From contig NW_026251712.1 of the NCBI RefSeq assembly GCF_025024155.1, positions 424,501 to 488,500 of the forward strand: 64,000 nt of DNA, given 5' to 3'. Positions 1 to 64,000 of the stretch are shown here, one piece after another. The DNA comes from Gamsiella multidivaricata (taxonomy: Eukaryota; Mortierellomycota; Mortierellomycetes; Mortierellales; Mortierellaceae). Every line of letters begins with the position of its first letter. Position 1 is the first letter of the stretch. The position numbers were made by a program, and so were the translations under genes. The notes beneath the pieces were generated by a model, which saw only the letters and a list, made by a program, of their open reading frames with translations, was not told the DNA's origin and searched no databases.

Positions 1-1413
1 ATTACGGGGGAAGATCCTGAATACCTGCTGTTTGCACAATCGTGAGTGCATATCAATGATAAAGACCCCTCCTTCTCTGTCAATGCCGGCAGCTCCGTTA
101 CCGTAATGTGTGGCTGGAATCTGCTTGCTCGTCTCTTCTCAAATGCCGGTGTCAGCAATAAAGAGACACACACTAGGTACGATGCTAGCCGTTGTGAGAA
201 AATAAAGTGGACTAAACTATGTTCGACAAATGAACAAGACAAAAAAAAACATATGCCTCGAATGCATACATGACCTTGATCCGACGGGCTCAACCAAACG
301 GGCGATTGTGTCTGCCTCAATTTTTCTGCACTGACCCTCCTCCAATGCTGAAGGTTGTGTCTGAAGCATAAGCTAGGACGACCAGCACCACAACCAACAA
401 AAGTCGGCTCATCGGTTCATATCTTTGGGATCTATACGCCGACTTTATTCCTTCTTTCTCTTTTTTTTTTTTCTATCTTTGCTACTTTAACAATACATCT
501 TCCGCTTAATAAAGCTAGTGCACAGCTGAAGAGCGTGCTCAGCACATACAATCGATTGCTTTTCATGAATCTCGGATCAAAGTGAAGGAGAAAAAGGAAA
601 GAGTCGACATGGATATGAGGATATCGACAAAAAAAGAAGAAAAACAAAACTGCATGGCCCACGGTAATAAAACTGAATAAGCAGCAAACATGTTTTTCTG
701 TTGTGCTACTCATGTGGATAGTTGTCTCATTTTTCTTTCCGTCTGTTTGCGGATACGACCCCACTTTATCCCTAGTCAATCCAACAGGAAGAAAGTAGTA
801 AGAGATACCGCGAGAGACCCATTTCTCAATCCAATGCAGTTGCTGTGTTTGCTAAGCGATCAGCCGACCATAGACATAGATTGGTAACAATAGTAAAAGT
901 CGACAAAGCACCACAGGAGACGCACGTACACCCCACCATGTCCCATTCCAGTCCAAATGCCACCAACTTGCACTTCCGCCCAGGTTCGTGCCCTAAACCC
1001 AAAAACGCGCTTTGTGAGTATGAAATGCGCCCAATCAAAGAGCTCGGTAGCAATTTGACCCTACAACACGTTTTCGCTACAGAAAAAAAATACGCCGAAG
1101 AGGCGGACCCCTAATCTGCAAGAAGCAAACTTATCCAAGCAGTGCTCCTTCGCTAATTCTTACGGAGTCCTGTAATCTATTTCTGTTGTTGTTGTTTTTG
1201 TACCCACAAACGTTCATTTCCTTTCCAACGATCCAACGAACATCGCATGTCATGATGACATGACATATCCTTGGATCTTCTTGACCTGTGCACGCAGTAA
1301 CGAGAGTAAAGGAGATGAACCTTGTTTATTTGAATGTATTATGTACAGAGTGAAAGAGGAAAGAATGGTATCACAGAGAAGGGTCCTGTCCCTTGCTCAT
1401 GTCCCCGATGTCT
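1..1413. other. No convincing gene; downstream flank of the M50B gene
   Basis: Only short open frames of low complexity occur here, with no family similarity, no signal peptide and no consistent splice pattern. The stretch contains A- and T-runs and is treated as intergenic. I see no tRNA, repeat array or transposon motif in it. Confidence 0.5.
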
Positions 1414-2907
1414 CTACGGAGACTTTGTTGAGTTTCCGGCGCCATCGTCCTTGAAGGCCGCCAGACCTGCAAGGACTGAGCCCACTAAAAAGATCAGCGA
1501 CACTAACAACCAGATGAATCCCCATCCCTGCGCAGGGAAGATGCCGTACTTCTCTGCAAACTGCTCCGCATCCGATCCGTTCGACTTCCTCAGTACCAGC
1601 ATATCCAAAATCTCAAGGATACTGTAAATGCAGCTCATAACACTATCAGATAAAAGAGAGTTGAATTCATCAGTTGCCATTTTCGAAACAAAACGGAGGA
1701 ATCCTTGTTTGACAAGTTGAGATGAGCAAAAAAAAAAAAAAAAAAAAAGATAACTTACCCAAGGAACAGCGTAAAGTACTTCAAGTACCTTCCACCATCG
1801 AGCCACCAAAGGAGTCCAATAATTCCCGCAAAGAACAAGCAGATCCCGAACGCCAACAGGTTCCTCGCCCAGAACATCGTCAGTACCAAACATACGATCA
1901 ACATAATCGCCGCGCCCTTGGATGCCGTCACATTGAATCCGCAGAACACCAAGATCCCACCGAGGAGCGAGCTTCCCAAGTACCCTGCCGGCAAAGCCAG
2001 ACATTGTGTTCTCCTGTTCCCAACATACGTCGTCAACCCTCCAAGATTTGGATCCACCGTAATGGATTTGACTTTCCCGCCACTAATACAGGCCATACAA
2101 GCATGTCCGAATTCGTGTAGACCGATCGTTACGAGCTATGTAATTGGGTTTCATTAAGAATAATTAAAGCGGAATATTGTTAGCAAGTCTTTTTTAATTA
2201 ATCAGGCACGCACACCGCACACTGCACACACTGCAGGAACAAAGAAAGACAGAAGGGTAGAGTAATTCGAACCGAGCCAAGACCCGGACTAAAAATATCT
2301 GCGCCAATATACGTTTCACTCCCAGTGATCACGTCAGGCGTGAGTTGGGTTGGATTAGACTGGACTGGGCTGGGCTGGGCTGGGCTGTTGTGCCTGATTA
2401 TTGTTTAATAAATCCAGGGCAGGCGAGCAGGAGGACAGGCAGGCAGGCAGGGCCACAAGGGCTGCGACCAGTAAGGCTGTGTGTCTCTCTCTGTCTATTC
2501 ATAGTCTTTCCCCCCCCCTCTCCTTGTCCCTCCGCTGATTCCAATCCCCCCACCGCCCCACCCCTAGGTGCTGTTTCTTGAATGGAGGTTCTCAGAAAGG
2601 GTGTGCTTACCTTGAATGGATACAACAGGTGCTTCAGATAGGGCATTTGCCAGAGGAGAAGAATACCGACCATATATCCTCCACTAAGTGTTCGAGAGCA
2701 AGAGAGAAAAAAAAGGTAAGCGATGCTGTCAGTATCAACTGGTGGTAGAAGAGCAAAAGGGGCCGAGGAGATAGTGTGGTTCTTAGACAATTGGTTGTCA
2801 AAGAAGCGAGAAAGGTCCTCTTACATGAACCAGAGGGTGGTGATCTGCTCCTTAGTTGGTGCCAGGAGGTTTTGTGAGTTACCGCTTCCGTTTTGCACGG
2901 GTGCCAT
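1414..2907 (-). CDS. Peptidase M50B-like integral membrane protein, 4 exons
   Basis: Predicted 253-residue polytopic membrane protein. Exons, in transcription order, are 2907-2825, 2683-2611, 2135-1759 and 1642-1414; the phases add up without a stop. Exon 3 opens with the zinc-metallopeptidase motif HEFGH, followed by the G-rich strand and hydrophobic helices typical of fungal M50B-like (site-2-protease-related) proteins. A further helix lies near the C terminus. Exon 4 was placed at the acceptor TGATAG (1643-1644), because the acceptor nearer the poly-T tract (about 1704) gives a frame with an early stop, while this one yields the sequence FLGVMSCIYS expected for the family. The third intron carries a T-run on the coding strand. 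A protease role is inferred from the motif; substrate and compartment are unknown. Confidence 0.85.
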
Positions 2908-3498
2908 TGTGGTGATGGTGTGAATGAGGTCGATTGCTTGTTTAGTTTAGAGTTGTCTGCGGGTGTGAGGAATGAGGAAACCGGCGTAACGAGGGCGGGA
3001 GGGGAGGGGAGGAGAGGGGAGGAGAGGGAGAAGGAGTGAGTGAATGGGGAAGAAGACGGTGAGCAAGAAAGCAAGAAAGCAAAAAAGCAAAAAAGCAATT
3101 GAAGAAGGAAGGAGGAAGAAAAGAAGGGGAAAAGGTGCAACGCGAAGGGCTGTTCCTGAGGAAGACGAAAAAGGACTAAGACCAAGAAAAAGACTTGCGA
3201 CGAATGACATCTCATGTGGCAAAGCAGGACTCTCCCTCTTTGAGTGCTTCTTTACCCTCGGGCTCCTTTTTGCTATGACTGAATGGATTGTTTGTGTCTA
3301 TCCATGACTAGCATTGATGTCACCAAAGATTATAGGCTGTAGGACGAAGACACTTTCCAACCCAAACTCTCCCAGGTTAACATAGAACTGCATCATTGTT
3401 CTCAGAAGCCAGGCCATGAAGGAACAAAGAAGAATCAAGGAGCCATGCTATCGCTCATATATTTTTGCATGCATACTCATTGATTCTACATGAGACAA
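2908..3498. other. Intergenic, purine-rich strand asymmetry
   Basis: This stretch between the M50B start and the end of the Q-rich gene holds the M50B promoter. It includes a strongly G/A-rich stretch on + (about 2995-3135). The long open frames across it are products of this composition bias and show no family features. Confidence 0.4.
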
Positions 3499-3584
3499 CT
3501 AGGACGCTACAGAAGACAGAATCGCAGAAACCATCTCCGTATCCGTTGGTCCAAGCTGTTGCTCCTGTCCCAGTCCCAAATCCG

Positions 3585-3681
<97 letters not shown>

Positions 3682-5907
3682 GTGCTCCTGTTCTTCTTCC
3701 TCTCGATGTACAGATCCACCATATCGCCCCAAATAAAATTTTACCAGATCCTTCTCTCCAGTTTTGTCGTTATGTCGGATCATTAACTGGTACGTCTTCT
3801 TCCTCTGAATATCTTCCTGACCCCAGTCCTTAATCCCTAACGCCTGGAGTCTCAAATGCATTCGGTCCGTGTACTCTGCCAAGAACGCAATTTTATCTTC
3901 CATCTGAAGGATATGTTGTTGCTGCCTTTGCTGCTGTTGTTCTTGCTGTTGTTGCTGCTGCTGCTCTTGTTGCTGTTTTTGAATGCTGCTCCTGCTACCT
4001 TTTTTGGGCGAAGCATCCAATGGCCTCTGTGGCGTTGCTACGCGTGTAGATGTAGACGCTGATGAGAAACATGGAGAGGCAGCTGGTGTCAATAAAATCT
4101 GCCTTTGCTTACACGACGACGACGCTGCGGGTGATATATCGCCCCCATCCCCAGTGATGTCCATGCTTCTCCTGTTGTTGCTATTGCTATTACAGCTACT
4201 ACTCCACATTGAAGGTGCATCGTCGTTGGTGAATAGCATAGACAAATCGCGATCGTTTTCTGCTCCAGTCTCGTCCACAATGGAGGGGCAACACATCTTC
4301 AGGTCATCCTTTTCCTCTTTCTCGTAGTACATTTGATGCACGTCCCCCTGCTGCTGCTGCTGCTGCTGATGATGATGATGATGCTGCCTTTCTGGGATTG
4401 TCTCACCTCTGCCCCGCTTCTCTGTCGAACGCTGCGCGGGCACCCTCTTGCTACTGCTGACAGGAATGTTGAGCATATTTTGCTTATCCGTCTGCATCGT
4501 TAAATGAGTGATCGGTACCGATACCGAACCCGGAGCTTCAGAAGGCGAAGATGAAAAAGAAAAAGAAGACGATGAAGAAGTAGAAGAAGACGCAGACAAA
4601 GAAATAGGCGAGAGTACGTTCGAGTTCCATACAGCCCGCTGATTGCCATGATCGTCGACTTTGTGCGAGTCTGCAAATGGGAAAGTCATGGTACGCCTGT
4701 TACCCACTTGTGGAGAATGCCGCTTGCGCTGGTTTCGCTCCTGCGAACAATCATCCTGAAGAGGGTCTGCGTCTGTGTCTGTGTCCATGGTGGCTGAATG
4801 AGATACCGTGCCCGGATCCTGTTGTGTCTCCTGAGAAAGGGATCGTGGAAATCTTCTCGCACGGAAGCATCTATGAGCAGAACTAGTCACTGATCCAATG
4901 GCTTCCTGCTCCTTCATTCGTATTGGCAATATCACGCATGAGGAGAGCGAGGCAGCTGTCGTTGTAGAGGGAGCGGAGGGCATAGAGGTTGAAAGTGAGA
5001 ATGACGATGGATCAATTGGTGGAGAAGGCATGGGCTCTGGGACAGAGTTGGGCATGGTAGTGGTGCACACTGATGTCGATGATTCTGTATCGCTTGCTCC
5101 GCTCAGGACCAAAGCATTGGTTGAACTCGAAGTCTGGATAGAATACGAAAATAATAATAATAATGATAATAGTAATAATAATAACGATAAAAAAGAACGG
5201 AATGGGGCTGATCAGCGTTGGCACTGAAAGCGAATGCGGTTTCCTGCCCCCTGTGAGAAAATACCTACACCGACATGAGTCTTATCCAGAGCATAGAGAA
5301 CACCCAGCATGCGGACAGCATCCCATTTGGCCTGTCGTCTAGCCTTTTCCGCAGAGCGATGTGCTTCCGAACTGTCCATGCGCTGAATCGCCAGGCTGCT
5401 ATTACTCTCACCTACACCACAACCAGTACCCACGATCATCTGATTCAGCTCAAAGGTGTTCTGGTTGAGGAGTCGCTTCTGTTGCTGACATCGTCTCTTC
5501 CATTGTTCCTCTTCCAAAAGGCGTTCAGGCGAGTCTGCGAAGAACTCTTGAAATATCCGTTCTAGCACCAACGGCGCTCTGACTTGCATGTTGGCCAGGT
5601 AGGCAAAGATGACAATGGATCCAGACTTGAGTGACAGTCGATAGCGAGTTTTGAGAAAGAGAACGAGCTCTGCAGGATTGAAGAGGTATCTGTGCAGCCA
5701 AGAGCAGGTGCGGGACAGGAAAGAGTATTCATACAGGGATAGATCAAAGGCGATCCTGGAGAGGAGCTCTAGTGGTAGAGCCGAGAGTATGGGCTTGCAG
5801 CGGAGTGAGACGAACGGGGTCGTGGGGGCTTTAGGCGAAAAGGATGAGTTGAAGGACACGGCGATATGGCCGGAACCTGCGATGGCGGTGTCGACCTGGT
5901 GATCCAT
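3499..5907 (-). CDS. F-box-like protein with Q-rich and Glu-Gln repeat C-terminal region, 2 exons
   Basis: Exon 1 is 5907-5269 and exon 2 is 5133-3499, joined in phase 0 through donor GTAGGT and acceptor TATCCAG; the protein is about 757 residues. The N-terminal part has an F-box-like segment (LSALPLELLSRIA followed by SRTCSWLHRYL). Exon 2 is mostly low complexity: Ser-rich, His and Gln runs, and a coiled-coil-like segment near the end (IAFLAEYTDRMHLRLQALG). It finishes with a Glu-Gln dipeptide array encoded by a hexanucleotide repeat. An F-box would recruit SCF ubiquitin ligase through Skp1; no substrate-binding fold is visible. The start was taken at 5907 because the upstream in-frame extension is hydrophobic and unlike an F-box N terminus. 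Two separate genes remain possible, since the intron is the only link. Confidence 0.6.
3586..3681. repeat. (CTGCTC)n hexanucleotide array, about 16 units
   Basis: Near-perfect tandem CTGCTC units. Read on the minus strand in the gene frame they code for alternating Gln and Glu. On + they open artefactual Leu-only and Pro-Ala frames. Confidence 0.95.
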
Positions 5908-6486
5908 GATCAAAAGGATAGGGCTTAATTGACGACTTATAGAAGAAACTGGCTGGAAGAGAAGTTCTAAAAGGAGGTTTAGAAGAAGGTGTGAGGATTG
6001 AACAGAGTGAGGAACAAAAGCCCAGAAAAAAAAGTTGGCCGTCACAGCGCAAGGGATGCACAAAGTCTTTGCTGAACCTTCAATGCTTTCACCTTGAGAA
6101 ATACGAACGGTCTTTTCCTTCGACTCATCCTATACGCTTCAGGAGAAAAGTGGGTTCTTCTTGGAGAGAACAATTGCATCAATTACATTCTGGTGGCCCT
6201 AATTTGAAGAGCAAGAGGTATCTTCTAAAGCTTTCTCGCTTCCGTTTTTCATCTATCTTTAAAACATTACCACTGAGTGTCAACTGAGTTTCGTGGTTGG
6301 CGAGTTCTCATAATCTTTATCCCTCCATGGGGTCTCCAGTTGAGCGCTTGGAATGCAATGGTCCGTTCAGCTTTGCCCAAAGATCTGCAGGGCGCCTCGA
6401 ATGTCTGCGTGGCTTAGTTGTACCAAATGTGAATATTTTTTGGCTCTGAATAGAGTCTGCTTGATCCTCCTTTTCGCTGGCCCATT
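5908..6486. promoter_or_regulatory. Divergent intergenic region between F-box-like gene and eS6
   Basis: These 579 bp separate two divergently transcribed genes and should hold both promoters. No clear TATA box or other motif could be assigned to either gene. Confidence 0.4.
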
Positions 6487-8417
6487 ATGAAGGTGCGGAA
6501 TGGACCAATCAAATCCTATTGGCCGATATTCCTGTAGTAGCCCCATACAGCTATCGTCCCCTGCCCTCGCGACCCTCAACATACCAATGGATGTGACCAT
6601 ATCGTCGCCAAATATCCATCAATCCATCGTTTCGGAAACATACCCATCAGTCGATCTAGCACCCACTATCGCCATGATCCGACATCCAGGATCAAAGCAG
6701 CGCCTTTATATTACCTGGAAACTATCTTCAATTTTTTTTTTTTTTGGTCATGGCAAGCATGGGAGGTTTCACCAAGTGCATGCGAATCAGAGGCGGATCA
6801 GTATCATGGTTGACTTATTAGCAGGAGAGATATGAAAGAAAACTATGCTAGAGCTCCAAAAATGCTCTGGTCAGTAACCGGAACGACGGACCTTTGATCT
6901 AGCTAGCAGCAGCGATCACATACATCAGTACTTCAACAGGAGCTGAACTGATCGCACTTCGACTACCGAATACCGGGGTAGCCAGGATTCAGAGAAGGAG
7001 TACTGATTGCGCTACCATCCTTCCTTCGCTGAAATAGTTGAACATCGCCAACCCAGCCACTGGCTGCCAGAAGACCATCGATTTCGATGATGAGCGCAAG
7101 ACGTAAGTTGATTTCCTTGTACAAGCAAAGGCCTTAGCAAAACGGAACAGGGTCAACATGAAGCAGAGCATAGGACTATGGGAGGGAATTGAGTTGCGCG
7201 AGTAGGCAATAACCGACGCTGGACCGGTATCTCAAAGGAGACGACAATACCTTGGAATTCGTTCAGAGGCGATACATAGACGACGTTGATCTGGAATACA
7301 AATCCAACGAGGCAAAGCGGCAAAACGGAACACTCTGTGAGAAACCATAGCATTGACACTTGGACCATGCTCTTCTCCAACTTCAACAAATAGTCGCATC
7401 TTCTATGACAAGCGCATCTCCGCTGAGGTCGCCGTCGACTCGCTCGGCGACGAGTTCAAGGGTTACGTCTTCCGTATCACCGGAGGTAACGACAAGCAGG
7501 GTTTCCCCATGAAGCAGGGTGTCCTCCTCCCCTCGCGTGTCCGCCTCTTGTTGTCCAAGGGCCACTCGTGCTACCGCCCTCGCCGCACCGGCGAGCGCAA
7601 GCGCAAGTCCGTCCGTGGATGCATCGTCGCTTCCGACATGTCTGTCCTCTCCGTCACCATTGTCAAGCAGGGTGAGCAGGACCTTCCCGGCCTCACCGAC
7701 ACCACCGTCCCCAAGCGTCTCGGACCCAAGCGTGCCAACCACATCCGCAAGTTCTTCGTACGTGCTCTTTTGATTTTTTGATTTTTTGATTTTTTGCTGC
7801 CAGCGATCTTGCACGATGTCAGGACAACTCGATGCGATATTAGGAATAGGTTCAACAAAATTCCACAAGCTTTAATTGCTATTTCAGAATCAACTCTTCT
7901 CATCCCTCATTGACGAAAACAATCATCGGGAGCAGGATTGCAGTACTCAATATCGGACACTTCCGAGAGCGGACTGTGCGACTCAAAGCATTCAGGATAT
8001 CATGCAGCCAGGAACAAATTGACACCACTCGGGACAGGCACTGGCGATTTCAAGAACCATGAACACTATGATCCATAGATTTGATGTTAATCATTACACT
8101 CCATTTATCCTGGATACTGGAATCATTAGAACTTGACCAAGGATGATGATGTTCGCAAGTTTGTCATCCGTCGCGAGGTTCAGCCCAAGAACCCCGAGAA
8201 GAAGCCCTACACCAAGGCCCCCAAGATCCAGCGTCTGGTCACCCCCGTTGTCCTTCAGCGCAAGCGCCACATCTTGGCCCTCAAGAAGCGTCGTGCCGAG
8301 AACGCCAAGGAGGCCGAGTCCGAGTACAAGGCTCTTCTTGCCAAGCGTGTCAAGGAGGCTGCCGAGAAGCGTCAGGAGGTCAAGAAGCGTCGCGCTTCCT
8401 CTCTCCACAAGGCTTAA
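6487..8417 (+). CDS. RPS6: 40S ribosomal protein eS6, 4 exons
   Basis: Small-subunit ribosomal protein and TOR-pathway phosphoprotein. Exons are 6487-6492, 7038-7102, 7394-7757 and 8130-8417, giving 240 residues, the usual eS6 length. The coding part starts [18 protein letters not shown], then [12 protein letters not shown], and ends in a basic helix with the RRASS-type phosphorylation tail. The first exon is only ATGAAG. It was placed at 6487 because the acceptor at 7037 must be preceded by Met-Lys in phase 0 and this is the only ATGAAG followed by GT upstream. The donor there (GTGCGG) is weak, so exon 1 is the least certain part. Introns are long (545, 291 and 372 bp). I searched them for box C/D or H/ACA snoRNA signatures and saw none I could support. 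Confidence 0.92.
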
Positions 8418-8623
8418 AGTTTATTATGTTTGTCCACATAAACAACAATATCAACTAATACATGAAATTGCTGATGAATATGATGATATACCACTGCAAT
8501 TGTTCCTAGCCCTTTGAAAGGGGATCTGACTGAATGGATATATATCCTTGTCGAGGCCCATTGTCGTTTGAATTGCGCGCTTTTATTTCGCTCTAAGGAT
8601 GTTGATTGGATGAGTTGGGATGA

Positions 8624-9706
8624 TTACTTGGAGACGGTGGCAATGCACTCGATCTCGACCAAAACATCCTTGGGCAGACGAGCGACCTCGACGCAGGAGC
8701 GGGCAGGAAGAGCACCTCCGAGACGCTATAAGTGATGTTTATAATAACCATGTACGGGTTCATTAGTATCCCGGTCATACGACTTTTAAGCGGAAGAAAC
8801 GATCCCTTTGCAATATGCCTTTTTTTTTTTTTTTTTTTAAGGCGCATGCGCGGTATGTACCTTGCCATAGACTTCATTGACGGCTGCAAAGTCGTTCATG
8901 CTCTTCAAAAACACAGTTGATTTGACGATCTGGCCAAAGGAAGACTCGGAGGCCTTGAGGACTTCGCCCATGTTGGTCAACACTTGCTCCTAATATAAAG
9001 GATAGGCGGTATTTTTGAATCAGCATCGGATCCTGAGCGACAAAGTTCCAGTAGAGCGTCATTCCCTGTTCCGAAATAGCGCCTCTGATCCAGTTATGGA
9101 CGTGATACCTCGGATGAAAAAAAAAAAAAAAAAAAAACTGCCAAGCATCGTGACACTTCGCCCGCCTTTTCAGTAAAAATCCATGAACACTCTCCACTGT
9201 CGATCCATTGAGCGTTTGTGATCGAGGCTGTCCGACAATATCCGAATAATCCGATCTGTTCTCCTTTCATTGCACAACACCGCTTTTTTTTTGTTGGGAA
9301 AATTTTCCTGGGTAAGTGCTGAAATAAAGAGCGAGCGGGGAGAAAGGGGGATTGTTGCATTTACAGCCTGCTCCTTGACACCGCCAGGGACGACTTCACC
9401 GTTGGCAGGGTTGACGGGGAGGGAACCTGAACAGAACACAAAGCCGTTGGCGACGATAGCTTGAGCTAATCCGTGGATCGCATGAGAGAAGAACCAGAAC
9501 ATTAGGTCGACGTAATAATGGTCCGCGCTTGGACGAGACGACAAACTGTGGTAGTATTTTAGTTCATTTTATTTGAACTGTTGCTTACAGTAAGGACCGA
9601 TGGCAGCGGGGGCCGTGGAGGTGTGGACGACCTTGTTGACCGTGGTTGACATGGTGCGGATGTGACCCTTGATGGCGGAGAGGCGGTTAATGGCGGTGAG
9701 GGTCAT
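8624..9706 (-). CDS. RidA/YjgF/Mmf1-family enamine/imine deaminase, 4 exons
   Basis: Exons are 9706-9589, 9465-9365, 8989-8861 and 8725-8624, in phase throughout; the product is 149 residues. Members of the RidA family hydrolyse reactive 2-aminoacrylate and related enamines/imines released by PLP enzymes such as threonine dehydratase. Recognisable elements are [11 protein letters not shown] near the N terminus, [11 protein letters not shown], the [11 protein letters not shown] strand, and the signature [12 protein letters not shown] near the end. About 18 residues precede the second Met and are basic and hydroxylated, as in mitochondrial Mmf1-type proteins, so mitochondrial targeting is plausible. 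The gene converges on eS6. Introns 2 and 3 contain long A/T runs. The substrate, threonine-deaminase product, is made by another gene in this window (48,940-51,146). Confidence 0.93.
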
Positions 9707-9978
9707 GGCGATGGAATGGAATGAGAAGTGAGAAGAGAAAATAACGTTTTTGCAGATTTTTTCCCAGGCTCCATTCTTATTTCTGATCCAAAATAAAAAA
9801 AAAAAAAAAAAAAAACGTTTACGCGACATGCTTGCGGAGGAAATTATTCTCCAAAGGCTTTATGAACAGAAAGAAAAACAAACTACACTAGATGGTATGA
9901 GCGACAATATATGGTAGTACAAGAAAAAAAAAACGAAAACAATAAAGCGGTACTATATAACTAGATATGATGGTCCTT

Positions 9979-11488
9979 TTACAACATCTGGACAAGTCCC
10001 GCAGCAACAGCAGCAATAACTCCAAGACCCGTCCAAGCACCAGCCATCTGACCGACCGCCATACTGGGCTTGTTCATATCCGCGCCTCCAGTCGCTGTGG
10101 GCGAGGCCGCGGCCGACGTCGTCGTCATTGCAATATCGGTGAATGTGCAGTTCGAGCTCTGGCACAAGCACTGTGCCGCTACAGGGTCCCACCACTCCAT
10201 CGCACAGTTCGCAGGCACCGGCGTACGGTAATTAGTCTGGCCCGCCGCAACGACGCGTAGGGGCACAGGTGTAGCCGGGGTTGGCTGCTCTGATGGGCAT
10301 CCGTAGCAAGTCGACCAAGGACCCGCCGCAAAATTACAAGTCTCGAGCACACCCTTGTCAATGGTTCCGGTCTTCGTATCATCCAAACCGTTACAAATCT
10401 CCTTTCCGACCGCAGGCTGGTTGCACTTCATGTAGTCCTGGTCTGCAAGTTGCGAGGCTGGAACGGGGTTCTGCATCCATTGGAGCAACTGCTGGTTTGT
10501 GACGAACCAGACATCCTTCTGAGCTGCGGCCCAGGCAAAGAAGTCGTTGTAGAGTCCTGCAGAGGTTGTGACCTGAACTGGGTGGAGATAGATACCGAAG
10601 GGCTGGCGCGTGCCTTGGTAGTGGCGGTTAAAGTTGTTCTTGAGCCAGCCCGCGACAGCGTCGGGGGTGCCGCTGAGCTGAGCATCCATTGAGTAGGCGT
10701 TAGCGGTGGGAAGGTCGCTGTCCATGATCGCGTGCATGGGAATCTCCCACATGCCAGGGATACTGATCGTCTGGTTGCAGATGCCGTTCCAGCAGTCGTT
10801 GGCAAGCCCATTGTCCAGCGTGTAGGGCCAGTACGCATCCGTGGGCACAGCCGAGGTCGAGGAATCGTAGAGGAACTTTTCTTGGGCGAGGATGTCAAAG
10901 GTCGCCTTGGAATAGTTCAAGAACGGAGCACGGAATCCGCTCAGCTTCGCAAACGGAATACCCGAGAACGCGTTAATCGCCTGGCGGTTGCCGATAACCT
11001 CGTCTGTGCAAAGTAAAATGGAAGCGCGGTTATGAATAAGGTAGAAGGTAACACAGACACGCCTCACCAATCAAGCAAAGCAAAACAAAAATTAATATAT
11101 TACCTGCTGGCGGGGTTCCGAGATGGTTCATGGTGTGGTCTGCGACCTCGTTTCCAGCAGCATACCACTGCTGGATTAGCGCAAAGTCTGAATAGAGAGT
11201 CTGAGCGAACCAGGTAGCCTTGATCGGGCAACCGTTGGGGTTCCTGTGGGGAGTCATGAGCGAAGCCGCAACAGGAACAGTTGATGCCTGGACCGCATCA
11301 TCAAACGTCAGCGTGAAGAACTGAGGCACTGTCTTGGGGTCCATGCCCTTGGGAGGGTTGACAGAGGGACATACGCAAGCAGGAAAGACGCACTTGGCAG
11401 GGTCGCAAGCGGCAGCCTCGGCACCCGAGAGGCCGGCAATGAGGAAGGCAGACACTGCGGCGGCAAGTGAGATCGTAGAGAAACGCAT
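9979..11488 (-). CDS. Chitin deacetylase-like polysaccharide deacetylase, secreted, probably GPI-anchored
   Basis: Exons 11488-11104 and 11003-9979 give 469 residues. A signal peptide (MRFSTISLAAAVSAFLIAGLSGAEA-type, about 25 residues) is followed by a NodB-homology domain: motif 1 TFDDAV, motif 2 HTMNHL (metal-binding His pair) and motif 3 RAPFLNY. These are the catalytic Asp, zinc ligands and substrate-groove residues of carbohydrate esterase family 4. The C-terminal third is Cys-rich with several N-glycosylation sequons. It then becomes Ser/Thr-rich and ends in a hydrophobic tail, the pattern of a GPI signal. Likely role: converting cell-wall chitin to chitosan at the plasma membrane or wall. 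A 100-bp intron separates motif 2 from motif 3. Confidence 0.93.
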
Positions 11489-11990
11489 TTTTTATGGCCG
11501 TGTGTGTTCCTGCGTATATGTTATTACTATTACTATTGCTATTAATGAAACTGCGGAAACAGCCTTTAATTAGTATACTGTTTTGCATTCGTTATATTGT
11601 TCTTAGCCCGGGTTTAAGAGTACCCAATTTAGGCTGTGAGGGCGAGTGCAAGTATAGCAGCAACAAGTCATCGAGACAGGGCCATAAGGAACAACTGTTG
11701 CACGACTCTAGTGATCATCAATCCTCTTCTAGGACGATGACACAGGACAAGGTGTAATGCAAATCTGAAGGATTGCAGGCAGCTTTCCATGTCTGATGGG
11801 GTGAGAGGTGTGAAGGACATTCGATGGTTTTATAGAATTTGCCCATACCTTTTGAAGTCGTCGAGGATGGTCTATGGCAAGGACGAAGGATACAGTGGAA
11901 TGCGGTAGTGTAGGTGAACGGAGGAGAACGGCGTGGAGAGTATGTCGAGGAAAGTGAGTGAGGAGACACCGGGGTCTGGAAACAGGCCGG

Positions 11991-12003
11991 CGTTTATATA
12001 TCG
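11991..12003 (-). promoter_or_regulatory. TATA-like box, deacetylase side
   Basis: The minus strand reads GATATATAAACG about 500 bp upstream of the chitin deacetylase ATG. If used, the mRNA would have a long leader, or an unseen 5' intron. Confidence 0.3.
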
Positions 12004-13230
12004 TTGTCTCTGAACCGGGCAAAGGTGAGCATCTGGGGATCAGACGAGAACCGTAAACCTTTCCTTTTTGTCACCTGTGCCTGGCGTACTTTGTATGCGG
12101 AACACACGCAGGATAAAAATAAAAATAAAAATACAGTAATTCATTATTTCGATCCGCATGTATTTTTAGGAAGGGGCAAAGGAGAGAGTACCACTCTTTC
12201 ATTCCTTTTGTTCCTGTGCGCCTTTCACGTCAGACTCCTCCACGGCGCGGTTCACGGGTTTGACAAAGAGACCCCAACCGGGGGTGCACTTGTACTTGGG
12301 CATGTCGAGTGGTGGATGCAAAGGGTGCGGAAGAGACGCAAAAGAAAAACATGAAAATAAAGTGCAGCAGGATTGTATAAATAGCGTGCCGCTGTCGTCC
12401 GGTCAAGTGCAACTCGGGGGGAAAGGCGCCTTCCTTGTAGGTGGTCCCAAAAGTGTCCCGGTACTGCCGTGAGAAGTGAATCCGAGCTGCAGGCGCGAAA
12501 AACGCCCAACAAAGGTTCATATGATCCTTGATAAGAGATCGATGGTTAGATGTACGCCTTCCTCTGGATTGTTCTGGTCTATCCAAATCATTGTGTCCTG
12601 CAGGACGTCTCATTGCATTGTAGAGACGTGGAGGCGATAGCTGGCAGCCAATTGCCAGACGAAGATACCGGGCTCCAATAAGTCGTTCACGTTGCTAACA
12701 GCGCACCCGCTTCGCGCTCTCTCTCCCAAAAAAATAAAAATGCGCTCACTCAGGTACAGGGCGGAAGAGTCCATCATTTGTGATTTTGAAACGCCTAGTT
12801 TTTTATATGCCAGGAACTTTAGCATCGGCTCATGCCTACGTATCGAGGCGCGACAGAAAGTGCCTCCGAGCACAGGCGACGGACCTCTCCCCGAAAAGGG
12901 CTCTTCTTCGTTTTGTTCCGAGGTTTCATCTCATGGTTTACGGACATGGAGGGGAGGGGAGCTTATTGAGGTCGGGCCATCTCCCTTTTGCTGTGTGCCC
13001 CAGGGCTCTCACCACAACCCAACTCGTTTTCTGTAGACGGTGAGCGAGGGGGAGGAGACTTTTCTTGACTAAAGTATGGTAGACGTATACGCTGACTCTC
13101 CACATAGGCTATGAGCTGTGTGCTTGAACAGGAACATTATTACATGTACAACTCGGGGTGCTGTCAATGTGGCGAAGGGCTGCATAAACCCCATGCCGTT
13201 GTCTACGGTAATATTAAAGCAATAAATGTC

Positions 13231-13302
13231 TTATTTCATGCGGCCGATGATGTTGAAGAGCAGCAATAAGATCAATAAGAAAAGAACAAGGGCCGTTGCC
13301 AT
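13231..13302 (-). CDS. Possible 23-residue single-helix membrane microprotein
   Basis: A complete ATG-to-TAA frame encodes Met-Ala-Thr, then an uninterrupted Leu/Ile/Val/Phe helix of about 16 residues, then a polar Gly-Arg-Met-Lys end. The topology is clean for such a short frame, and an AATAAA-like signal would have to lie just beyond. No homologue is recognised. It could be chance, or the last exon of a longer gene. Confidence 0.18.
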   Translation of the reverse strand: MATALVLFLLILLLLFNIIGRMK

Positions 13303-14180
13303 TGAGGGCGATATGTACTAAACCACGAACGATGCAGAGACAACCCACTCCGTTCATCTTGGATTTACCTGCTTAGTCTGCCTTACCATGAAGGCTTATT
13401 TCCTCCCCATCTATGATCTGGTCTAACCTGCTCAATGGTATTTGGACCAGGACCAACGACTACAGAGCTACAGAGCAAACAGAGCAGATCAACGTTTACT
13501 GAACCGGTGTGGTGAAGGTCCTGGGGCAGCAATAGTATAGGCAGTATTTTACCCCGAAGACCATTGCTTGGTCCATCTGCACCGGGCGAAGCGAAGAGTG
13601 GAGGTAATCAGGTTCGATCTTCTTTATCTTCATCTTTTTTTCTTGCTCGTAATGTGGGGTTGGAAGAGGTGATCTAAAAACGTGGCCCTTTATGTTCCTA
13701 CAACGGACTTTTTCCTTTGGTCCTCAACCACCCTGACAAAAGCAAGTTGAGGCAGCCTGGTGGGCAAGTCCATATTCGTTCTAGGCTCATTTAATAAAGC
13801 TTTTCATGATGCATGGGTACACAAGGAACAAGTGCCCACCAGCGACAAACTGATGGAGATCTCTTTTTTCCTTGAACAAGCCCTAGGAAGGCATAGATAC
13901 TTTCTAGCGCATCTCTTCCTCTCTTTCGTCCGCTTCACTCCCCATCGATCTTTTCCACCCCTCGTTTATTCTTTCTTTCATACACCACTGTATCCGTTTG
14001 CTTGTACCATTGCCATTTGGATCGTCTGCCCCCTCCACGTTTCGCCAGGCACGAGGTCAAGACCGGGTCTCTGTGCTTTGGCCTCGTATAAAAAGCTTTG
14101 ACGGCGTGAATCCAATTCTCTCTTTCGCTACACTTCCTCCTTCTTCTCCACATCATTTTCTCTTCAAGGATTCATTCGAC

Positions 14181-16520
14181 ATGGGCATCGCAATCAACCC
14201 CGCCATGGACTCCTACCAAAGTTCGAAGCGGAACGCAGTCCTTATTCCAGAGCTCGCCTTCATGATACAGCAACACCTAGACCCGCACGACCTAGCCATT
14301 GCTTCTCGAGTGTGCAGAAACTGGCAGGAAGCATGGACACCTTTTCTGTACTACGCTGTGCGGTACCGCCATCGCCAACACTCCTACCATGCCAACTTAC
14401 CTCTCTCCACACATTCCCCGCCAGAATTGTTGCTGCTGCAGCAGTATGCGATGCCCTTCTTGAACCTCGACAAATACGGGCGCTGGATCAAGGTTCTGCA
14501 AGCATCCAATCTGGTTGTCGCACACCACTATTCAGGCGCAGTAACTTCCTGCTCGACCATCAAGGCAGCAACAGCAGCAGCGCTATCGCCAACAACAGCA
14601 GGATCAATTGTCCCATGCAGCCCATCACCTGTACAGGACCATCTGCTCCAGATCCAGGCGTGCGCCAGCTTAAACTTGACAGAACTACATATCACCAAGA
14701 CAGTGATGAGCCTTGCGAGACTGGATGATTTATTGAGCTCGTTGCCACTGCTCAAAGTCTTCAAGTTCGAGATCGTCAACAAGGTCGAGCCCATTACCAC
14801 GTCCTGGCATTCGAGGAGCGGGAGTAACGGATACATGCAACACCACCAATCGAATCTCCTGCTCAAGAAGCCCAAGCGGATCAGTCTCGAGGGTCTAGAA
14901 CCAGAGGCCGTGCGAATCATCGCCCGGAGACTCTCCAGCAACCTCGAGCGACTCGAACTCATCTTTTCTGTCACCGGTACGATCGTTGCATCCGCTTTCG
15001 AGGAGTTGTTTGCGAACTGCGGGTCGACTCTGAAAACGCTCTCGCTTACGCGGGCAAAAATCTGCCAGTGGGATTACAGTCGAGAATTGAGCGCTTCTTA
15101 CCAGGCCGAAATTTCGGCGCTCCTTGCCAGCCTTTCAGGAACTTCTATCTCACCCCTGCCTACAGCTGCAGCAACAACACAACCCCTGCAGACGACCACG
15201 GCAGCGTCTTCACCTGCGACTATGTCATCGTTGTCATCGTATTCTTCCATCACATCAGCTTACTCCACGTCCGCCTCCTCCACATCCTCTTTACAACGAG
15301 ACACTCACAGTTACTCCAAAGTAGCGTCAGCACTCGAGTCATTGTCTCTGAACTCGTGTACGATCGAGGACCGCGAGTGCGCCTGGCTCTTGAAATGCAC
15401 CCCTGGTCTCCGGGAACTTCACTTGCACGACTGTCGACTACTCGATGAGCACGTTGTACAGTCGATTCTCACATACACTCCTTTGCTCGAGACAATCTCC
15501 CTGAGTTCAGTTCCTCACATCCATCCGGACACTCTGCAGCTGCTGTTTCGAACAAACCAAACTTCAGCAGGATCAGGACCCTCGACGTCAACAGGAAAGC
15601 CAGTCGATCGGGCAGGTCTCCAGCTTAAGAATGTTCGACTGGCTTACCTGTTGCAACTAGACGACACCGTCATGAAGACGCTCGCTGCTCACCAAGGTCC
15701 CAGCCTTGTGACCCTGTCTCTTCAATGGTGCCCCCATGTCACGGACGAAGGAATCATCCCTATTTTCAAACACTGCGAAAAACTGCAGGACCTCAGCCTA
15801 TACCTCTCTAAACCGACGTTGAACATTTTTAAGGATCTCACCGAGCCAACCGGGACAGAGAAGAAACTCTGGGCGTGTGCCCAGACACTGGAGCGACTCG
15901 AAATCGGGGGACAGATGTTTGTGGACCGAATTCGCACCAGCAGCGAGCATCTGCACCCTCAGCTCTATCATCACATGTCGCCCAACCCGCACCATATCCG
16001 TAACGGGAGCACGCCTCAAGTCGCTGGTATCAACAGCATCAATAGCAGCAGTAGTCAATCGTGCAACATCATCCGCGATCCATATTCGGTAGCGCATCAC
16101 CAGGGATACCCTATGTATCATTTGTGGAGATACGAGCGGTACAGTAATCCGTTTACGGAGCTGCAAGCCCAGCTCGAAACACTACCGCGTTTGGCGCATC
16201 TGGGGATTTCAGCCAAGGGGGTCGAGCATCTGATCCAAAAGGGGTTTGGACCGAAAGTCCGGCTCCAGTCCCTGAAATTGATGAATCAACAAGGACGCTT
16301 TTGGAGCCCAAAAGAACTCGCGGATCTGCTGAGACACATGCCTCAGCTGCGGACTCTTTCTTGCGAGAAGAACACGATCTTGACTACACCAGCATCTTGT
16401 CGACGGGACACAGCGCTGCACAAGCGACAGGAGGAGATGAGGCGGCTCTTGCAGCAGCATCGCATCGAGCTGGTGCAGTCAGTGTCATCGCCCGGTATGT
16501 GCGCACGCGATTACATGTAG
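14181..16520 (+). CDS. F-box/leucine-rich-repeat protein
   Basis: A single exon of 779 residues from ATG 14181; the frame is open further upstream, but that part lies in a T/C-rich leader. The N terminus reads IPELAFMIQQHLDPHDLAIASRVCRNWQEAW, an F-box with its typical Leu/Ile and Trp positions. From about residue 220 onward there are successive leucine-rich repeat units (for example LRELHLHDCRLLDEH, LVTLSLQWCPHVTDEG and LQDLSLYLSKPT). They are interrupted by a Ser/Thr-rich insert around residues 330-390. The likely role is substrate receptor of an SCF ubiquitin ligase; the target is unknown. It converges on MRM1 with only 102 bp between stop codons. Confidence 0.85.
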   Translation: MGIAINPAMDSYQSSKRNAVLIPELAFMIQQHLDPHDLAIASRVCRNWQEAWTPFLYYAVRYRHRQHSYHANLPLSTHSPPELLLLQQYAMPFLNLDKYGRWIKVLQASNLVVAHHYSGAVTSCSTIKAATAAALSPTTAGSIVPCSPSPVQDHLLQIQACASLNLTELHITKTVMSLARLDDLLSSLPLLKVFKFEIVNKVEPITTSWHSRSGSNGYMQHHQSNLLLKKPKRISLEGLEPEAVRIIARRLSSNLERLELIFSVTGTIVASAFEELFANCGSTLKTLSLTRAKICQWDYSRELSASYQAEISALLASLSGTSISPLPTAAATTQPLQTTTAASSPATMSSLSSYSSITSAYSTSASSTSSLQRDTHSYSKVASALESLSLNSCTIEDRECAWLLKCTPGLRELHLHDCRLLDEHVVQSILTYTPLLETISLSSVPHIHPDTLQLLFRTNQTSAGSGPSTSTGKPVDRAGLQLKNVRLAYLLQLDDTVMKTLAAHQGPSLVTLSLQWCPHVTDEGIIPIFKHCEKLQDLSLYLSKPTLNIFKDLTEPTGTEKKLWACAQTLERLEIGGQMFVDRIRTSSEHLHPQLYHHMSPNPHHIRNGSTPQVAGINSINSSSSQSCNIIRDPYSVAHHQGYPMYHLWRYERYSNPFTELQAQLETLPRLAHLGISAKGVEHLIQKGFGPKVRLQSLKLMNQQGRFWSPKELADLLRHMPQLRTLSCEKNTILTTPASCRRDTALHKRQEEMRRLLQQHRIELVQSVSSPGMCARDYM

Positions 16521-16622
16521 ATACATTCCCAAAATATAACCACAAAACCCATTCACATCAAATTTTTGCATGAGATGATTTGCATGTGTTCTATTGAGTT
16601 CACAAGTTACTGGCAATGATCA

Positions 16623-18680
16623 CTACCATGGCATGGGCTGTTCTGTCTTAGACGATCCTTTAGCACCTTTACCTTGACTAGCGCTGTCGTCCTCATCCAC
16701 CTCGACGTCTTCATCCTGGTCATCGTCATCGTCATCGTCATCATTGCCGGTATCTTCGTCATCGTCGTTATCACCGGTATCGTCGTCTTCATCCTGACCG
16801 TCCCTGTCCTCCGCAGTCGCTGACTCCTGTCCCCTGAGTGCGCGCAACGGGAACTTTTTCAAATTCTTTGGCAGGCTCAGGAACCGGCCACCCATCAACT
16901 TGGACAAGATGATTCCTGTTGCGACGCTCACATTCAAAGAGTCGACATTGGATTCGGTAGTACTCAAGCATGGGATCTGAATGAACGAGTCGCACTGGCC
17001 CATGATCTGTTTCCGAAGTCCATTGCCTTCGTTGCCCATGATTAAAAGCGTTGGCTGTTCGACCCCTGTACTTGGCCATGTATGCCAGGGACGGTTGCGT
17101 TTTGATCCATATGTAACGTGGGCTCCGACTACATGCCATCCGTTCTTTTGCGATGCCTACGTGTGATGTGATATATCCATGAAGTAAAACGCTGTGAGAA
17201 CGTGACCGTAACCAGTAGCTTGGCCTTCTTCAAGCTGTTGTGAAAACACGTTCAAGTACCTGTATAAACTTCATCAAACTCTGGACACCATAGGTCGGTC
17301 TCACTTCTAGTGCACCCGCGCTCGCCTTTGCGACGACCGCAGACAGTGGTGCACTGTTCTTGTGGCAGACAACAACGCCATCGACTCCCATGAAGAAAGC
17401 CGTACGCAAGATGGCGCCCAAATTCTGTGGATCAACCACCTCGTCCAATGCGATCCACACAGGAGGCTCGTCTTTGCGGCCCACAAATGTCCTGTTACGG
17501 GTTTTGCCATCCAGTGTGTATTCATTATCCACAGAGACAGGTCCCAGGCCTTTGACATATACCTCTGGTAACTTTGAAGCTTCAAGGACAATCCCCTAAT
17601 AACGTCGGACCAAATTGTAGAAACGCGTGGTGTTGATGAGCTCTCTGTTCATTACAGGCTATTCAAACAGATCAGTGTAAAACTCGTTCATCCATTGAAC
17701 CATACCTGATGCGGCCGTTGCTGTGCCATTTCGTTGAGCTCGTGTTTAGTAGTCTTGACGACCTTGACGCCGGCTGCCTGTGCTGCGCGAATGCATTCAG
17801 CAACCGGATCTGCTAGTAGCCTACATTGAGAACAGAACATAATCGCACGTTTTTCGGTTCTCGTCAGGATCTCGGATCATAGTGCTAGTTTCTCCAGCAA
17901 CATGACACTTCACTGTCCGCCTTACCTTTTCCTGTTCTGGGTGATCGTCCTCAGGTAGTATAGTGTGTGTGGTGTTCGAAGATCGTTCTTCAGTGCCGAT
18001 AGGACCACGTTGGGAGAATAGAGATAGTCATAGTCTGATGACATGTATCGACTAGGGCCGCCATTGCTCTCCGACATAATGGGGTCGTAGCTTCTCGCTG
18101 AACCTCCTGAAGATGATGATCCACGGCTGTATGAGGCGCCTTCACTCCTCGACGAATAAGATGAGTCTGAAGAGCGATCTCGGACGAAGGAGGAGTTGCG
18201 AGGGTTGGAGGATGCCTCGCGCTGGCCGAATGATGACCGTCCATATTTTCCAGAGTCCTTATCGTTCGATATTCTGTCAAATGGATCGCTTGAGCGGTTG
18301 GTTCTGTCACTCGTGCTCCTGCCAAATAGATCGCCTGAGCGGTTGGTTCTATCGCTCGTGCTCTTGTCAAATGGATCGCCTGAGCGATTGGGTTTCTCGT
18401 CCCTTGAAAGAGGTCTTCGTACCATTCCTGATCCAGAATTTGACGATGGTCCGTCCTTTGTTTTTTTTGAGGCCCATAATTCGCCTCGGAACTTGGTCGA
18501 GTCTGCGGTGAAGCGTCGGACTGACGATGGTCGATAATGGGTGGAATGCGATACGAACGGAGAGCTTCCATGGGTGTGTGAAGACAGTCGCTGAAGACAC
18601 GATCCTGTGGTCCATGAGGTGGAAGAGGACAGCCATGAGCTGGTCTTTTGGCACGTTAAATTCCTGTATAGATTCGCCAT
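16623..18680 (-). CDS. MRM1: Mitochondrial large-rRNA 2'-O-ribose methyltransferase (SpoU/TrmH family)
   Basis: Exons are 18680-17926, 17820-17706, 17595-17260 and 17156-16623, phases closing to 579 residues. The N terminus is a basic, Ser-rich likely mitochondrial presequence, followed by an Arg/Ser/Asp-rich low-complexity region with near-repeats of the form D-R-T-N-R-S. The substrate-binding domain begins at SPNVVLSALKN. The SPOUT catalytic core follows: ALDEVVDPQNLGAILRTA (motif 1), LLIMGNEGNGLR (motif 2) and PCLSTTESNVDSLNVSVA (motif 3), the knotted SAM site. Known Mrm1 methylates a conserved G in the peptidyl-transferase loop of mitochondrial large rRNA. Unusual: after the core there is a long Asp/Glu-rich tail. 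The gene is divergent with CET1. Confidence 0.93.
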
Positions 18681-18889
18681 TGGATCTGAAGATCTGATCC
18701 TGCAGGCAACGACTGGGTGAGAGGGCGGGAAGGTAAAAGGAAAGCCTATTGTTGAAACTGAGCTGAGTATATCCGCTAGTGGCTTGTTTTTACCACGATC
18801 TTTGTGTGGCGGACCACTTGAGCGGAACGTGTGCAAGGAGTCCCTTTCTCCTTAGACAGCCTCCTCATCGAGGAGACACCAGCCAGCCT
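18681..18889. promoter_or_regulatory. Shared bidirectional promoter MRM1/CET1
   Basis: Only 209 bp separate the two start codons, so one short region must drive both genes. No TATA box is apparent. Confidence 0.6.
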
Positions 18890-20454
18890 ATGTCAGACCA
18901 TAACGCATCCAAGAAGAGGCCACTCGAGCAGGACGAGGAATCGCTGGCATCGGTCCCAGGAGAACATGAGGATAGGGAGAATCTAGCGTCGAAGAAGGTG
19001 CGCGTCGAGAAATTGGAATCTGAAGAACTAGTGACCACTACTCAAAGCGCACCAGGAGGTCCACCGCCGATTGAAGGCTCCTCCTCCTCAACAGGGCCTC
19101 AACAGCTGCAGCAACAACAACCAAATCAGCAGCATCGTCCACCGCGGAAGGAGTTGCCCTTCTTTGGCACGGATGTCCTGGACGATGTGGTTCGAACTAT
19201 TGGCGAGTTCCTGTTTGAGCACTGTCACCATCCCAACGTCGAGGTATGCAGCTGATTCTGATTCAAATGAATGTTCAGAGAGAAATAGCGTTGATATTAA
19301 TAACGTTACATGGAACAACACGATGACCAGATCGAGGCCAAGCTGGGAGTGCTTATCGACAAGAGCACAGGACGGCGGATCGAGCTGCCTGTGAGAAATG
19401 AGGTTGTACTGACACCACAGGGTCGTCCGAGCTGGTACCAATTTTCTTCAGACATGACTGTGGTAAGAGGCCACTGTGAAATCAATCACAAAATGAGAAC
19501 GCAACAACTGAAAACCATACGGATTTGGAGTTCTAATTACAGCGAGTTTTGACGCGAGTGAATTCTAGGACCAACACGCACACTTTAACAAGACTCTGAA
19601 CTGGAGACTGGAGCAATCACGGCGGACAGAGCCAAAGGTATCACCAATCGGAAGTATTGAAGTTCAATACCCGATTAACATTTTTTATTGACTCTTTTTT
19701 CTTTTTCTTTGTTTTTTCGGCTTCCAATTGACATCTTTAGGAGCGTCATATCAGATACCAGCATACATATGAAGTCGATCAATTTTTCACGTCCCAAAAC
19801 GGGAAGGTCAGAGTGACCAAGGATCAAAAGACGAACGCCGTGATTACGAACGGGATTGTGAAAAAGGAGAGAATCGCCGATCTGGATGTTTTTTCACCAA
19901 AGAACGCGTTCGACTACCGTGTTTCCGTCAATATCGAAGTCCCAGGTGAGTACCTTGTGTAATTAGAGCGTTTTTTCCTCACATTCACACACACCTGCTC
20001 TTTCAAACTTTAAAGGACTTGTAACTCACAATCTTATAATGTTCCTATAGAGCGTCTACCAGCAGGGCAGCCTCAGTTTGAACGGCACAAGGACAGGATA
20101 TCCTACCGTCACAACAACTTTAAAATTGACCTGACCCAGGTCAAGTCGGCGAACACACCCAACAACGCCAACAAGCTTAGTCAAATGCGTCCGATGAACA
20201 CCAATGTACAGGATCTCACACACGAGCTGGAGATTGAATTCGTGCATCCGGAGGAGCTGGTTCGCGAGAGAGATATCCGGATAAACAGCCACGGATCACA
20301 GGCTGATCGATTCATGGACATTGTCGGAAGCTTTGTGAACAACGTTCGGGGACTCGTCGTTCGAGGAAACATTGTGCCGCAACAGCAGCCTCAACAGCAA
20401 CCTCAGCAGCAACAGCGACAACAGCCGAATTACTCACAGCAGCGACCGCATTAA
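18890..20454 (+). CDS. CET1: mRNA-capping enzyme beta subunit, RNA 5'-triphosphatase
   Basis: Exons are 18890-19243, 19331-19462, 19569-19637, 19741-19945 and 20051-20454, giving 387 residues. It removes the gamma-phosphate of nascent pre-mRNA, the first step of 5' capping, in the nucleus. The protein belongs to the fungal metal-dependent triphosphate-tunnel family. The glutamate motif VEIEAKLG spans the exon 1-2 junction, and the second metal-binding motif HELEIEF is in exon 5. The basic strand ISYRHNNFKIDL, also in exon 5, fits the tunnel. The first 100 residues are charged and low complexity with a nuclear-signal-like KKRP. The C terminus is Gln-rich. The alternative upstream GTG frame was rejected in favour of ATG 18890. 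Confidence 0.95.
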
Positions 20455-20869
20455 CGAGATCAGAGGCCTTGCGCTTCAATGCCTCAGGTTTGAAATGTCA
20501 ATAAATCAAAAGACCTCTGCGCATCCTGCTCAGATACCACCCAAAATCCTCTGTGTGCAATGTAAACAGTTCTTTTTATTTCCTGATCAGTGTGGCCAAC
20601 TGGGGTAAGGCAAGATACAGTGCGCAAAAAAAAAACGTTCTTTTTTCTTCATGACTTCGCGTTCCTACCTTCGATTGCTTCAGAAACTCAGAGGCCTATA
20701 CCCCGGTATTACGTCCACCACTTCCATGTCCATGTGAACTTTCTTTTTGCATATAAGAACCAACTTCAATAGTTCCATTCGCTGTACTTTACATCCCTAA
20801 CCGTCGATTGAACATTACTATAACACTACATTCCCCTTTGTATTCACTCCTACAACTTTGTGCCTTAAG
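20455..20869. other. Downstream flank of CET1, no gene seen
   Basis: AT-rich sequence with A-runs and no coding pattern. It leads into the transposon relic region. Confidence 0.4.
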
Positions 20870-21760
20870 ACGAAGTCCCTGCCGAAATCAACCAAAGCGA
20901 AAGCACTTGCCCTCCTCAAACAAGGAATAACCTCGTGAGATCTCCCAAGCCCTCCGTATATCGGTCGGAATGGTATCTGAGACTAGGAAACTTTACAAAT
21001 GTTACGTTCCCATAAAGAAAAGAGGCAGGCCATCAAAGGTTCACAAGGCCACTAAGACCCTTGCGGAGTACATGGGATCGATATCTGTGAAAAATGAGAT
21101 GCCCTTTTAATAATGGTAGGTCGTGCCTTTTACTAAGTGTCGCCAGAGTCCAGTTTATTTTATTTAGTTTAATAAGTGTGCCTCTAGCACACTATTAAAT
21201 TTTATACAAATAAATACCCAAGCGATGTGGTGTGTGGAGCCACATCTCTTTCTAGTATAGGAGACTAGAAACATAGGGAGTAGTTCTAGGTGCACAATTC
21301 TCTTAATAAACAATCGGCACCGAGTGGTGGCAGATTCAGAGAAATAGGGCACTTTATATAAGCAAGACAATATGGTGAATACACCACAACCCTTTTAGCC
21401 CGGAAATGTCAAGTGGAAAACTTTTAATTCCACATGGTGGTCAGGAACTTGTCCTTTCGAGACAAGGTGTTCACGTCCGTGTGCATACCATCCGGAACTA
21501 CCTTAGACAAGGAGGGTTGAAAGGATACGTTAAGTCTAAGAAGGACGACCAAATAATCGGTACATATTCGCTCGCGGCCATTTACATTGGACTGCTGAAG
21601 AATGGCGTAATATAATGTTCTCGGACGAAAGCATAATCAGCAGGGTAGGATCCTTCGGAAGGGAGCCCTACTACAAAAAGCCCAAGGACAAGACGATCAG
21701 GGTATTTCAAACCAAGAAAACCAAGCAAGTGGGGGCTGCAAAATGATGATCTGGGGTTGC
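20870..21760 (+). pseudogene. Tc1/mariner transposase relic, interrupted
   Basis: Fragments of one transposase can be read in order but in different frames. First comes a helix-turn-helix piece (AKALALLKQGI, then, after a stop, EISQALRISVGMVSETRKL and KKRGRPSKVHKATKTL) up to about 21,075. Then there is an unrelated insertion of about 330 bp. The second DNA-binding helix (HTIRNYLRQGGLKGYVKSKK) follows from about 21,400. The catalytic core start FSDESIISRVGSFGREPYY, with the first catalytic Asp, lies at about 21,615-21,760. Stops and frame changes make it non-functional. It differs from the intact Tc1 element at 58,958-60,285. Confidence 0.8.
21060..21385. repeat. Dispersed repeat, copy 1, inserted in the transposase relic
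   Basis: Shares two blocks with the stretch at 22,840-23,020: one around ATCGATATCtGTGAAAAA (about 21,075) and one from CTAGTATAGGAGACTAGAAA (about 21,253) through GGGCACTTTATATAAGCAAG (about 21,345). It contains inverted repeats TTTCTAG/CTAGAAA and AGTGTGC/GCACACT. Copy 1 carries extra sequence between the blocks. Confidence 0.7.
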
Positions 21761-21944
21761 ATATTCAGTCGAGTCCAGTATGCTTTATTACCGTATAAAT
21801 TCATTACCTCTAGAACTTAATTTCGAGTTAATTAATAAATATTACGCTGATATGGTATGTAGAGCTACATCTCTTCCTCACTTACCTTTGGAACCAACCC
21901 TCTCCTACTACTTGTCTTCTGTCCTTCAGTACTCCTCGTTCATT

Positions 21945-22232
21945 ATGTTATACTATTTCCTTATCTTTTTAACGATCCTCGGTCTATCGAACGCAGATCC
22001 CCTGGCATATGGAGCATACCAATCAGGATGCGATGCGTGCTACACAGCAGCTGGCTGTACGTTTGGGACTATTACCATGAATGCTAAAATGCCTGCGGCT
22101 ATTGTCGGTTGTAATACAGCGCTAGGCACCAGCAGCCTGCTGTACGTTTGGGACAAGTACCATGGGGTCTGGGTTTCCTGCTCTAATTGTCTGCATGTGT
22201 TGCAACCGAATTCGCTCCGACTATACGCATAA
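21945..22232 (+). pseudogene. Small secreted Cys-rich protein gene, probably damaged 3' half
   Basis: ATG 21945 opens a clear signal peptide (MLYYFLIFLTILGLSNA) and a mature part ADPLAYGAYQSGCDACYTAAG followed by CNTALGT. This is the pattern of a small Cys/Ala/Gly-rich secreted family found in fungi. After GT the expected Cys-rich end is missing. Instead the sequence repeats 35 bp of the upstream coding region in another frame, then reads an unrelated tail to the stop. It lies inside the transposon relic zone. A spliced 3' exon cannot be excluded. Confidence 0.45.
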
Positions 22233-22839
22233 GCCAGTATGCTGTCGAAAGATGCTTTTTTAAAATATCTTTCGAAAGGAAATTGCCACCTCCAATTAAT
22301 ATCCGTTTATTGATTAACATATACCATCTAGCATGCACCATGATGGTTACTGCACGAGCCGGGGCTAACCATGCAGATGCTATAGCGAGTGCTGTCAGAT
22401 GTTATATTGTATCGAACAAAATATATAGGGATTGAAATAGAGAGCTATTCAATCTCATTTACAGCAAACAAAGTGAACATGTACCAATGACCATATGTGC
22501 ATGTATTGGCGTTCTTGAGTGCCTGCTTTTCACACAGATGTCTGCATGAACAATGGTCATGCTGCAAGAAGGGCTTGTGATATACTTTTTTCTATTTAAT
22601 ATCCAAAGACTTTGCTTTGCCAGAACGGTCTCAGAAAGCTCCATCATAATGAAGCAAAGACGAACAAGGACAGTACCAAGGACCGTCTAGAACCACTGCC
22701 TACTAATCAGTACTCGGACCTTTTTAATCTTTACCGAACGTGTCTATCTTCTTAACCATGGCGGTCAAGTTGCGCCTTGTGTTCTGGAGAATAAGTGTGC
22801 AACAAGTTCAAATCTGAGTGTGTGGTTGAGTAGATGTTT

Positions 22840-23020
22840 ATTAGACGAAGGAGTATGTAAGATCGATATCAGTGAAAAACGAGATCCTCTTTTAATAGTG
22901 GGCAAGTCATGCCTTAGGGAATCTCTATACATGTATCTAGTATAGGAGACTAGAAATGATAGCGGATTCAGAGAAATGGGGCACTTTATATAAGCAAGAC
23001 AATTTAATGAATGCACCGCA
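22840..23020. repeat. Dispersed repeat, copy 2
   Basis: Matches copy 1 (21,060-21,385) in both conserved blocks, including CTAGTATAGGAGACTAGAAA and GGGCACTTTATATAAGCAAG, but lacks the roughly 110 bp in between. Confidence 0.7.
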
Positions 23021-23645
23021 GGCATCGATGACGAGGGATCCAGCTCTGATGGTGCACTTATTCCGCACATCCCATTGTCCGAGAGGCTCGCAAATACGTT
23101 TGATAGGGTACAAATGTGGGTGAAAACATTGTCGATCTTGTCACAGAGCGAATTTTTCTCCTTGAAGGCGTCTTTCGCTTCCTTGCCTGACTATTGATGC
23201 AAGTTCCCTTTCTCCAACACGGCTGTCTGATTAAGGCGCTCCATTGGAAGACTCAGTACGCTCCTCAGCCTATTCAATTCAACTTCTACAACTGTACAAA
23301 GCAACAATTGAAAACGACTATATCAGATGAGAACCTCTCCAGGGACCGAGTTTCCGAGTTTATTACTAAAATATTGGTCCTACTTTTGTCTCTGCAGCTA
23401 TATCGAGAGGTTTTGTCGCCCTTATTAATCGACGCGATTGTGGTTGAGTAGATAATTATTGGACAAAGACTGGGGTTCTATCAATTGGCAACGGTACTCT
23501 TAAATAATTGTGACTGTGCGGGTCCGGATCATTAAATGGTGTGATATGCAACTGGTCTTGTTCTAGTGCAATAGAACACGAAGGAGAGTGACAAGGAAGG
23601 GATTGTGAATCGAAAACAAACAAAAGAAAGAATCAATAGGGAGTG

Positions 23646-23735
23646 TGCACTTATAGAATTCTCTAAGGCGGGGCCAAATGGTTTTTATTTATTTTTTATT
23701 CGACATGGCCTCCTCCAAGAGAGAACAATCAGTTT
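23646..23735. repeat. Dispersed module, copy A
   Basis: Begins GTGCACTTATAGAAT, contains a T-rich stretch and ends with TTATTCGACATGGCCTCC and AGAGAGAACAATCAGT. The same order is seen at 24,475-24,552. Confidence 0.7.
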
Positions 23736-24474
23736 ACAGCGGGAATCCAGGAAGGAAGACGGACCGCGGATTATAGGGTGCTGCAGCATTATTTGGGGCG
23801 AGGGAAGTTAGACATAATGGAGGGCTTATTCGGTTTAAAAACAACTTTATTAACATTGGACCTTGACTAGGAGACGCGATACACGCAGCAGGTCAAGTAG
23901 GAGTTAGGTTAGACTAGCTATGCGACATTGGTTATAAATCTGACGCCTCAAGCCAACATAGTTAGTAGGGGACGGGGCTATGCCATGCATGGAAGGCATT
24001 TAGGGTCTGGGGCGGGGCCAAATGGTTCCTGGTCTGCTTCTTCCAAAAAATTACTCTCGTAACAACACTTGCCCACACACGATACAATAAGGCAATCACG
24101 CATACATCGTCCTACTCATTGTGCCACACTCGATTGGTATACTCCTCCACAGCTAACCATCCCCAGTATCGCTAGCAAGAGTAGAGACGGAGCATTTGCA
24201 TTCGAGCCTCTGCACCCCAAGTTCGTCCAAATGTTCTTGCTAGACCACCTCGATCACCTTCGTCCTCCCCAAGAGCCATATTTTATTTGTGCAGCGAGTT
24301 AGAACTAGAACAAGACGAGTTACATATCACGCCAGCTCTTTTCATGAGACAGTGCGTTCTAACGATCTGGATCTGCACCAGTTTGCAATGTGCACTTGAA
24401 GAATTTTTTTAAACATTTTTTTTTTTTATTAACATAAATCCCCATGAGCACAAGAATTTTTTTTAACAGTAATG

Positions 24475-24552
24475 TGCACTTAAAGAATGGGGAATTTTTT
24501 TTTTTTTTTTTTATTCAACATGGCCTCCGAGAGAGAACAATCAGTGCTGGTT
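24475..24552. repeat. Dispersed module, copy B
   Basis: GTGCACTTAAAGAATGGGG, a T-run, then TTATTCAACATGGCCTCC and GAGAGAACAATCAGT, colinear with copy A. The T-run next to a unit boundary resembles the tail of a retroposed element. Confidence 0.65.
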
Positions 24553-25093
24553 TCCTAGTGAATAGTCTCTGAGACTTGTGTCTATCTGGCCCTAAATCTT
24601 CTAGTGTGGCAGTCGCACCATCTCCAACAACTTCACTGTAACCTCCCTAAGCGTCCCGAGGTCTTTCTCCTGCGATCCGCTCGGCTAGCTGGCAGGCTCC
24701 TCACCTGCTAATCTGCCAAGACCATCTCTCCAATTGTAACCTGTACATCTGGGAGATGGTCTTGATTTCTTGAGAGCACGGAATCCGTTCTACTGGCTTG
24801 CGAGCCGAATCCTCTACTATTGTAACATTTCCTCCACCTCCTCGTCCCGTCTTTCCTCCACCTGAGGTCACTGGATGTGAGCTCAGATTAGCCTATTATA
24901 AAGTGGGCCTACTCACTTTTGAACTTATACCTGTAACCCCGGCAGGGGTAGCTAAGACGCATGCTGCCAGTGCAGTGGAATAACTTGTACACCCTGGTGT
25001 ATAGCTGGGAAGTTCTGAACCAGCGCCTCTCGAAGTCCGGAGGCTAGCGCAAGGGTGAAATTTATTCTGAGCATTTTGTCAAGCGTTAAGGAA

Positions 25094-25190
25094 GGGGAAA
25101 GGAAACCCACAACGATTACATGGGGTAGTGCCACTCAATGTGGGGGTCGCCGGGGAAAGGAAACCCACATAACTGAAGTGGGGTAGTACG
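25094..25190. repeat. Direct repeat of an 18-bp unit, 58-bp period
   Basis: GGGGAAAGGAAACCCACA occurs at 25,094 and 25,152, each followed about 14 bp later by TGGGGTAGT. No coding content. Confidence 0.75.
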
Positions 25191-25238
25191 CCCGACTCAT
25201 GCTCCAAATAAATTTCTATGCGTAGCACATATTACTGT

Positions 25239-25318
25239 GCTTTAACCAGGGCTCGAACCTGGTCCCTTCGCGTTACAAGGGAGGTGCCCTGACCAGTATG
25301 CTAACTGAGCCATCGGGC
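25239..25318 (-). pseudogene. Degenerate tRNA-like sequence (tRNA-Thr-like or SINE head)
   Basis: On the minus strand the sequence begins GCCCGAT and has an A-box-like TGGCTCAGTTAGC. It continues CCTCCCTTGTAA (UGU in anticodon position) and has a perfect T-arm with B-box GGTTCGAGCCC and paired stems CCAGG/CCTGG. The 3' acceptor strand (TTAAAGC) does not pair with the 5' strand, and the anticodon stem is poor. It is therefore a decayed tRNA or the head of a tRNA-derived SINE. Confidence 0.6.
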
Positions 25319-25424
25319 CTACTTAAAGAATGGGGAAATGGCACTTTCATTGATATTGCACTTAAGGAATGGTAAATTAAATTTAGAATAAAGTGTATTA
25401 AAAAGAGACTTCAATATAACGGAA

Positions 25425-25497
25425 GCTCGTCTAGCTTAGTCGGTAGAGCGTCGTGCTAATAACGCGAAGGTCGCAGGTTCGATCCCTGCGATGAGCA
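25425..25497 (+). tRNA. tRNA-Ile(AAU)
   Basis: Seventy-three bases fold into a standard cloverleaf. The acceptor is GCTCGTC with GATGAGC (one G-T pair) and the D arm is GCTTAGTCGGTAGAGC. The anticodon loop CTAATAA (anticodon AAT) sits on a TCGTG/CGCGA stem, and the T arm is CGCAGGTTCGATCCCTGCG. No intron. A T-run (TTTTG...CCCCTTTTT) follows, as expected for Pol III termination. Confidence 0.95.
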
Positions 25498-26112
25498 TTT
25501 TGCCCCTTTTTAGGCAGTAATTGGCTGCTGGAAGTTACGTGAGAACATGGAAAGTGCAGAGTGAGGCGATTCATGGAGTACGCAATAATGGGAAATGTAG
25601 CCATCTCTGTTATCTTTTTCCAAGTTGGGTCCTACCGGTAGCGCCTCTGATAGATCACTACTTACTCATTTGCTAAGAGTAACTGCTGGAACTTGAGAGA
25701 ATTCGAGAATGGAAAGGCCGAGACTCTGTAGTCATGTCTGGGATAAACACGAAACAAGAAACGCCTTTTTACAAAAGAAAAAAAAGTCTGCAAGAAGTGA
25801 AGGAATACCGAACATGAACAGGAACAGGAACATGAAGGGAGGGAGTGCTCCATTAAAAATATGCAGCCCGCAACATGGCACAGCAGTTTTTAGTTTACTT
25901 GTTTGTTTGTTGTTGTTTTTTGTGGAGAAATAAAGTTTTTTTCTGTCATGAATAAGGAACATACATAATTGACGCCTTGTCCTGAAAAAGATAAGAAGCT
26001 CTTTTCAGGAACACATCGACTGAATTGATCTCAAGATGTATACTCGAAAAGAAAAAAATCGGGTTCCATTACTCTTCATCGTTTTGTTAATCTTTAAGCG
26101 CCAACGAATGCA
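25498..26112. other. Intergenic, no gene seen
   Basis: AT-rich sequence between the tRNA and the PP2C 3' end. No coding pattern or RNA gene recognised. Confidence 0.4.
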
Positions 26113-28796
26113 TCAAGAAAACGCGTTGTTTTTCAATCTTCTTACACACATACTCATGTCAATTTCTGTTTCGGTTTTTTTTTTTGGTTGTTTATTAAGT
26201 TGCGGATATGTACATGATGTAGCATGGATGAGTTTATGAAATGTCAACCAAACCGTCCGAAGTCTGCGCGTCTGACAATATGAGGGAGTCTCTTGTGGAC
26301 CGAAAAATACGACCGTGACTAGAAGACAGAGCGATGGATGGGTGTTAGAAACTGCTCAATGGCCACCGTTGCATTGCAAAATAATACTAATATAAATATA
26401 AAAGGGCACACATACCGGTAATATCGTCGCGATGCCGGCGACTCATGGGCGAAGGGATGGAGAGTGTTGCTGCCAGTTTATCGTCGTCTGCACCGCCGAG
26501 AGCGTTCCTGATCAGATGTGTCGAAGCATTAGCTTGATCCCTATACGTGAACTTTCGAATCTGGCTGGTAGGACCCTTGGCCGGCATGCTGTGCGGCGTT
26601 AATTCTTCCTCTTCCTCTTGCTGCTGTTGAATCTGTTGTCCCGGTTTTCCATTGACTAGCGATGATGATGCGACTTGCTTAGCCTTGATTTGCTGCCTGT
26701 ACTTGCGGATTTCCTCCCTGTCCAGAACCATTTCTGCATGACCAGTTCTTCCATCGAGCATATCACCGACCAGCTGCACAACCTCGTTAGACGTCAGTTT
26801 GTCCCAGAGTCCATCTGTGGCCATGACTAAAAATCGATCCTCCGGTTGGATCTTATGGTGTCGTACCACGGGCTTCGCTGTGACATACGGAGGGGTCTTG
26901 AGATTGCGGCTCGGCTGACGGTAGGCCGGGAAGAGCTGGAAGACCCTGTCCTGAGCCTCCTTTGACCACTTGTACCGGGCATCTCCAAAAGCTCTTGTTG
27001 GTTCTGTAATGGAGTAAAAGTCGCAGAGAAATAGATGTTAGCCGTGCTATGGTGTAACACATCAAATATTTCGCATACAATTTGAAAAGGCAGTTCCGCT
27101 TACCAAGACCACCCAGCACACGACCACGCATCACAACGGTACTCTCCTCACCAGGATGCTCCCCCTGCAACCTCTTCACCTCCCACGGATTTCTACCCGT
27201 CTGATCAAACGACAATGGCACTGCTCTCCAGACATGTCCACCCTCCGGCAACGGCTCCCGCACACCCATCACCGCTCGGCTGTCACCAGTGCAAGCAACA
27301 TAAAGATCCCTCTCCCTCAAATCCACATACGCCATCAACGCACACGACCCCGAAATCGCCGGCAACAACGATGAACAGGCCAGTGGACGAGAGGGATGTT
27401 CCAGAACCCGCTTGAGGCTATCATGCACAATCCGCTGATCTAGCTTCATAAACCCACGCTCGATGGCCTCCATCACGGCCTTCGTATCCTTCGAGTTCCT
27501 GACCTGATCGAGCTCCTTGGCAACAGAGGGAGCCAATTCCCGCGCGACCTTCTGACTGCAGCACCATCCAGAATGGCCGTCAAAGACGCCAAAGAATAAC
27601 CGCTCGATCTCGCCGTACTGGTTCCGGACCACATGACGGGATAGATCGTCCTCAATCGGGTTATTGGATGGAAGTTGATTGACGCAGTATCCCAAGACCA
27701 CATCCTGATTTGATAGCCTTGTGGTTCCTCTCTTCTTCTTATTCTTTTCCTGATCCACGATCCTAAAAGATTTCTGGTACTGACCCAACCGAAGCTCGAC
27801 CTGCTCTGGCGTCAGCATCCCAAGGGTCTTCTGGGACCCATGCAAACCCTGCGATGATGGTGATTTCCATAAATCCACCAGTCCAACCCGTCCTCCGTTT
27901 TGCTCAGGCACTCTTTGTGACATTAATGAGGATGATCCTGAAACAGAATGGCTCTTGATCAGCGCCAAGTCGCTCACGAACACGTTCCACTGATCTCCAA
28001 AAGTCTTCTTGGCGCTCCAGACCGCAATACCCACACCCGCTGTAAATACCCCCGAAAAAAACGCCCATGCGATGGCCTTGCGTGATAGATCCAAATACCA
28101 AAGGATGGGGTCCCAATGTGGAGGCCACGAATTCCACCGTTCTCTGAACCGCCCGTTGTGCTGCCGCTGCTGATCGTCTGCTCCTTTATGGCTATGAGAG
28201 TGATGACGCTGTTGACGACCCATTCCTTTCTGGCGCAGATAGTACAGTAGTCTTTGGCGATACAAAAAGTGTTGGCGATGGTGCTGTAGGGCTTCGTAAT
28301 GGAGACGGGAGGTGTGTTTGTGATGCTCCTGGTGCTCCTGGTGATGAGACGGGTCATGGCCTTGGCGATGGTTTCTGTGGTGCCGATGTTCCTTGTTGCT
28401 GTGGTGATGGCTACTCTCTGAAGACCCATAGTGCTCGTGACGCTGCGGCCTGTCGCTCTTCTTCAGTGGGTTAATACGAGCTGTTGACTGAGTGCCTTCG
28501 ATCGATGCTGCTCCCGATCGTCCTGTGGCCCCTGTGTCTGTAACAGTAGTGTTGCTGGGCGCATCCCTGAACTCGCCTTTCTTGGCTAACCTCTTGATCT
28601 TCTTTACTGGCAATTCGTCGTCCTTGTGTGTGCGAGGGGTCCTCCAATACCGTGAGTTGGCGGTGAAGGCGGAAGTCGAGAAGGAGGATGGGTTCGACAG
28701 AGACCGGGACTTTAGGCGTGGGGTTGGTGTTATCCTACTCAGCAGCCCGTAACCTTGATGGGCAGAAGAGTGAATGGCGGCCAGCCTGAGTGACAT
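26113..28796 (-). CDS. Mitochondrial PP2C-family protein phosphatase (PDP/Ptc5-like)
   Basis: Exons 28796-27104, 27003-26416 and 26318-26113 give about 828 residues. The family is Mn/Mg-dependent Ser/Thr phosphatases; the mitochondrial PDP/Ptc5 members dephosphorylate pyruvate dehydrogenase E1-alpha. The N terminus is a Ser/Arg-rich probable presequence. A His-rich linker follows, then one hydrophobic segment (AIAWAFFSGVFTAGVGIAVW), suggesting an inner-membrane anchor. The catalytic domain shows FFGVFDGHSG, VACTGDSRAVMG, LVMATDGLWDKL and DDITVTVVFFG, holding the metal-binding Asp residues. A Gln/Glu-rich insert lies between the last two motifs. The start was taken at ATG 28796. The C-terminal 40 residues after the VVFFG strand are uncertain; another intron could exist. 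Confidence 0.88.
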
Positions 28797-29376
28797 TGCT
28801 TCCTGGTCCTGATCAGCAGCGGGTTGAATGGAAGCGATGGAAGGAGAGAGGGGGCCATGAGGCCATGGGTTCCATCGCAAACTATTGGCAGCTCATTTTT
28901 CAGGCACCGCCCCAAAATTTAAATTAATGCGCAGCTGGGCTATCTTGGCAAAAAAGAAGTGGTCTGACGACTGCATTACAAAGACTATGTAGACTGAAGA
29001 CAGACGGAAACGTAGACTGTGTGAACAAAGATGTATACCTGTTGTCGCTCTCCGTATCCCTGCTGCCCACAAAACAAGATCCGCTCGTTGCCTTTGTTAT
29101 CCACCGTCAAGCCTGTAGAGAACAAGCGGCTGCAATATATGCACTATTACAAACTTTGATAAGATTCACCCTTCCTCAGTTTCTGTGCTCTCGGTTTATT
29201 CTGCTATGCTACTACCCGAGCATCCACACGCGTTTGATCTTGTCTAATGTAGTTTATGAGTGCATAGAGGGCGGAGCACCTCTCAATGGACCATCTGGTG
29301 CGGGGACCCAATTTTCGGGTCTCAAACTGAAATCATCAGGAGTGTATATACAATTGCGTGTGGCCCGACGACATCC
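28797..29376. other. Intergenic, PP2C promoter side
   Basis: 580 bp between the end of glutamate decarboxylase and the PP2C start, with no coding pattern. It must contain the PP2C promoter. Confidence 0.4.
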
Positions 29377-31260
29377 TTAGCACTGACGTCCAAGATTGTG
29401 CTTGGTGCCACCTTTTTGCTGCATCTTGTGGGCATCCGTAACGGGATCGTCTTTCTTGTTAAGCATATCGGTGTCGAATTCACTCTCGCTGGCAGCCAGT
29501 GACTCCGCCGCCCAGATCAGATCGCCGACGACGTTTTCTACCAGATCCTGACTGAGCGACTCTCTGACGACAATTCGAAGGATCTCAATCTTCTCCTCGT
29601 TCGGGGGAAGCGCATAGTTGGGAACAATCCAGCCTCGGGTACGCAGCAAGGTCGAAATGCCTGCCTGCTTGACATGAGGGTTCTCCTTCTTGAAGGAGTC
29701 TGTCAGTTTGAAGGACACAACAGGCAGGGCTGGATTGTATTCAATACCTTCCTTGATGGACTTCTGGTTGGACTCCAGGCTGCTCTTGTGCTCGACTCCA
29801 AAGACCCCCTTGGGGCGGTGCATATCTGACACCATATCATAGTATCCGGTGCTCTCCAGTGCCATAGACAGCACTCGTGCGTTCACCAGGTCGGTCTCGA
29901 TGATAGACTTGTAGCCCTGCTTTCCAAGACGAACAAAGTTGTAGTATTGACCGATCTAGTGAAGCAAGATAAAATGAATAAAATGTTAGTAAGCAACAGA
30001 ACCTATAATGCAGTACAGCAAGAATGTTCGCATTCCTTTTCAATCTTTACCATGAAACATGCTGGGCGCGAAAAGTTCAGTGTGTATGTCTGTTCTTCAG
30101 CTCCCAGATATGTGAGCGTAAACACCAGTTCCTTGGGGAGAAACTCCTCGGATTTCCAGAGGACCCATCCGATGCCAGCATAGGCGAGTCCATATTTGTG
30201 ACCAGACGTGTTGATGGATTGAACACGTGGCAAGTCGAAGCTCCACTTGAGTTTAGGGAATGCGAAAGGGGCAACGAAACCGCCGCTGGCTGCATCGACG
30301 TGGATTGGAATGTCCCAGCCCTTCTCCTGCTGGATGCGGTCGAGTTCCTTGGACATGCCTTCGACGTCCTCAAAATGGCCCGTGTAGGTACTGCCGAGAA
30401 TAACAAAGACGCCGATGGTGTTTTCGTCGCAGGCCTCGGCTGCCTTTTTGATGTCCAAGCAGTGATGACTCTCTACCGAGACAGGGATCAGACGGCACTC
30501 GACATCAAAGTAGCGAGCAAACTTCTCCAAAGCAACCTGCGCATTGTTTCCCATGACGATGTTGGGTCGCGAAGTGTCCTTGCCCTCGGCCTTACGCTTT
30601 GCTTGCCAGCGCTTCTTCATAGCCAGCCCTCCGAGTTGCACAGCCTCAGAGGATCCAATGGTGGATGTTCCCACAGCACCTTTGCTCTTCCACATATCCC
30701 CAATGATGGAAACGCATTTGGCATGGATCTTCATAGTTGCGGGATACTCGTCCTATGAGAACATTAGAACCAAACGGAATGTGAATAAAAAATGTCAAGA
30801 AAAGACAATTTTTTTGATCGTAACTGTAGTATACCTGGTCAGAGAGATTCTTGCTAATGTTTTCCATGATCAGCTTATCAGCTTCGGGCTCCATCCAAGT
30901 ATGAACTAAAATTTGATTATTATTATTTTTTTTTTTCCAAAACGTCAGCTACACAAACACACCAATAGGCCAGCAAATGTGCCATGATGAGCGGCACAGC
31001 ACCGTTTGTTAATACTTACCAAAGGATGCCAGGTTCATGGTGGGGCGTCCATCGAGCTCGAGTTCATCGTGAATAAGCTGGTAGGCCGCCGCAGCCTCGG
31101 TCGACTGCTCAGGCAGCTTGTACTTTGGGATATCCTGGGTCGCATATCGTGAACCGTAGGCCAAGCTATGGATAGTCTTGGACTTGCCCATGAGTTGGTG
31201 GGCGGGCGACGCCTTCGCGCGCTTCATGATCTCATCAGAGTCGACGTGTTTGTGGAGCAT
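29377..31260 (-). CDS. GAD1: Glutamate decarboxylase (PLP group II)
   Basis: Exons 31260-31020, 30905-30835, 30752-30051 and 29955-29377 give 530 residues. It converts glutamate to GABA and CO2 in the cytosol, feeding the GABA shunt. The pyridoxal-phosphate domain is clear: GTSTIGSSEAVQLGGLA, the cofactor Asp in HVDAASGGFVAPF (Asp about 257) and the Schiff-base lysine in NTSGHKYGLAY (Lys about 290). The N terminus (IPKYKLPE, NLASF-VHTWMEPEAD) is the classic GAD entry, and the C terminal domain has RIVVRES. All exon phases close. The closest family members are the fungal and plant-type cytosolic enzymes. I see no obvious calmodulin-binding Trp/Lys helix at the end. Confidence 0.95.
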
Positions 31261-32290
31261 ATGGATAACGTTGGAGGGGAGATGGGTTGTGTTGAAGGCG
31301 AAAGAGGAAAGTATGAGGGAAGAAGGAGGGGATGTTCACTTTTGCCCTTTTATGTCTTGGTGGGGAACACAGGGTCTAACCAAAGAATTATCCGGCGCAT
31401 GATGTAAGTTTTGGATTTTTTATTAATAAAGAAAAAAGTTCCCAGGCCACTTGAGCGTCATGGTTCGCGCATTTCACAAGGAAGAAAATAAAGAGCGGAA
31501 AAGGTCGAGTGCTGCCCCGCTGTGGCCGTTCTATGTGGTTTATGCGAGACACGACATGATGTAACGATTCGACTGGATTGGCGACAGTCCCGTTTGTGGG
31601 GTCGTGAACCGGAGCGACGAACGGAGGACGTGAATAAAACCCTCCACTTCCCGCACGTTGGTCAGTGCTTGGAAATAGAGGGCAAAGGGGATCAGCGGAG
31701 TATAATGAAGCACTCTGCATTTATGCATGCGGGCCAAGTCGACGAGAAGGGGTCTCAGCCATGGTTCTGACGAGCAGTCATAGTACACGCTCAGGAGTTG
31801 TCTATCTAGTCTCCTTCTTTGGTTGCCATCTACAAACCTGGGCTCGAGCTACGGCCAGTGCACAGTTCGTGGTTGTAAAAAAAAGGGTGGCTGCAAGCAG
31901 AACAGCATGAAGAACAGGAGACAAATTTGCATTGCGCGCGCTGCTTCAATGACGCTTTACGCCACCAATTTTTGGTAATCCCTGCAGATGGCATGCACGC
32001 CGACCAGGTCGACTATGTGGTCAAGGCAATGACTCCTCTTATGAAGGTTACTACAAACGAAGGTTTGCTGTGCTAGTCATGCGCTTAGCGATCTGTTACG
32101 TCCGCGAAAAAAAAAAGAGAGCGCTCTCCTTTGAAAAAGATAAGGAGAAGGATCGTGTCCGCGACAAGATGAATAGGTAGGAATGGGAATACGTTTGTCC
32201 CTTTAATAGTATCGACATTTCAAGGCCCTCCTTCTCTTCTAGCTTCCTTCATTTTTTTTATTCCTTCGCCAAAATACACAAAGACAAAAC
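31261..32290. other. Divergent intergenic region GAD / DUF7707-like gene
   Basis: About 1 kb holding two promoters. A short coding-looking island around 31,986-32,063 is discussed in the findings; otherwise no gene is seen. Confidence 0.4.
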
Positions 32291-33226
32291 ATGCCTCGAC
32301 ACCAACAGCACCGCAGCCCGTTAAAATCGCAAAGGAAAGCATTGCTAATGTTCTGTATCGGCCTTGTGAGCGTGCAGCTTGCCTCAGCATATGTAGAAAA
32401 ACATCCGACTAGGATGAATGTCCACCTACGAGAAACTCTCTGCTTGAATCAAATAAAAATGTGCGCCGCCTCGTGTCGAAACAAAGTGCAAATCGAGACA
32501 TGGTAGGAGATCCGAGGCAGGTCTTGAATGTCGAAAGTCGTAATAAACAAAGATCTCGCTAACGTAACCTGCTTGGGATGCCGCTTTAGCGATATAGAGA
32601 CACTTGAATGGAGCTGCATCTGTGCCAGCGACATCAACAAGGCTTTAAACGACTGGCAGTTCCCTATCCCGTTCAAGTTATGCAGAATGAACCTCCTCAG
32701 CTGTATCCAAACTTGTCAAGAGAAAGAAGATCACGCCTCTAGTCAAGTGTCTACAGACGGCTCTAACGGCGTCTTTGAAGCTGAGGCTGAGAGCATGCTA
32801 AAGCAGCGATCGCAATTATCGCCGCCAGACCAACGCATGAACGACGATTTAGATCAAGACGATTGGGATGCGATCGAGGAGGTCCAGATCTTACAGCGAC
32901 ATTCAAGACTTGAGGAGGGAGCGTACCGTCGATTCGGGGAAGAAGGATACAAGAGGAACCTGCTGAACATGAAGAAAAAGCAGCTCCACAAGCATCTCTG
33001 GGCCAAACAGCGGTACGAAATCAATGCCGAACACTTCTCTAAGCAAGAAAGCGAGCTTGGTGATGCCAACGTATTCCGAGGGGAAGGCGCATTGTTCACA
33101 ACGATGATTGATCCGACTGGGCGTCGCGATGTGCATTGCGTGGCGCGCTGTCAGACACAGTACTCTTGTGGGACACAATCTGCGCCTGAGTACCGCGGTG
33201 TGTTGCAGATCGTCAGGCCCGCGTAG
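32291..33226 (+). CDS. Secreted protein with DUF7707-like N-terminal domain
   Basis: Exons 32291-32502 and 32590-33226 give 282 residues. The intron was chosen because a GCTAAC branch site and CCGCTTTAG acceptor restore frame and create ETCDIETLEWSCICAS. This is the hallmark Cys pattern of fungal DUF7707: C at TLCLNQIKMCAASC, then T-C-D-x-x-T-L-x-W-x-C-x-C, then C-x6-C-x3-C at the end of the domain. A signal peptide follows a basic N terminus (LLMFCIGLVSVQLASA). The C-terminal two thirds are acidic and coiled-coil-like, ending with four more Cys. Function unknown; extracellular or wall location is inferred. The second exon's frame begins upstream with a stop, so the intron is required. Confidence 0.8.
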
Positions 33227-36048
33227 AGTATGGTAGCACAGAAAAGTGATGAGCAACAAGATAACGAGAGAGCGATCCGACAGAGGAAAATGCCGATCCT
33301 TCGGAAGGCAAACAGGTCCACCTAGTCTCGATCAGAGATGGTTCAGGATCCGCTATTGCTCCTCGGCTGCTCTGTGCGACACGCCATTTGCAATAGTCTA
33401 CAAATCGTCTGACGAGTGGTCTCAGGCTGCTGGCAATGTGCACTGACAATTAAAGCATGCACCAGATCTTCAGGACTTACCGTTTGATGTGGACCATGTG
33501 AAGATGCCGGCATATTCATCGTGCAAAAGCATATGCCTGCGTTGCTGCCGAGTGTTATTTCCTTTCTTATCTAGCTCCCGACTGATTTGTCCAAATGCCG
33601 GCCTGAAGGAGAAGGGAGCTCTTTTTATTTGATTGCAATTTTGTTTTTGACTTTATTTCCCTCGATAGTCTGGCAAGGCGGCCGACTATCTATGAACGAC
33701 CAGACTGCCAATACAAAAAGCGCCGATTGATACAGGGCTCTTTAATGTACCCACGCTTGGATGGTAGGGAAGAGAGGGAAGAGGGGAAGGGGGAGAGCAG
33801 CCTTTGGTTTGCACCAAAGAAGGAATGGTCCTTCGTACCACCAATGCCGAATTTACATCTGCGGATCTAGGATTGGGGATTGAGGATTGGTGGCCAATCC
33901 AGTGTTCGTATTTTTGTGTTCGTCTGTTTATCGCACCCTTCGATTGGACAGGCGCCCCCCGAGGGTAGCCACTCGTCTTTCATGCAGCAGCGCATTTCAT
34001 TTCATGATTTCATGCAGAGCCATGTACGCGCTGAGCGCGTGTACAAATGGGTTCGTGCACCAGCCAGGAGGGTAGGGGAGGGGGAGGGTGGGGCAGGGCG
34101 CTTATTTTTTTTTTTTGTACGCCCCTCCCACACCCGTGTTTACATACTACGTACTTTGTCTCCTTTGTCCATTACATTGGACGTCCTGAGTCCCGCTGCT
34201 TGGGAACCAGGTATGGAAAAACTTGACATTCGGATCGTCAGGGCTCTTTTTTTCTTTATCTTCATTATCTTTACTTTGTTGGGGAAGACGGAAGGGATCA
34301 GTCTCAGGATCGCCATCGAACATGTCTCCGCTCACCTTGCCATTGAGAATGGGGTCATGGGCGCATGGCTCCGTGCTACAAAGACATTGTTGCTATCAAC
34401 CCTCCTCCTTCCTCCCCTCCTGCCATTATCCATCTGCCACATCATCTTTCGCTTCTAGATTTGTTTACTTCCTCGAAATGCCTGACCTCTTTGTTGATGC
34501 AGAATGCAGATGGTTGTGGAGTGTGCAACATAGGATTGCATTGATGGGATGCTCTCAGAGCACATTCTAGGTACCTGTTCTCTCAGGGCGAATGAAAGGA
34601 AGAGCAGAACGAACAGGTGTAAAGTCCTTTATTTATACATAACATATATTGTTTGCATGCGGATGAAAATAAAAGGGCACTACCAGGGCCACCTGGATAG
34701 AGACGACGACGACTGATCGTTATCTGGGCATTCAATTGAAGACGGGAATGGAGAATGAGCGACGCCGTGGTATTGACGTTCGCTGTGCCTTCTTCACTAG
34801 AATGAAGGAAGAATAGAGGCTAGGTAAACAAATACACACGTAAACGCATCATCGATTTCGTCAACGCACATTAACCCATATACTTGAACGAACGCACGCA
34901 GCAGACTGGCATGGAGGCAGATGGGCAGAGAGGTGTAAGGCTGAAGTAGGCCAAGCATAGGCTAACATAGTTTTTGGAAATGAAAACAAAATGAAAACAA
35001 AACGAAAAAAAAAATTGTATAGCAACGTTCATGTGGATGACCGATGCTCCTTCCCTTTTGCTTCCCTTCTTTTACGTATAACCCTCTATCTTCTTCAGCA
35101 CCCTCGTTCACTCTTCCACTCCATATGTAAAACTTGGTTGTATCGTATATCTTCCATTCCATTGCGACTTCTCCCAGGCACACTACTTCCCCTTCCTCCA
35201 CACTTTCTCTCTCTTATCTCTTTCCTTGAGATACCTGTTCTCTTACACTTCTTCTTTACCGTTGTAATTGCGCCCTCAGCTGCATATACACCATTCCGCA
35301 TTTTCGACTCAAGGTAGGGCAGGCGCAGCCTTCCAGGACCAAGCCATTGAGGATCTGTATCACACATGTACTCTTTTTATCTACGGATCAATACAACATA
35401 AAGCAAGACAGGACATAAGGGGGGGTCATGCTCAAGGGTCAGAGATGTGTAAAGTGGGGGGATCGGCATGATGAGTGAAGGCTGATGGATTCCGAGCACA
35501 AGCCATGGTCTGTTCAGCATTCGAGTATTCATCGCAGCAAGATGAGAGAAGAGGGGGGAACAAAAAATAAAAAAGAAAGTTCGCTGCGATGCGCAGGCTG
35601 GCGAAGCACAGTGATCAGGAATCGATCTCCACAGTTAAGGAAAGTTGGATCTGGATGGCGACCATGGGGCTGATCTCGGACGATGATCTGATGGACCAGT
35701 GGCAAGGTTGGTTACTTTTGCTTTGGGAGGTCCCTTTGAGTGTGCCTTTTGCGAGTGGGTGAGTGAGTGAGTGATTGAGTTGAGTGAGTTGAGTGGGTAT
35801 GTGATTGAGTAAGTGAATAGTAAGTAATATATACGAAAGAAGGCGCGGACCCAGGCGAGAAATATGAGCGGCTCTTTCAAATTTTTTTAGTGCTTTTGAA
35901 TTTCGTTTTATATTACCGATTTGATTTGATTCGATCGCGGCATGCGCTCCATGCGCTGCTGGATATGCAAAGAAAAGAAAAGAATCCCTGGCTGGCAGTG
36001 GATGTGGTAGTGGTGGCGAGGCTCTGTCCCTGGGTTCTGTCTTGCCTG

Positions 36049-36115
<67 letters not shown>

Positions 36116-37292
36116 CTCTCTCACTCTCAGTTCGAGCGCATTGTCCACCCTCCCCTGTGTCTCGCACCTTATTGTAGTCTAAGTTCCTTATTTTTATACT
36201 ACATGCAAGTACCATGGTCCCTCACCCACCCCAGTCTATGCACACCCACACACATGCTATCCACCATTCATTCGTACACTCAAACACAAACGTCCGAGGC
36301 CCCGCCGTCCCACATGGACACAACGGACCGGGTTCGTTTCTCAAAAAAAAATATATGCAGGCGAGACATTTACCCCCCTCCTCCCTGCACACCTTTTAAG
36401 ACACCTTTAACCTCTACAACGATGCCCTTGACCATTTCTTTCTTTCTCCTCCTCGCCTTCATCCCCTCTTCAACCATATGCAGCCGTACCAGGCACATGA
36501 ACAAAAACAACGGCAACAGCAACTTATCATACCCCACCATATACCCACGCTCTTTCCCTTTCTTTCCTTCATCCCCTCCTGTCCCCTTACCTCGTCTGTG
36601 CCTCGCCTTGTTTATGTTCACATCCTCTTGCATCATTCCTACCCTCTCCATCCTCCTTGCTCCACTATATCCCTCCCATTCGACGCAACACGCTGTCGTA
36701 AGCTCTGTTTTCCTCTTCTTTTCTTTTTCTTTCTTTCTTTCTTTCTTTTTTTTTTGGTGGCAAAAATATCAAGTACGTCCAACTCAATGACGCATTGCCG
36801 CAAACACGCATCTTTGTCGACCCTCATCGCCGGGACTCTGTGTCGAGCCGTGTATGAGTCAGAGGATTAGGATCGAGTCGTTTGCGTTTGCCCTCTTTCC
36901 TCTCCAACTTCTTTTTTTGCGTTCATCCGTTTATCTCACGTTAAAATCGGTCATTAGATTATCAATCACCCACAGCGGTTCTTTTAAACGACAGGGCAGG
37001 TCGTGAGAGAATAACACGACGCGAGCTCGCGAAGTGCTCTTTTTTCCAGCATGGAAGCTTCAGATTATATTAACTCCAGATATTGCTCTAAATTGCTTCT
37101 TCCGGCGTTTATTCAAAAGTAGGATCCACGCAGATTGATAGATAGCGACAGTTTTTACGGCACCACATCGAGCTCGACCGGCGCTGGAAGTGTCCAGTGG
37201 CAAGGATATCATTAGTGCACCTACATTCCGCCCTCCGTCTCTGCAGATAAACCAAGGAAGGCCCGCACATCTCACCTTAACAGCACCGCTTG
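33227..37292. other. 4-kb stretch without a recognisable gene
   Basis: Composed of pyrimidine-rich (+) tracts, T-runs, a (CT)n microsatellite and a TTTC repeat at about 36,720-36,750. All long open frames here are composition artefacts. The last kilobase is the leader/promoter side of the PHD gene, so non-coding 5' exons are possible. Confidence 0.5.
36050..36111. repeat. (CT)n microsatellite, about 31 units
   Basis: Uninterrupted CT dinucleotides. On the minus strand the same bases open Arg-Glu repeat frames that are not genes. Confidence 0.97.
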
Positions 37293-40200
37293 ATGACGGA
37301 TCAGTCCAGCAACCGCGTTAAGAGGATCAAAAGCAGACCGCATCATACAAGCACCGTTCAGGATTCGGTGGACATGTCCAGTTTCCAGACATCGCCACAG
37401 GATTTTGAAATGATGTCTTTAGAAAGGTCAGATACCATGCAGGGCCTCACTAGCCCCAATCCCGAGCAAAGATTCACAATCAGTGGCCTCAATCCCTCGG
37501 ACCCGTTTGGAAGGACTTCGCAGGATCAATTTCACAAACCTACCAGTGGCACTGGGGCTAGGAGGGACGACGACAGTGCAGCAGCGGCTGCACCTTTACA
37601 AGACGAACAGATGCACGGTCAACATTCAAAGACGCAAGCAAGGTCATTATTAAGAAGCCCTACCACCAGCAAATCAAAATCCAAACGACCGATGTCATCA
37701 AATAGAAAAGACCAGGACGTAAGTTTTTTCTTTTTTGTTTTTGATGTTCATGTCGGCTTGGACAGATCGCAGGCTGTATGCAGTTTCTGATAAAACCTTG
37801 TAATGCGTTAGACCGGCGATCAGGATGATTTTGAAATCGATGAATCCATACAGAAATCCACCATTATGATGAAAAGGCTGCGATCCAAGTCTGAAAGCAA
37901 GAAGTTTGGTAAGGCTTTTGACTTTTGAAAATGAGATCGGTATAGAAGGAAAGTCCGGTTAAACTTATTCAGCGGATTGTCTATTCGTAGACATTGAGTA
38001 TGGGCAAGGCCCATATGGACAAGTTCCAGTGTTCAAGAGGCATTTACAGGACAGCCGAGTAAGTTGGAGCCAGATTGAAGTCAGTCAAGCACGAAAGTAA
38101 CATGCCAGCTACTGTTTTACTGACCACAGTGTCCTATTACCATCGAATGGCCAAGCAGAAGGATGGGTCAGCAAGTTCCGCAAGTAGCCAGCCGAGTTTT
38201 CCATCAAACCAGAATTGTAAGTGAACATCCTGACACCTCTTCTTGCATTTCACTTCAGAGCGAAGAGTATTAATCGTCTTAATTTGCAGTCTACCTTCCC
38301 CTGCAACCCGCACGAGAGGATGGCGGGTGTGTAATATGCCAGCAGACAAATGACAGCCCCGAGAACCTAATAGTATTGTGCGACAACTGCGACAGAGGTT
38401 TTCACCAACTCTGTTACATGCCACCCATCGAGAGCAAGTATGTAGAAATCGCGGACCTCGAATGGACATGCTACGCCTGTAGCCAACCGCTGAGCACCAC
38501 GAGTTCCCAGGGCTTATCTGCACTCACAGAGGACATGTCATTGACTGGCCAGCAGGTTCCGCAGGATGTGAAAGAAAACTACCTCAGATCTCTCTCGAAA
38601 TCGAATCTCCTCAAACTCATTGGCAGGATTGAGTCCTCTTCCCCATCTGTCAAACTATACCCTTCCCGCCTTTCTTCGCCTACCACATCACATTCGGAGC
38701 AGCTCATTTTTCCAACGACATCCGTTACAGAGACAGCCGTTCCTCTTGATCTGGCACAAACGCACACTCAAAACGCGGTACAGCAAAGTTCCCCACATCA
38801 AGGAATGCAGGGTATTCGAGCTGATTATTTTGGTACGTTCGACAAGGATTGCGCAACAGCTGTTCCAGACGCTCTATAAATCGCTTCGGTCTGACACTCA
38901 ACTTCATACCGCACTAGATTCACTTGTCAATCAATTTCAGCCTATGCAGAGTTCACCACTACCTAGCATTCAAGAGACACCGACTAATAACTTGCAGCGT
39001 ACAGTCTTCAATAAGACCACCCCGGCTCCGTCCAATAACCTAGAGTCTCAAAAAGCGAGTGGTGCAGGCACTGCCAGTCAGCCAGGGACACCTAGTACTC
39101 CAAAAGCATCGGGTCGTCAAACACCTGGAGCTTCCGGAACCGGATCTACGGGACCGTACACTACCGTCAAAGCCCAAGATCTACCTCCTTATGAAGAGAT
39201 GATCTTCATGGCCATTGCTGATTTGAAGCAGGAAGGAGGAAGTGCACCCAAGGCGATCCTGGACTGGGTTCAAGCGTATGTGCAGTTCTTCCAAAGAACC
39301 CCCAGAGAATAACATACATAAAAAAAAAATCTAATCACTATCTTTCTTGTGCTCTTCCCTGATTAGCCATTATCCAGTTCCAGAGACGTTTCGTGCCTCC
39401 TGTGGACAGGCCATCTCGAAGGCAGCAAAAAAAGGGCGTCTTTTGAAGGAGGGGGCCATGTACAAACTGAAGCCCGGCTATACGTACCCAAGAGTAGGTG
39501 ACCCACGTAGATGTTGAGCTCCATCATATGATACCCTTGCATCCACCTTTGCTCACCCTTACGCATTTCCTACATCCCACCTCGCCCTTGATCAATAGAG
39601 GGTACCGCGTGCTGCGGGATCAACGCGCGCCCGATCTCAGTCCCATAACTCGGCTCTTCCTCCAAGCTTTCCCGCCATAGGTGCACCATCAGGCACCAGC
39701 TCTATGACCCATACCTACGACCATATCAATAACATTATTGATGCAAATTTATATGGCATGCTGCCAAGTCCGACCTTCCAAGTACCACACACCCATGGCA
39801 CACCAGGCTTTCCAAGCAACCCAATAACAGGAACACCACAGCCCGTTCAGCAGCCCGGCCAGCCGTTCAAATTTGATCCTCGGTCGACAGTAGGCGTAGG
39901 TTCTCAAAATCTGAATACCCGGGATGCAGGCGGCAAAATGGACGTGAAGGCGACTGGTAGTGCAATGGGGTTGGTCGGCTTGGGTGTCACCAACATCTCC
40001 AGCGGATACACAGGCGAAGGCGACTCAGATAATACCCAGCGCTCATCAAGCATGTCATCCGTCTCGTCAAGTCAACATTCCTTTACCGGTGCTTTTCCAG
40101 GAGGCGATTCACTGTCTCCTCGAAACCTACAAACATCACGTTTGCAGCAGCCGCAGCAGTCTATAGGACAAGGCCGATCTTGGATGATGCCTTCTGGTAA

Positions 40201-41182
40201 CAGCGCTGGCAATCAGCCTCAGGGTGGGCTCGTAGGAGCAGCCCCAACATCGACAGGACACCCCCTTTCGATTGTGACAGGCGACGTACAAAACCAGAGC
40301 ATGTTCCCGGGACAAATCATGCAAGGCCGTGTTGTTAGTAGCACCGCATCACCAATGCAGTTTACGACACCATCCTTTGGGAGCCTGGGATCGATGACCA
40401 TGGCCGCGCAGGGCCAACCGCCTCAGTCGCACTCGCCTTTTCTATCGCACGATGCACTGGCCATGAACACAGCTCTCGCCAACCAGACTGCGTCTCGGTC
40501 CGGAGGACAACCGATATTTTCATCGATTTTCATCCCTCAAAACCTCCAATTAACTCAGCAAGCACTTCAACAGCCACAAAAGCAGCTGTATCCTGGACCA
40601 GGCGCCACGCGCTTTTACGGGTCCCTGTCACTCCCAGCTTCTCCTCAGGATATAGCACCCCAAATGTTGTCGTCCCCACAGTTGTTCAGAGAAGCGATCA
40701 GGATGCAACCGAATTCAGCGCTTGGAGGTGTCCAGCAGAACATCGGCTCTAGTCACCTCGACGCCTCCTCGGGTGTCCGATTGGCGCCCAATGTTGCGAA
40801 CGACGGTTCTATGCGGTTTCCACAGACAGTTATCCCATTTAATAACGCGCCCGGACCCATGCTACTCTACCCGCAGCAAATGCAGCTCGGATTCCAAAAT
40901 CCACAGCAGCAACAGCTACAAGATCAGCAACAGCAGCAGCAGCAACAACAGCTACAAGATCAGCAACAGCAACAGCAACAGCAGCAGCAGCAGGCACACA
41001 ACCAACATATGCAACAACAACTCGGTCAACAACAACAGCAACAGCAATCACCTCTCCCCTCTAATACAACAAACACAGGTCAACGAAATCCTCAACATTC
41101 AATGGAGGTTCAGTCGGGATCGACGACTCAAGACTCTTCTTATTATACGGGTTCAGGAGAGAAGTCCCCAATGGACGGTTAA
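37293..41182 (+). CDS. PHD-finger and linker-histone-like (H15) domain protein, Q-rich C terminus, 8 exons
   Basis: Probable exons: 37293-37718, 37812-37908, 37991-about 38058/38062, 38130-about 38216/38220, 38290-about 38777, 38860-39275, 39367-39497 and 39681-41182. The PHD finger in exon 5 has all eight ligands: CVICQQTND, LCDNCDRGFHQLC, WTCYAC. It should read histone H3 tails. Exons 6-7 form a winged-helix H15 domain (PPYEEMIFMAIADL, then, across the intron, HYPVPETFRASCGQAI and KGRLLKEGAMYKL). Exon 8 is about 500 residues, Gln/Pro/Ser-rich with long poly-Q. The domain pair recalls the N-terminal part of MYST acetyltransferases, but no MYST catalytic domain follows. Probably a subunit of a chromatin complex. 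Junctions 3/4, 4/5, 5/6 and 7/8 are uncertain (see findings). Confidence 0.82.
40905..41050. repeat. CAG/CAA trinucleotide arrays
   Basis: Two related blocks (CTACAAGATCAG followed by CAG/CAA runs) encode poly-Q inside exon 8 of the PHD/H15 gene. The block itself is duplicated in tandem. Confidence 0.9.
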
Positions 41183-41744
41183 AGAAAGCGTTTTTTTAGA
41201 CCAGATCATTGCCGCACTTACGAACTTTTTTATTATTATTTCAGTCCACCTTTGTCCATGTCTGTTATATTCTGTTTCAACATTATCATCACCTGCATCG
41301 TCTTTGCCCAAGTTCTTTTTACATCATCTTCTGTTTTATTTCAATGCGAAAATGCATTACTCTTTTTTTTTTTTTTTTTTTTTTTGTCCACAAATATAAC
41401 ATTTAAACAAAATCACTCTCGTTATGCCAAGGCTCTGTCTAAGCTTTTTGTAGACTGAATTGTGTTGCCACCAAAGTTATCAGTTTCGTTTTAGTCGTGG
41501 TCATGGATGAAACTAGGATTTGCCGCATATCCATACATAGACGGTATTATCCCTCGGAAAGAAACACCGAAACACAATTTATTTCAAAGGTTGAGCATAT
41601 CGGCGTGGGCGAATGCAGCAGCATGTCCAAAACATTACAACCTGAGAAGGAGGAGTTCCCACGACTTTCCTCTTCATCGTTCACCTCTTTGACTTTTTTT
41701 TTTTCCAACCCTCTTCCCCTTGTTATTAACATCGCATATTAAAC
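41183..41744. other. Intergenic between PHD/H15 gene and cytochrome c
   Basis: AT- and T-rich, with a T-run at about 41,362-41,384. It holds the 3' end of one gene and the promoter of the next; no gene is seen. Confidence 0.45.
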
Positions 41745-42606
41745 ATGTCCGACTCTTCATCAAGACCAAAAGGAAATGCTGTTTCGGGTGAGTTTTTTTT
41801 TATGTGCATTTCACCTCTTCCCTTGTCACTCTCTCGGACCACTCTTGTCGCTCATTCCTCTCTTCGCTTTCTGAACACATACCTTCAACAAACGTTTCAG
41901 GAGCCAGGTTATTCATGCGCGTCTGCTATCACTGCCACACACTCGAGGAAGTAAGGCCCCAGCCATCTCTTTGAATGGAATTTCAAATCATAAAAAAAAA
42001 AGCGACAGATTAAAAGGAATTTCATGTGCTGATACCATCGCCATCACTTTTTTTTTTTTTTTTTTTCTTTCAACACGTAGCACGGTATCAACAAGTATGG
42101 ACCAAGGTTACATGGCGTCTTTGGGCGTAAGGCTGGCCAGGCAAACGGATTCATATTCTCGGAGGCACACGCGCGTAGTGGCATTATTTGGACTGAAAAG
42201 ACTCTCTTTGAATATTTGGAGGATCCCAAGGTAACGATGAAAAGACTGAATTTGAATGGTGTGCAAAAGGCTCAAATGGGGTGTTTTTTTTTTTTTTTGA
42301 ACGGACATTTGGATGAGACCATGTAAGCGAAGTGCGTTTCAACACATCCACAAAATAATTGGGGACGCCCGCGTCGGACGCATTTGTAAGCGAATGGGGC
42401 CCCCCTTTTTTTTTGTGCTGGCAGAAACAAACCGGTATTATTAAATATCTTTTCATTGACATGACTGATCCGATCCGTGTTCTAACTATTGAACTATTTC
42501 CACGGTGGAATAGAAATATATTCCAGGAACCAAGAAGCCATTCCATGGCCTCAAAGGAGCCCAAGAACGCAGCGATATCATTGCATACCTCAAGGAGGCT
42601 TCCTGA
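41745..42606 (+). CDS. Divergent cytochrome c (Met80 replaced), 4 exons
   Basis: Exons 41745-41787, 41901-41950, 42081-42230 and 42514-42606 give 111 residues, the normal cytochrome c length. Heme attachment motif CYHCH is intact, as are [14 protein letters not shown], the Trp of IIWTEKTL and EYLEDPKKYIPGTK. The canonical continuation after PGTK is Met (axial sixth heme ligand); here the codons are AAG-AAG-CCA, reading [12 protein letters not shown], so Met80 is Lys. All exon phases close and no stop intervenes, so it looks expressed and constrained, not decayed. It should be an intermembrane-space electron carrier or a derived heme protein with altered redox or peroxidase behaviour. Expression and function are inference. 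Confidence 0.88.
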
Positions 42607-42984
42607 ATGCGGCTCCCCTTACCCCTTACACACATATATACGGGCTGGCCATGTAATGTCTATATCAATAAAAAAGGACCCCTTGACTTATGGGGTCTAA
42701 AGCGCCAGGACCATCCGATTGCTAACTAGGGGGGTTTTTTAGGCTCGCCTCCGGAGATGCAATTTTGTACCGTTGTTGTTAGCTTCCGCGCGCCGTGAAC
42801 TGGATTTTGACGGTGGGCGATAGTCTGCTGCTCTTTCTTGTAACCCTCCAGTCGCCACCACCGGCCCAGTTTGCATATTTTACAATGAAAGCCGGAGACG
42901 TCGTTCATAAATGGTGTGTTAGCGCTCTTATCTTCATTAGCGTTCACAGACCGTGAATATCTTATAATGGGATTCATTGGGTAA

Positions 42985-43520
42985 TTAATCTCTTCAAGGA
43001 CCTGCTGCGCCCAGAGCCGTACCGTCGAGGCTATAAGTCGTTTACCTTTGGCATACTGCACAGCAATGTCCTATCATCCGTTCGTTTTAGAGGTTCTGGC
43101 GTCTTTTTATTTTTTATTTTAATGGCGTGCTTTATCTAGAACAGCGTCAACACGGTCGAACCCAATCTGGACGGTATTTTCGGCCGCAAGTCTGACCAGG
43201 CTGCCGGATACTCCTCCCCGGAGGCCAACAAGGACAAGGACGTTACTTGGACCGAGCAGGGGCCCTCTATGATTATCTTGAGCACTCCAAAGGATGCTTC
43301 CGAAAAATCAAAAAAAAAAAAAAAAAAAAAAAAAAGATTATTCCTATGTGATGCACAATCGGTTGCAACACCTGGGATTGGATGTTTTCTGCTGTAGAAA
43401 TACATATTTCTTGGGGGCCAATGGCGACCTTCAATACTCTCAAGAAACCCGTGAAGGCAACGACGCCATTGTTCATTGCTTACCTCCGGGAGTCTTGCTT
43501 CTTCAGCATATCCTCGTCAA
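42985..43520 (+). pseudogene. Cytochrome c pseudogene, intron-containing
   Basis: Three exon-sized blocks match cytochrome c in order. Block 1 (about 42,988-43,028) reads LFK then, after a 1-nt frame change, CAQSRTVEA, where the heme motif CxxCH has become CAQSR; its donor GTAAG has mutated to ATAAG. Block 2 (about 43,142-43,310) reads NLDGIFGRKSDQAAGYSS and ANKDKDVTWTEQ, then changes frame before LYDYLEHSKG. An A-run follows. Block 3 (about 43,398-43,500) reads KYI, then damaged sequence, then an ATG corresponding to the axial Met and TLKKP. A KAGDV remnant near 42,888 may be exon 1. Introns are retained, so it arose by DNA duplication and not retroposition. Confidence 0.8.
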
Positions 43521-43746
43521 TCATCCCAAAATAAAGGATGCAGCTCTGAATGGATGTATCCCGCACGTGATGCAAAACCAATCCTGCCCTGGGGGGATCT
43601 GGCGTCAAAAAAAAAAACTTGCCCTGCCGCAGTATGTCATTGAAGTATTTAAGCTTGTTCAGTGTTCGCATCCCTGTTCATTCAAAACTTCAAAACTTCA
43701 AAACCTCAAAACCTCAAAACTTTTTTTTTTGATCATTCGAAAGCCA

Positions 43747-45291
43747 ATGACAACGACAACCGTGATCTCGACGGAACAACAGGTCTGTCAGGGAGTGAAC
43801 TGCGACAAGGCAGCGACGCTTCAATGCCCGACGTGCTTGAAGCTCCAGTTCCCGAACTCGTTCTTTTGTTCGCAGGGATGTTTTAAAGACAATTGGGTAA
43901 GAGGCGCGCGCCCTGAACAAAAAAAAAAAAAAAGTACTCCGAGGATAGGGTGTGGGGTAGGATGGAATGCCATGTGAGAATCTGGATCCTGAGCTGACAG
44001 CTGAGGGAACGGGGGCCGTTGGTGTTCTTTGTGTTGATAGGCAACTCATAAGGCGATCCATAAGATTGCGGCACTTGTCAATGGTCCTCCTGCAGGTACA
44101 ACTTCCTTAATTGCTTGTTTGTTCATTTACTTGTTGTTCAACTGTCTGCTGTTGATCAATATGAAAGGGGGTTTGGTTATTGAGAAACACATCAACAACT
44201 CACCTCGCAAGGCTTCACACATCACGTCGTCGCCCTTGCTTTTTAAATCCGATACAAATTTCTAGAGGAAGGGGGTTCTGATCCCTGGCCTGGCTTCAAG
44301 TTCACGGGCTCGATTCGACCCCACTATCCATTGTCACCTCGTCGACTTGTCCCAGATCATATCGCTAGACCCGATTACGCCGAGACGGGCGTGCCCCTGT
44401 CCGAGTACAGCGTCCAAAGATCCAATGCGATCGAGGCCCTCTCTCCTGAGGACATCGACAAGATGCGGGTGGTGTGCCAGCTGGCACGCGAGGTGCTCGA
44501 TATCGGACTGGCGGCGATCAGGGTCGGGGTGACGACGGACGAGATTGATAGGATCGTGCATGAGGCGACCATCGAGCGTGGAGCGTATCCTTCGTCACTG
44601 AACTATAACGGGTTCAAGAAGTCGTGCTGCACATCTGTGAATGAGGTGATTTGTCATGGGGTCCCGGATCAACGGAAGTTGAAGGATGGGGATATTGTAA
44701 ACCTGGATGTGTCGATCTATAAGGATGGGTTCCATGCTGATTTGGATGACACGGTGCCGGTGGGTAACGTTGATGAGACGGGGTTGAGGCTGATCAAGAC
44801 GACAAGGGAGTGTCTTGACAAAGCCATTGCCATGGGTAAGTCGAGTATTGGGAGAAAGAGATACTTTTATTCCATGGCATTATCTTGCGATTGCTAACAA
44901 AAAAATAATAATAATCGTGTCCTGTTGCTGTCGCCCCATTTTTATAGTCAAGCCAGGCACACTCTACAGAGACATTGGAAATGTGATTGAGAAGCATGCG
45001 ACGAGCCAGGGCTTTTCTGTGGTGAAGAGTTTTTTGGCGCATGGAGTCCATCGCCATTTCCACTGTACACCCAACTTCCCGCATTATGGGCGTAATAAGG
45101 CCGTGGGGGTGATGAAGGAGGGCCACGTCTTTACCATCGAGCCGATGATCAACGAGGGCACCTGGAAGGACGTGATGTGGCCGGACGATTGGACGGCTGT
45201 GACACAGGACGGGAAGCGATCTGCGCAGTTTGAGGAGACCATGGTGGTGACCAAGACGGGTGTCGAGATCCTGACAGCGCGTAGAGGTTAA
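43747..45291 (+). CDS. MAP1: Methionine aminopeptidase 1
   Basis: Exons 43747-43896, 44041-44095, 44266-44835 and 44948-45291 give 372 residues. It removes the initiator Met from nascent proteins and associates with ribosomes. The N-terminal MetAP1 zinc fingers are present ([29 protein letters not shown], then H residues in exon 2). The catalytic pita-bread domain shows [13 protein letters not shown], the metal ligands in NLDVS and [27 protein letters not shown] and [10 protein letters not shown]. The segment around the metal-binding His reads [12 protein letters not shown], where eukaryotic MetAP1 normally has a Tyr-Cys-Gly before the HG pair. It starts about 230 bp after the cytochrome c pseudogene. 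Confidence 0.94.
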
Positions 45292-45810
45292 GTCAGTCTA
45301 GAAGGGCGAGTCTAGTCTCAAACCCGATCTCTCTAGGCTCAATGTCGACGTGAAACAATAAACAGTTGACGTGGTGCTGGTCTTAGTGCAGCAGTGGCAG
45401 CACCCATACCGAGCGTCTCTTTTTGTACCCAACGGACCCTTGAAGTGGCCATATCCAGGTGCGCGTGTGCTTCGTAGATGGGATACGAATGCGTCGCGTA
45501 ACTCTCTCACGCGAGGTCACATCAACAAAAATAAAATAAACAGTGCTGCTCACTCTAGCGAAAAAGAGAAGAGAGACGAGAGGCTAGAATAACAACCTCG
45601 GAGGGCACCCATCGAGATCACCCTCCAAGGCTGCCATCACTCTCCCTGCTCCTTCTTCATTCCTCGCTCTTCATTCAACTATCTGATCCTGCGTACCTCA
45701 TTTGCTTGGATCGCTCTTTCTCGCCGACAATATCCTATTAGCTAAAAAGAAGTATACCCAACCCGGCTGACTTCCCGTCTGCCTGCTCCATCAACTTATC
45801 GTCTAAAAGG
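45292..45810. promoter_or_regulatory. Intergenic/promoter upstream of PEHE-like gene
   Basis: The stretch contains a C/T-rich leader close to the next ATG (about 45,640-45,800), typical of fungal core promoters. No gene is seen. Confidence 0.4.
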
Positions 45811-48782
45811 ATGCCTGTGCCGACCGTTCAGGCCCAGCATCCCTCCGAACAAGAATCCCACTCTGCATCGGCATTCGAATCTCACTCACATCTCTCACTG
45901 GACCCTGCTGACTCGGCTGCTCTTTCAGCGGTCATCGCCCGTCAGTTGGCCAATCTAAGCGACATCGCCAAACAAACCACTGGCCACCAAAGCAGCATCC
46001 CACTTAGCGGCGTCAGCAGCATAGACATGACCATGAAGACTGATCGCAAGGCTCACACCCATACTGCCTCTGCTGCCTCCATCGCAACCAACGCCAAAAA
46101 TTCCACTTCGACCCCAATTGGTAATAAAAACAACCAAACCAGCAACAATAGCAGCAACAATAGCAGCAATATCACTCGGAAACGCAAGGCCACTAATGCT
46201 GCCGAACGGCGTGCATCCACAACTGACCCAACAGCCTTGGCGGAGAATCCTCATACGACTATCTCCGAGAAGAAAAAGCGGGCATTGATTGATGAGCACA
46301 AAGACGACCATGGGGACCAGGAGGAGGAACAGCGCGTTGTTGAGGTCTCAAGCAATAAGAGGAAGAAACGCGTGGTAGTAACAACTCCACGTTCACACTC
46401 GCGCCAATCTCATGCGCCTACGGAACCACTAGCTGCAGTTCAGCCAGTAGAGACGGCGGAGGTTGATGCCGACGTCGAAGTCGATGTCGATGGCATGGAC
46501 ACGGATGAGGCACCGCTGCAGTCGAACGCCGAGTCAACGGAAGCCACTGCTGCTGCCAAACACGCTGGTTCGCGAAAGAGCGGGAGTGCGTCTGCATCGA
46601 ACTCGACACTCAAGAAGAGCTCTAAGGGTGCGAGTGAGAGTACGACCAAGAGTGCATCCCTCAGCAGCAAACGCGATAGCAATGCCAATGGTGACACGAA
46701 AGCATCACATCCTTCTACGACCCCCTCCGCTGCAATCTCGACAGAGGCAGCATCTAGCGAAACGAAGACGACAAAGTCAACAAAGTCCCGGAGCACACCC
46801 CAAGTTGCTTCCAGTGTTGCATCCCCACCTCCATCTGCCGCCGCCGCGTCCTCGCCCCCTTCCGATGCGGTTCACCAGAAACGCGTATTACCTTCGCGCG
46901 GTGGAATGCTACGCGACAAGACTGGTGTGCTCCCAATAGATGCCACGCTCTTCGGTATGTCACTATACTGATTTGCTTACGCTTATGCTCATGCTTATGC
47001 TGCTTCCCCCGCCTGGATCAAATGCGTTAAGTAGTCTTTGCCTAACAGTGTCGATTCTATTATCTTGTATATCTAGAACCTCCAATTGCTCCTGCAGGAG
47101 AATACATTCTCTATCTCGCCAACAAACAAGTCCTGCAAAGGGCCACGGTTGATCCTAACAGAGTCCCACCAGCAGCCTACTGTGGAGGAGCAGATGATTC
47201 AGAAGACTTTCAACCTCTAACAGCACCACTGTCATCCTCATCAACGACCGCATCAAGCTCTCTATCAAAGCTAGCAATACCCCAATTAGCGCCTCCGCCG
47301 TTTATTCCCACTCATATTGAGGTGCCCATTTTCAGACCCTGCAGTATCAGCCAGTTTTTGCAGGAAGAAAAGAAGCGCAGGATGCAGTTGTTGTCCAAAG
47401 CGCTCGCCAAGGCTGAGGCCGAAGCAGCTGCCGAGGCACTTGCGCACGCCAACTCTCCGTCTTCTGCCACGGCGAGAGCCGTTTCGACACGTCAGAAGCA
47501 CAAGGAAATTGTGAATAACCAACATGTCAGTGTCCAGACCGCAGTCCCCTCTTGGTCCTCACACTCGCATGGCAGGAAAGCAACGACAACTAATACGACC
47601 CTGGGCAAGATTGAAGGTATTGACGGCGGCGCTGGACCGGAGGAGAATTTATCGGACGAGGTGTACGAGAAGCGGCATAGGAAGCAGGAAATGGCAGAGA
47701 AGAAGGTAAAGAATCGAGAGAAAGAGAAGTTGCGGCATGCGATGTATCAACAGCAGCTGGTGGTTGAGAAGCTGAGGCATATTGAGATCAATCGCCTGAT
47801 GCCCATCAGCGCGTTCCGATCGCTTCAGAAGACGGTTGAGCAAGAACAACAGCAGCAGCAGAGGGAGGCAGGGTCCAGCGCGGATGAGGCTACGCAGCAG
47901 CAACACCATGTACCGATCTCGTTGGCAGCGGCCAAGGTTATGCAGGATCAATATCATCGGCGGTTGCTGCGGGAGGCGGAAGAGAATTTGCGGAGGTATG
48001 AGCAGCTAGGACTCGGGGATACGACAAATACATTGTCGGCACCAAAGTATTCGCCGTTCAGTCGTACAAAGAACCGACTTGCCACCATGATTCTTCCAGC
48101 CCCTAAGACTGGCGAGTCGAGCACGGCTGTTGCAAAGACGACAGCGGCGGAAGTGAAGCAGGAGAAGAAGGAGAAAAGGACCGTCGGGGATGGACAGAGT
48201 CGAAAGAAGGTCAGGGTTCTCAAGGTGTCCACAGAGGAGCAGAAGGACGATGGCAGTGCTGTTGTTACTAATCATCCCAAGACCAAGGAAGTCTCCTCGG
48301 CAGCTGTGCCATCCACAAAGACGGTCGCAGCAGCGTCTTCGACATCCGCAAAACCAGCTTCGTCCAAGAAATTGTCTACGACTACGGCGAAACCAGAGGA
48401 GGCTCCTACGCCACCGAAACCAATTACGACGTTCATCAAGCCTGGATCGGTACTTGCGTCCGGTGCACGCAAGAGCTCAAGGGTTGCATTGGCGTTTGGA
48501 GAGAAAGTGCCGATACTGGAGCGGATGGACTTTGATCTGCCAATGGAGGGGTTCGGGGACATGTTGCTGGAGCGGGCAAAGAGTAGTGCGATTCTGACGA
48601 TGGAACTCCAGAGAAGAGGCCTGCTGGGGGGCATTGACAAGGAGACTACAGACCAAGGCGATGCAGTGAAAGATAAGGCAAGGAAAACAACAGAGGCATC
48701 GTCTGTTGCGACACTTCCGAACGCGCCGTTGTCTTCGGCATTGACCTCGGCCTCATCTCTGCCATCAAAGTCGTCTTCATGA
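45811..48782 (+). CDS. PEHE-domain-like chromatin protein (MSL1/KANSL1-type), 2 exons
   Basis: Exons 45811-46954 and 47077-48782 (phase 1 junction) give 949 residues. The first exon is Ser/Thr/Ala/Lys-rich and disordered, with basic nuclear-signal clusters (KKKR, KRKKR) and acidic DADVEVDVDGMDTDE. Exon 2 contains IPTHIEVPIFRP. Further on, DEVYEKRHRKQEMAEKKVKNREKEK is followed by a basic Gln-rich helix, which matches the pattern of a PEHE domain that binds MYST acetyltransferases. Near the C terminus there is a short motif (PILERMDFDLPMEGFGD). If correct, it would be a scaffold of a histone H4 acetyltransferase complex. The similarity is moderate; the rest is low complexity. Start chosen at the first ATG after the pyrimidine-rich leader. 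Confidence 0.6.
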
Positions 48783-48863
48783 ACACCTGTGTACTAATAC
48801 AAAACATATGAAAAGATGCATCTACCAGAGAGCGCTTTATTTGGGACCTACTGAGGCTTGCTT

Positions 48864-48883
48864 GGGGGGAGGGGGGGGGGGGG
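48864..48883. repeat. G-run
   Basis: Six G, one A, then about thirteen G on + just past the PEHE-like stop codon; further G-rich sequence follows. It could form a quadruplex in the nascent 3' UTR. Confidence 0.9.
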
Positions 48884-48939
48884 AGAGGGAGTGTATATGT
48901 GTATGCAGTGGTATATGAAGGTATATGGACGAAGATTGT

Positions 48940-51146
48940 CTAGCTGAAGAATTGCTTGTAGAGAGGGTTGTTAGTCTCCTCGACCCAGTGGTAGTTTAGG
49001 CGTGCGAGGTACTTTGCGAACTCTACGCTGTCTTTCTTGGGCACCTGAAGGCCTGCGAGAACCTTGCCCATATCTGAAGGCGGAACACGCACACGCACAA
49101 AAAAAAAAAAAAAAAAAAAAAGAGTAATGGTGAGTTGCGCTGCGTTGCGATGCGAATTCTGTGTGGCAATGAACGAAAACAGAGACTCCAGGTACCTACC
49201 TGAGCCGTGATTACGGTAGTGGAAGAGAGAAACGTTCCAGCCGGCACGTAGACCCTGCAAGAACTGCAGCAGTGCGCCAGGTCTCTCGGGGAACTCGAAT
49301 CGGAACATACGCTCGTTCGGTACCTTGGAGCGACCTCCGATCATGAATCGGGCATGGCTCTTGGCCATCTCATCGTCACTGATGTCCCAAGCCTGCATGC
49401 CATGGTCACCAATGGTCTTCATGATTAAGGGCACTTCATTCTTGCGATCATTACACAGGAAGGACATGAAGATTTGTGCGTGCTTCTTGTTGGGCGTGAA
49501 CCTGTAGGAGAATTCGGTGACCATCAGAGGATGGATATGCATGTACAGTTTGAGGAATGCACCCGGTTGTTCGGGGATGACCACGGAGAGAAGGGCCTCC
49601 TTTTGTTCGCCGAGCAGGGCACGCTCGGCAACGAAGCGGAGTCGTTCAAAGTTCATGTTGGCGCCAGATGTGATGACGATGCAGGTCTTGTGGGACAGGT
49701 TGTGTTCGCGCAGGTACTTCTTGCACCCTGCCGCAGCCAGTCCGCCCGCAGGCTCGACGATGGATCGCGTATCCTCAAAGATGTCCTTGATGGCCGCACA
49801 GATCTGCCGGAAATGAAAAGAAAAGAAAAAATAAGTTAATCTTAAACAGGATTTGTACCCGCCGCATTTCGCCCACCTTTGACATGTGTCATATGTGTCA
49901 CCCAGCTAAGCAAATGCCGAGACCCCTTAGGCTATCCCTTTATCTCGACCATTCTCCTATCTCCCCTCCTTTTTCAATTTTTATCTTCATCTTCATCCTA
50001 TCGGTTCTCTCTGATAATAGGTTTGTAAAGATGGAGGAGAAAGCAGGCATTGAAGGTGAAGCAGATATATGTTGTTACCTCGTCATTAGTCACCTCGACC
50101 ATCTCGTCGACAAACTTCTGACAAAGCCGGAAGGGCTCCTCCCCCACGACCTTGACAGCCGCACCGTCTGCAAACAGTCCGACGTCGGCCAGTTCGACTC
50201 GTCGACCGGCTTGTAAACTCCGAGTCATGGCATTCGCATCGAAGGCCTCACACCCGACGATCTTGATATGCGGGGCAACTCGCTTCACATAGGCCGCAAT
50301 ACCCGCGATCAACCCCCCGCCTCCAACCGTACAAAAGATCATATCTATTTCTTCCATCTTATGCTGTCTCAGGATCTCGGCCCCAATGGTTCCCTGGCCC
50401 GCAATCACATAGGGATCATCGAACGGTGGGATGTTGGTGTAGTTGTGTAAACTCGCTAATCGCTCGCATTCGGACTTGGCCTCATCAAAGTTCTTGCCGT
50501 GGAGGATGACGGTCGATCCGAGTCGTTGAACGTTCTTGTACTTGATCTCCGGGGTCGGAGTTGGCATGACGATTATGGCCTTGAGACCCATAGTCTTGGC
50601 GGCGAGGGCTACACCCTGGGCATGATTCCCCGCCGAGCAGGCGATGACACCACGACGTTTTTCGTCTTCCGAGAGGTGGGCCATTTTGTTGTAGGCGCCT
50701 CGGATCTTGAAGGAGAACACATCCTGGAGATCTTCGCGTTTGAAGTAAATGTTGTTGTTGACACGGTTGGAGAGGTTGATGGCGTGAGTGAGTGGGGTTT
50801 GTTTGAGAATGTCGTAGCACCTTGATGTGAGGATCAGACGAAGGTAGTCGGGGTAGGGGCGGTCGAGGTAGTCGGTCGTGGTGGTGGAGGAAGCGGAGGA
50901 GAGAGCGGGAGAGGGGAGGGAGTGTGAGGATCCGGGGAAGGGTGGGGAGTGGGAGACAGAGCGGACGTAAGGAGGCGAGTAGGTTCTCCGAGAGGCACCA
51001 GGAGCCTGAGAAGGAGATGGGGATGGTGGTGGAGAAGGAGCGGAGGCGGCGTTGGTGGTGGCGGCAGTCGGTTTTGGAATATCTGGAGTGGAAGAGGTGG
51101 GTTCGGCGTAGGTGGGGACGCGAGGCTTTACCGATATAGGAGACAT
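48940..51146 (-). CDS. ILV1: Threonine deaminase, biosynthetic (PLP fold II with ACT-like regulatory domain)
   Basis: Exons 51146-50079, 49803-49200 and 49073-48940 give 601 residues. It converts threonine to 2-oxobutanoate and ammonia, the first step of isoleucine synthesis, in mitochondria. The PLP lysine is in [11 protein letters not shown] (Lys about 147). [10 protein letters not shown], the phosphate loop [10 protein letters not shown] and [12 protein letters not shown] are all present. The C-terminal part contains two ACT-like regulatory subdomains ([15 protein letters not shown] and [16 protein letters not shown]), which in the family bind isoleucine and valine. The first 95 residues are Ser/Pro-rich and not homologous; they may contain the import signal. 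The last intron carries a poly-T tract on the coding strand. Its released enamine product is the substrate of RidA-type deaminases such as that at 8,624-9,706. Confidence 0.96.
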
Positions 51147-52626
51147 GGTTGGTTGTGTTCGAGCTGTGAGTTGTTTAGCTGTTGAAGAAAGAAGGCTTTA
51201 GATGGCCAAGAACGTGAAGCAGAAGGTGAGGGTGGAGACGATAGTGCGATCAAAGGACAAAGAAGAAGGAGGAGATGCAGCTGAGGAATGAGGAAGAGCA
51301 AGTGTTATGTGTTCCTTTTAGAAAGGAAAAAGGAGAGAAAAGGAGAGGATCAACGGATGGCAAGGCATAATATCTTAAATGCAATAAGCGCAATCGGCCC
51401 GATCATCATAGCATGAATCGGGCTGGTCGTCCGCAGTCACTGGTTGACTCAGTTGAGTAGGCGAACGGAGATGGCGGCGTGGATGCACCGACTGGCACAG
51501 CGGCGCTACAGTGCCAGTGCCACGTCTGCTGTCAATGTGTTTACCGATGTGGGTGCAAGAATGAGCGGCGCGTGGAGATGGTTTGATTAAAATGAAACAA
51601 TGTGGAGGACATCAGAAGGATAACGATATGGTCAAATGGATATATTGCACAGATGGCGGCGCCGCTTGTTCAACGATAGTCTGTTTACGCGTCCAAATAG
51701 TAATCGAAAGCGTCTTGGCCGTATCGAATCGCATATTGGCCCAGGAGCGTCAAGGAAGAAATAAACGCGGCGGGCGCCGATCCGATTGTTGCACAGCCTT
51801 TCGCGTGTAGAAACGCGTCGCGTTTCATTTATTTATCTCCTTTGCAAGACATTAACAGTGCACTGCTGCAACGAGCAAGCTGAAGGTAACAGCACCGAGG
51901 CTCTGTCTTTTTTCTCTTTCTCTTTTCCTTTTTCTCTTGCTGCTGCAGCGTGAGACAAGCAGATATTTCTCGGAGTCTATGCTCTTTCTCGAAAACTCGC
52001 TTAGATGCGCATGTACTCCGTTTTTCGTTTTGTCCGTGTCGCCTTTGACGACTTTGCGGTAAGGATGATCGGCCGTAGATAAACGCGCTTTCTTTTTGTC
52101 CGCACTCGGGGAATATCCTCCTGCGATGGCTGCAGGATTTTTTTTCTTAAAACATTAACAGATCCTATCTATGCTGTTGAACAAATTTCATTGATGTTTC
52201 TTTTCTGGCCAAGACGCCTCCTCAAAAACGCGTTCCATGATAGAGACCACGACCCAACATAGTCCAGCCTAGGGGTCTAGCGTGTTGCACAAGACAAATG
52301 GCCTAATGGCGGGGACGAGGCCAGTCCTTTGTTTTTTGTTTTTGGACTGGGAACCCTCCTCTGCAGGCCTCAGCCCTCAGTGTGGGTGATGTCATCTTGC
52401 TTGCACGTACAAAGAGGTGGAACCCCGCACCCTTTTAGACTAGCGCCTCTTGGAGAGACAAGGAGAGAGGCAGGAGCGAAAACCTTCTTTCTGCTGATTT
52501 TCTACGTACACAAGGAATACAATGGAAGAATGGGGTGTTTATGTTCTGTCTCCTCCCCCCTCTGTTTTCCTTTTCCTTTTCTCCTTCACTCATCACCTTC
52601 CCCTCTTCCAAACAACTCTCATCACA
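51147..52626. other. Divergent intergenic region ILV1 / cyclophilin
   Basis: About 1.5 kb containing both promoters. A TGACTCA element is listed separately. T/C-rich leader sequence precedes the cyclophilin ATG. No gene is seen. Confidence 0.45.
51445..51451. promoter_or_regulatory. TGACTCA, Gcn4/AP-1-type site upstream of ILV1
   Basis: A perfect palindromic-type TGASTCA site lies about 300 bp upstream of the threonine deaminase ATG. Amino-acid biosynthetic genes including ILV1 are Gcn4/CpcA targets through this sequence in other fungi. One site can occur by chance. Confidence 0.4.
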
Positions 52627-53692
52627 ATGGACAACAACCCCCGAGGTATATTGCGTGTGAAGTCCTTTTTGCTGTTATCTTCCTTGGCCATGCTCGCACG
52701 TCTTTATCAAATCCCACGCGAATCATCACAGCTCCATGCGCCCCCGTGTGTCTCTGGACGCGTCTGTCGGTCGAGATAGCCCACCGTCCGCACTAAATAC
52801 GCGGGGGTGATGCCGTGGGAATTCATTGCGCAATGGCCCTGCTTGGATCCCTACCCCCCTTTTTGCCGTGCTGTTACGATCTGTCAGCATCAATGGATCA
52901 ACGGGGTCGATATCATCGTGTCTTAGCGATTGCGAGGAAACTAAACCGAGTTTTTTCCGTTCTCTCTTAATTGTCCAGTTTACTTCGACATCACCATCAA
53001 TGACGAGCCAGCGGGCGTATGTACCTGCTCTTTATTTCTCAGTGAATCGATGATGATACGAACGTGGAGCCCGTAAACTGATTCGCTTCCATGATTTTAT
53101 ATCTTTGCCTTCAATTGTATACAGCGCATCGTCATGAAGCTCCGCAAGGATGTTGTTCCCAAGACCGCTGAGAACTTCCGCGCTCTCTGCACCGGTGAGA
53201 AGGGATTCGGTTATGCCGGTTCCTCCTTCCACCGCATCATCCCCGAGTTCATGATCCAGGGTGGTGACTTCACCCGCGGCAACGGTACCGGCGGCAAGTC
53301 CATCTACGGTGAGAAGTAAGTGCCTTCTGCCGCCTTGCATTTCAAGCCCTCTATGTCCTCAGATTCTATTTCGAATCGTGTACGAGTCCCAGATTCTTAT
53401 GCGCTTTATTCTTGATCCTTTGCCGACATCATCTAGGTTCGCTGATGAGAACTTCACCCTGAAGCACACTGCCCCCTTTGTTCTCTCCATGGCCAATGCT
53501 GGCCCCAACACCAACGGCTCCCAGTTCTTCATTTGCACTGCCAAGACCTCGTGGTTGGATGGCAAGCACACCGTCTTCGGTGAAGTCGTTGAGGGCCAGG
53601 ACATCGTTCGCCAGATTGAGAATCTCGGTTCCGCATCTGGTAGCCCCAAGGCCAAGGTTACCATCGCTGCCTCTGGCGAGCTCCAGCAGTAA
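52627..53692 (+). CDS. Cyclophilin A-type peptidyl-prolyl isomerase, 4 exons
   Basis: Exons 52627-52645, 52979-53016, 53125-53315 and 53437-53692 give 167 residues, the size of cytosolic CypA. Cis-trans proline isomerase and cyclosporin A receptor. Protein start MDNNPR joins [19 protein letters not shown] across two introns. Catalytic and drug-binding residues are present: [15 protein letters not shown] (active-site Arg), [10 protein letters not shown], and the cyclosporin-contacting Trp in [14 protein letters not shown]. The first exon is only 19 nt; it was found because Val1 of the YFDI strand must be split after a G, and only this ATG supplies phase 1 with a GTATAT donor. Confidence 0.93.
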
Positions 53693-54188
53693 ATTTTGCT
53701 CTTTTTTTCGACAAAACAAAAGAAAAACGACAAATGAAGTTCGTGCCTCTCGCAACACAATTGTACAGTTTTTGTAACTTCAGGATTTCATATACAGAAT
53801 AAAAAACCTTCTCTTGCTCTGGCAAAGGATACAAAAGCGGGCGAGAAGAAATGTGGATATCAAACCCCTTGGATTCAAAAACAATTGGTGTTAGGAATAT
53901 GATCGACTTTTGCTTTACTTGGTGCCCGCTGCTGGCGACCGAGGAGTCAGGTAAGCTATATATATAACATACTCGGTAACTCTTGGCCTGCTCGTGAGAA
54001 GATGGAGTGGACTTCTGTGCATTCTGGCTGCAGTGGTGTTGTACATGTACAGTATCTGTCTACCAGAAATCACCCAAATCAAGTAAAAAAGTGACTGGTT
54101 AGAATTCAGAATGGGTTGGGTGTTCATGCACGTTATTTTTTGTATGTTGAACTTACAAATTTTGAAAGAGGGTTCCGGCCCCCTATGA
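53693..54188. other. Non-coding stretch between cyclophilin and the PIN-Fanzor gene
   Basis: The first part is the cyclophilin 3' UTR. The part adjoining the nuclease stop (about 53,900-54,188) has no coding pattern beyond a chance frame. In TnpB/Fanzor elements the guide RNA and element right end lie here, immediately 3' of the nuclease gene. I could not define a terminal repeat. Confidence 0.4.
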
Positions 54189-57100
54189 TTATGTTGATGG
54201 CATGAACTTGGCAGGCCGGCACTGGTTCTGGATTTGCGACAGACACACGGTGGCAATGTTCTCAGAGCCGACAATATCGCGATCAAAGTACATTTGACAG
54301 CTTCGGCAGTACTTTGACCGCCTCTTGTCGGACTCTAAGAACGCCATACACTTGTCACGAGGGCACCGAGCACTGGTGTAGTACTCGTGCACCCCGACCA
54401 CAGTGTGTCCCATAGCCTTTGCCTATCAGCAGCATCAAGGAACAAATAAACAGATGAGAAAAAGTTGCAGTGCGGATGAGAGATGGTATGCCACCCTTTT
54501 CTTTTTTTTTTTCCTTCTTCTTACCTTGCCGACAAATTTCTTCTCGAGTGCACTATGCTTGCTTGGCAGGCCAGTTTGCGAATCAAAAGAGCCCAATCCT
54601 ATTGCAAACACCACTTTTACACCATCCTGCGAGCTCAGCGGCTGGCCAACAAAGTCCTTGCTGACGGCGAGGTCAAGCAAGCCCGCAACTGCGTAGTCAT
54701 ACGTTGCCTGTTGAGCCTGTTGAAGATCCCAGCGCTTCCTTAGCATCCACTGACTGTTGTAAAAGTTAAAAGGCGGACTCTCGTGGCGGTCGCGGCGGTG
54801 CCGTCCGTGCCAGGCGCCTCCAGATACGCCAGATATTCCTCGATCTTCTCTACGGTAAATGAGGGCAGTCTTGCCTCAAGAACATCAATGCGTGCCGCGG
54901 CCTTCTGCTTTTCTAGGAGACGCTTGAAGAGCATGTAAGGCCTGTAGAGGAATGCCCTGCGGATTCGTAAAGACTCTCTTCTCGTAGGTAAGGCGGGGTC
55001 GATTCTTGTCGCTGTCATTGTGTAAACCTCACCCGGGTCAATGCCGATGACCACAGTATCGTCTGGTGGACAAGTGCTAGGAGAGTTGAAGCGCACCTCC
55101 ACGTTTTCTAGGATCTTTGAACTTCGTTTCCAGTTGATGGTGTTGCGTGTGACATCGATCGTATCTGCGCCTGACGTTGGATCAGATGGAGCTTCTGAGC
55201 TGGATGAGGACGAAGCAGTCGCAGTAGGGTCTGTGGGTGGCAGTTGGTGTATCGACAACCTCTGCCGCTTTGAACTTTCTGGTGTCGAAGACGGGAGCGT
55301 GATGCGTTTCTTCTTGGCGGGTCCCGCCGTAGCTGCGACCGGATCTGTACCAGATTCGTCCCCTCCACTTTCAAGAAACGCGTCGTCGAGGTCATAGTCA
55401 CCGTCAACATCGCGGAACAGAGTCACATCCTCGTCGCCGTCGCCATCGTCGTCGTCGTGTTCTTCTTCATCGTCGTCATCGCCCCTGATGCTTTGGCGGG
55501 GTGCTCGGCGTCGCGTTGTCGTTGTATCATGCGCAAGAAGATGCAACACCAGTCCGTTCGTGCAGATGATGCCCCGAAGCTTGAACTTGTGTGGTGCTGT
55601 CTATCACTCTGAAGCGAAACCTTCCTGTAATACCCGTCAAAGCGCGTCGCCGGGTCCAGTCTGTATAGCAGCTTCTCGATGAGAATCCCTTTCTTGCCGA
55701 CGACCTTGGCTTCCGCAGCGTTGGATGTTGTATCGCTCAGCATTCGGACTATAATCGGCCGTGTCGTATTGCTTGTATAGAATAAATGGACAAGGTCCGC
55801 CTCTGACAAGAACACGAAGCCAGCTGCAAACTTTGCCTTGACAAAGTCTGCAAACATGCGCTTCTCGGTATTCTTTTCGAAGAAGTAGTCGATCGGATTG
55901 ACAGCTTCGGGGCGCTCTTCGTTCTCGGAAAACTATTAAAGAAAGTTGAAGAGCTAATGGTCAACACTAGTGCTCCGAAAAGCAAGGAACACAACGGATA
56001 CATCTTGCACACTCTTTAATATACCTTTGCGCCATAGTAATGGACTCGCACTGCATTGTAGACTGCCGCAACAGCAAGCCTCGAGACCGTCGAAGGGAAC
56101 ATCTCTGGTTCTCGTTGGCGAAAGGGGACAAAGCCGGTGAGCGTCGTGTACGCATCAAAGACACGTCGGGCATGGGTGGCTGTTGATTGTGGTTGTGATT
56201 GTGCCTGTGCCTGTACTTGCGGTTGCGGGACGCCAGGAACCAATGGCGTATTTCGAGTGCTCATCCTGCGCGCAGGGGCAACCAATACTCGAACAGCCTG
56301 AGAGCCTCGTCCTTCTTGACCACTGCACAAGAGTGTGTTGAGTACAAAGTAGAAGGCCTTGCTGTCGAGAATGTCTGAAATATCCTCCTTCCGCTGTGTC
56401 ACATCTGTCGCTGTGTCCTTGGAGCGAACAAGCCGCGCGATATCCAGTGCAATAGCCTCGTATATATGCATCTGGATCGCGTTAAGGATCGCAACCGTTG
56501 AACGTAGCCTGTCTGAAAGGAGCTTGCTTTCTGCAACCGAGATCTGATCCATTCGCTTTATGTTGGCCTGGATACTCCCCACAGTGAGTGCCTTGGTTAT
56601 ATGCAGCTTACGAAGGTGGCGGTCCGCTGCAATTGCAGAAGTGGGTCGTGGGTTCGATGGGTCGGCAGTGCCCCCTTCTCCCTCTTTTTCTTGTTCTTCT
56701 TCTTCACGATCGCCTTCCGAGACTTGACGAGGGGCTTTGCTTTTGGCTGTGGGCGATCGTGAGGTACGGCAGTCGAGAAGTCAATCGATTGTCGGTAGGA
56801 TCGATTTCTTGTCTGAAAAGATCGGCCGGAACTGGTTCCGCTTTGAGTTCCTCGCAACGTAGAAGGGAACCGCGCTAGTAAATATACGCATACATCGCCA
56901 TGCAAAGGGTGTTAGAGAACTTGATACCTGTACAACGCGTGCGTGAATGAAGTGGTTTCGCACTTAAATTACCTTCTACTCGCATGCTGATATGCAGCGA
57001 CGGCAAATCGCTGCAGCTTGAGGTGCCGGAACTGCGGTGCTGCACTGTTGAAATCAAAGCCGAGCATGTCCTCACCGGCGGCCTCATCTCCTGGTTGCAG

Positions 57101-58114
57101 TTGGAGCACTTTCTCCTCGAGATCCAAAAAGATGTCTTCCGATGGCTTGAATCGGCTCTGGTCGATAACCTCATGGGTTTTGATGGCTGCCATGAATCTG
57201 TAAGCATCGAGCATATGGCTAATATCGGGCGACTGGGGTAGGGCGCGGATGATCTCCAGGTTGCGAACTATTCCAAGGCTGGGAATGTTCTCAGTATAGT
57301 CGTTCTTGGACACGATGCCCAGCAGCGTCACATAGTCTGCGCTGGGAACGTGAAGTGCATTGGTAACACTCTCCTTGGTATACAATGCATAGGCCAGGCC
57401 GTGGAAGATCGGCCGCAAAACCTTGGTGACCGACGGATATATCAACAGATCGGAATCTGCTGACACCACGAAGCTACCGGCTGCCATGGTCAGTGTGCAT
57501 GCAATGCAGGTGTCGGCCTCGGTCTTGCAAGTGCAGACAGAAAACCCCTTTTCTCGTAAGGCATCCCGGAGTGTCTGCTTGGCTGCTGCATCAAATCTGT
57601 ATACATCGCGGAGGCCCTTCTTGATCTTCGTTATCACGCTCTTCGAGGTCCATTGGCCGTTCGACGACTTCGTGCTCATGACTTTCAAGTCCGCCTGTAA
57701 CTTCTTGAGGTCCGCTGTCAGTCTGTTCTTTCGCCTGATGTGCTCGTTCCGCTTCTGTTGAGATGGGGCGCCATCGATGTGAATCGTACATTGCGCAGGA
57801 GTAAAGTCCTTCGCCAAACGCGCTGCCATCGTGAGACTGACAGCTCGGACCTTGCTTGGATCGTAATCATCCGTGATCTGGCGAACGAGGGATCCATAAA
57901 ACGCGCCGAAGAGGTCAACCTTAACAGCTTGGTTCTGGTAATCTTGAGGATCCGCGGCAACTGGATCCAAACCGCGCTTCTTCAGAGTAACAAAAGGCTT
58001 TGATAAAGAGCCATCACACTGATAAATGCTAGTCGCTTGACACGAAGCACGATCAGTGATATACGAGTAGTTTTGCCACGGCTTGACACAGATGTCCACC
58101 CACATCCCCATCAT
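54189..58114 (-). CDS. XPG/FEN1-like PIN nuclease joined to Fanzor/TnpB-like RuvC nuclease; frame-broken copy
   Basis: Exon 1 (58114-56980) is a PIN/FEN1-type nuclease of about 378 residues: KVDLFG (Asp67), IHIDGAP (Asp114), KTEADTCIA (Glu199, Asp201), VSADSDLLIY (Asp220, Asp222) and SKNDYTENIPSLG (Asp272). A phase-1 donor leads to 56874-56612 (basic linker), then 56567-56025 (helical Fanzor N-terminal region ending VRVHYYGAK), 55932-54525 and 54422-54189. The RuvC half shows FKLRGIICTNGLVLHLL, VIGIDPGEVYT (RuvC-I Asp), FYNSQWMLRKRWDLQ, FAIGLGSFDSQTG, VVGVHEYYTS (candidate relocated Glu), the zinc ribbon RCPRDKC...YCRSC, and FDRDIVGSENIA (RuvC-III Asp). About 1,190 codons. The coding frame moves by -1 near 55,590 and 54,800, and possibly in the linker. 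I recall similar fused proteins among Mortierellaceae hypothetical proteins (unverified). Confidence 0.75.
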
Positions 58115-58957
58115 CGCTGTTTCCAACGTACGCAGGTAGGTGCAAATCTAGATAGGTCGCTAGGGATGCAATGGAGGATAGGGAAATCAGTCAAGTAGCG
58201 CGGTCAACCTTCAAAGGACTAAAGCCTATGAGAACTTTTGATATTAAATTACGGGGAAGAGCACCGCTCCCAGAATAAAAGAATAAACGGTCTGTTCCTG
58301 AACCAGAGTCTTCTTCACATATATATCTTGTATGCATTCGTCTAGATTGTCCGGATAACACCGCATCATCGACAGGTACTGACTGCCGTCGTCAGCAACC
58401 CACGCAACGAGATACAATCAACAGAGAATGCCAAGCCTGATCATTCGCCACCTTTGCACTATCAATTGCAACGTTTCCCCGATTTCCGATCGTCTCATTA
58501 TTGAGCATCCGTCATCGGCTTACCCTCGTGAAACGGTATTATAAAGGTACAATGGAGGCCTAATCAGCGAACATTGCCATACAACGACTCCTGAGGGGTG
58601 GACTTCATTGTCACGACTTCTCACTTCATCGGACATCATATATGTGAATACCTTGTAACTACCCCCAGTCATTCTCAATGGAACATAGTCCTAGCTCGAA
58701 CCATTTAGCCAAACAACTCCCTATATTTATTTCCTTCTATCTCTGTCTAGTCTATTTTACCTTTGTGTCAATTCATTCCGATCTAAAGGAAGACCCTGCA
58801 CCGCGAACCAGTAAATGACCGAAGCACGCCCTCGCCGAAGTCCTAATCGCGCGGTGTCTCCTGTTGTAAATAGAACTAATAGTAGAAGTTACAAAGCTCG
58901 TTGTTAGACCCCCTATACAGCAGGATGAGTACCAAGCATTCCGGCGCTGTACATATA
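58115..58957. other. Upstream flank of the nuclease gene, no gene seen
   Basis: About 840 bp between the PIN-Fanzor start and the Tc1 element. Nothing coding is seen, and no terminal inverted repeat matching the 53.7-54.2 kb side was found by eye. Confidence 0.4.
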
Positions 58958-59068
58958 CAGCCACCTAACAATTATAATTGGGCAACTTTAATTTTTCTAG
59001 CCATGAGCAAATAAATGCAACACGACTTTCTTCTCCAAGCACAGTCGACAGCAACTTGAGTAACCACC

Positions 59069-60154
59069 ATGCCGACACAGTTATCCATGGAAAAAAAAGG
59101 TATTATCGTTGAAATGAGTCTAGCGGGAATGAGCCATGCGGAAATTGCAACGAAACGCAACACACCCAGGTCCACGGTTACCAATATTATTCACATCTAC
59201 CATCTAAGAGGCACCACTGCACACGCCCCAGGTTCTGGACTGCCAAGAGCGCTCAGTGAGAGAGACATTAGGAGCATGATACGCAATACCAAGCGTGAAA
59301 GACGTGTCACTCTACGGGATATCACCAACATGGTACCCCATGAGGTGAGCGAATACACCGCTCGGAGAGCGCTCCATTCAGCTGACATTTTCAGCCGGGT
59401 AGCCGCAAAGAAACCTTATCTCAGCGACGTTTACAAGGATAGTCGACTCACATTTATGCGGAGGTACAGCAAATGGACAACAGAGCAATGGTCGAAGGTA
59501 GTATGGACTGATGAGTCAATATTCGAGGTTGGAGAGAATTTTCGCCAGATTCGAGTTTGGCGAACAGCGGAGGAAAAGTACGATGGCGATTGCCTCGCAC
59601 CTACTTTCAAGAGTGGTAGGACCTCCCTCATGGTCTGGGGCGCATTTACAGCTACTGAGAAGTCCAGGCTGGTTGTTTTTGAGCGAGGACGTCGCGACGG
59701 ACAGTGCTTCGTGGAGGATGTGTATGAGGGTGAATTGCTCAGGTTTATGACGGAGGTAAAGGATGGAATCCTCATGGAGGATGGAATCCTCATGGAGGAT
59801 GGAATCCTCATGGAGGATGGAATCCTCATGGAGGATGGAATCCTCATGGAGGATGGTGCCCCAGTGCGCAGCAACGCGCTATCAAAGAATTGGCGCCAAG
59901 CACACGGCTTTCGCAAGATAGAGGACTGGCTAGCCAACTCCTTAGATTTGAGCCCCATCGAGCATGTCTGGTCCCTCCTTGGTACTTCTCTCACTCGACG
60001 ACAAAGACAACCCTGGGACATTGCAACCCTGGTGAGAGCTCTAGTGGAGGAGTGGGATGCTTTACCACAAGAACAGCTGGCAAAGCTGATCGACACGATG
60101 CCCCAGAAACTGGAATTCGTGAAAAAGTACAGCGGCGGTAATAGCAGATATTGA
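59069..60154 (+). CDS. Tc1-family DDE transposase
   Basis: A single 361-residue frame. Two N-terminal helix-turn-helix regions are present (MSHAEIATKRNTPRSTVTNI and TLRDITNMVPHEVSEYTARRAL-type) with an intervening GSGLPRALS linker. The catalytic triad is visible: Asp148 in VVWTDES, Asp262 in LMEDGAPV, Glu298 in DLSPIEHVW, with 35 residues between the last two. The Leu-Met-Glu-Asp-Gly unit before the second Asp is tandemly repeated five times by an 18-bp minisatellite, so the spacing between the first and second catalytic Asp is increased. The frame is otherwise intact, so recent activity is plausible. Confidence 0.93.
   Translation: MPTQLSMEKKGIIVEMSLAGMSHAEIATKRNTPRSTVTNIIHIYHLRGTTAHAPGSGLPRALSERDIRSMIRNTKRERRVTLRDITNMVPHEVSEYTARRALHSADIFSRVAAKKPYLSDVYKDSRLTFMRRYSKWTTEQWSKVVWTDESIFEVGENFRQIRVWRTAEEKYDGDCLAPTFKSGRTSLMVWGAFTATEKSRLVVFERGRRDGQCFVEDVYEGELLRFMTEVKDGILMEDGILMEDGILMEDGILMEDGILMEDGAPVRSNALSKNWRQAHGFRKIEDWLANSLDLSPIEHVWSLLGTSLTRRQRQPWDIATLVRALVEEWDALPQEQLAKLIDTMPQKLEFVKKYSGGNSRY
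59761..59850. repeat. 18-bp in-frame minisatellite inside the transposase gene, 5 units
   Basis: Five identical GGATGGAATCCTCATGGA units, followed by a partial sixth that leads into the true catalytic motif. Each unit encodes D-G-I-L-M-E in frame. Confidence 0.97.
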
Positions 60155-60285
60155 ACGAGCTGCAGCCCTCTCCTTCAGCATACATCACTCTGATATTCAC
60201 CAAGGATGTTTCCATAACTCTTGAGGTGTGTTGTATATAGGTAATTTAAAATTATGATTGGCCAATTACTTTTGTTCGGTGACTG

Positions 60286-60839
60286 TACGTCACGTATAAG
60301 GCAGTCACTTTGGCATGGTATACGGCGGTGGTGCTTCCTCTGCCTTGACATCGCCACCGCGCCTTTCTTCTTCAACAACGATCAATCATCGCTCTTACCC
60401 ACGACTCCACCTTCAATTGTGAATCACATTCCTGTCGAGGAAATCGAGCAAAAAACCCCAAGGGCGCATAGAGATACAACGAAATAGTGCCCGTACACTA
60501 GAGGACACCTGGACGCTTGGACCATCGGCGCTTTTTGCCTGCAATTCCACGTGTACGCGACCACCATGCTGGATCCTTTACAGTTGCCGCAGCAATCCCA
60601 AAGAGAAGAATGTTTGTATACTAACCATTGGCGCTTCAACTAGTCCAGTAGGATTAGGATTGTGCATTCTTGCTTCGTTGTGGATTTTAACAGCTATAAC
60701 CCAAACACGCCATCAGGTAAGTCTGTCAGACTAAGCAATGGCTAAGCAATGGTTCTATGCTCTGGGAACATGACGCATATCTAACCATTATGACACATCT
60801 TTTCAAAATCCAGCTTGAGGAAACCGGTCTTTGTCGAAA
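60286..60839. promoter_or_regulatory. Upstream region and probable 5' UTR intron of TSC2
   Basis: Contains a good intron without coding content: donor CAG|GTAAGT (intron from 60,717), branch TCTAAC and acceptor TCCAG (intron end 60,813), 26 bp before the TSC2 ATG. A non-coding first exon upstream is therefore likely. Confidence 0.55.
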
Positions 60840-63800
60840 ATGGCAAGCAAACCAAAGGCGGCTTCCTCCAAGCTCAACAGCTTCTTCAAGTTTCGCATGC
60901 CGTACAAGGAGACATCACTACACGACACATTACGTCTAGATTCTGCCAATCCTTCAGACCCCATAGATGCGAACGAAATTGTGCAGCTGCTTTTGCCTGG
61001 AAATCACTCGCTGCAATCACGCCTCAGGACACTGGATGAGTTGAGCACCATCATCCAGAACTATCCATTTCAACACATCAGCGAGCTTTGGGTTGCGGTC
61101 TCGGATCTTTTGGAAGCTGGAGTCCCAAATAATGCACGGAAAGCTGCATGGAATTTTATGATTGCCTGTATCCGTGGGCAGTTTGAGGACCTCGGTATGC
61201 TCCGAGCCATCTTTTACCAAGCCATCAATGACCATGAGATCTGGGAGGACTTTGATGACAAGATCAAGGCTCTCAAGGAGTTGACTAAAGACGGTCGAGA
61301 CGTTTACGGATTCGAAAAGAATATTGTACGACTTCTGGCGCATTGGGTTGAGTCGAACTTTGAGCAAGCTAAGGTCGCTCAGCACATGACCCAGCAGCGA
61401 CTCGGCATGCAGAAATCCACGACTTCATTGGCAACCCTCAGCAGCACACCACAGCTCATTCTTCTTCAAAAGCCCATCCCGCATCTCGACGTCACCATGG
61501 CGCTCCTCATCAACGTTGTCCGGTTCAACTTTGTGTTTTTCGACGAAACAGAGATTGCAGGCCTCCTCGACCTCTTACATACAATATGCATCAACGCACC
61601 AGAGGATACACCACATGCGATTGGGTTCTTGGACATCATTGTGCGCTATGGCTACGTACCTGCGGAAGGCCTTGTAACGTTTTTGAAAATCCTCTGCTAT
61701 ACCACACTCTCGGATCTTTACAAGGACCAGGCATGGACAATCACCAGTAATCTCATGAAGAGCCACAGTGCACATAGCGCCATTCGACTGCTGTGCCTCA
61801 ATTTGCGGTCCAAGAACGACTCGATAGCGCAGATGCGAGTTGTTCAGGGATCGATCAGGCTGTTGCAGCGTTCGGTGTGGAGCAGTACCCCGATCGAGAC
61901 TCTGTCGGTTTCATACTCAACAATCCTGTGGTCTCTAAAGAGCGCCGTCGATTTCAAGTCCAAGGAGGTCGACCAGGATATTATCCGGAGTCTGAGCATC
62001 TTGTTAGAGGCACATTCGGCAGACTTGGGCGATCTCGAGTACGAAATCATCCTGGACATTCTAGAGCTCCTCTCACAGCATGTCGACGAGAAGCCAGCAG
62101 AGGAGAGCGCGTCAGTAAAGCCATTCATTTTTCGGCTGGGACCTAGTAATACTGTCGTCACCACAGGACAGCAACAGCAGCCCAACAATCCCCTCCGAGA
62201 TGCATATGGTGACCTTTTATTCCATTTTATCCGCATCTACAACAACAAGCAAATGCCGGGAATAGTTGCTCGAGTAATGAACCTCCTGGCGTCGTTGCAG
62301 GACCACCTTCCAGAAGACACCATGTTGTTGCTACTTGAATATTATTACTCAGAGCACCAATTCTACCCATATACCCCCAACTGGTTGGAGAGACTGCGCG
62401 ACCTCGTTCAAGTCTCGGTTATTCAAGATAAGCGGCCAAAGGTTCGGTCAAAGGCTCTTTCGATCGCCCTGGATGTGTACGTGTCATCACTGGATTTCTT
62501 TCACGACGAGATCGTCTCGACAGTGTTCATGGATGTGTTTGACCATCTCGACTCAGAAACGGACCAGGAGGTGGCGTCGCGAGTCTCGACATTGCTGATT
62601 GATGCTACGCAGATCGCCTCCGAGGAACTATTCTCAAAACTGCTGGACCGGATAGTTCTCTTGATCCGATGTACGTGTCACATTCCGAAACCTTCACCAT
62701 CTGGATCGACTCTTCAGCCATCACTCGCCTCACGACTTGGCATGGCTTCATCACTCTCTACGTCGCTATCATCCAGTCATCACCTTAATCACCCGCCAAG
62801 TCCTCCGGTCGCGTGCCAGTCGTTGACAGCATCCATTGGAATCGTTGACCTGTTCCAGCATGCGTTGTATGACCCGAATGGCGCCTCAAGGGTCGATACG
62901 TTTTTTTGTCTGTTAGTTGGCCTTGCGGTCGACCAAAGTATTCATAGAGCAAGCAGGTTGATCCTACTCGACTTTTTGCTGTGTCTTCGCGTCGATTTGG
63001 ACCACAGGATCTTTTGCTCGGAGGCGAGTACAGTCGAGAGCATTGCCGCTGCCACCGAGCAGCTACTCGCCGAGGAAGTAAAACAGGAGCGAGGCGACCG
63101 ATCGGCAGTGAGCAACCTGAGAGGCAGTGGAACGATGCAGCACTCCACCTCTGTACGACAACATACAGAGCCATTCTCATTCTCATCCGCCGCCAACCCC
63201 ACACGCAACTGGAAGCCGCTCATGCAAGGCAAGACCATAAAGGCGAGCCCCTATGTAATTTCATACCTGGAGATTGCTTCAACAACCGCCGAGTCTTCGA
63301 ACGATGAGACGCTACCTGCGCCGTTGGTTGGATGCGCCAAAGTGATACTCAACATTCCTCTCTACATGACCGGCGTCTTGTCGATTCTGGAGCAGGAAAA
63401 GGACTTTGCGATCTACTCGTTCGTCATCCAGCGGCTTCCCTCTCAGCTCTTCAACAAGCATTTGTTTTGCAACAGCTCGGAGCAGGTCACAAGGCTTCAC
63501 AATGTCCTGGTCGACATGACACTGAGGGACAAGATCCCTGACTCGCTCCGTAACCTGCCCCTCAGTGCCAAGCGACACAATATCTACATCCTTGCCTACA
63601 AAGTTCTCGTCATCCTGCTGTGCTACCACAGCAAGTTTAGCACCAAAGAGCTGCACGATTTGGTCCTTGCATTCATGTCCGGCCTTTCACGTCAAGCAAT
63701 GTGTGCCAAGATTTGTATCCATGCGTTGGCTGTCTGCTGCTATGAACTGCCTCAGTCCATGACGAAATATCTCTCGGTAGCTGTTCTGAGGCTCTCACAG

Positions 63801-64000
63801 ATCATGTCGACGGTGACTATCAGAGTGCACATTCTCGAGTTCCTATCAACTGTCGCGCGTCTACCGATGCTCTACTCGAACTTTGTCGAGAGCGATTACA
63901 AGCGTGTCTTTGGCATCGCTCTCAAATATGTCCAGTACACCCACACGGGCTCCAGCAACAACGCCCATCCGGCTCCTTCATCATCGATGCCATCCTCGGC
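60840..64000 (+). CDS. TSC2: Tuberin (TSC2) homologue, N-terminal part, truncated by the window
   Basis: An open frame runs from ATG 60840 to the window end (over 1,050 codons) without a stop or needed intron. It consists of HEAT-like alpha-solenoid sequence matching the tuberin N-terminal region: RKAAWNFMIACIRGQFEDLGMLRAIFY, then DDKIKALKELTKDGRDVYGFEKNI and LLAHWVE. Later come LLEYYYSEHQFYPYTPNWLERL and SIALDVYVSSLDFFHDEI. TSC2 with TSC1 forms a GTPase-activating complex for Rheb and restrains TORC1. The Rap/Ran-GAP catalytic domain would lie beyond the window. Start chosen as the first ATG after the predicted 5' UTR intron. Confidence 0.88.
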   Translation, partial: MASKPKAASSKLNSFFKFRMPYKETSLHDTLRLDSANPSDPIDANEIVQLLLPGNHSLQSRLRTLDELSTIIQNYPFQHISELWVAVSDLLEAGVPNNARKAAWNFMIACIRGQFEDLGMLRAIFYQAINDHEIWEDFDDKIKALKELTKDGRDVYGFEKNIVRLLAHWVESNFEQAKVAQHMTQQRLGMQKSTTSLATLSSTPQLILLQKPIPHLDVTMALLINVVRFNFVFFDETEIAGLLDLLHTICINAPEDTPHAIGFLDIIVRYGYVPAEGLVTFLKILCYTTLSDLYKDQAWTITSNLMKSHSAHSAIRLLCLNLRSKNDSIAQMRVVQGSIRLLQRSVWSSTPIETLSVSYSTILWSLKSAVDFKSKEVDQDIIRSLSILLEAHSADLGDLEYEIILDILELLSQHVDEKPAEESASVKPFIFRLGPSNTVVTTGQQQQPNNPLRDAYGDLLFHFIRIYNNKQMPGIVARVMNLLASLQDHLPEDTMLLLLEYYYSEHQFYPYTPNWLERLRDLVQVSVIQDKRPKVRSKALSIALDVYVSSLDFFHDEIVSTVFMDVFDHLDSETDQEVASRVSTLLIDATQIASEELFSKLLDRIVLLIRCTCHIPKPSPSGSTLQPSLASRLGMASSLSTSLSSSHHLNHPPSPPVACQSLTASIGIVDLFQHALYDPNGASRVDTFFCLLVGLAVDQSIHRASRLILLDFLLCLRVDLDHRIFCSEASTVESIAAATEQLLAEEVKQERGDRSAVSNLRGSGTMQHSTSVRQHTEPFSFSSAANPTRNWKPLMQGKTIKASPYVISYLEIASTTAESSNDETLPAPLVGCAKVILNIPLYMTGVLSILEQEKDFAIYSFVIQRLPSQLFNKHLFCNSSEQVTRLHNVLVDMTLRDKIPDSLRNLPLSAKRHNIYILAYKVLVILLCYHSKFSTKELHDLVLAFMSGLSRQAMCAKICIHALAVCCYELPQSMTKYLSVAVLRLSQIMSTVTIRVHILEFLSTVARLPMLYSNFVESDYKRVFGIALKYVQYTHTGSSNNAHPAPSSSMPSS

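What the first reader, a model, noticed from the sequence alone, without database searches (positions are those of the whole stretch)
54189..58114. Two unrelated nucleases in one gene: XPG/FEN1-like PIN domain fused to a Fanzor-type RuvC nuclease
Seen: a PIN/FEN1-like exon with all expected acidic positions (Asp67, Asp114, Glu199, Asp201, Asp220, Asp222, Asp272) is followed on the same strand, 100 bp later, by basic linker exons and a RuvC/zinc-ribbon module with GIDPG, HEYYTS, a four-Cys ribbon and DRDIVGSENI. Known: Fanzors are eukaryotic relatives of transposon TnpB and act as RNA-guided DNA endonucleases; FEN1/XPG enzymes cut flapped DNA. Inference: a flap/structure-specific nuclease physically tied to an RNA-guided nuclease could trim or resolve the break it makes, or help a mobile element home. 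I recall proteins of this layout as common in Mortierellaceae annotations, but know of no characterised member.
Basis: partly seen in the sequence, partly recalled or inferred. Interest (0 to 1): 0.92.

Follow-up and report, generated by a model that had tools for sequence, protein, structure and literature searches.

The report
Flap nuclease fused to RNA-guided nuclease
A family of jumping genes in soil fungi encodes one protein that joins a FEN1/EXO1-type DNA-trimming nuclease to a Fanzor, the eukaryotic relative of CRISPR nucleases; the copy in this window is a broken member of that family.

Summary

It belongs to a dispersed, transposon-like repeat; the adjacent Tc1/mariner is separate.

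RNA guidance, nuclease activity and a joint transcript are inferred; the one 3' region folded looks unstructured. The held literature I searched does not describe the fusion. New variant of a known kind: a Fanzor1 with a built-in 5' nuclease, plausibly a cut-and-resect homing enzyme.

The parts
54046..58942 (-). Dispersed repeat (transposon-like element), truncated at its 5' side in this copy
   Evidence: 91-98% identical blocks at five other loci; 3' end region matches 15 other loci, 12 of them ending at the same point
56973..57985 (-). Exon 2: FEN1/XPG-type PIN nuclease, residues after the lost MGIRGLYST start
   Evidence: profile A2 to RAD2/XPG/FEN1/EXO1; catalytic acids all present
56875..56972 (-). 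Intron between PIN and linker exons (GT-AG)
   Evidence: donor GT in 6 of 6 aligned copies, acceptor AG in 5 of 6
56025..56874 (-). Exon 3: basic linker and start of WED/REC; frame disrupted in this copy
   Evidence: linker motif shared with M. alpina proteins
55933..56024 (-). Intron (GT-AG)
54525..55932 (-). Exon 4: rest of WED/REC, acidic stretch, RuvC-I (GIDPG) and RuvC body; frame disrupted in this copy
   Evidence: profile A3 to TnpB-like L79 and SpuFz1
54423..54524 (-). Intron (GT-AG)
54189..54422 (-). Exon 5: RuvC-II glutamate (HEYYTS), zinc ribbon, RuvC-III (DRD), stop
   Evidence: PF07282 38.8 bits
57986..58942 (-).
   Evidence: present in five of five other copies
54046..54188 (-). 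3' untranslated region and sharp 3' terminus (...CAGATACTG then TA)
   Evidence: no unusual RNA structure, z -0.21

Best explanation
Shown: Mortierellaceae carry a transposon-like family whose gene encodes, in one protein, a FEN1/EXO1/XPG-type 5' nuclease at the N terminus, a basic linker and a complete Fanzor1 (WED, REC, RuvC, zinc ribbon); both active sites are conserved, and the window holds a decayed copy. Inferred mechanism: the Fanzor half binds a guide RNA, finds a matching site such as the element's empty allele and makes a double-strand break; the tethered 5' nuclease then resects the 5' ends or clips 5' flaps, leaving 3' tails that push repair towards homologous copying of the element into the break (a cut-and-resect homing enzyme in one chain). 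I hold the architecture at about 0.95; the confidence given is for architecture plus the claim that the PIN acts on the DNA ends made by the Fanzor.
Against: No transcript; no uninterrupted ORF spans PIN and WED/RuvC in fetched loci. Six of six window-family copies read in full are disabled. No sign of a structured guide RNA in the one 3' region folded. 42 of 100 PIN loci and 52 of 109 zinc ribbons are unpaired. 19 of 42 homologues lack one or both halves, and in 6 of the 23 one half is a fragment under 100 residues. One genome subfamily has Q for a PIN catalytic E (L046). Nothing here tests activity.
Confidence: 0.5

Rival explanations
1. The PIN half processes RNA: it matures the Fanzor's guide RNA from the element transcript, or trims its 5' end, rather than acting on the cut DNA.
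For: Fanzor guide RNAs vary in length, 75 to 150 nt, and are matured (PMC11423790 passages). From recall: the 5'-nuclease superfamily includes RNases such as Rat1/Xrn1, which also appear weakly in the first Foldseek list.
Against: The best structure matches are DNA enzymes, EXO1 and FEN1; most known Fanzors lack such a domain yet function (PMC11423790 passages).
Confidence: 0.2
2. The PIN half serves transposition itself, cutting or trimming element ends or joints during excision or integration, and the Fanzor half acts independently.
For: The genes lie in dispersed elements with sharp 3' ends and no transposase that I could name inside them.
Against: FEN1/XPG enzymes are not known transposases (recall). 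One divergent locus has a weak DDE_3-like ORF 0.5 kb upstream, so another enzyme may move the elements.
Confidence: 0.15
3. Passive passenger: the PIN was captured once and has no role; the family is decaying.
For: All six window-family copies read in full are broken; two of three unpaired zinc-ribbon loci read are 5'-truncated members without PIN.
Against: PIN acids stay nearly invariant in proteins as low as 23-25% identical to the first sequence; PIN dN/dS 0.28-0.60 in six comparisons.
Confidence: 0.1
4. Two neighbouring genes that gene predictors merge.
For: PIN and WED/RuvC lie in different ORFs in the fetched loci; no transcript seen.
Against: Exons join in phase with GT-AG sites; the linker before any methionine of exon 3 is conserved as protein in M. 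alpina; many independent predictions in six genera agree; in two loci the PIN and the basic linker share one ORF.
Confidence: 0.05

Closest known systems
Fanzor1 (SpuFz1, GtFz1, PpFz1)
   Different: About 350 extra N-terminal residues forming a second nuclease; most Fz1 proteins are 600-700 aa (PMC11423790 passage); RuvC-I is DLG, not DPG, in the larger clade
FEN1 / EXO1 / XPG(RAD2) 5' nucleases
   Different: Fused to a Fanzor and carried by a dispersed element; family close to but usually below the Pfam XPG cut-offs
Mariner-Fanzor1 elements such as PGv-1 (Bao and Jurka 2013)
   Same: A Fanzor1 kept together with another nuclease in one mobile element (PMC3627910 passages)
   Different: There the other nuclease is GIY-YIG and a separate protein, beside a mariner transposase; here it is a 5' nuclease in the same chain, and no mariner is shared by the copies
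'Fanzor flap endonuclease homologs (Fendons)' in two viral contigs
   Same: The phrase joins the two names (PMC11071296 passage)
   Different: No fusion or domain layout is described there; it may only be a label

Membership tests
Fanzor1 | WED-REC-RuvC-TNB fold of Fz1 | tested here: met
Fanzor1 | RuvC D-E-D triad with the glutamate six residues before the zinc ribbon | tested here: met
   33/34, 23/23, 25/25 letters (38 of 42 proteins); spacing 6 in 23 of 23 motifs found among 42 proteins; window HEYYTSARC
Fanzor1 | DPG at RuvC-I, near exclusive in Fanzors (PMC10711439 passage) | tested here: inconclusive
   Met in the window (GIDPG) and in P0001, P0002, P0003, P0006, P0008; mostly DLG, once DMG and once DFG, in the other clade
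Fanzor1 | RNA-guided DNA cleavage with a guide RNA from the element's end | not testable with these tools
   Only a fold of one 141-nt 3' region, z -0.21, which gives no support
FEN1/XPG 5' nuclease family | PIN-like 5'-nuclease fold | tested here: met
FEN1/XPG 5' nuclease family | Seven catalytic acids | tested here: met
   13/13, 17/17, 19/19, 19/19, 18/20, 20/22, 23/24 letters among 38 of 42 proteins; one genome subfamily has Q for the first E (L046)
FEN1/XPG 5' nuclease family | Curated Pfam cut-off for XPG_I or XPG_I_2 | tested here: inconclusive
   Passed by P0026 (both) and P0020 (XPG_I_2); missed by P0014 and P0023, by P0001-P0007 and by the window PIN
FEN1/XPG 5' nuclease family | 5' flap or 5' exonuclease activity | not testable with these tools
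   none
Tc1/mariner Fanzor element | Mariner transposase inside the same element as the Fanzor | tested here: not met
   No match to window 58943-60300 in the five other copies; mariner relatives lie elsewhere, though one sits about 1 kb from a zinc-ribbon hit on C131

The most novel reading that the evidence does not exclude
A natural one-chain cut-and-resect system: an RNA-guided Fanzor1 whose tethered EXO1/FEN1-like domain resects the 5' ends of its own break and so steers repair to homologous copying, letting the element home into matching empty sites. I know of no RNA-guided nuclease with a natural fused 5' end-processing nuclease (recall; searches).
Probability: 0.3. Interest if true: 0.95.

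Novelty: new variant of a known kind. Interest (0 to 1): 0.84.

Why it matters
[quoted passage not shown] PMC3627910 passages). A Fanzor lineage that fused and kept a 5' nuclease, with both active sites conserved across genera, makes one answer testable: if the break has to be resected for homing, this lineage carries the tool in cis. It is also a natural precedent for fusing exonucleases to programmable nucleases to bias repair, and complete proteins from Mortierella alpina (P0008, 1,121 aa; P0001, 1,186 aa) are at hand for assay.

Tried and rejected

Led nowhere: the first AlphaFold job (P0001, 7 sequences) reached pLDDT 44.7; its top 26 Foldseek rows were FEN1/EXO1/RAD2, all above E 1e-3, with no Fanzor among the 50 shown. 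The A1 profile against PDB found EXO1 only at E 0.44 or worse; P0001 alone found only weak low-complexity matches. A target-site duplication was not established: of five copies with both ends readable, two show 5 of 6 matching bases and three do not, judged by eye. Pfam named no transposase in the type A and B 5' modules. The VIA list is filled by the PIN half; one Fanzor row is among the 50 shown. PADLOC gave weak Cas12-type matches to the ribbon only.

Unpaired loci: I read 3 of 52 unpaired zinc ribbons; two are 5'-truncated relatives without PIN, one is at a contig end. The 42 PIN loci without a ribbon were not examined one by one.

Literature (held library only): Fanzor 82 papers, 40 seen as a listing; Fanzor+XPG 0; Fanzor+Mortierell 0; Fanzor+flap endonuclease 2, passages of both; TnpB+Mortierella 0; Fanzor+PIN domain 0; Mortierellomycotina+transposable elements+endonuclease 1, listing only; Fanzor+domain fusion 2, passages of one, listing of the other; TnpB+XPG 1, listing only. 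Passages of four Fanzor papers were read, none in full. Jiang et al. 2023 (recalled) is not held; supplements were not searchable.

Full report
1. Where and what. The window is part of contig C115 of a 37.5-Mb assembly. The organism is very probably Gamsiella multidivaricata (Mortierellaceae): its public protein P0015 is on a contig of 454,209 bases, the length of C98 here, and equals the spliced translation of C98 in 601 of 601 residues.

2. The gene. Minus-strand exons are 57985-56973 (PIN), 56874-56025 (linker and start of WED/REC), 55932-54525 (rest of WED/REC, acidic stretch, RuvC) and 54422-54189 (RuvC-II glutamate, zinc ribbon, RuvC-III), placed by comparing six copies. In copy L039 the four exons join in one frame into 1,165 residues with one internal stop codon. 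The window lost it, apparently between short repeats, and has further frame-disrupting losses in exons 3 and 4. All six copies read in full have at least one disabling lesion.

3. A dispersed element. Window 54046-58942 matches five loci at 91-98%. Its 3' region matches 15 other loci, 12 of which stop at the same point. In eight copies the 3' end reads CAGATACTG or CAGATACCG and is followed by TA (seven, the window); two of the eight share a flank, so they are not all independent. Two kinds of 5' end were found: type A, about 6.3 kb overall, at four loci that share one 5' start (one degraded there), and type B, about 6.5-6.9 kb, at two loci; a sixth copy, C126, fits neither. The leader region also matches many other places, including ones far from any PIN hit (40 rows, capped). 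The window copy is cut at 58942, where a separate Tc1/mariner element begins. I established neither a target-site duplication nor the transposase.

4. Genome-wide linkage. PF07282 gives 109 hits. With two PIN queries pooled (14 leader hits dropped) 57 of 109 have a PIN within 6 kb upstream on the same strand, 48 of the 57 at 2.49-4.14 kb; 4 have one downstream, 5 on the other strand; about 0.9 are expected. With the first query alone it was 52 of 109. From the other side, 58 of 100 PIN loci have a ribbon downstream; 42 do not. Of 52 unpaired ribbons I read three: two are 5'-truncated members of the same protein family, one is at a contig end. Subfamilies whose PIN is only 26-31% identical to the window family's keep the same order.

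5. Single proteins elsewhere. Three protein searches gave 42 proteins. With HMMs from divergent PINs (A2) and RuvC regions (A3), 23 of 42 carry both, PIN first in each; in 6 of the 23 one half is a fragment under 100 residues. 14 carry RuvC only (7 labelled partial), 2 PIN only, 3 neither. Two of the 23 (P0001, P0002) were used to build A2 and three (P0001-P0003) to build A3, so those match by construction. The 23 come from Mortierella, Haplosporangium, Linnemannia, Entomortierella, Benniella and Podila, plus one unnamed source. P0026 (Benniella sp.) passes Pfam cut-offs for XPG_I, XPG_I_2 and PF07282 in one chain; P0001-P0007 and P0023 do not pass the XPG cut-offs. P0015, annotated in Gamsiella itself, splices the PIN exon to linker and WED exons by GT-AG introns and then ends early. 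Against this: no uninterrupted ORF in the fetched loci spans PIN and WED or RuvC, though in two loci PIN and basic linker share one ORF; no transcript was seen.

7. How it may work. Shown: one protein family, two conserved nuclease sites, dispersed elements. Inferred: guide RNA, target search, break. The PIN is closest in fold to EXO1 and FEN1, which digest or clip 5' ends (established knowledge of those enzymes). Tethered to a nuclease that makes breaks, its simplest role is to process the 5' ends of that break so that repair copies the element in. I give 0.5 to the PIN acting on those DNA ends and 0.3 to the specific cut-and-resect homing form; RNA maturation by the PIN (0.2) and a role in transposition proper (0.15) are the main rivals. 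The 141-nt 3' untranslated region of one copy folds no better than shuffles (z -0.21), so there is no support yet for a guide RNA there; known Fz1 guide RNAs are 75-150 nt (PMC11423790 passage).

8. Novelty. Most Fz1 proteins are 600-700 aa with conserved organisation, the Parasitella RuvC insertion being the notable exception named (PMC11423790 passage). Searches of the held library found no paper describing a Fanzor fused to a 5' nuclease. [quoted passage not shown] Jiang et al. 2023 and the Fanzor supplements could not be checked. I class it as a new variant of a known kind.

Noticed in passing
window 58943-60300 (ends by eye), ORF 59060-60154: Tc1/mariner-like element (PF01498 above cut-off) directly beside the truncated PIN-Fanzor copy; relatives elsewhere in the genome at 86-90% over residues 1-239.
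   Followed up: partly
window about 59755-59860: In-frame 18-bp tandem repeat (GILMED repeated) inside the mariner transposase, at the place where matches to other copies break between residues 239 and 255.
   Followed up: no
window 53000-53692: Cyclophilin-like gene just downstream; the Parasitella Fanzor binds a cyclophilin through its RuvC insertion (PMC11423790 passages). Probably coincidence, as other copies have other flanks.
   Followed up: no
L039, L040, L041, L043 and extensions L052-L060: Copies share gene and 3' end but have two unrelated 5' modules (type A, type B) with sharp outer ends; how the modules were exchanged is unexplained.
   Followed up: partly
window 58700-58927: The leader region of the element recurs at many places without a PIN hit nearby, in one case as an outward-facing pair about 5.5 kb apart on C68.
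   Followed up: no
L033 1-909 (C98:256640-257548): ORF with a weak DDE_3 match (E 0.0048, below cut-off) about 0.5 kb upstream of a divergent PIN-Fanzor gene, same strand: a possible transposase partner.
   Followed up: partly
P0012-P0042: The larger PIN-Fanzor clade has mostly DLG at RuvC-I and H before the RuvC-III RD, unlike the window clade's DPG and DRD.
   Followed up: partly
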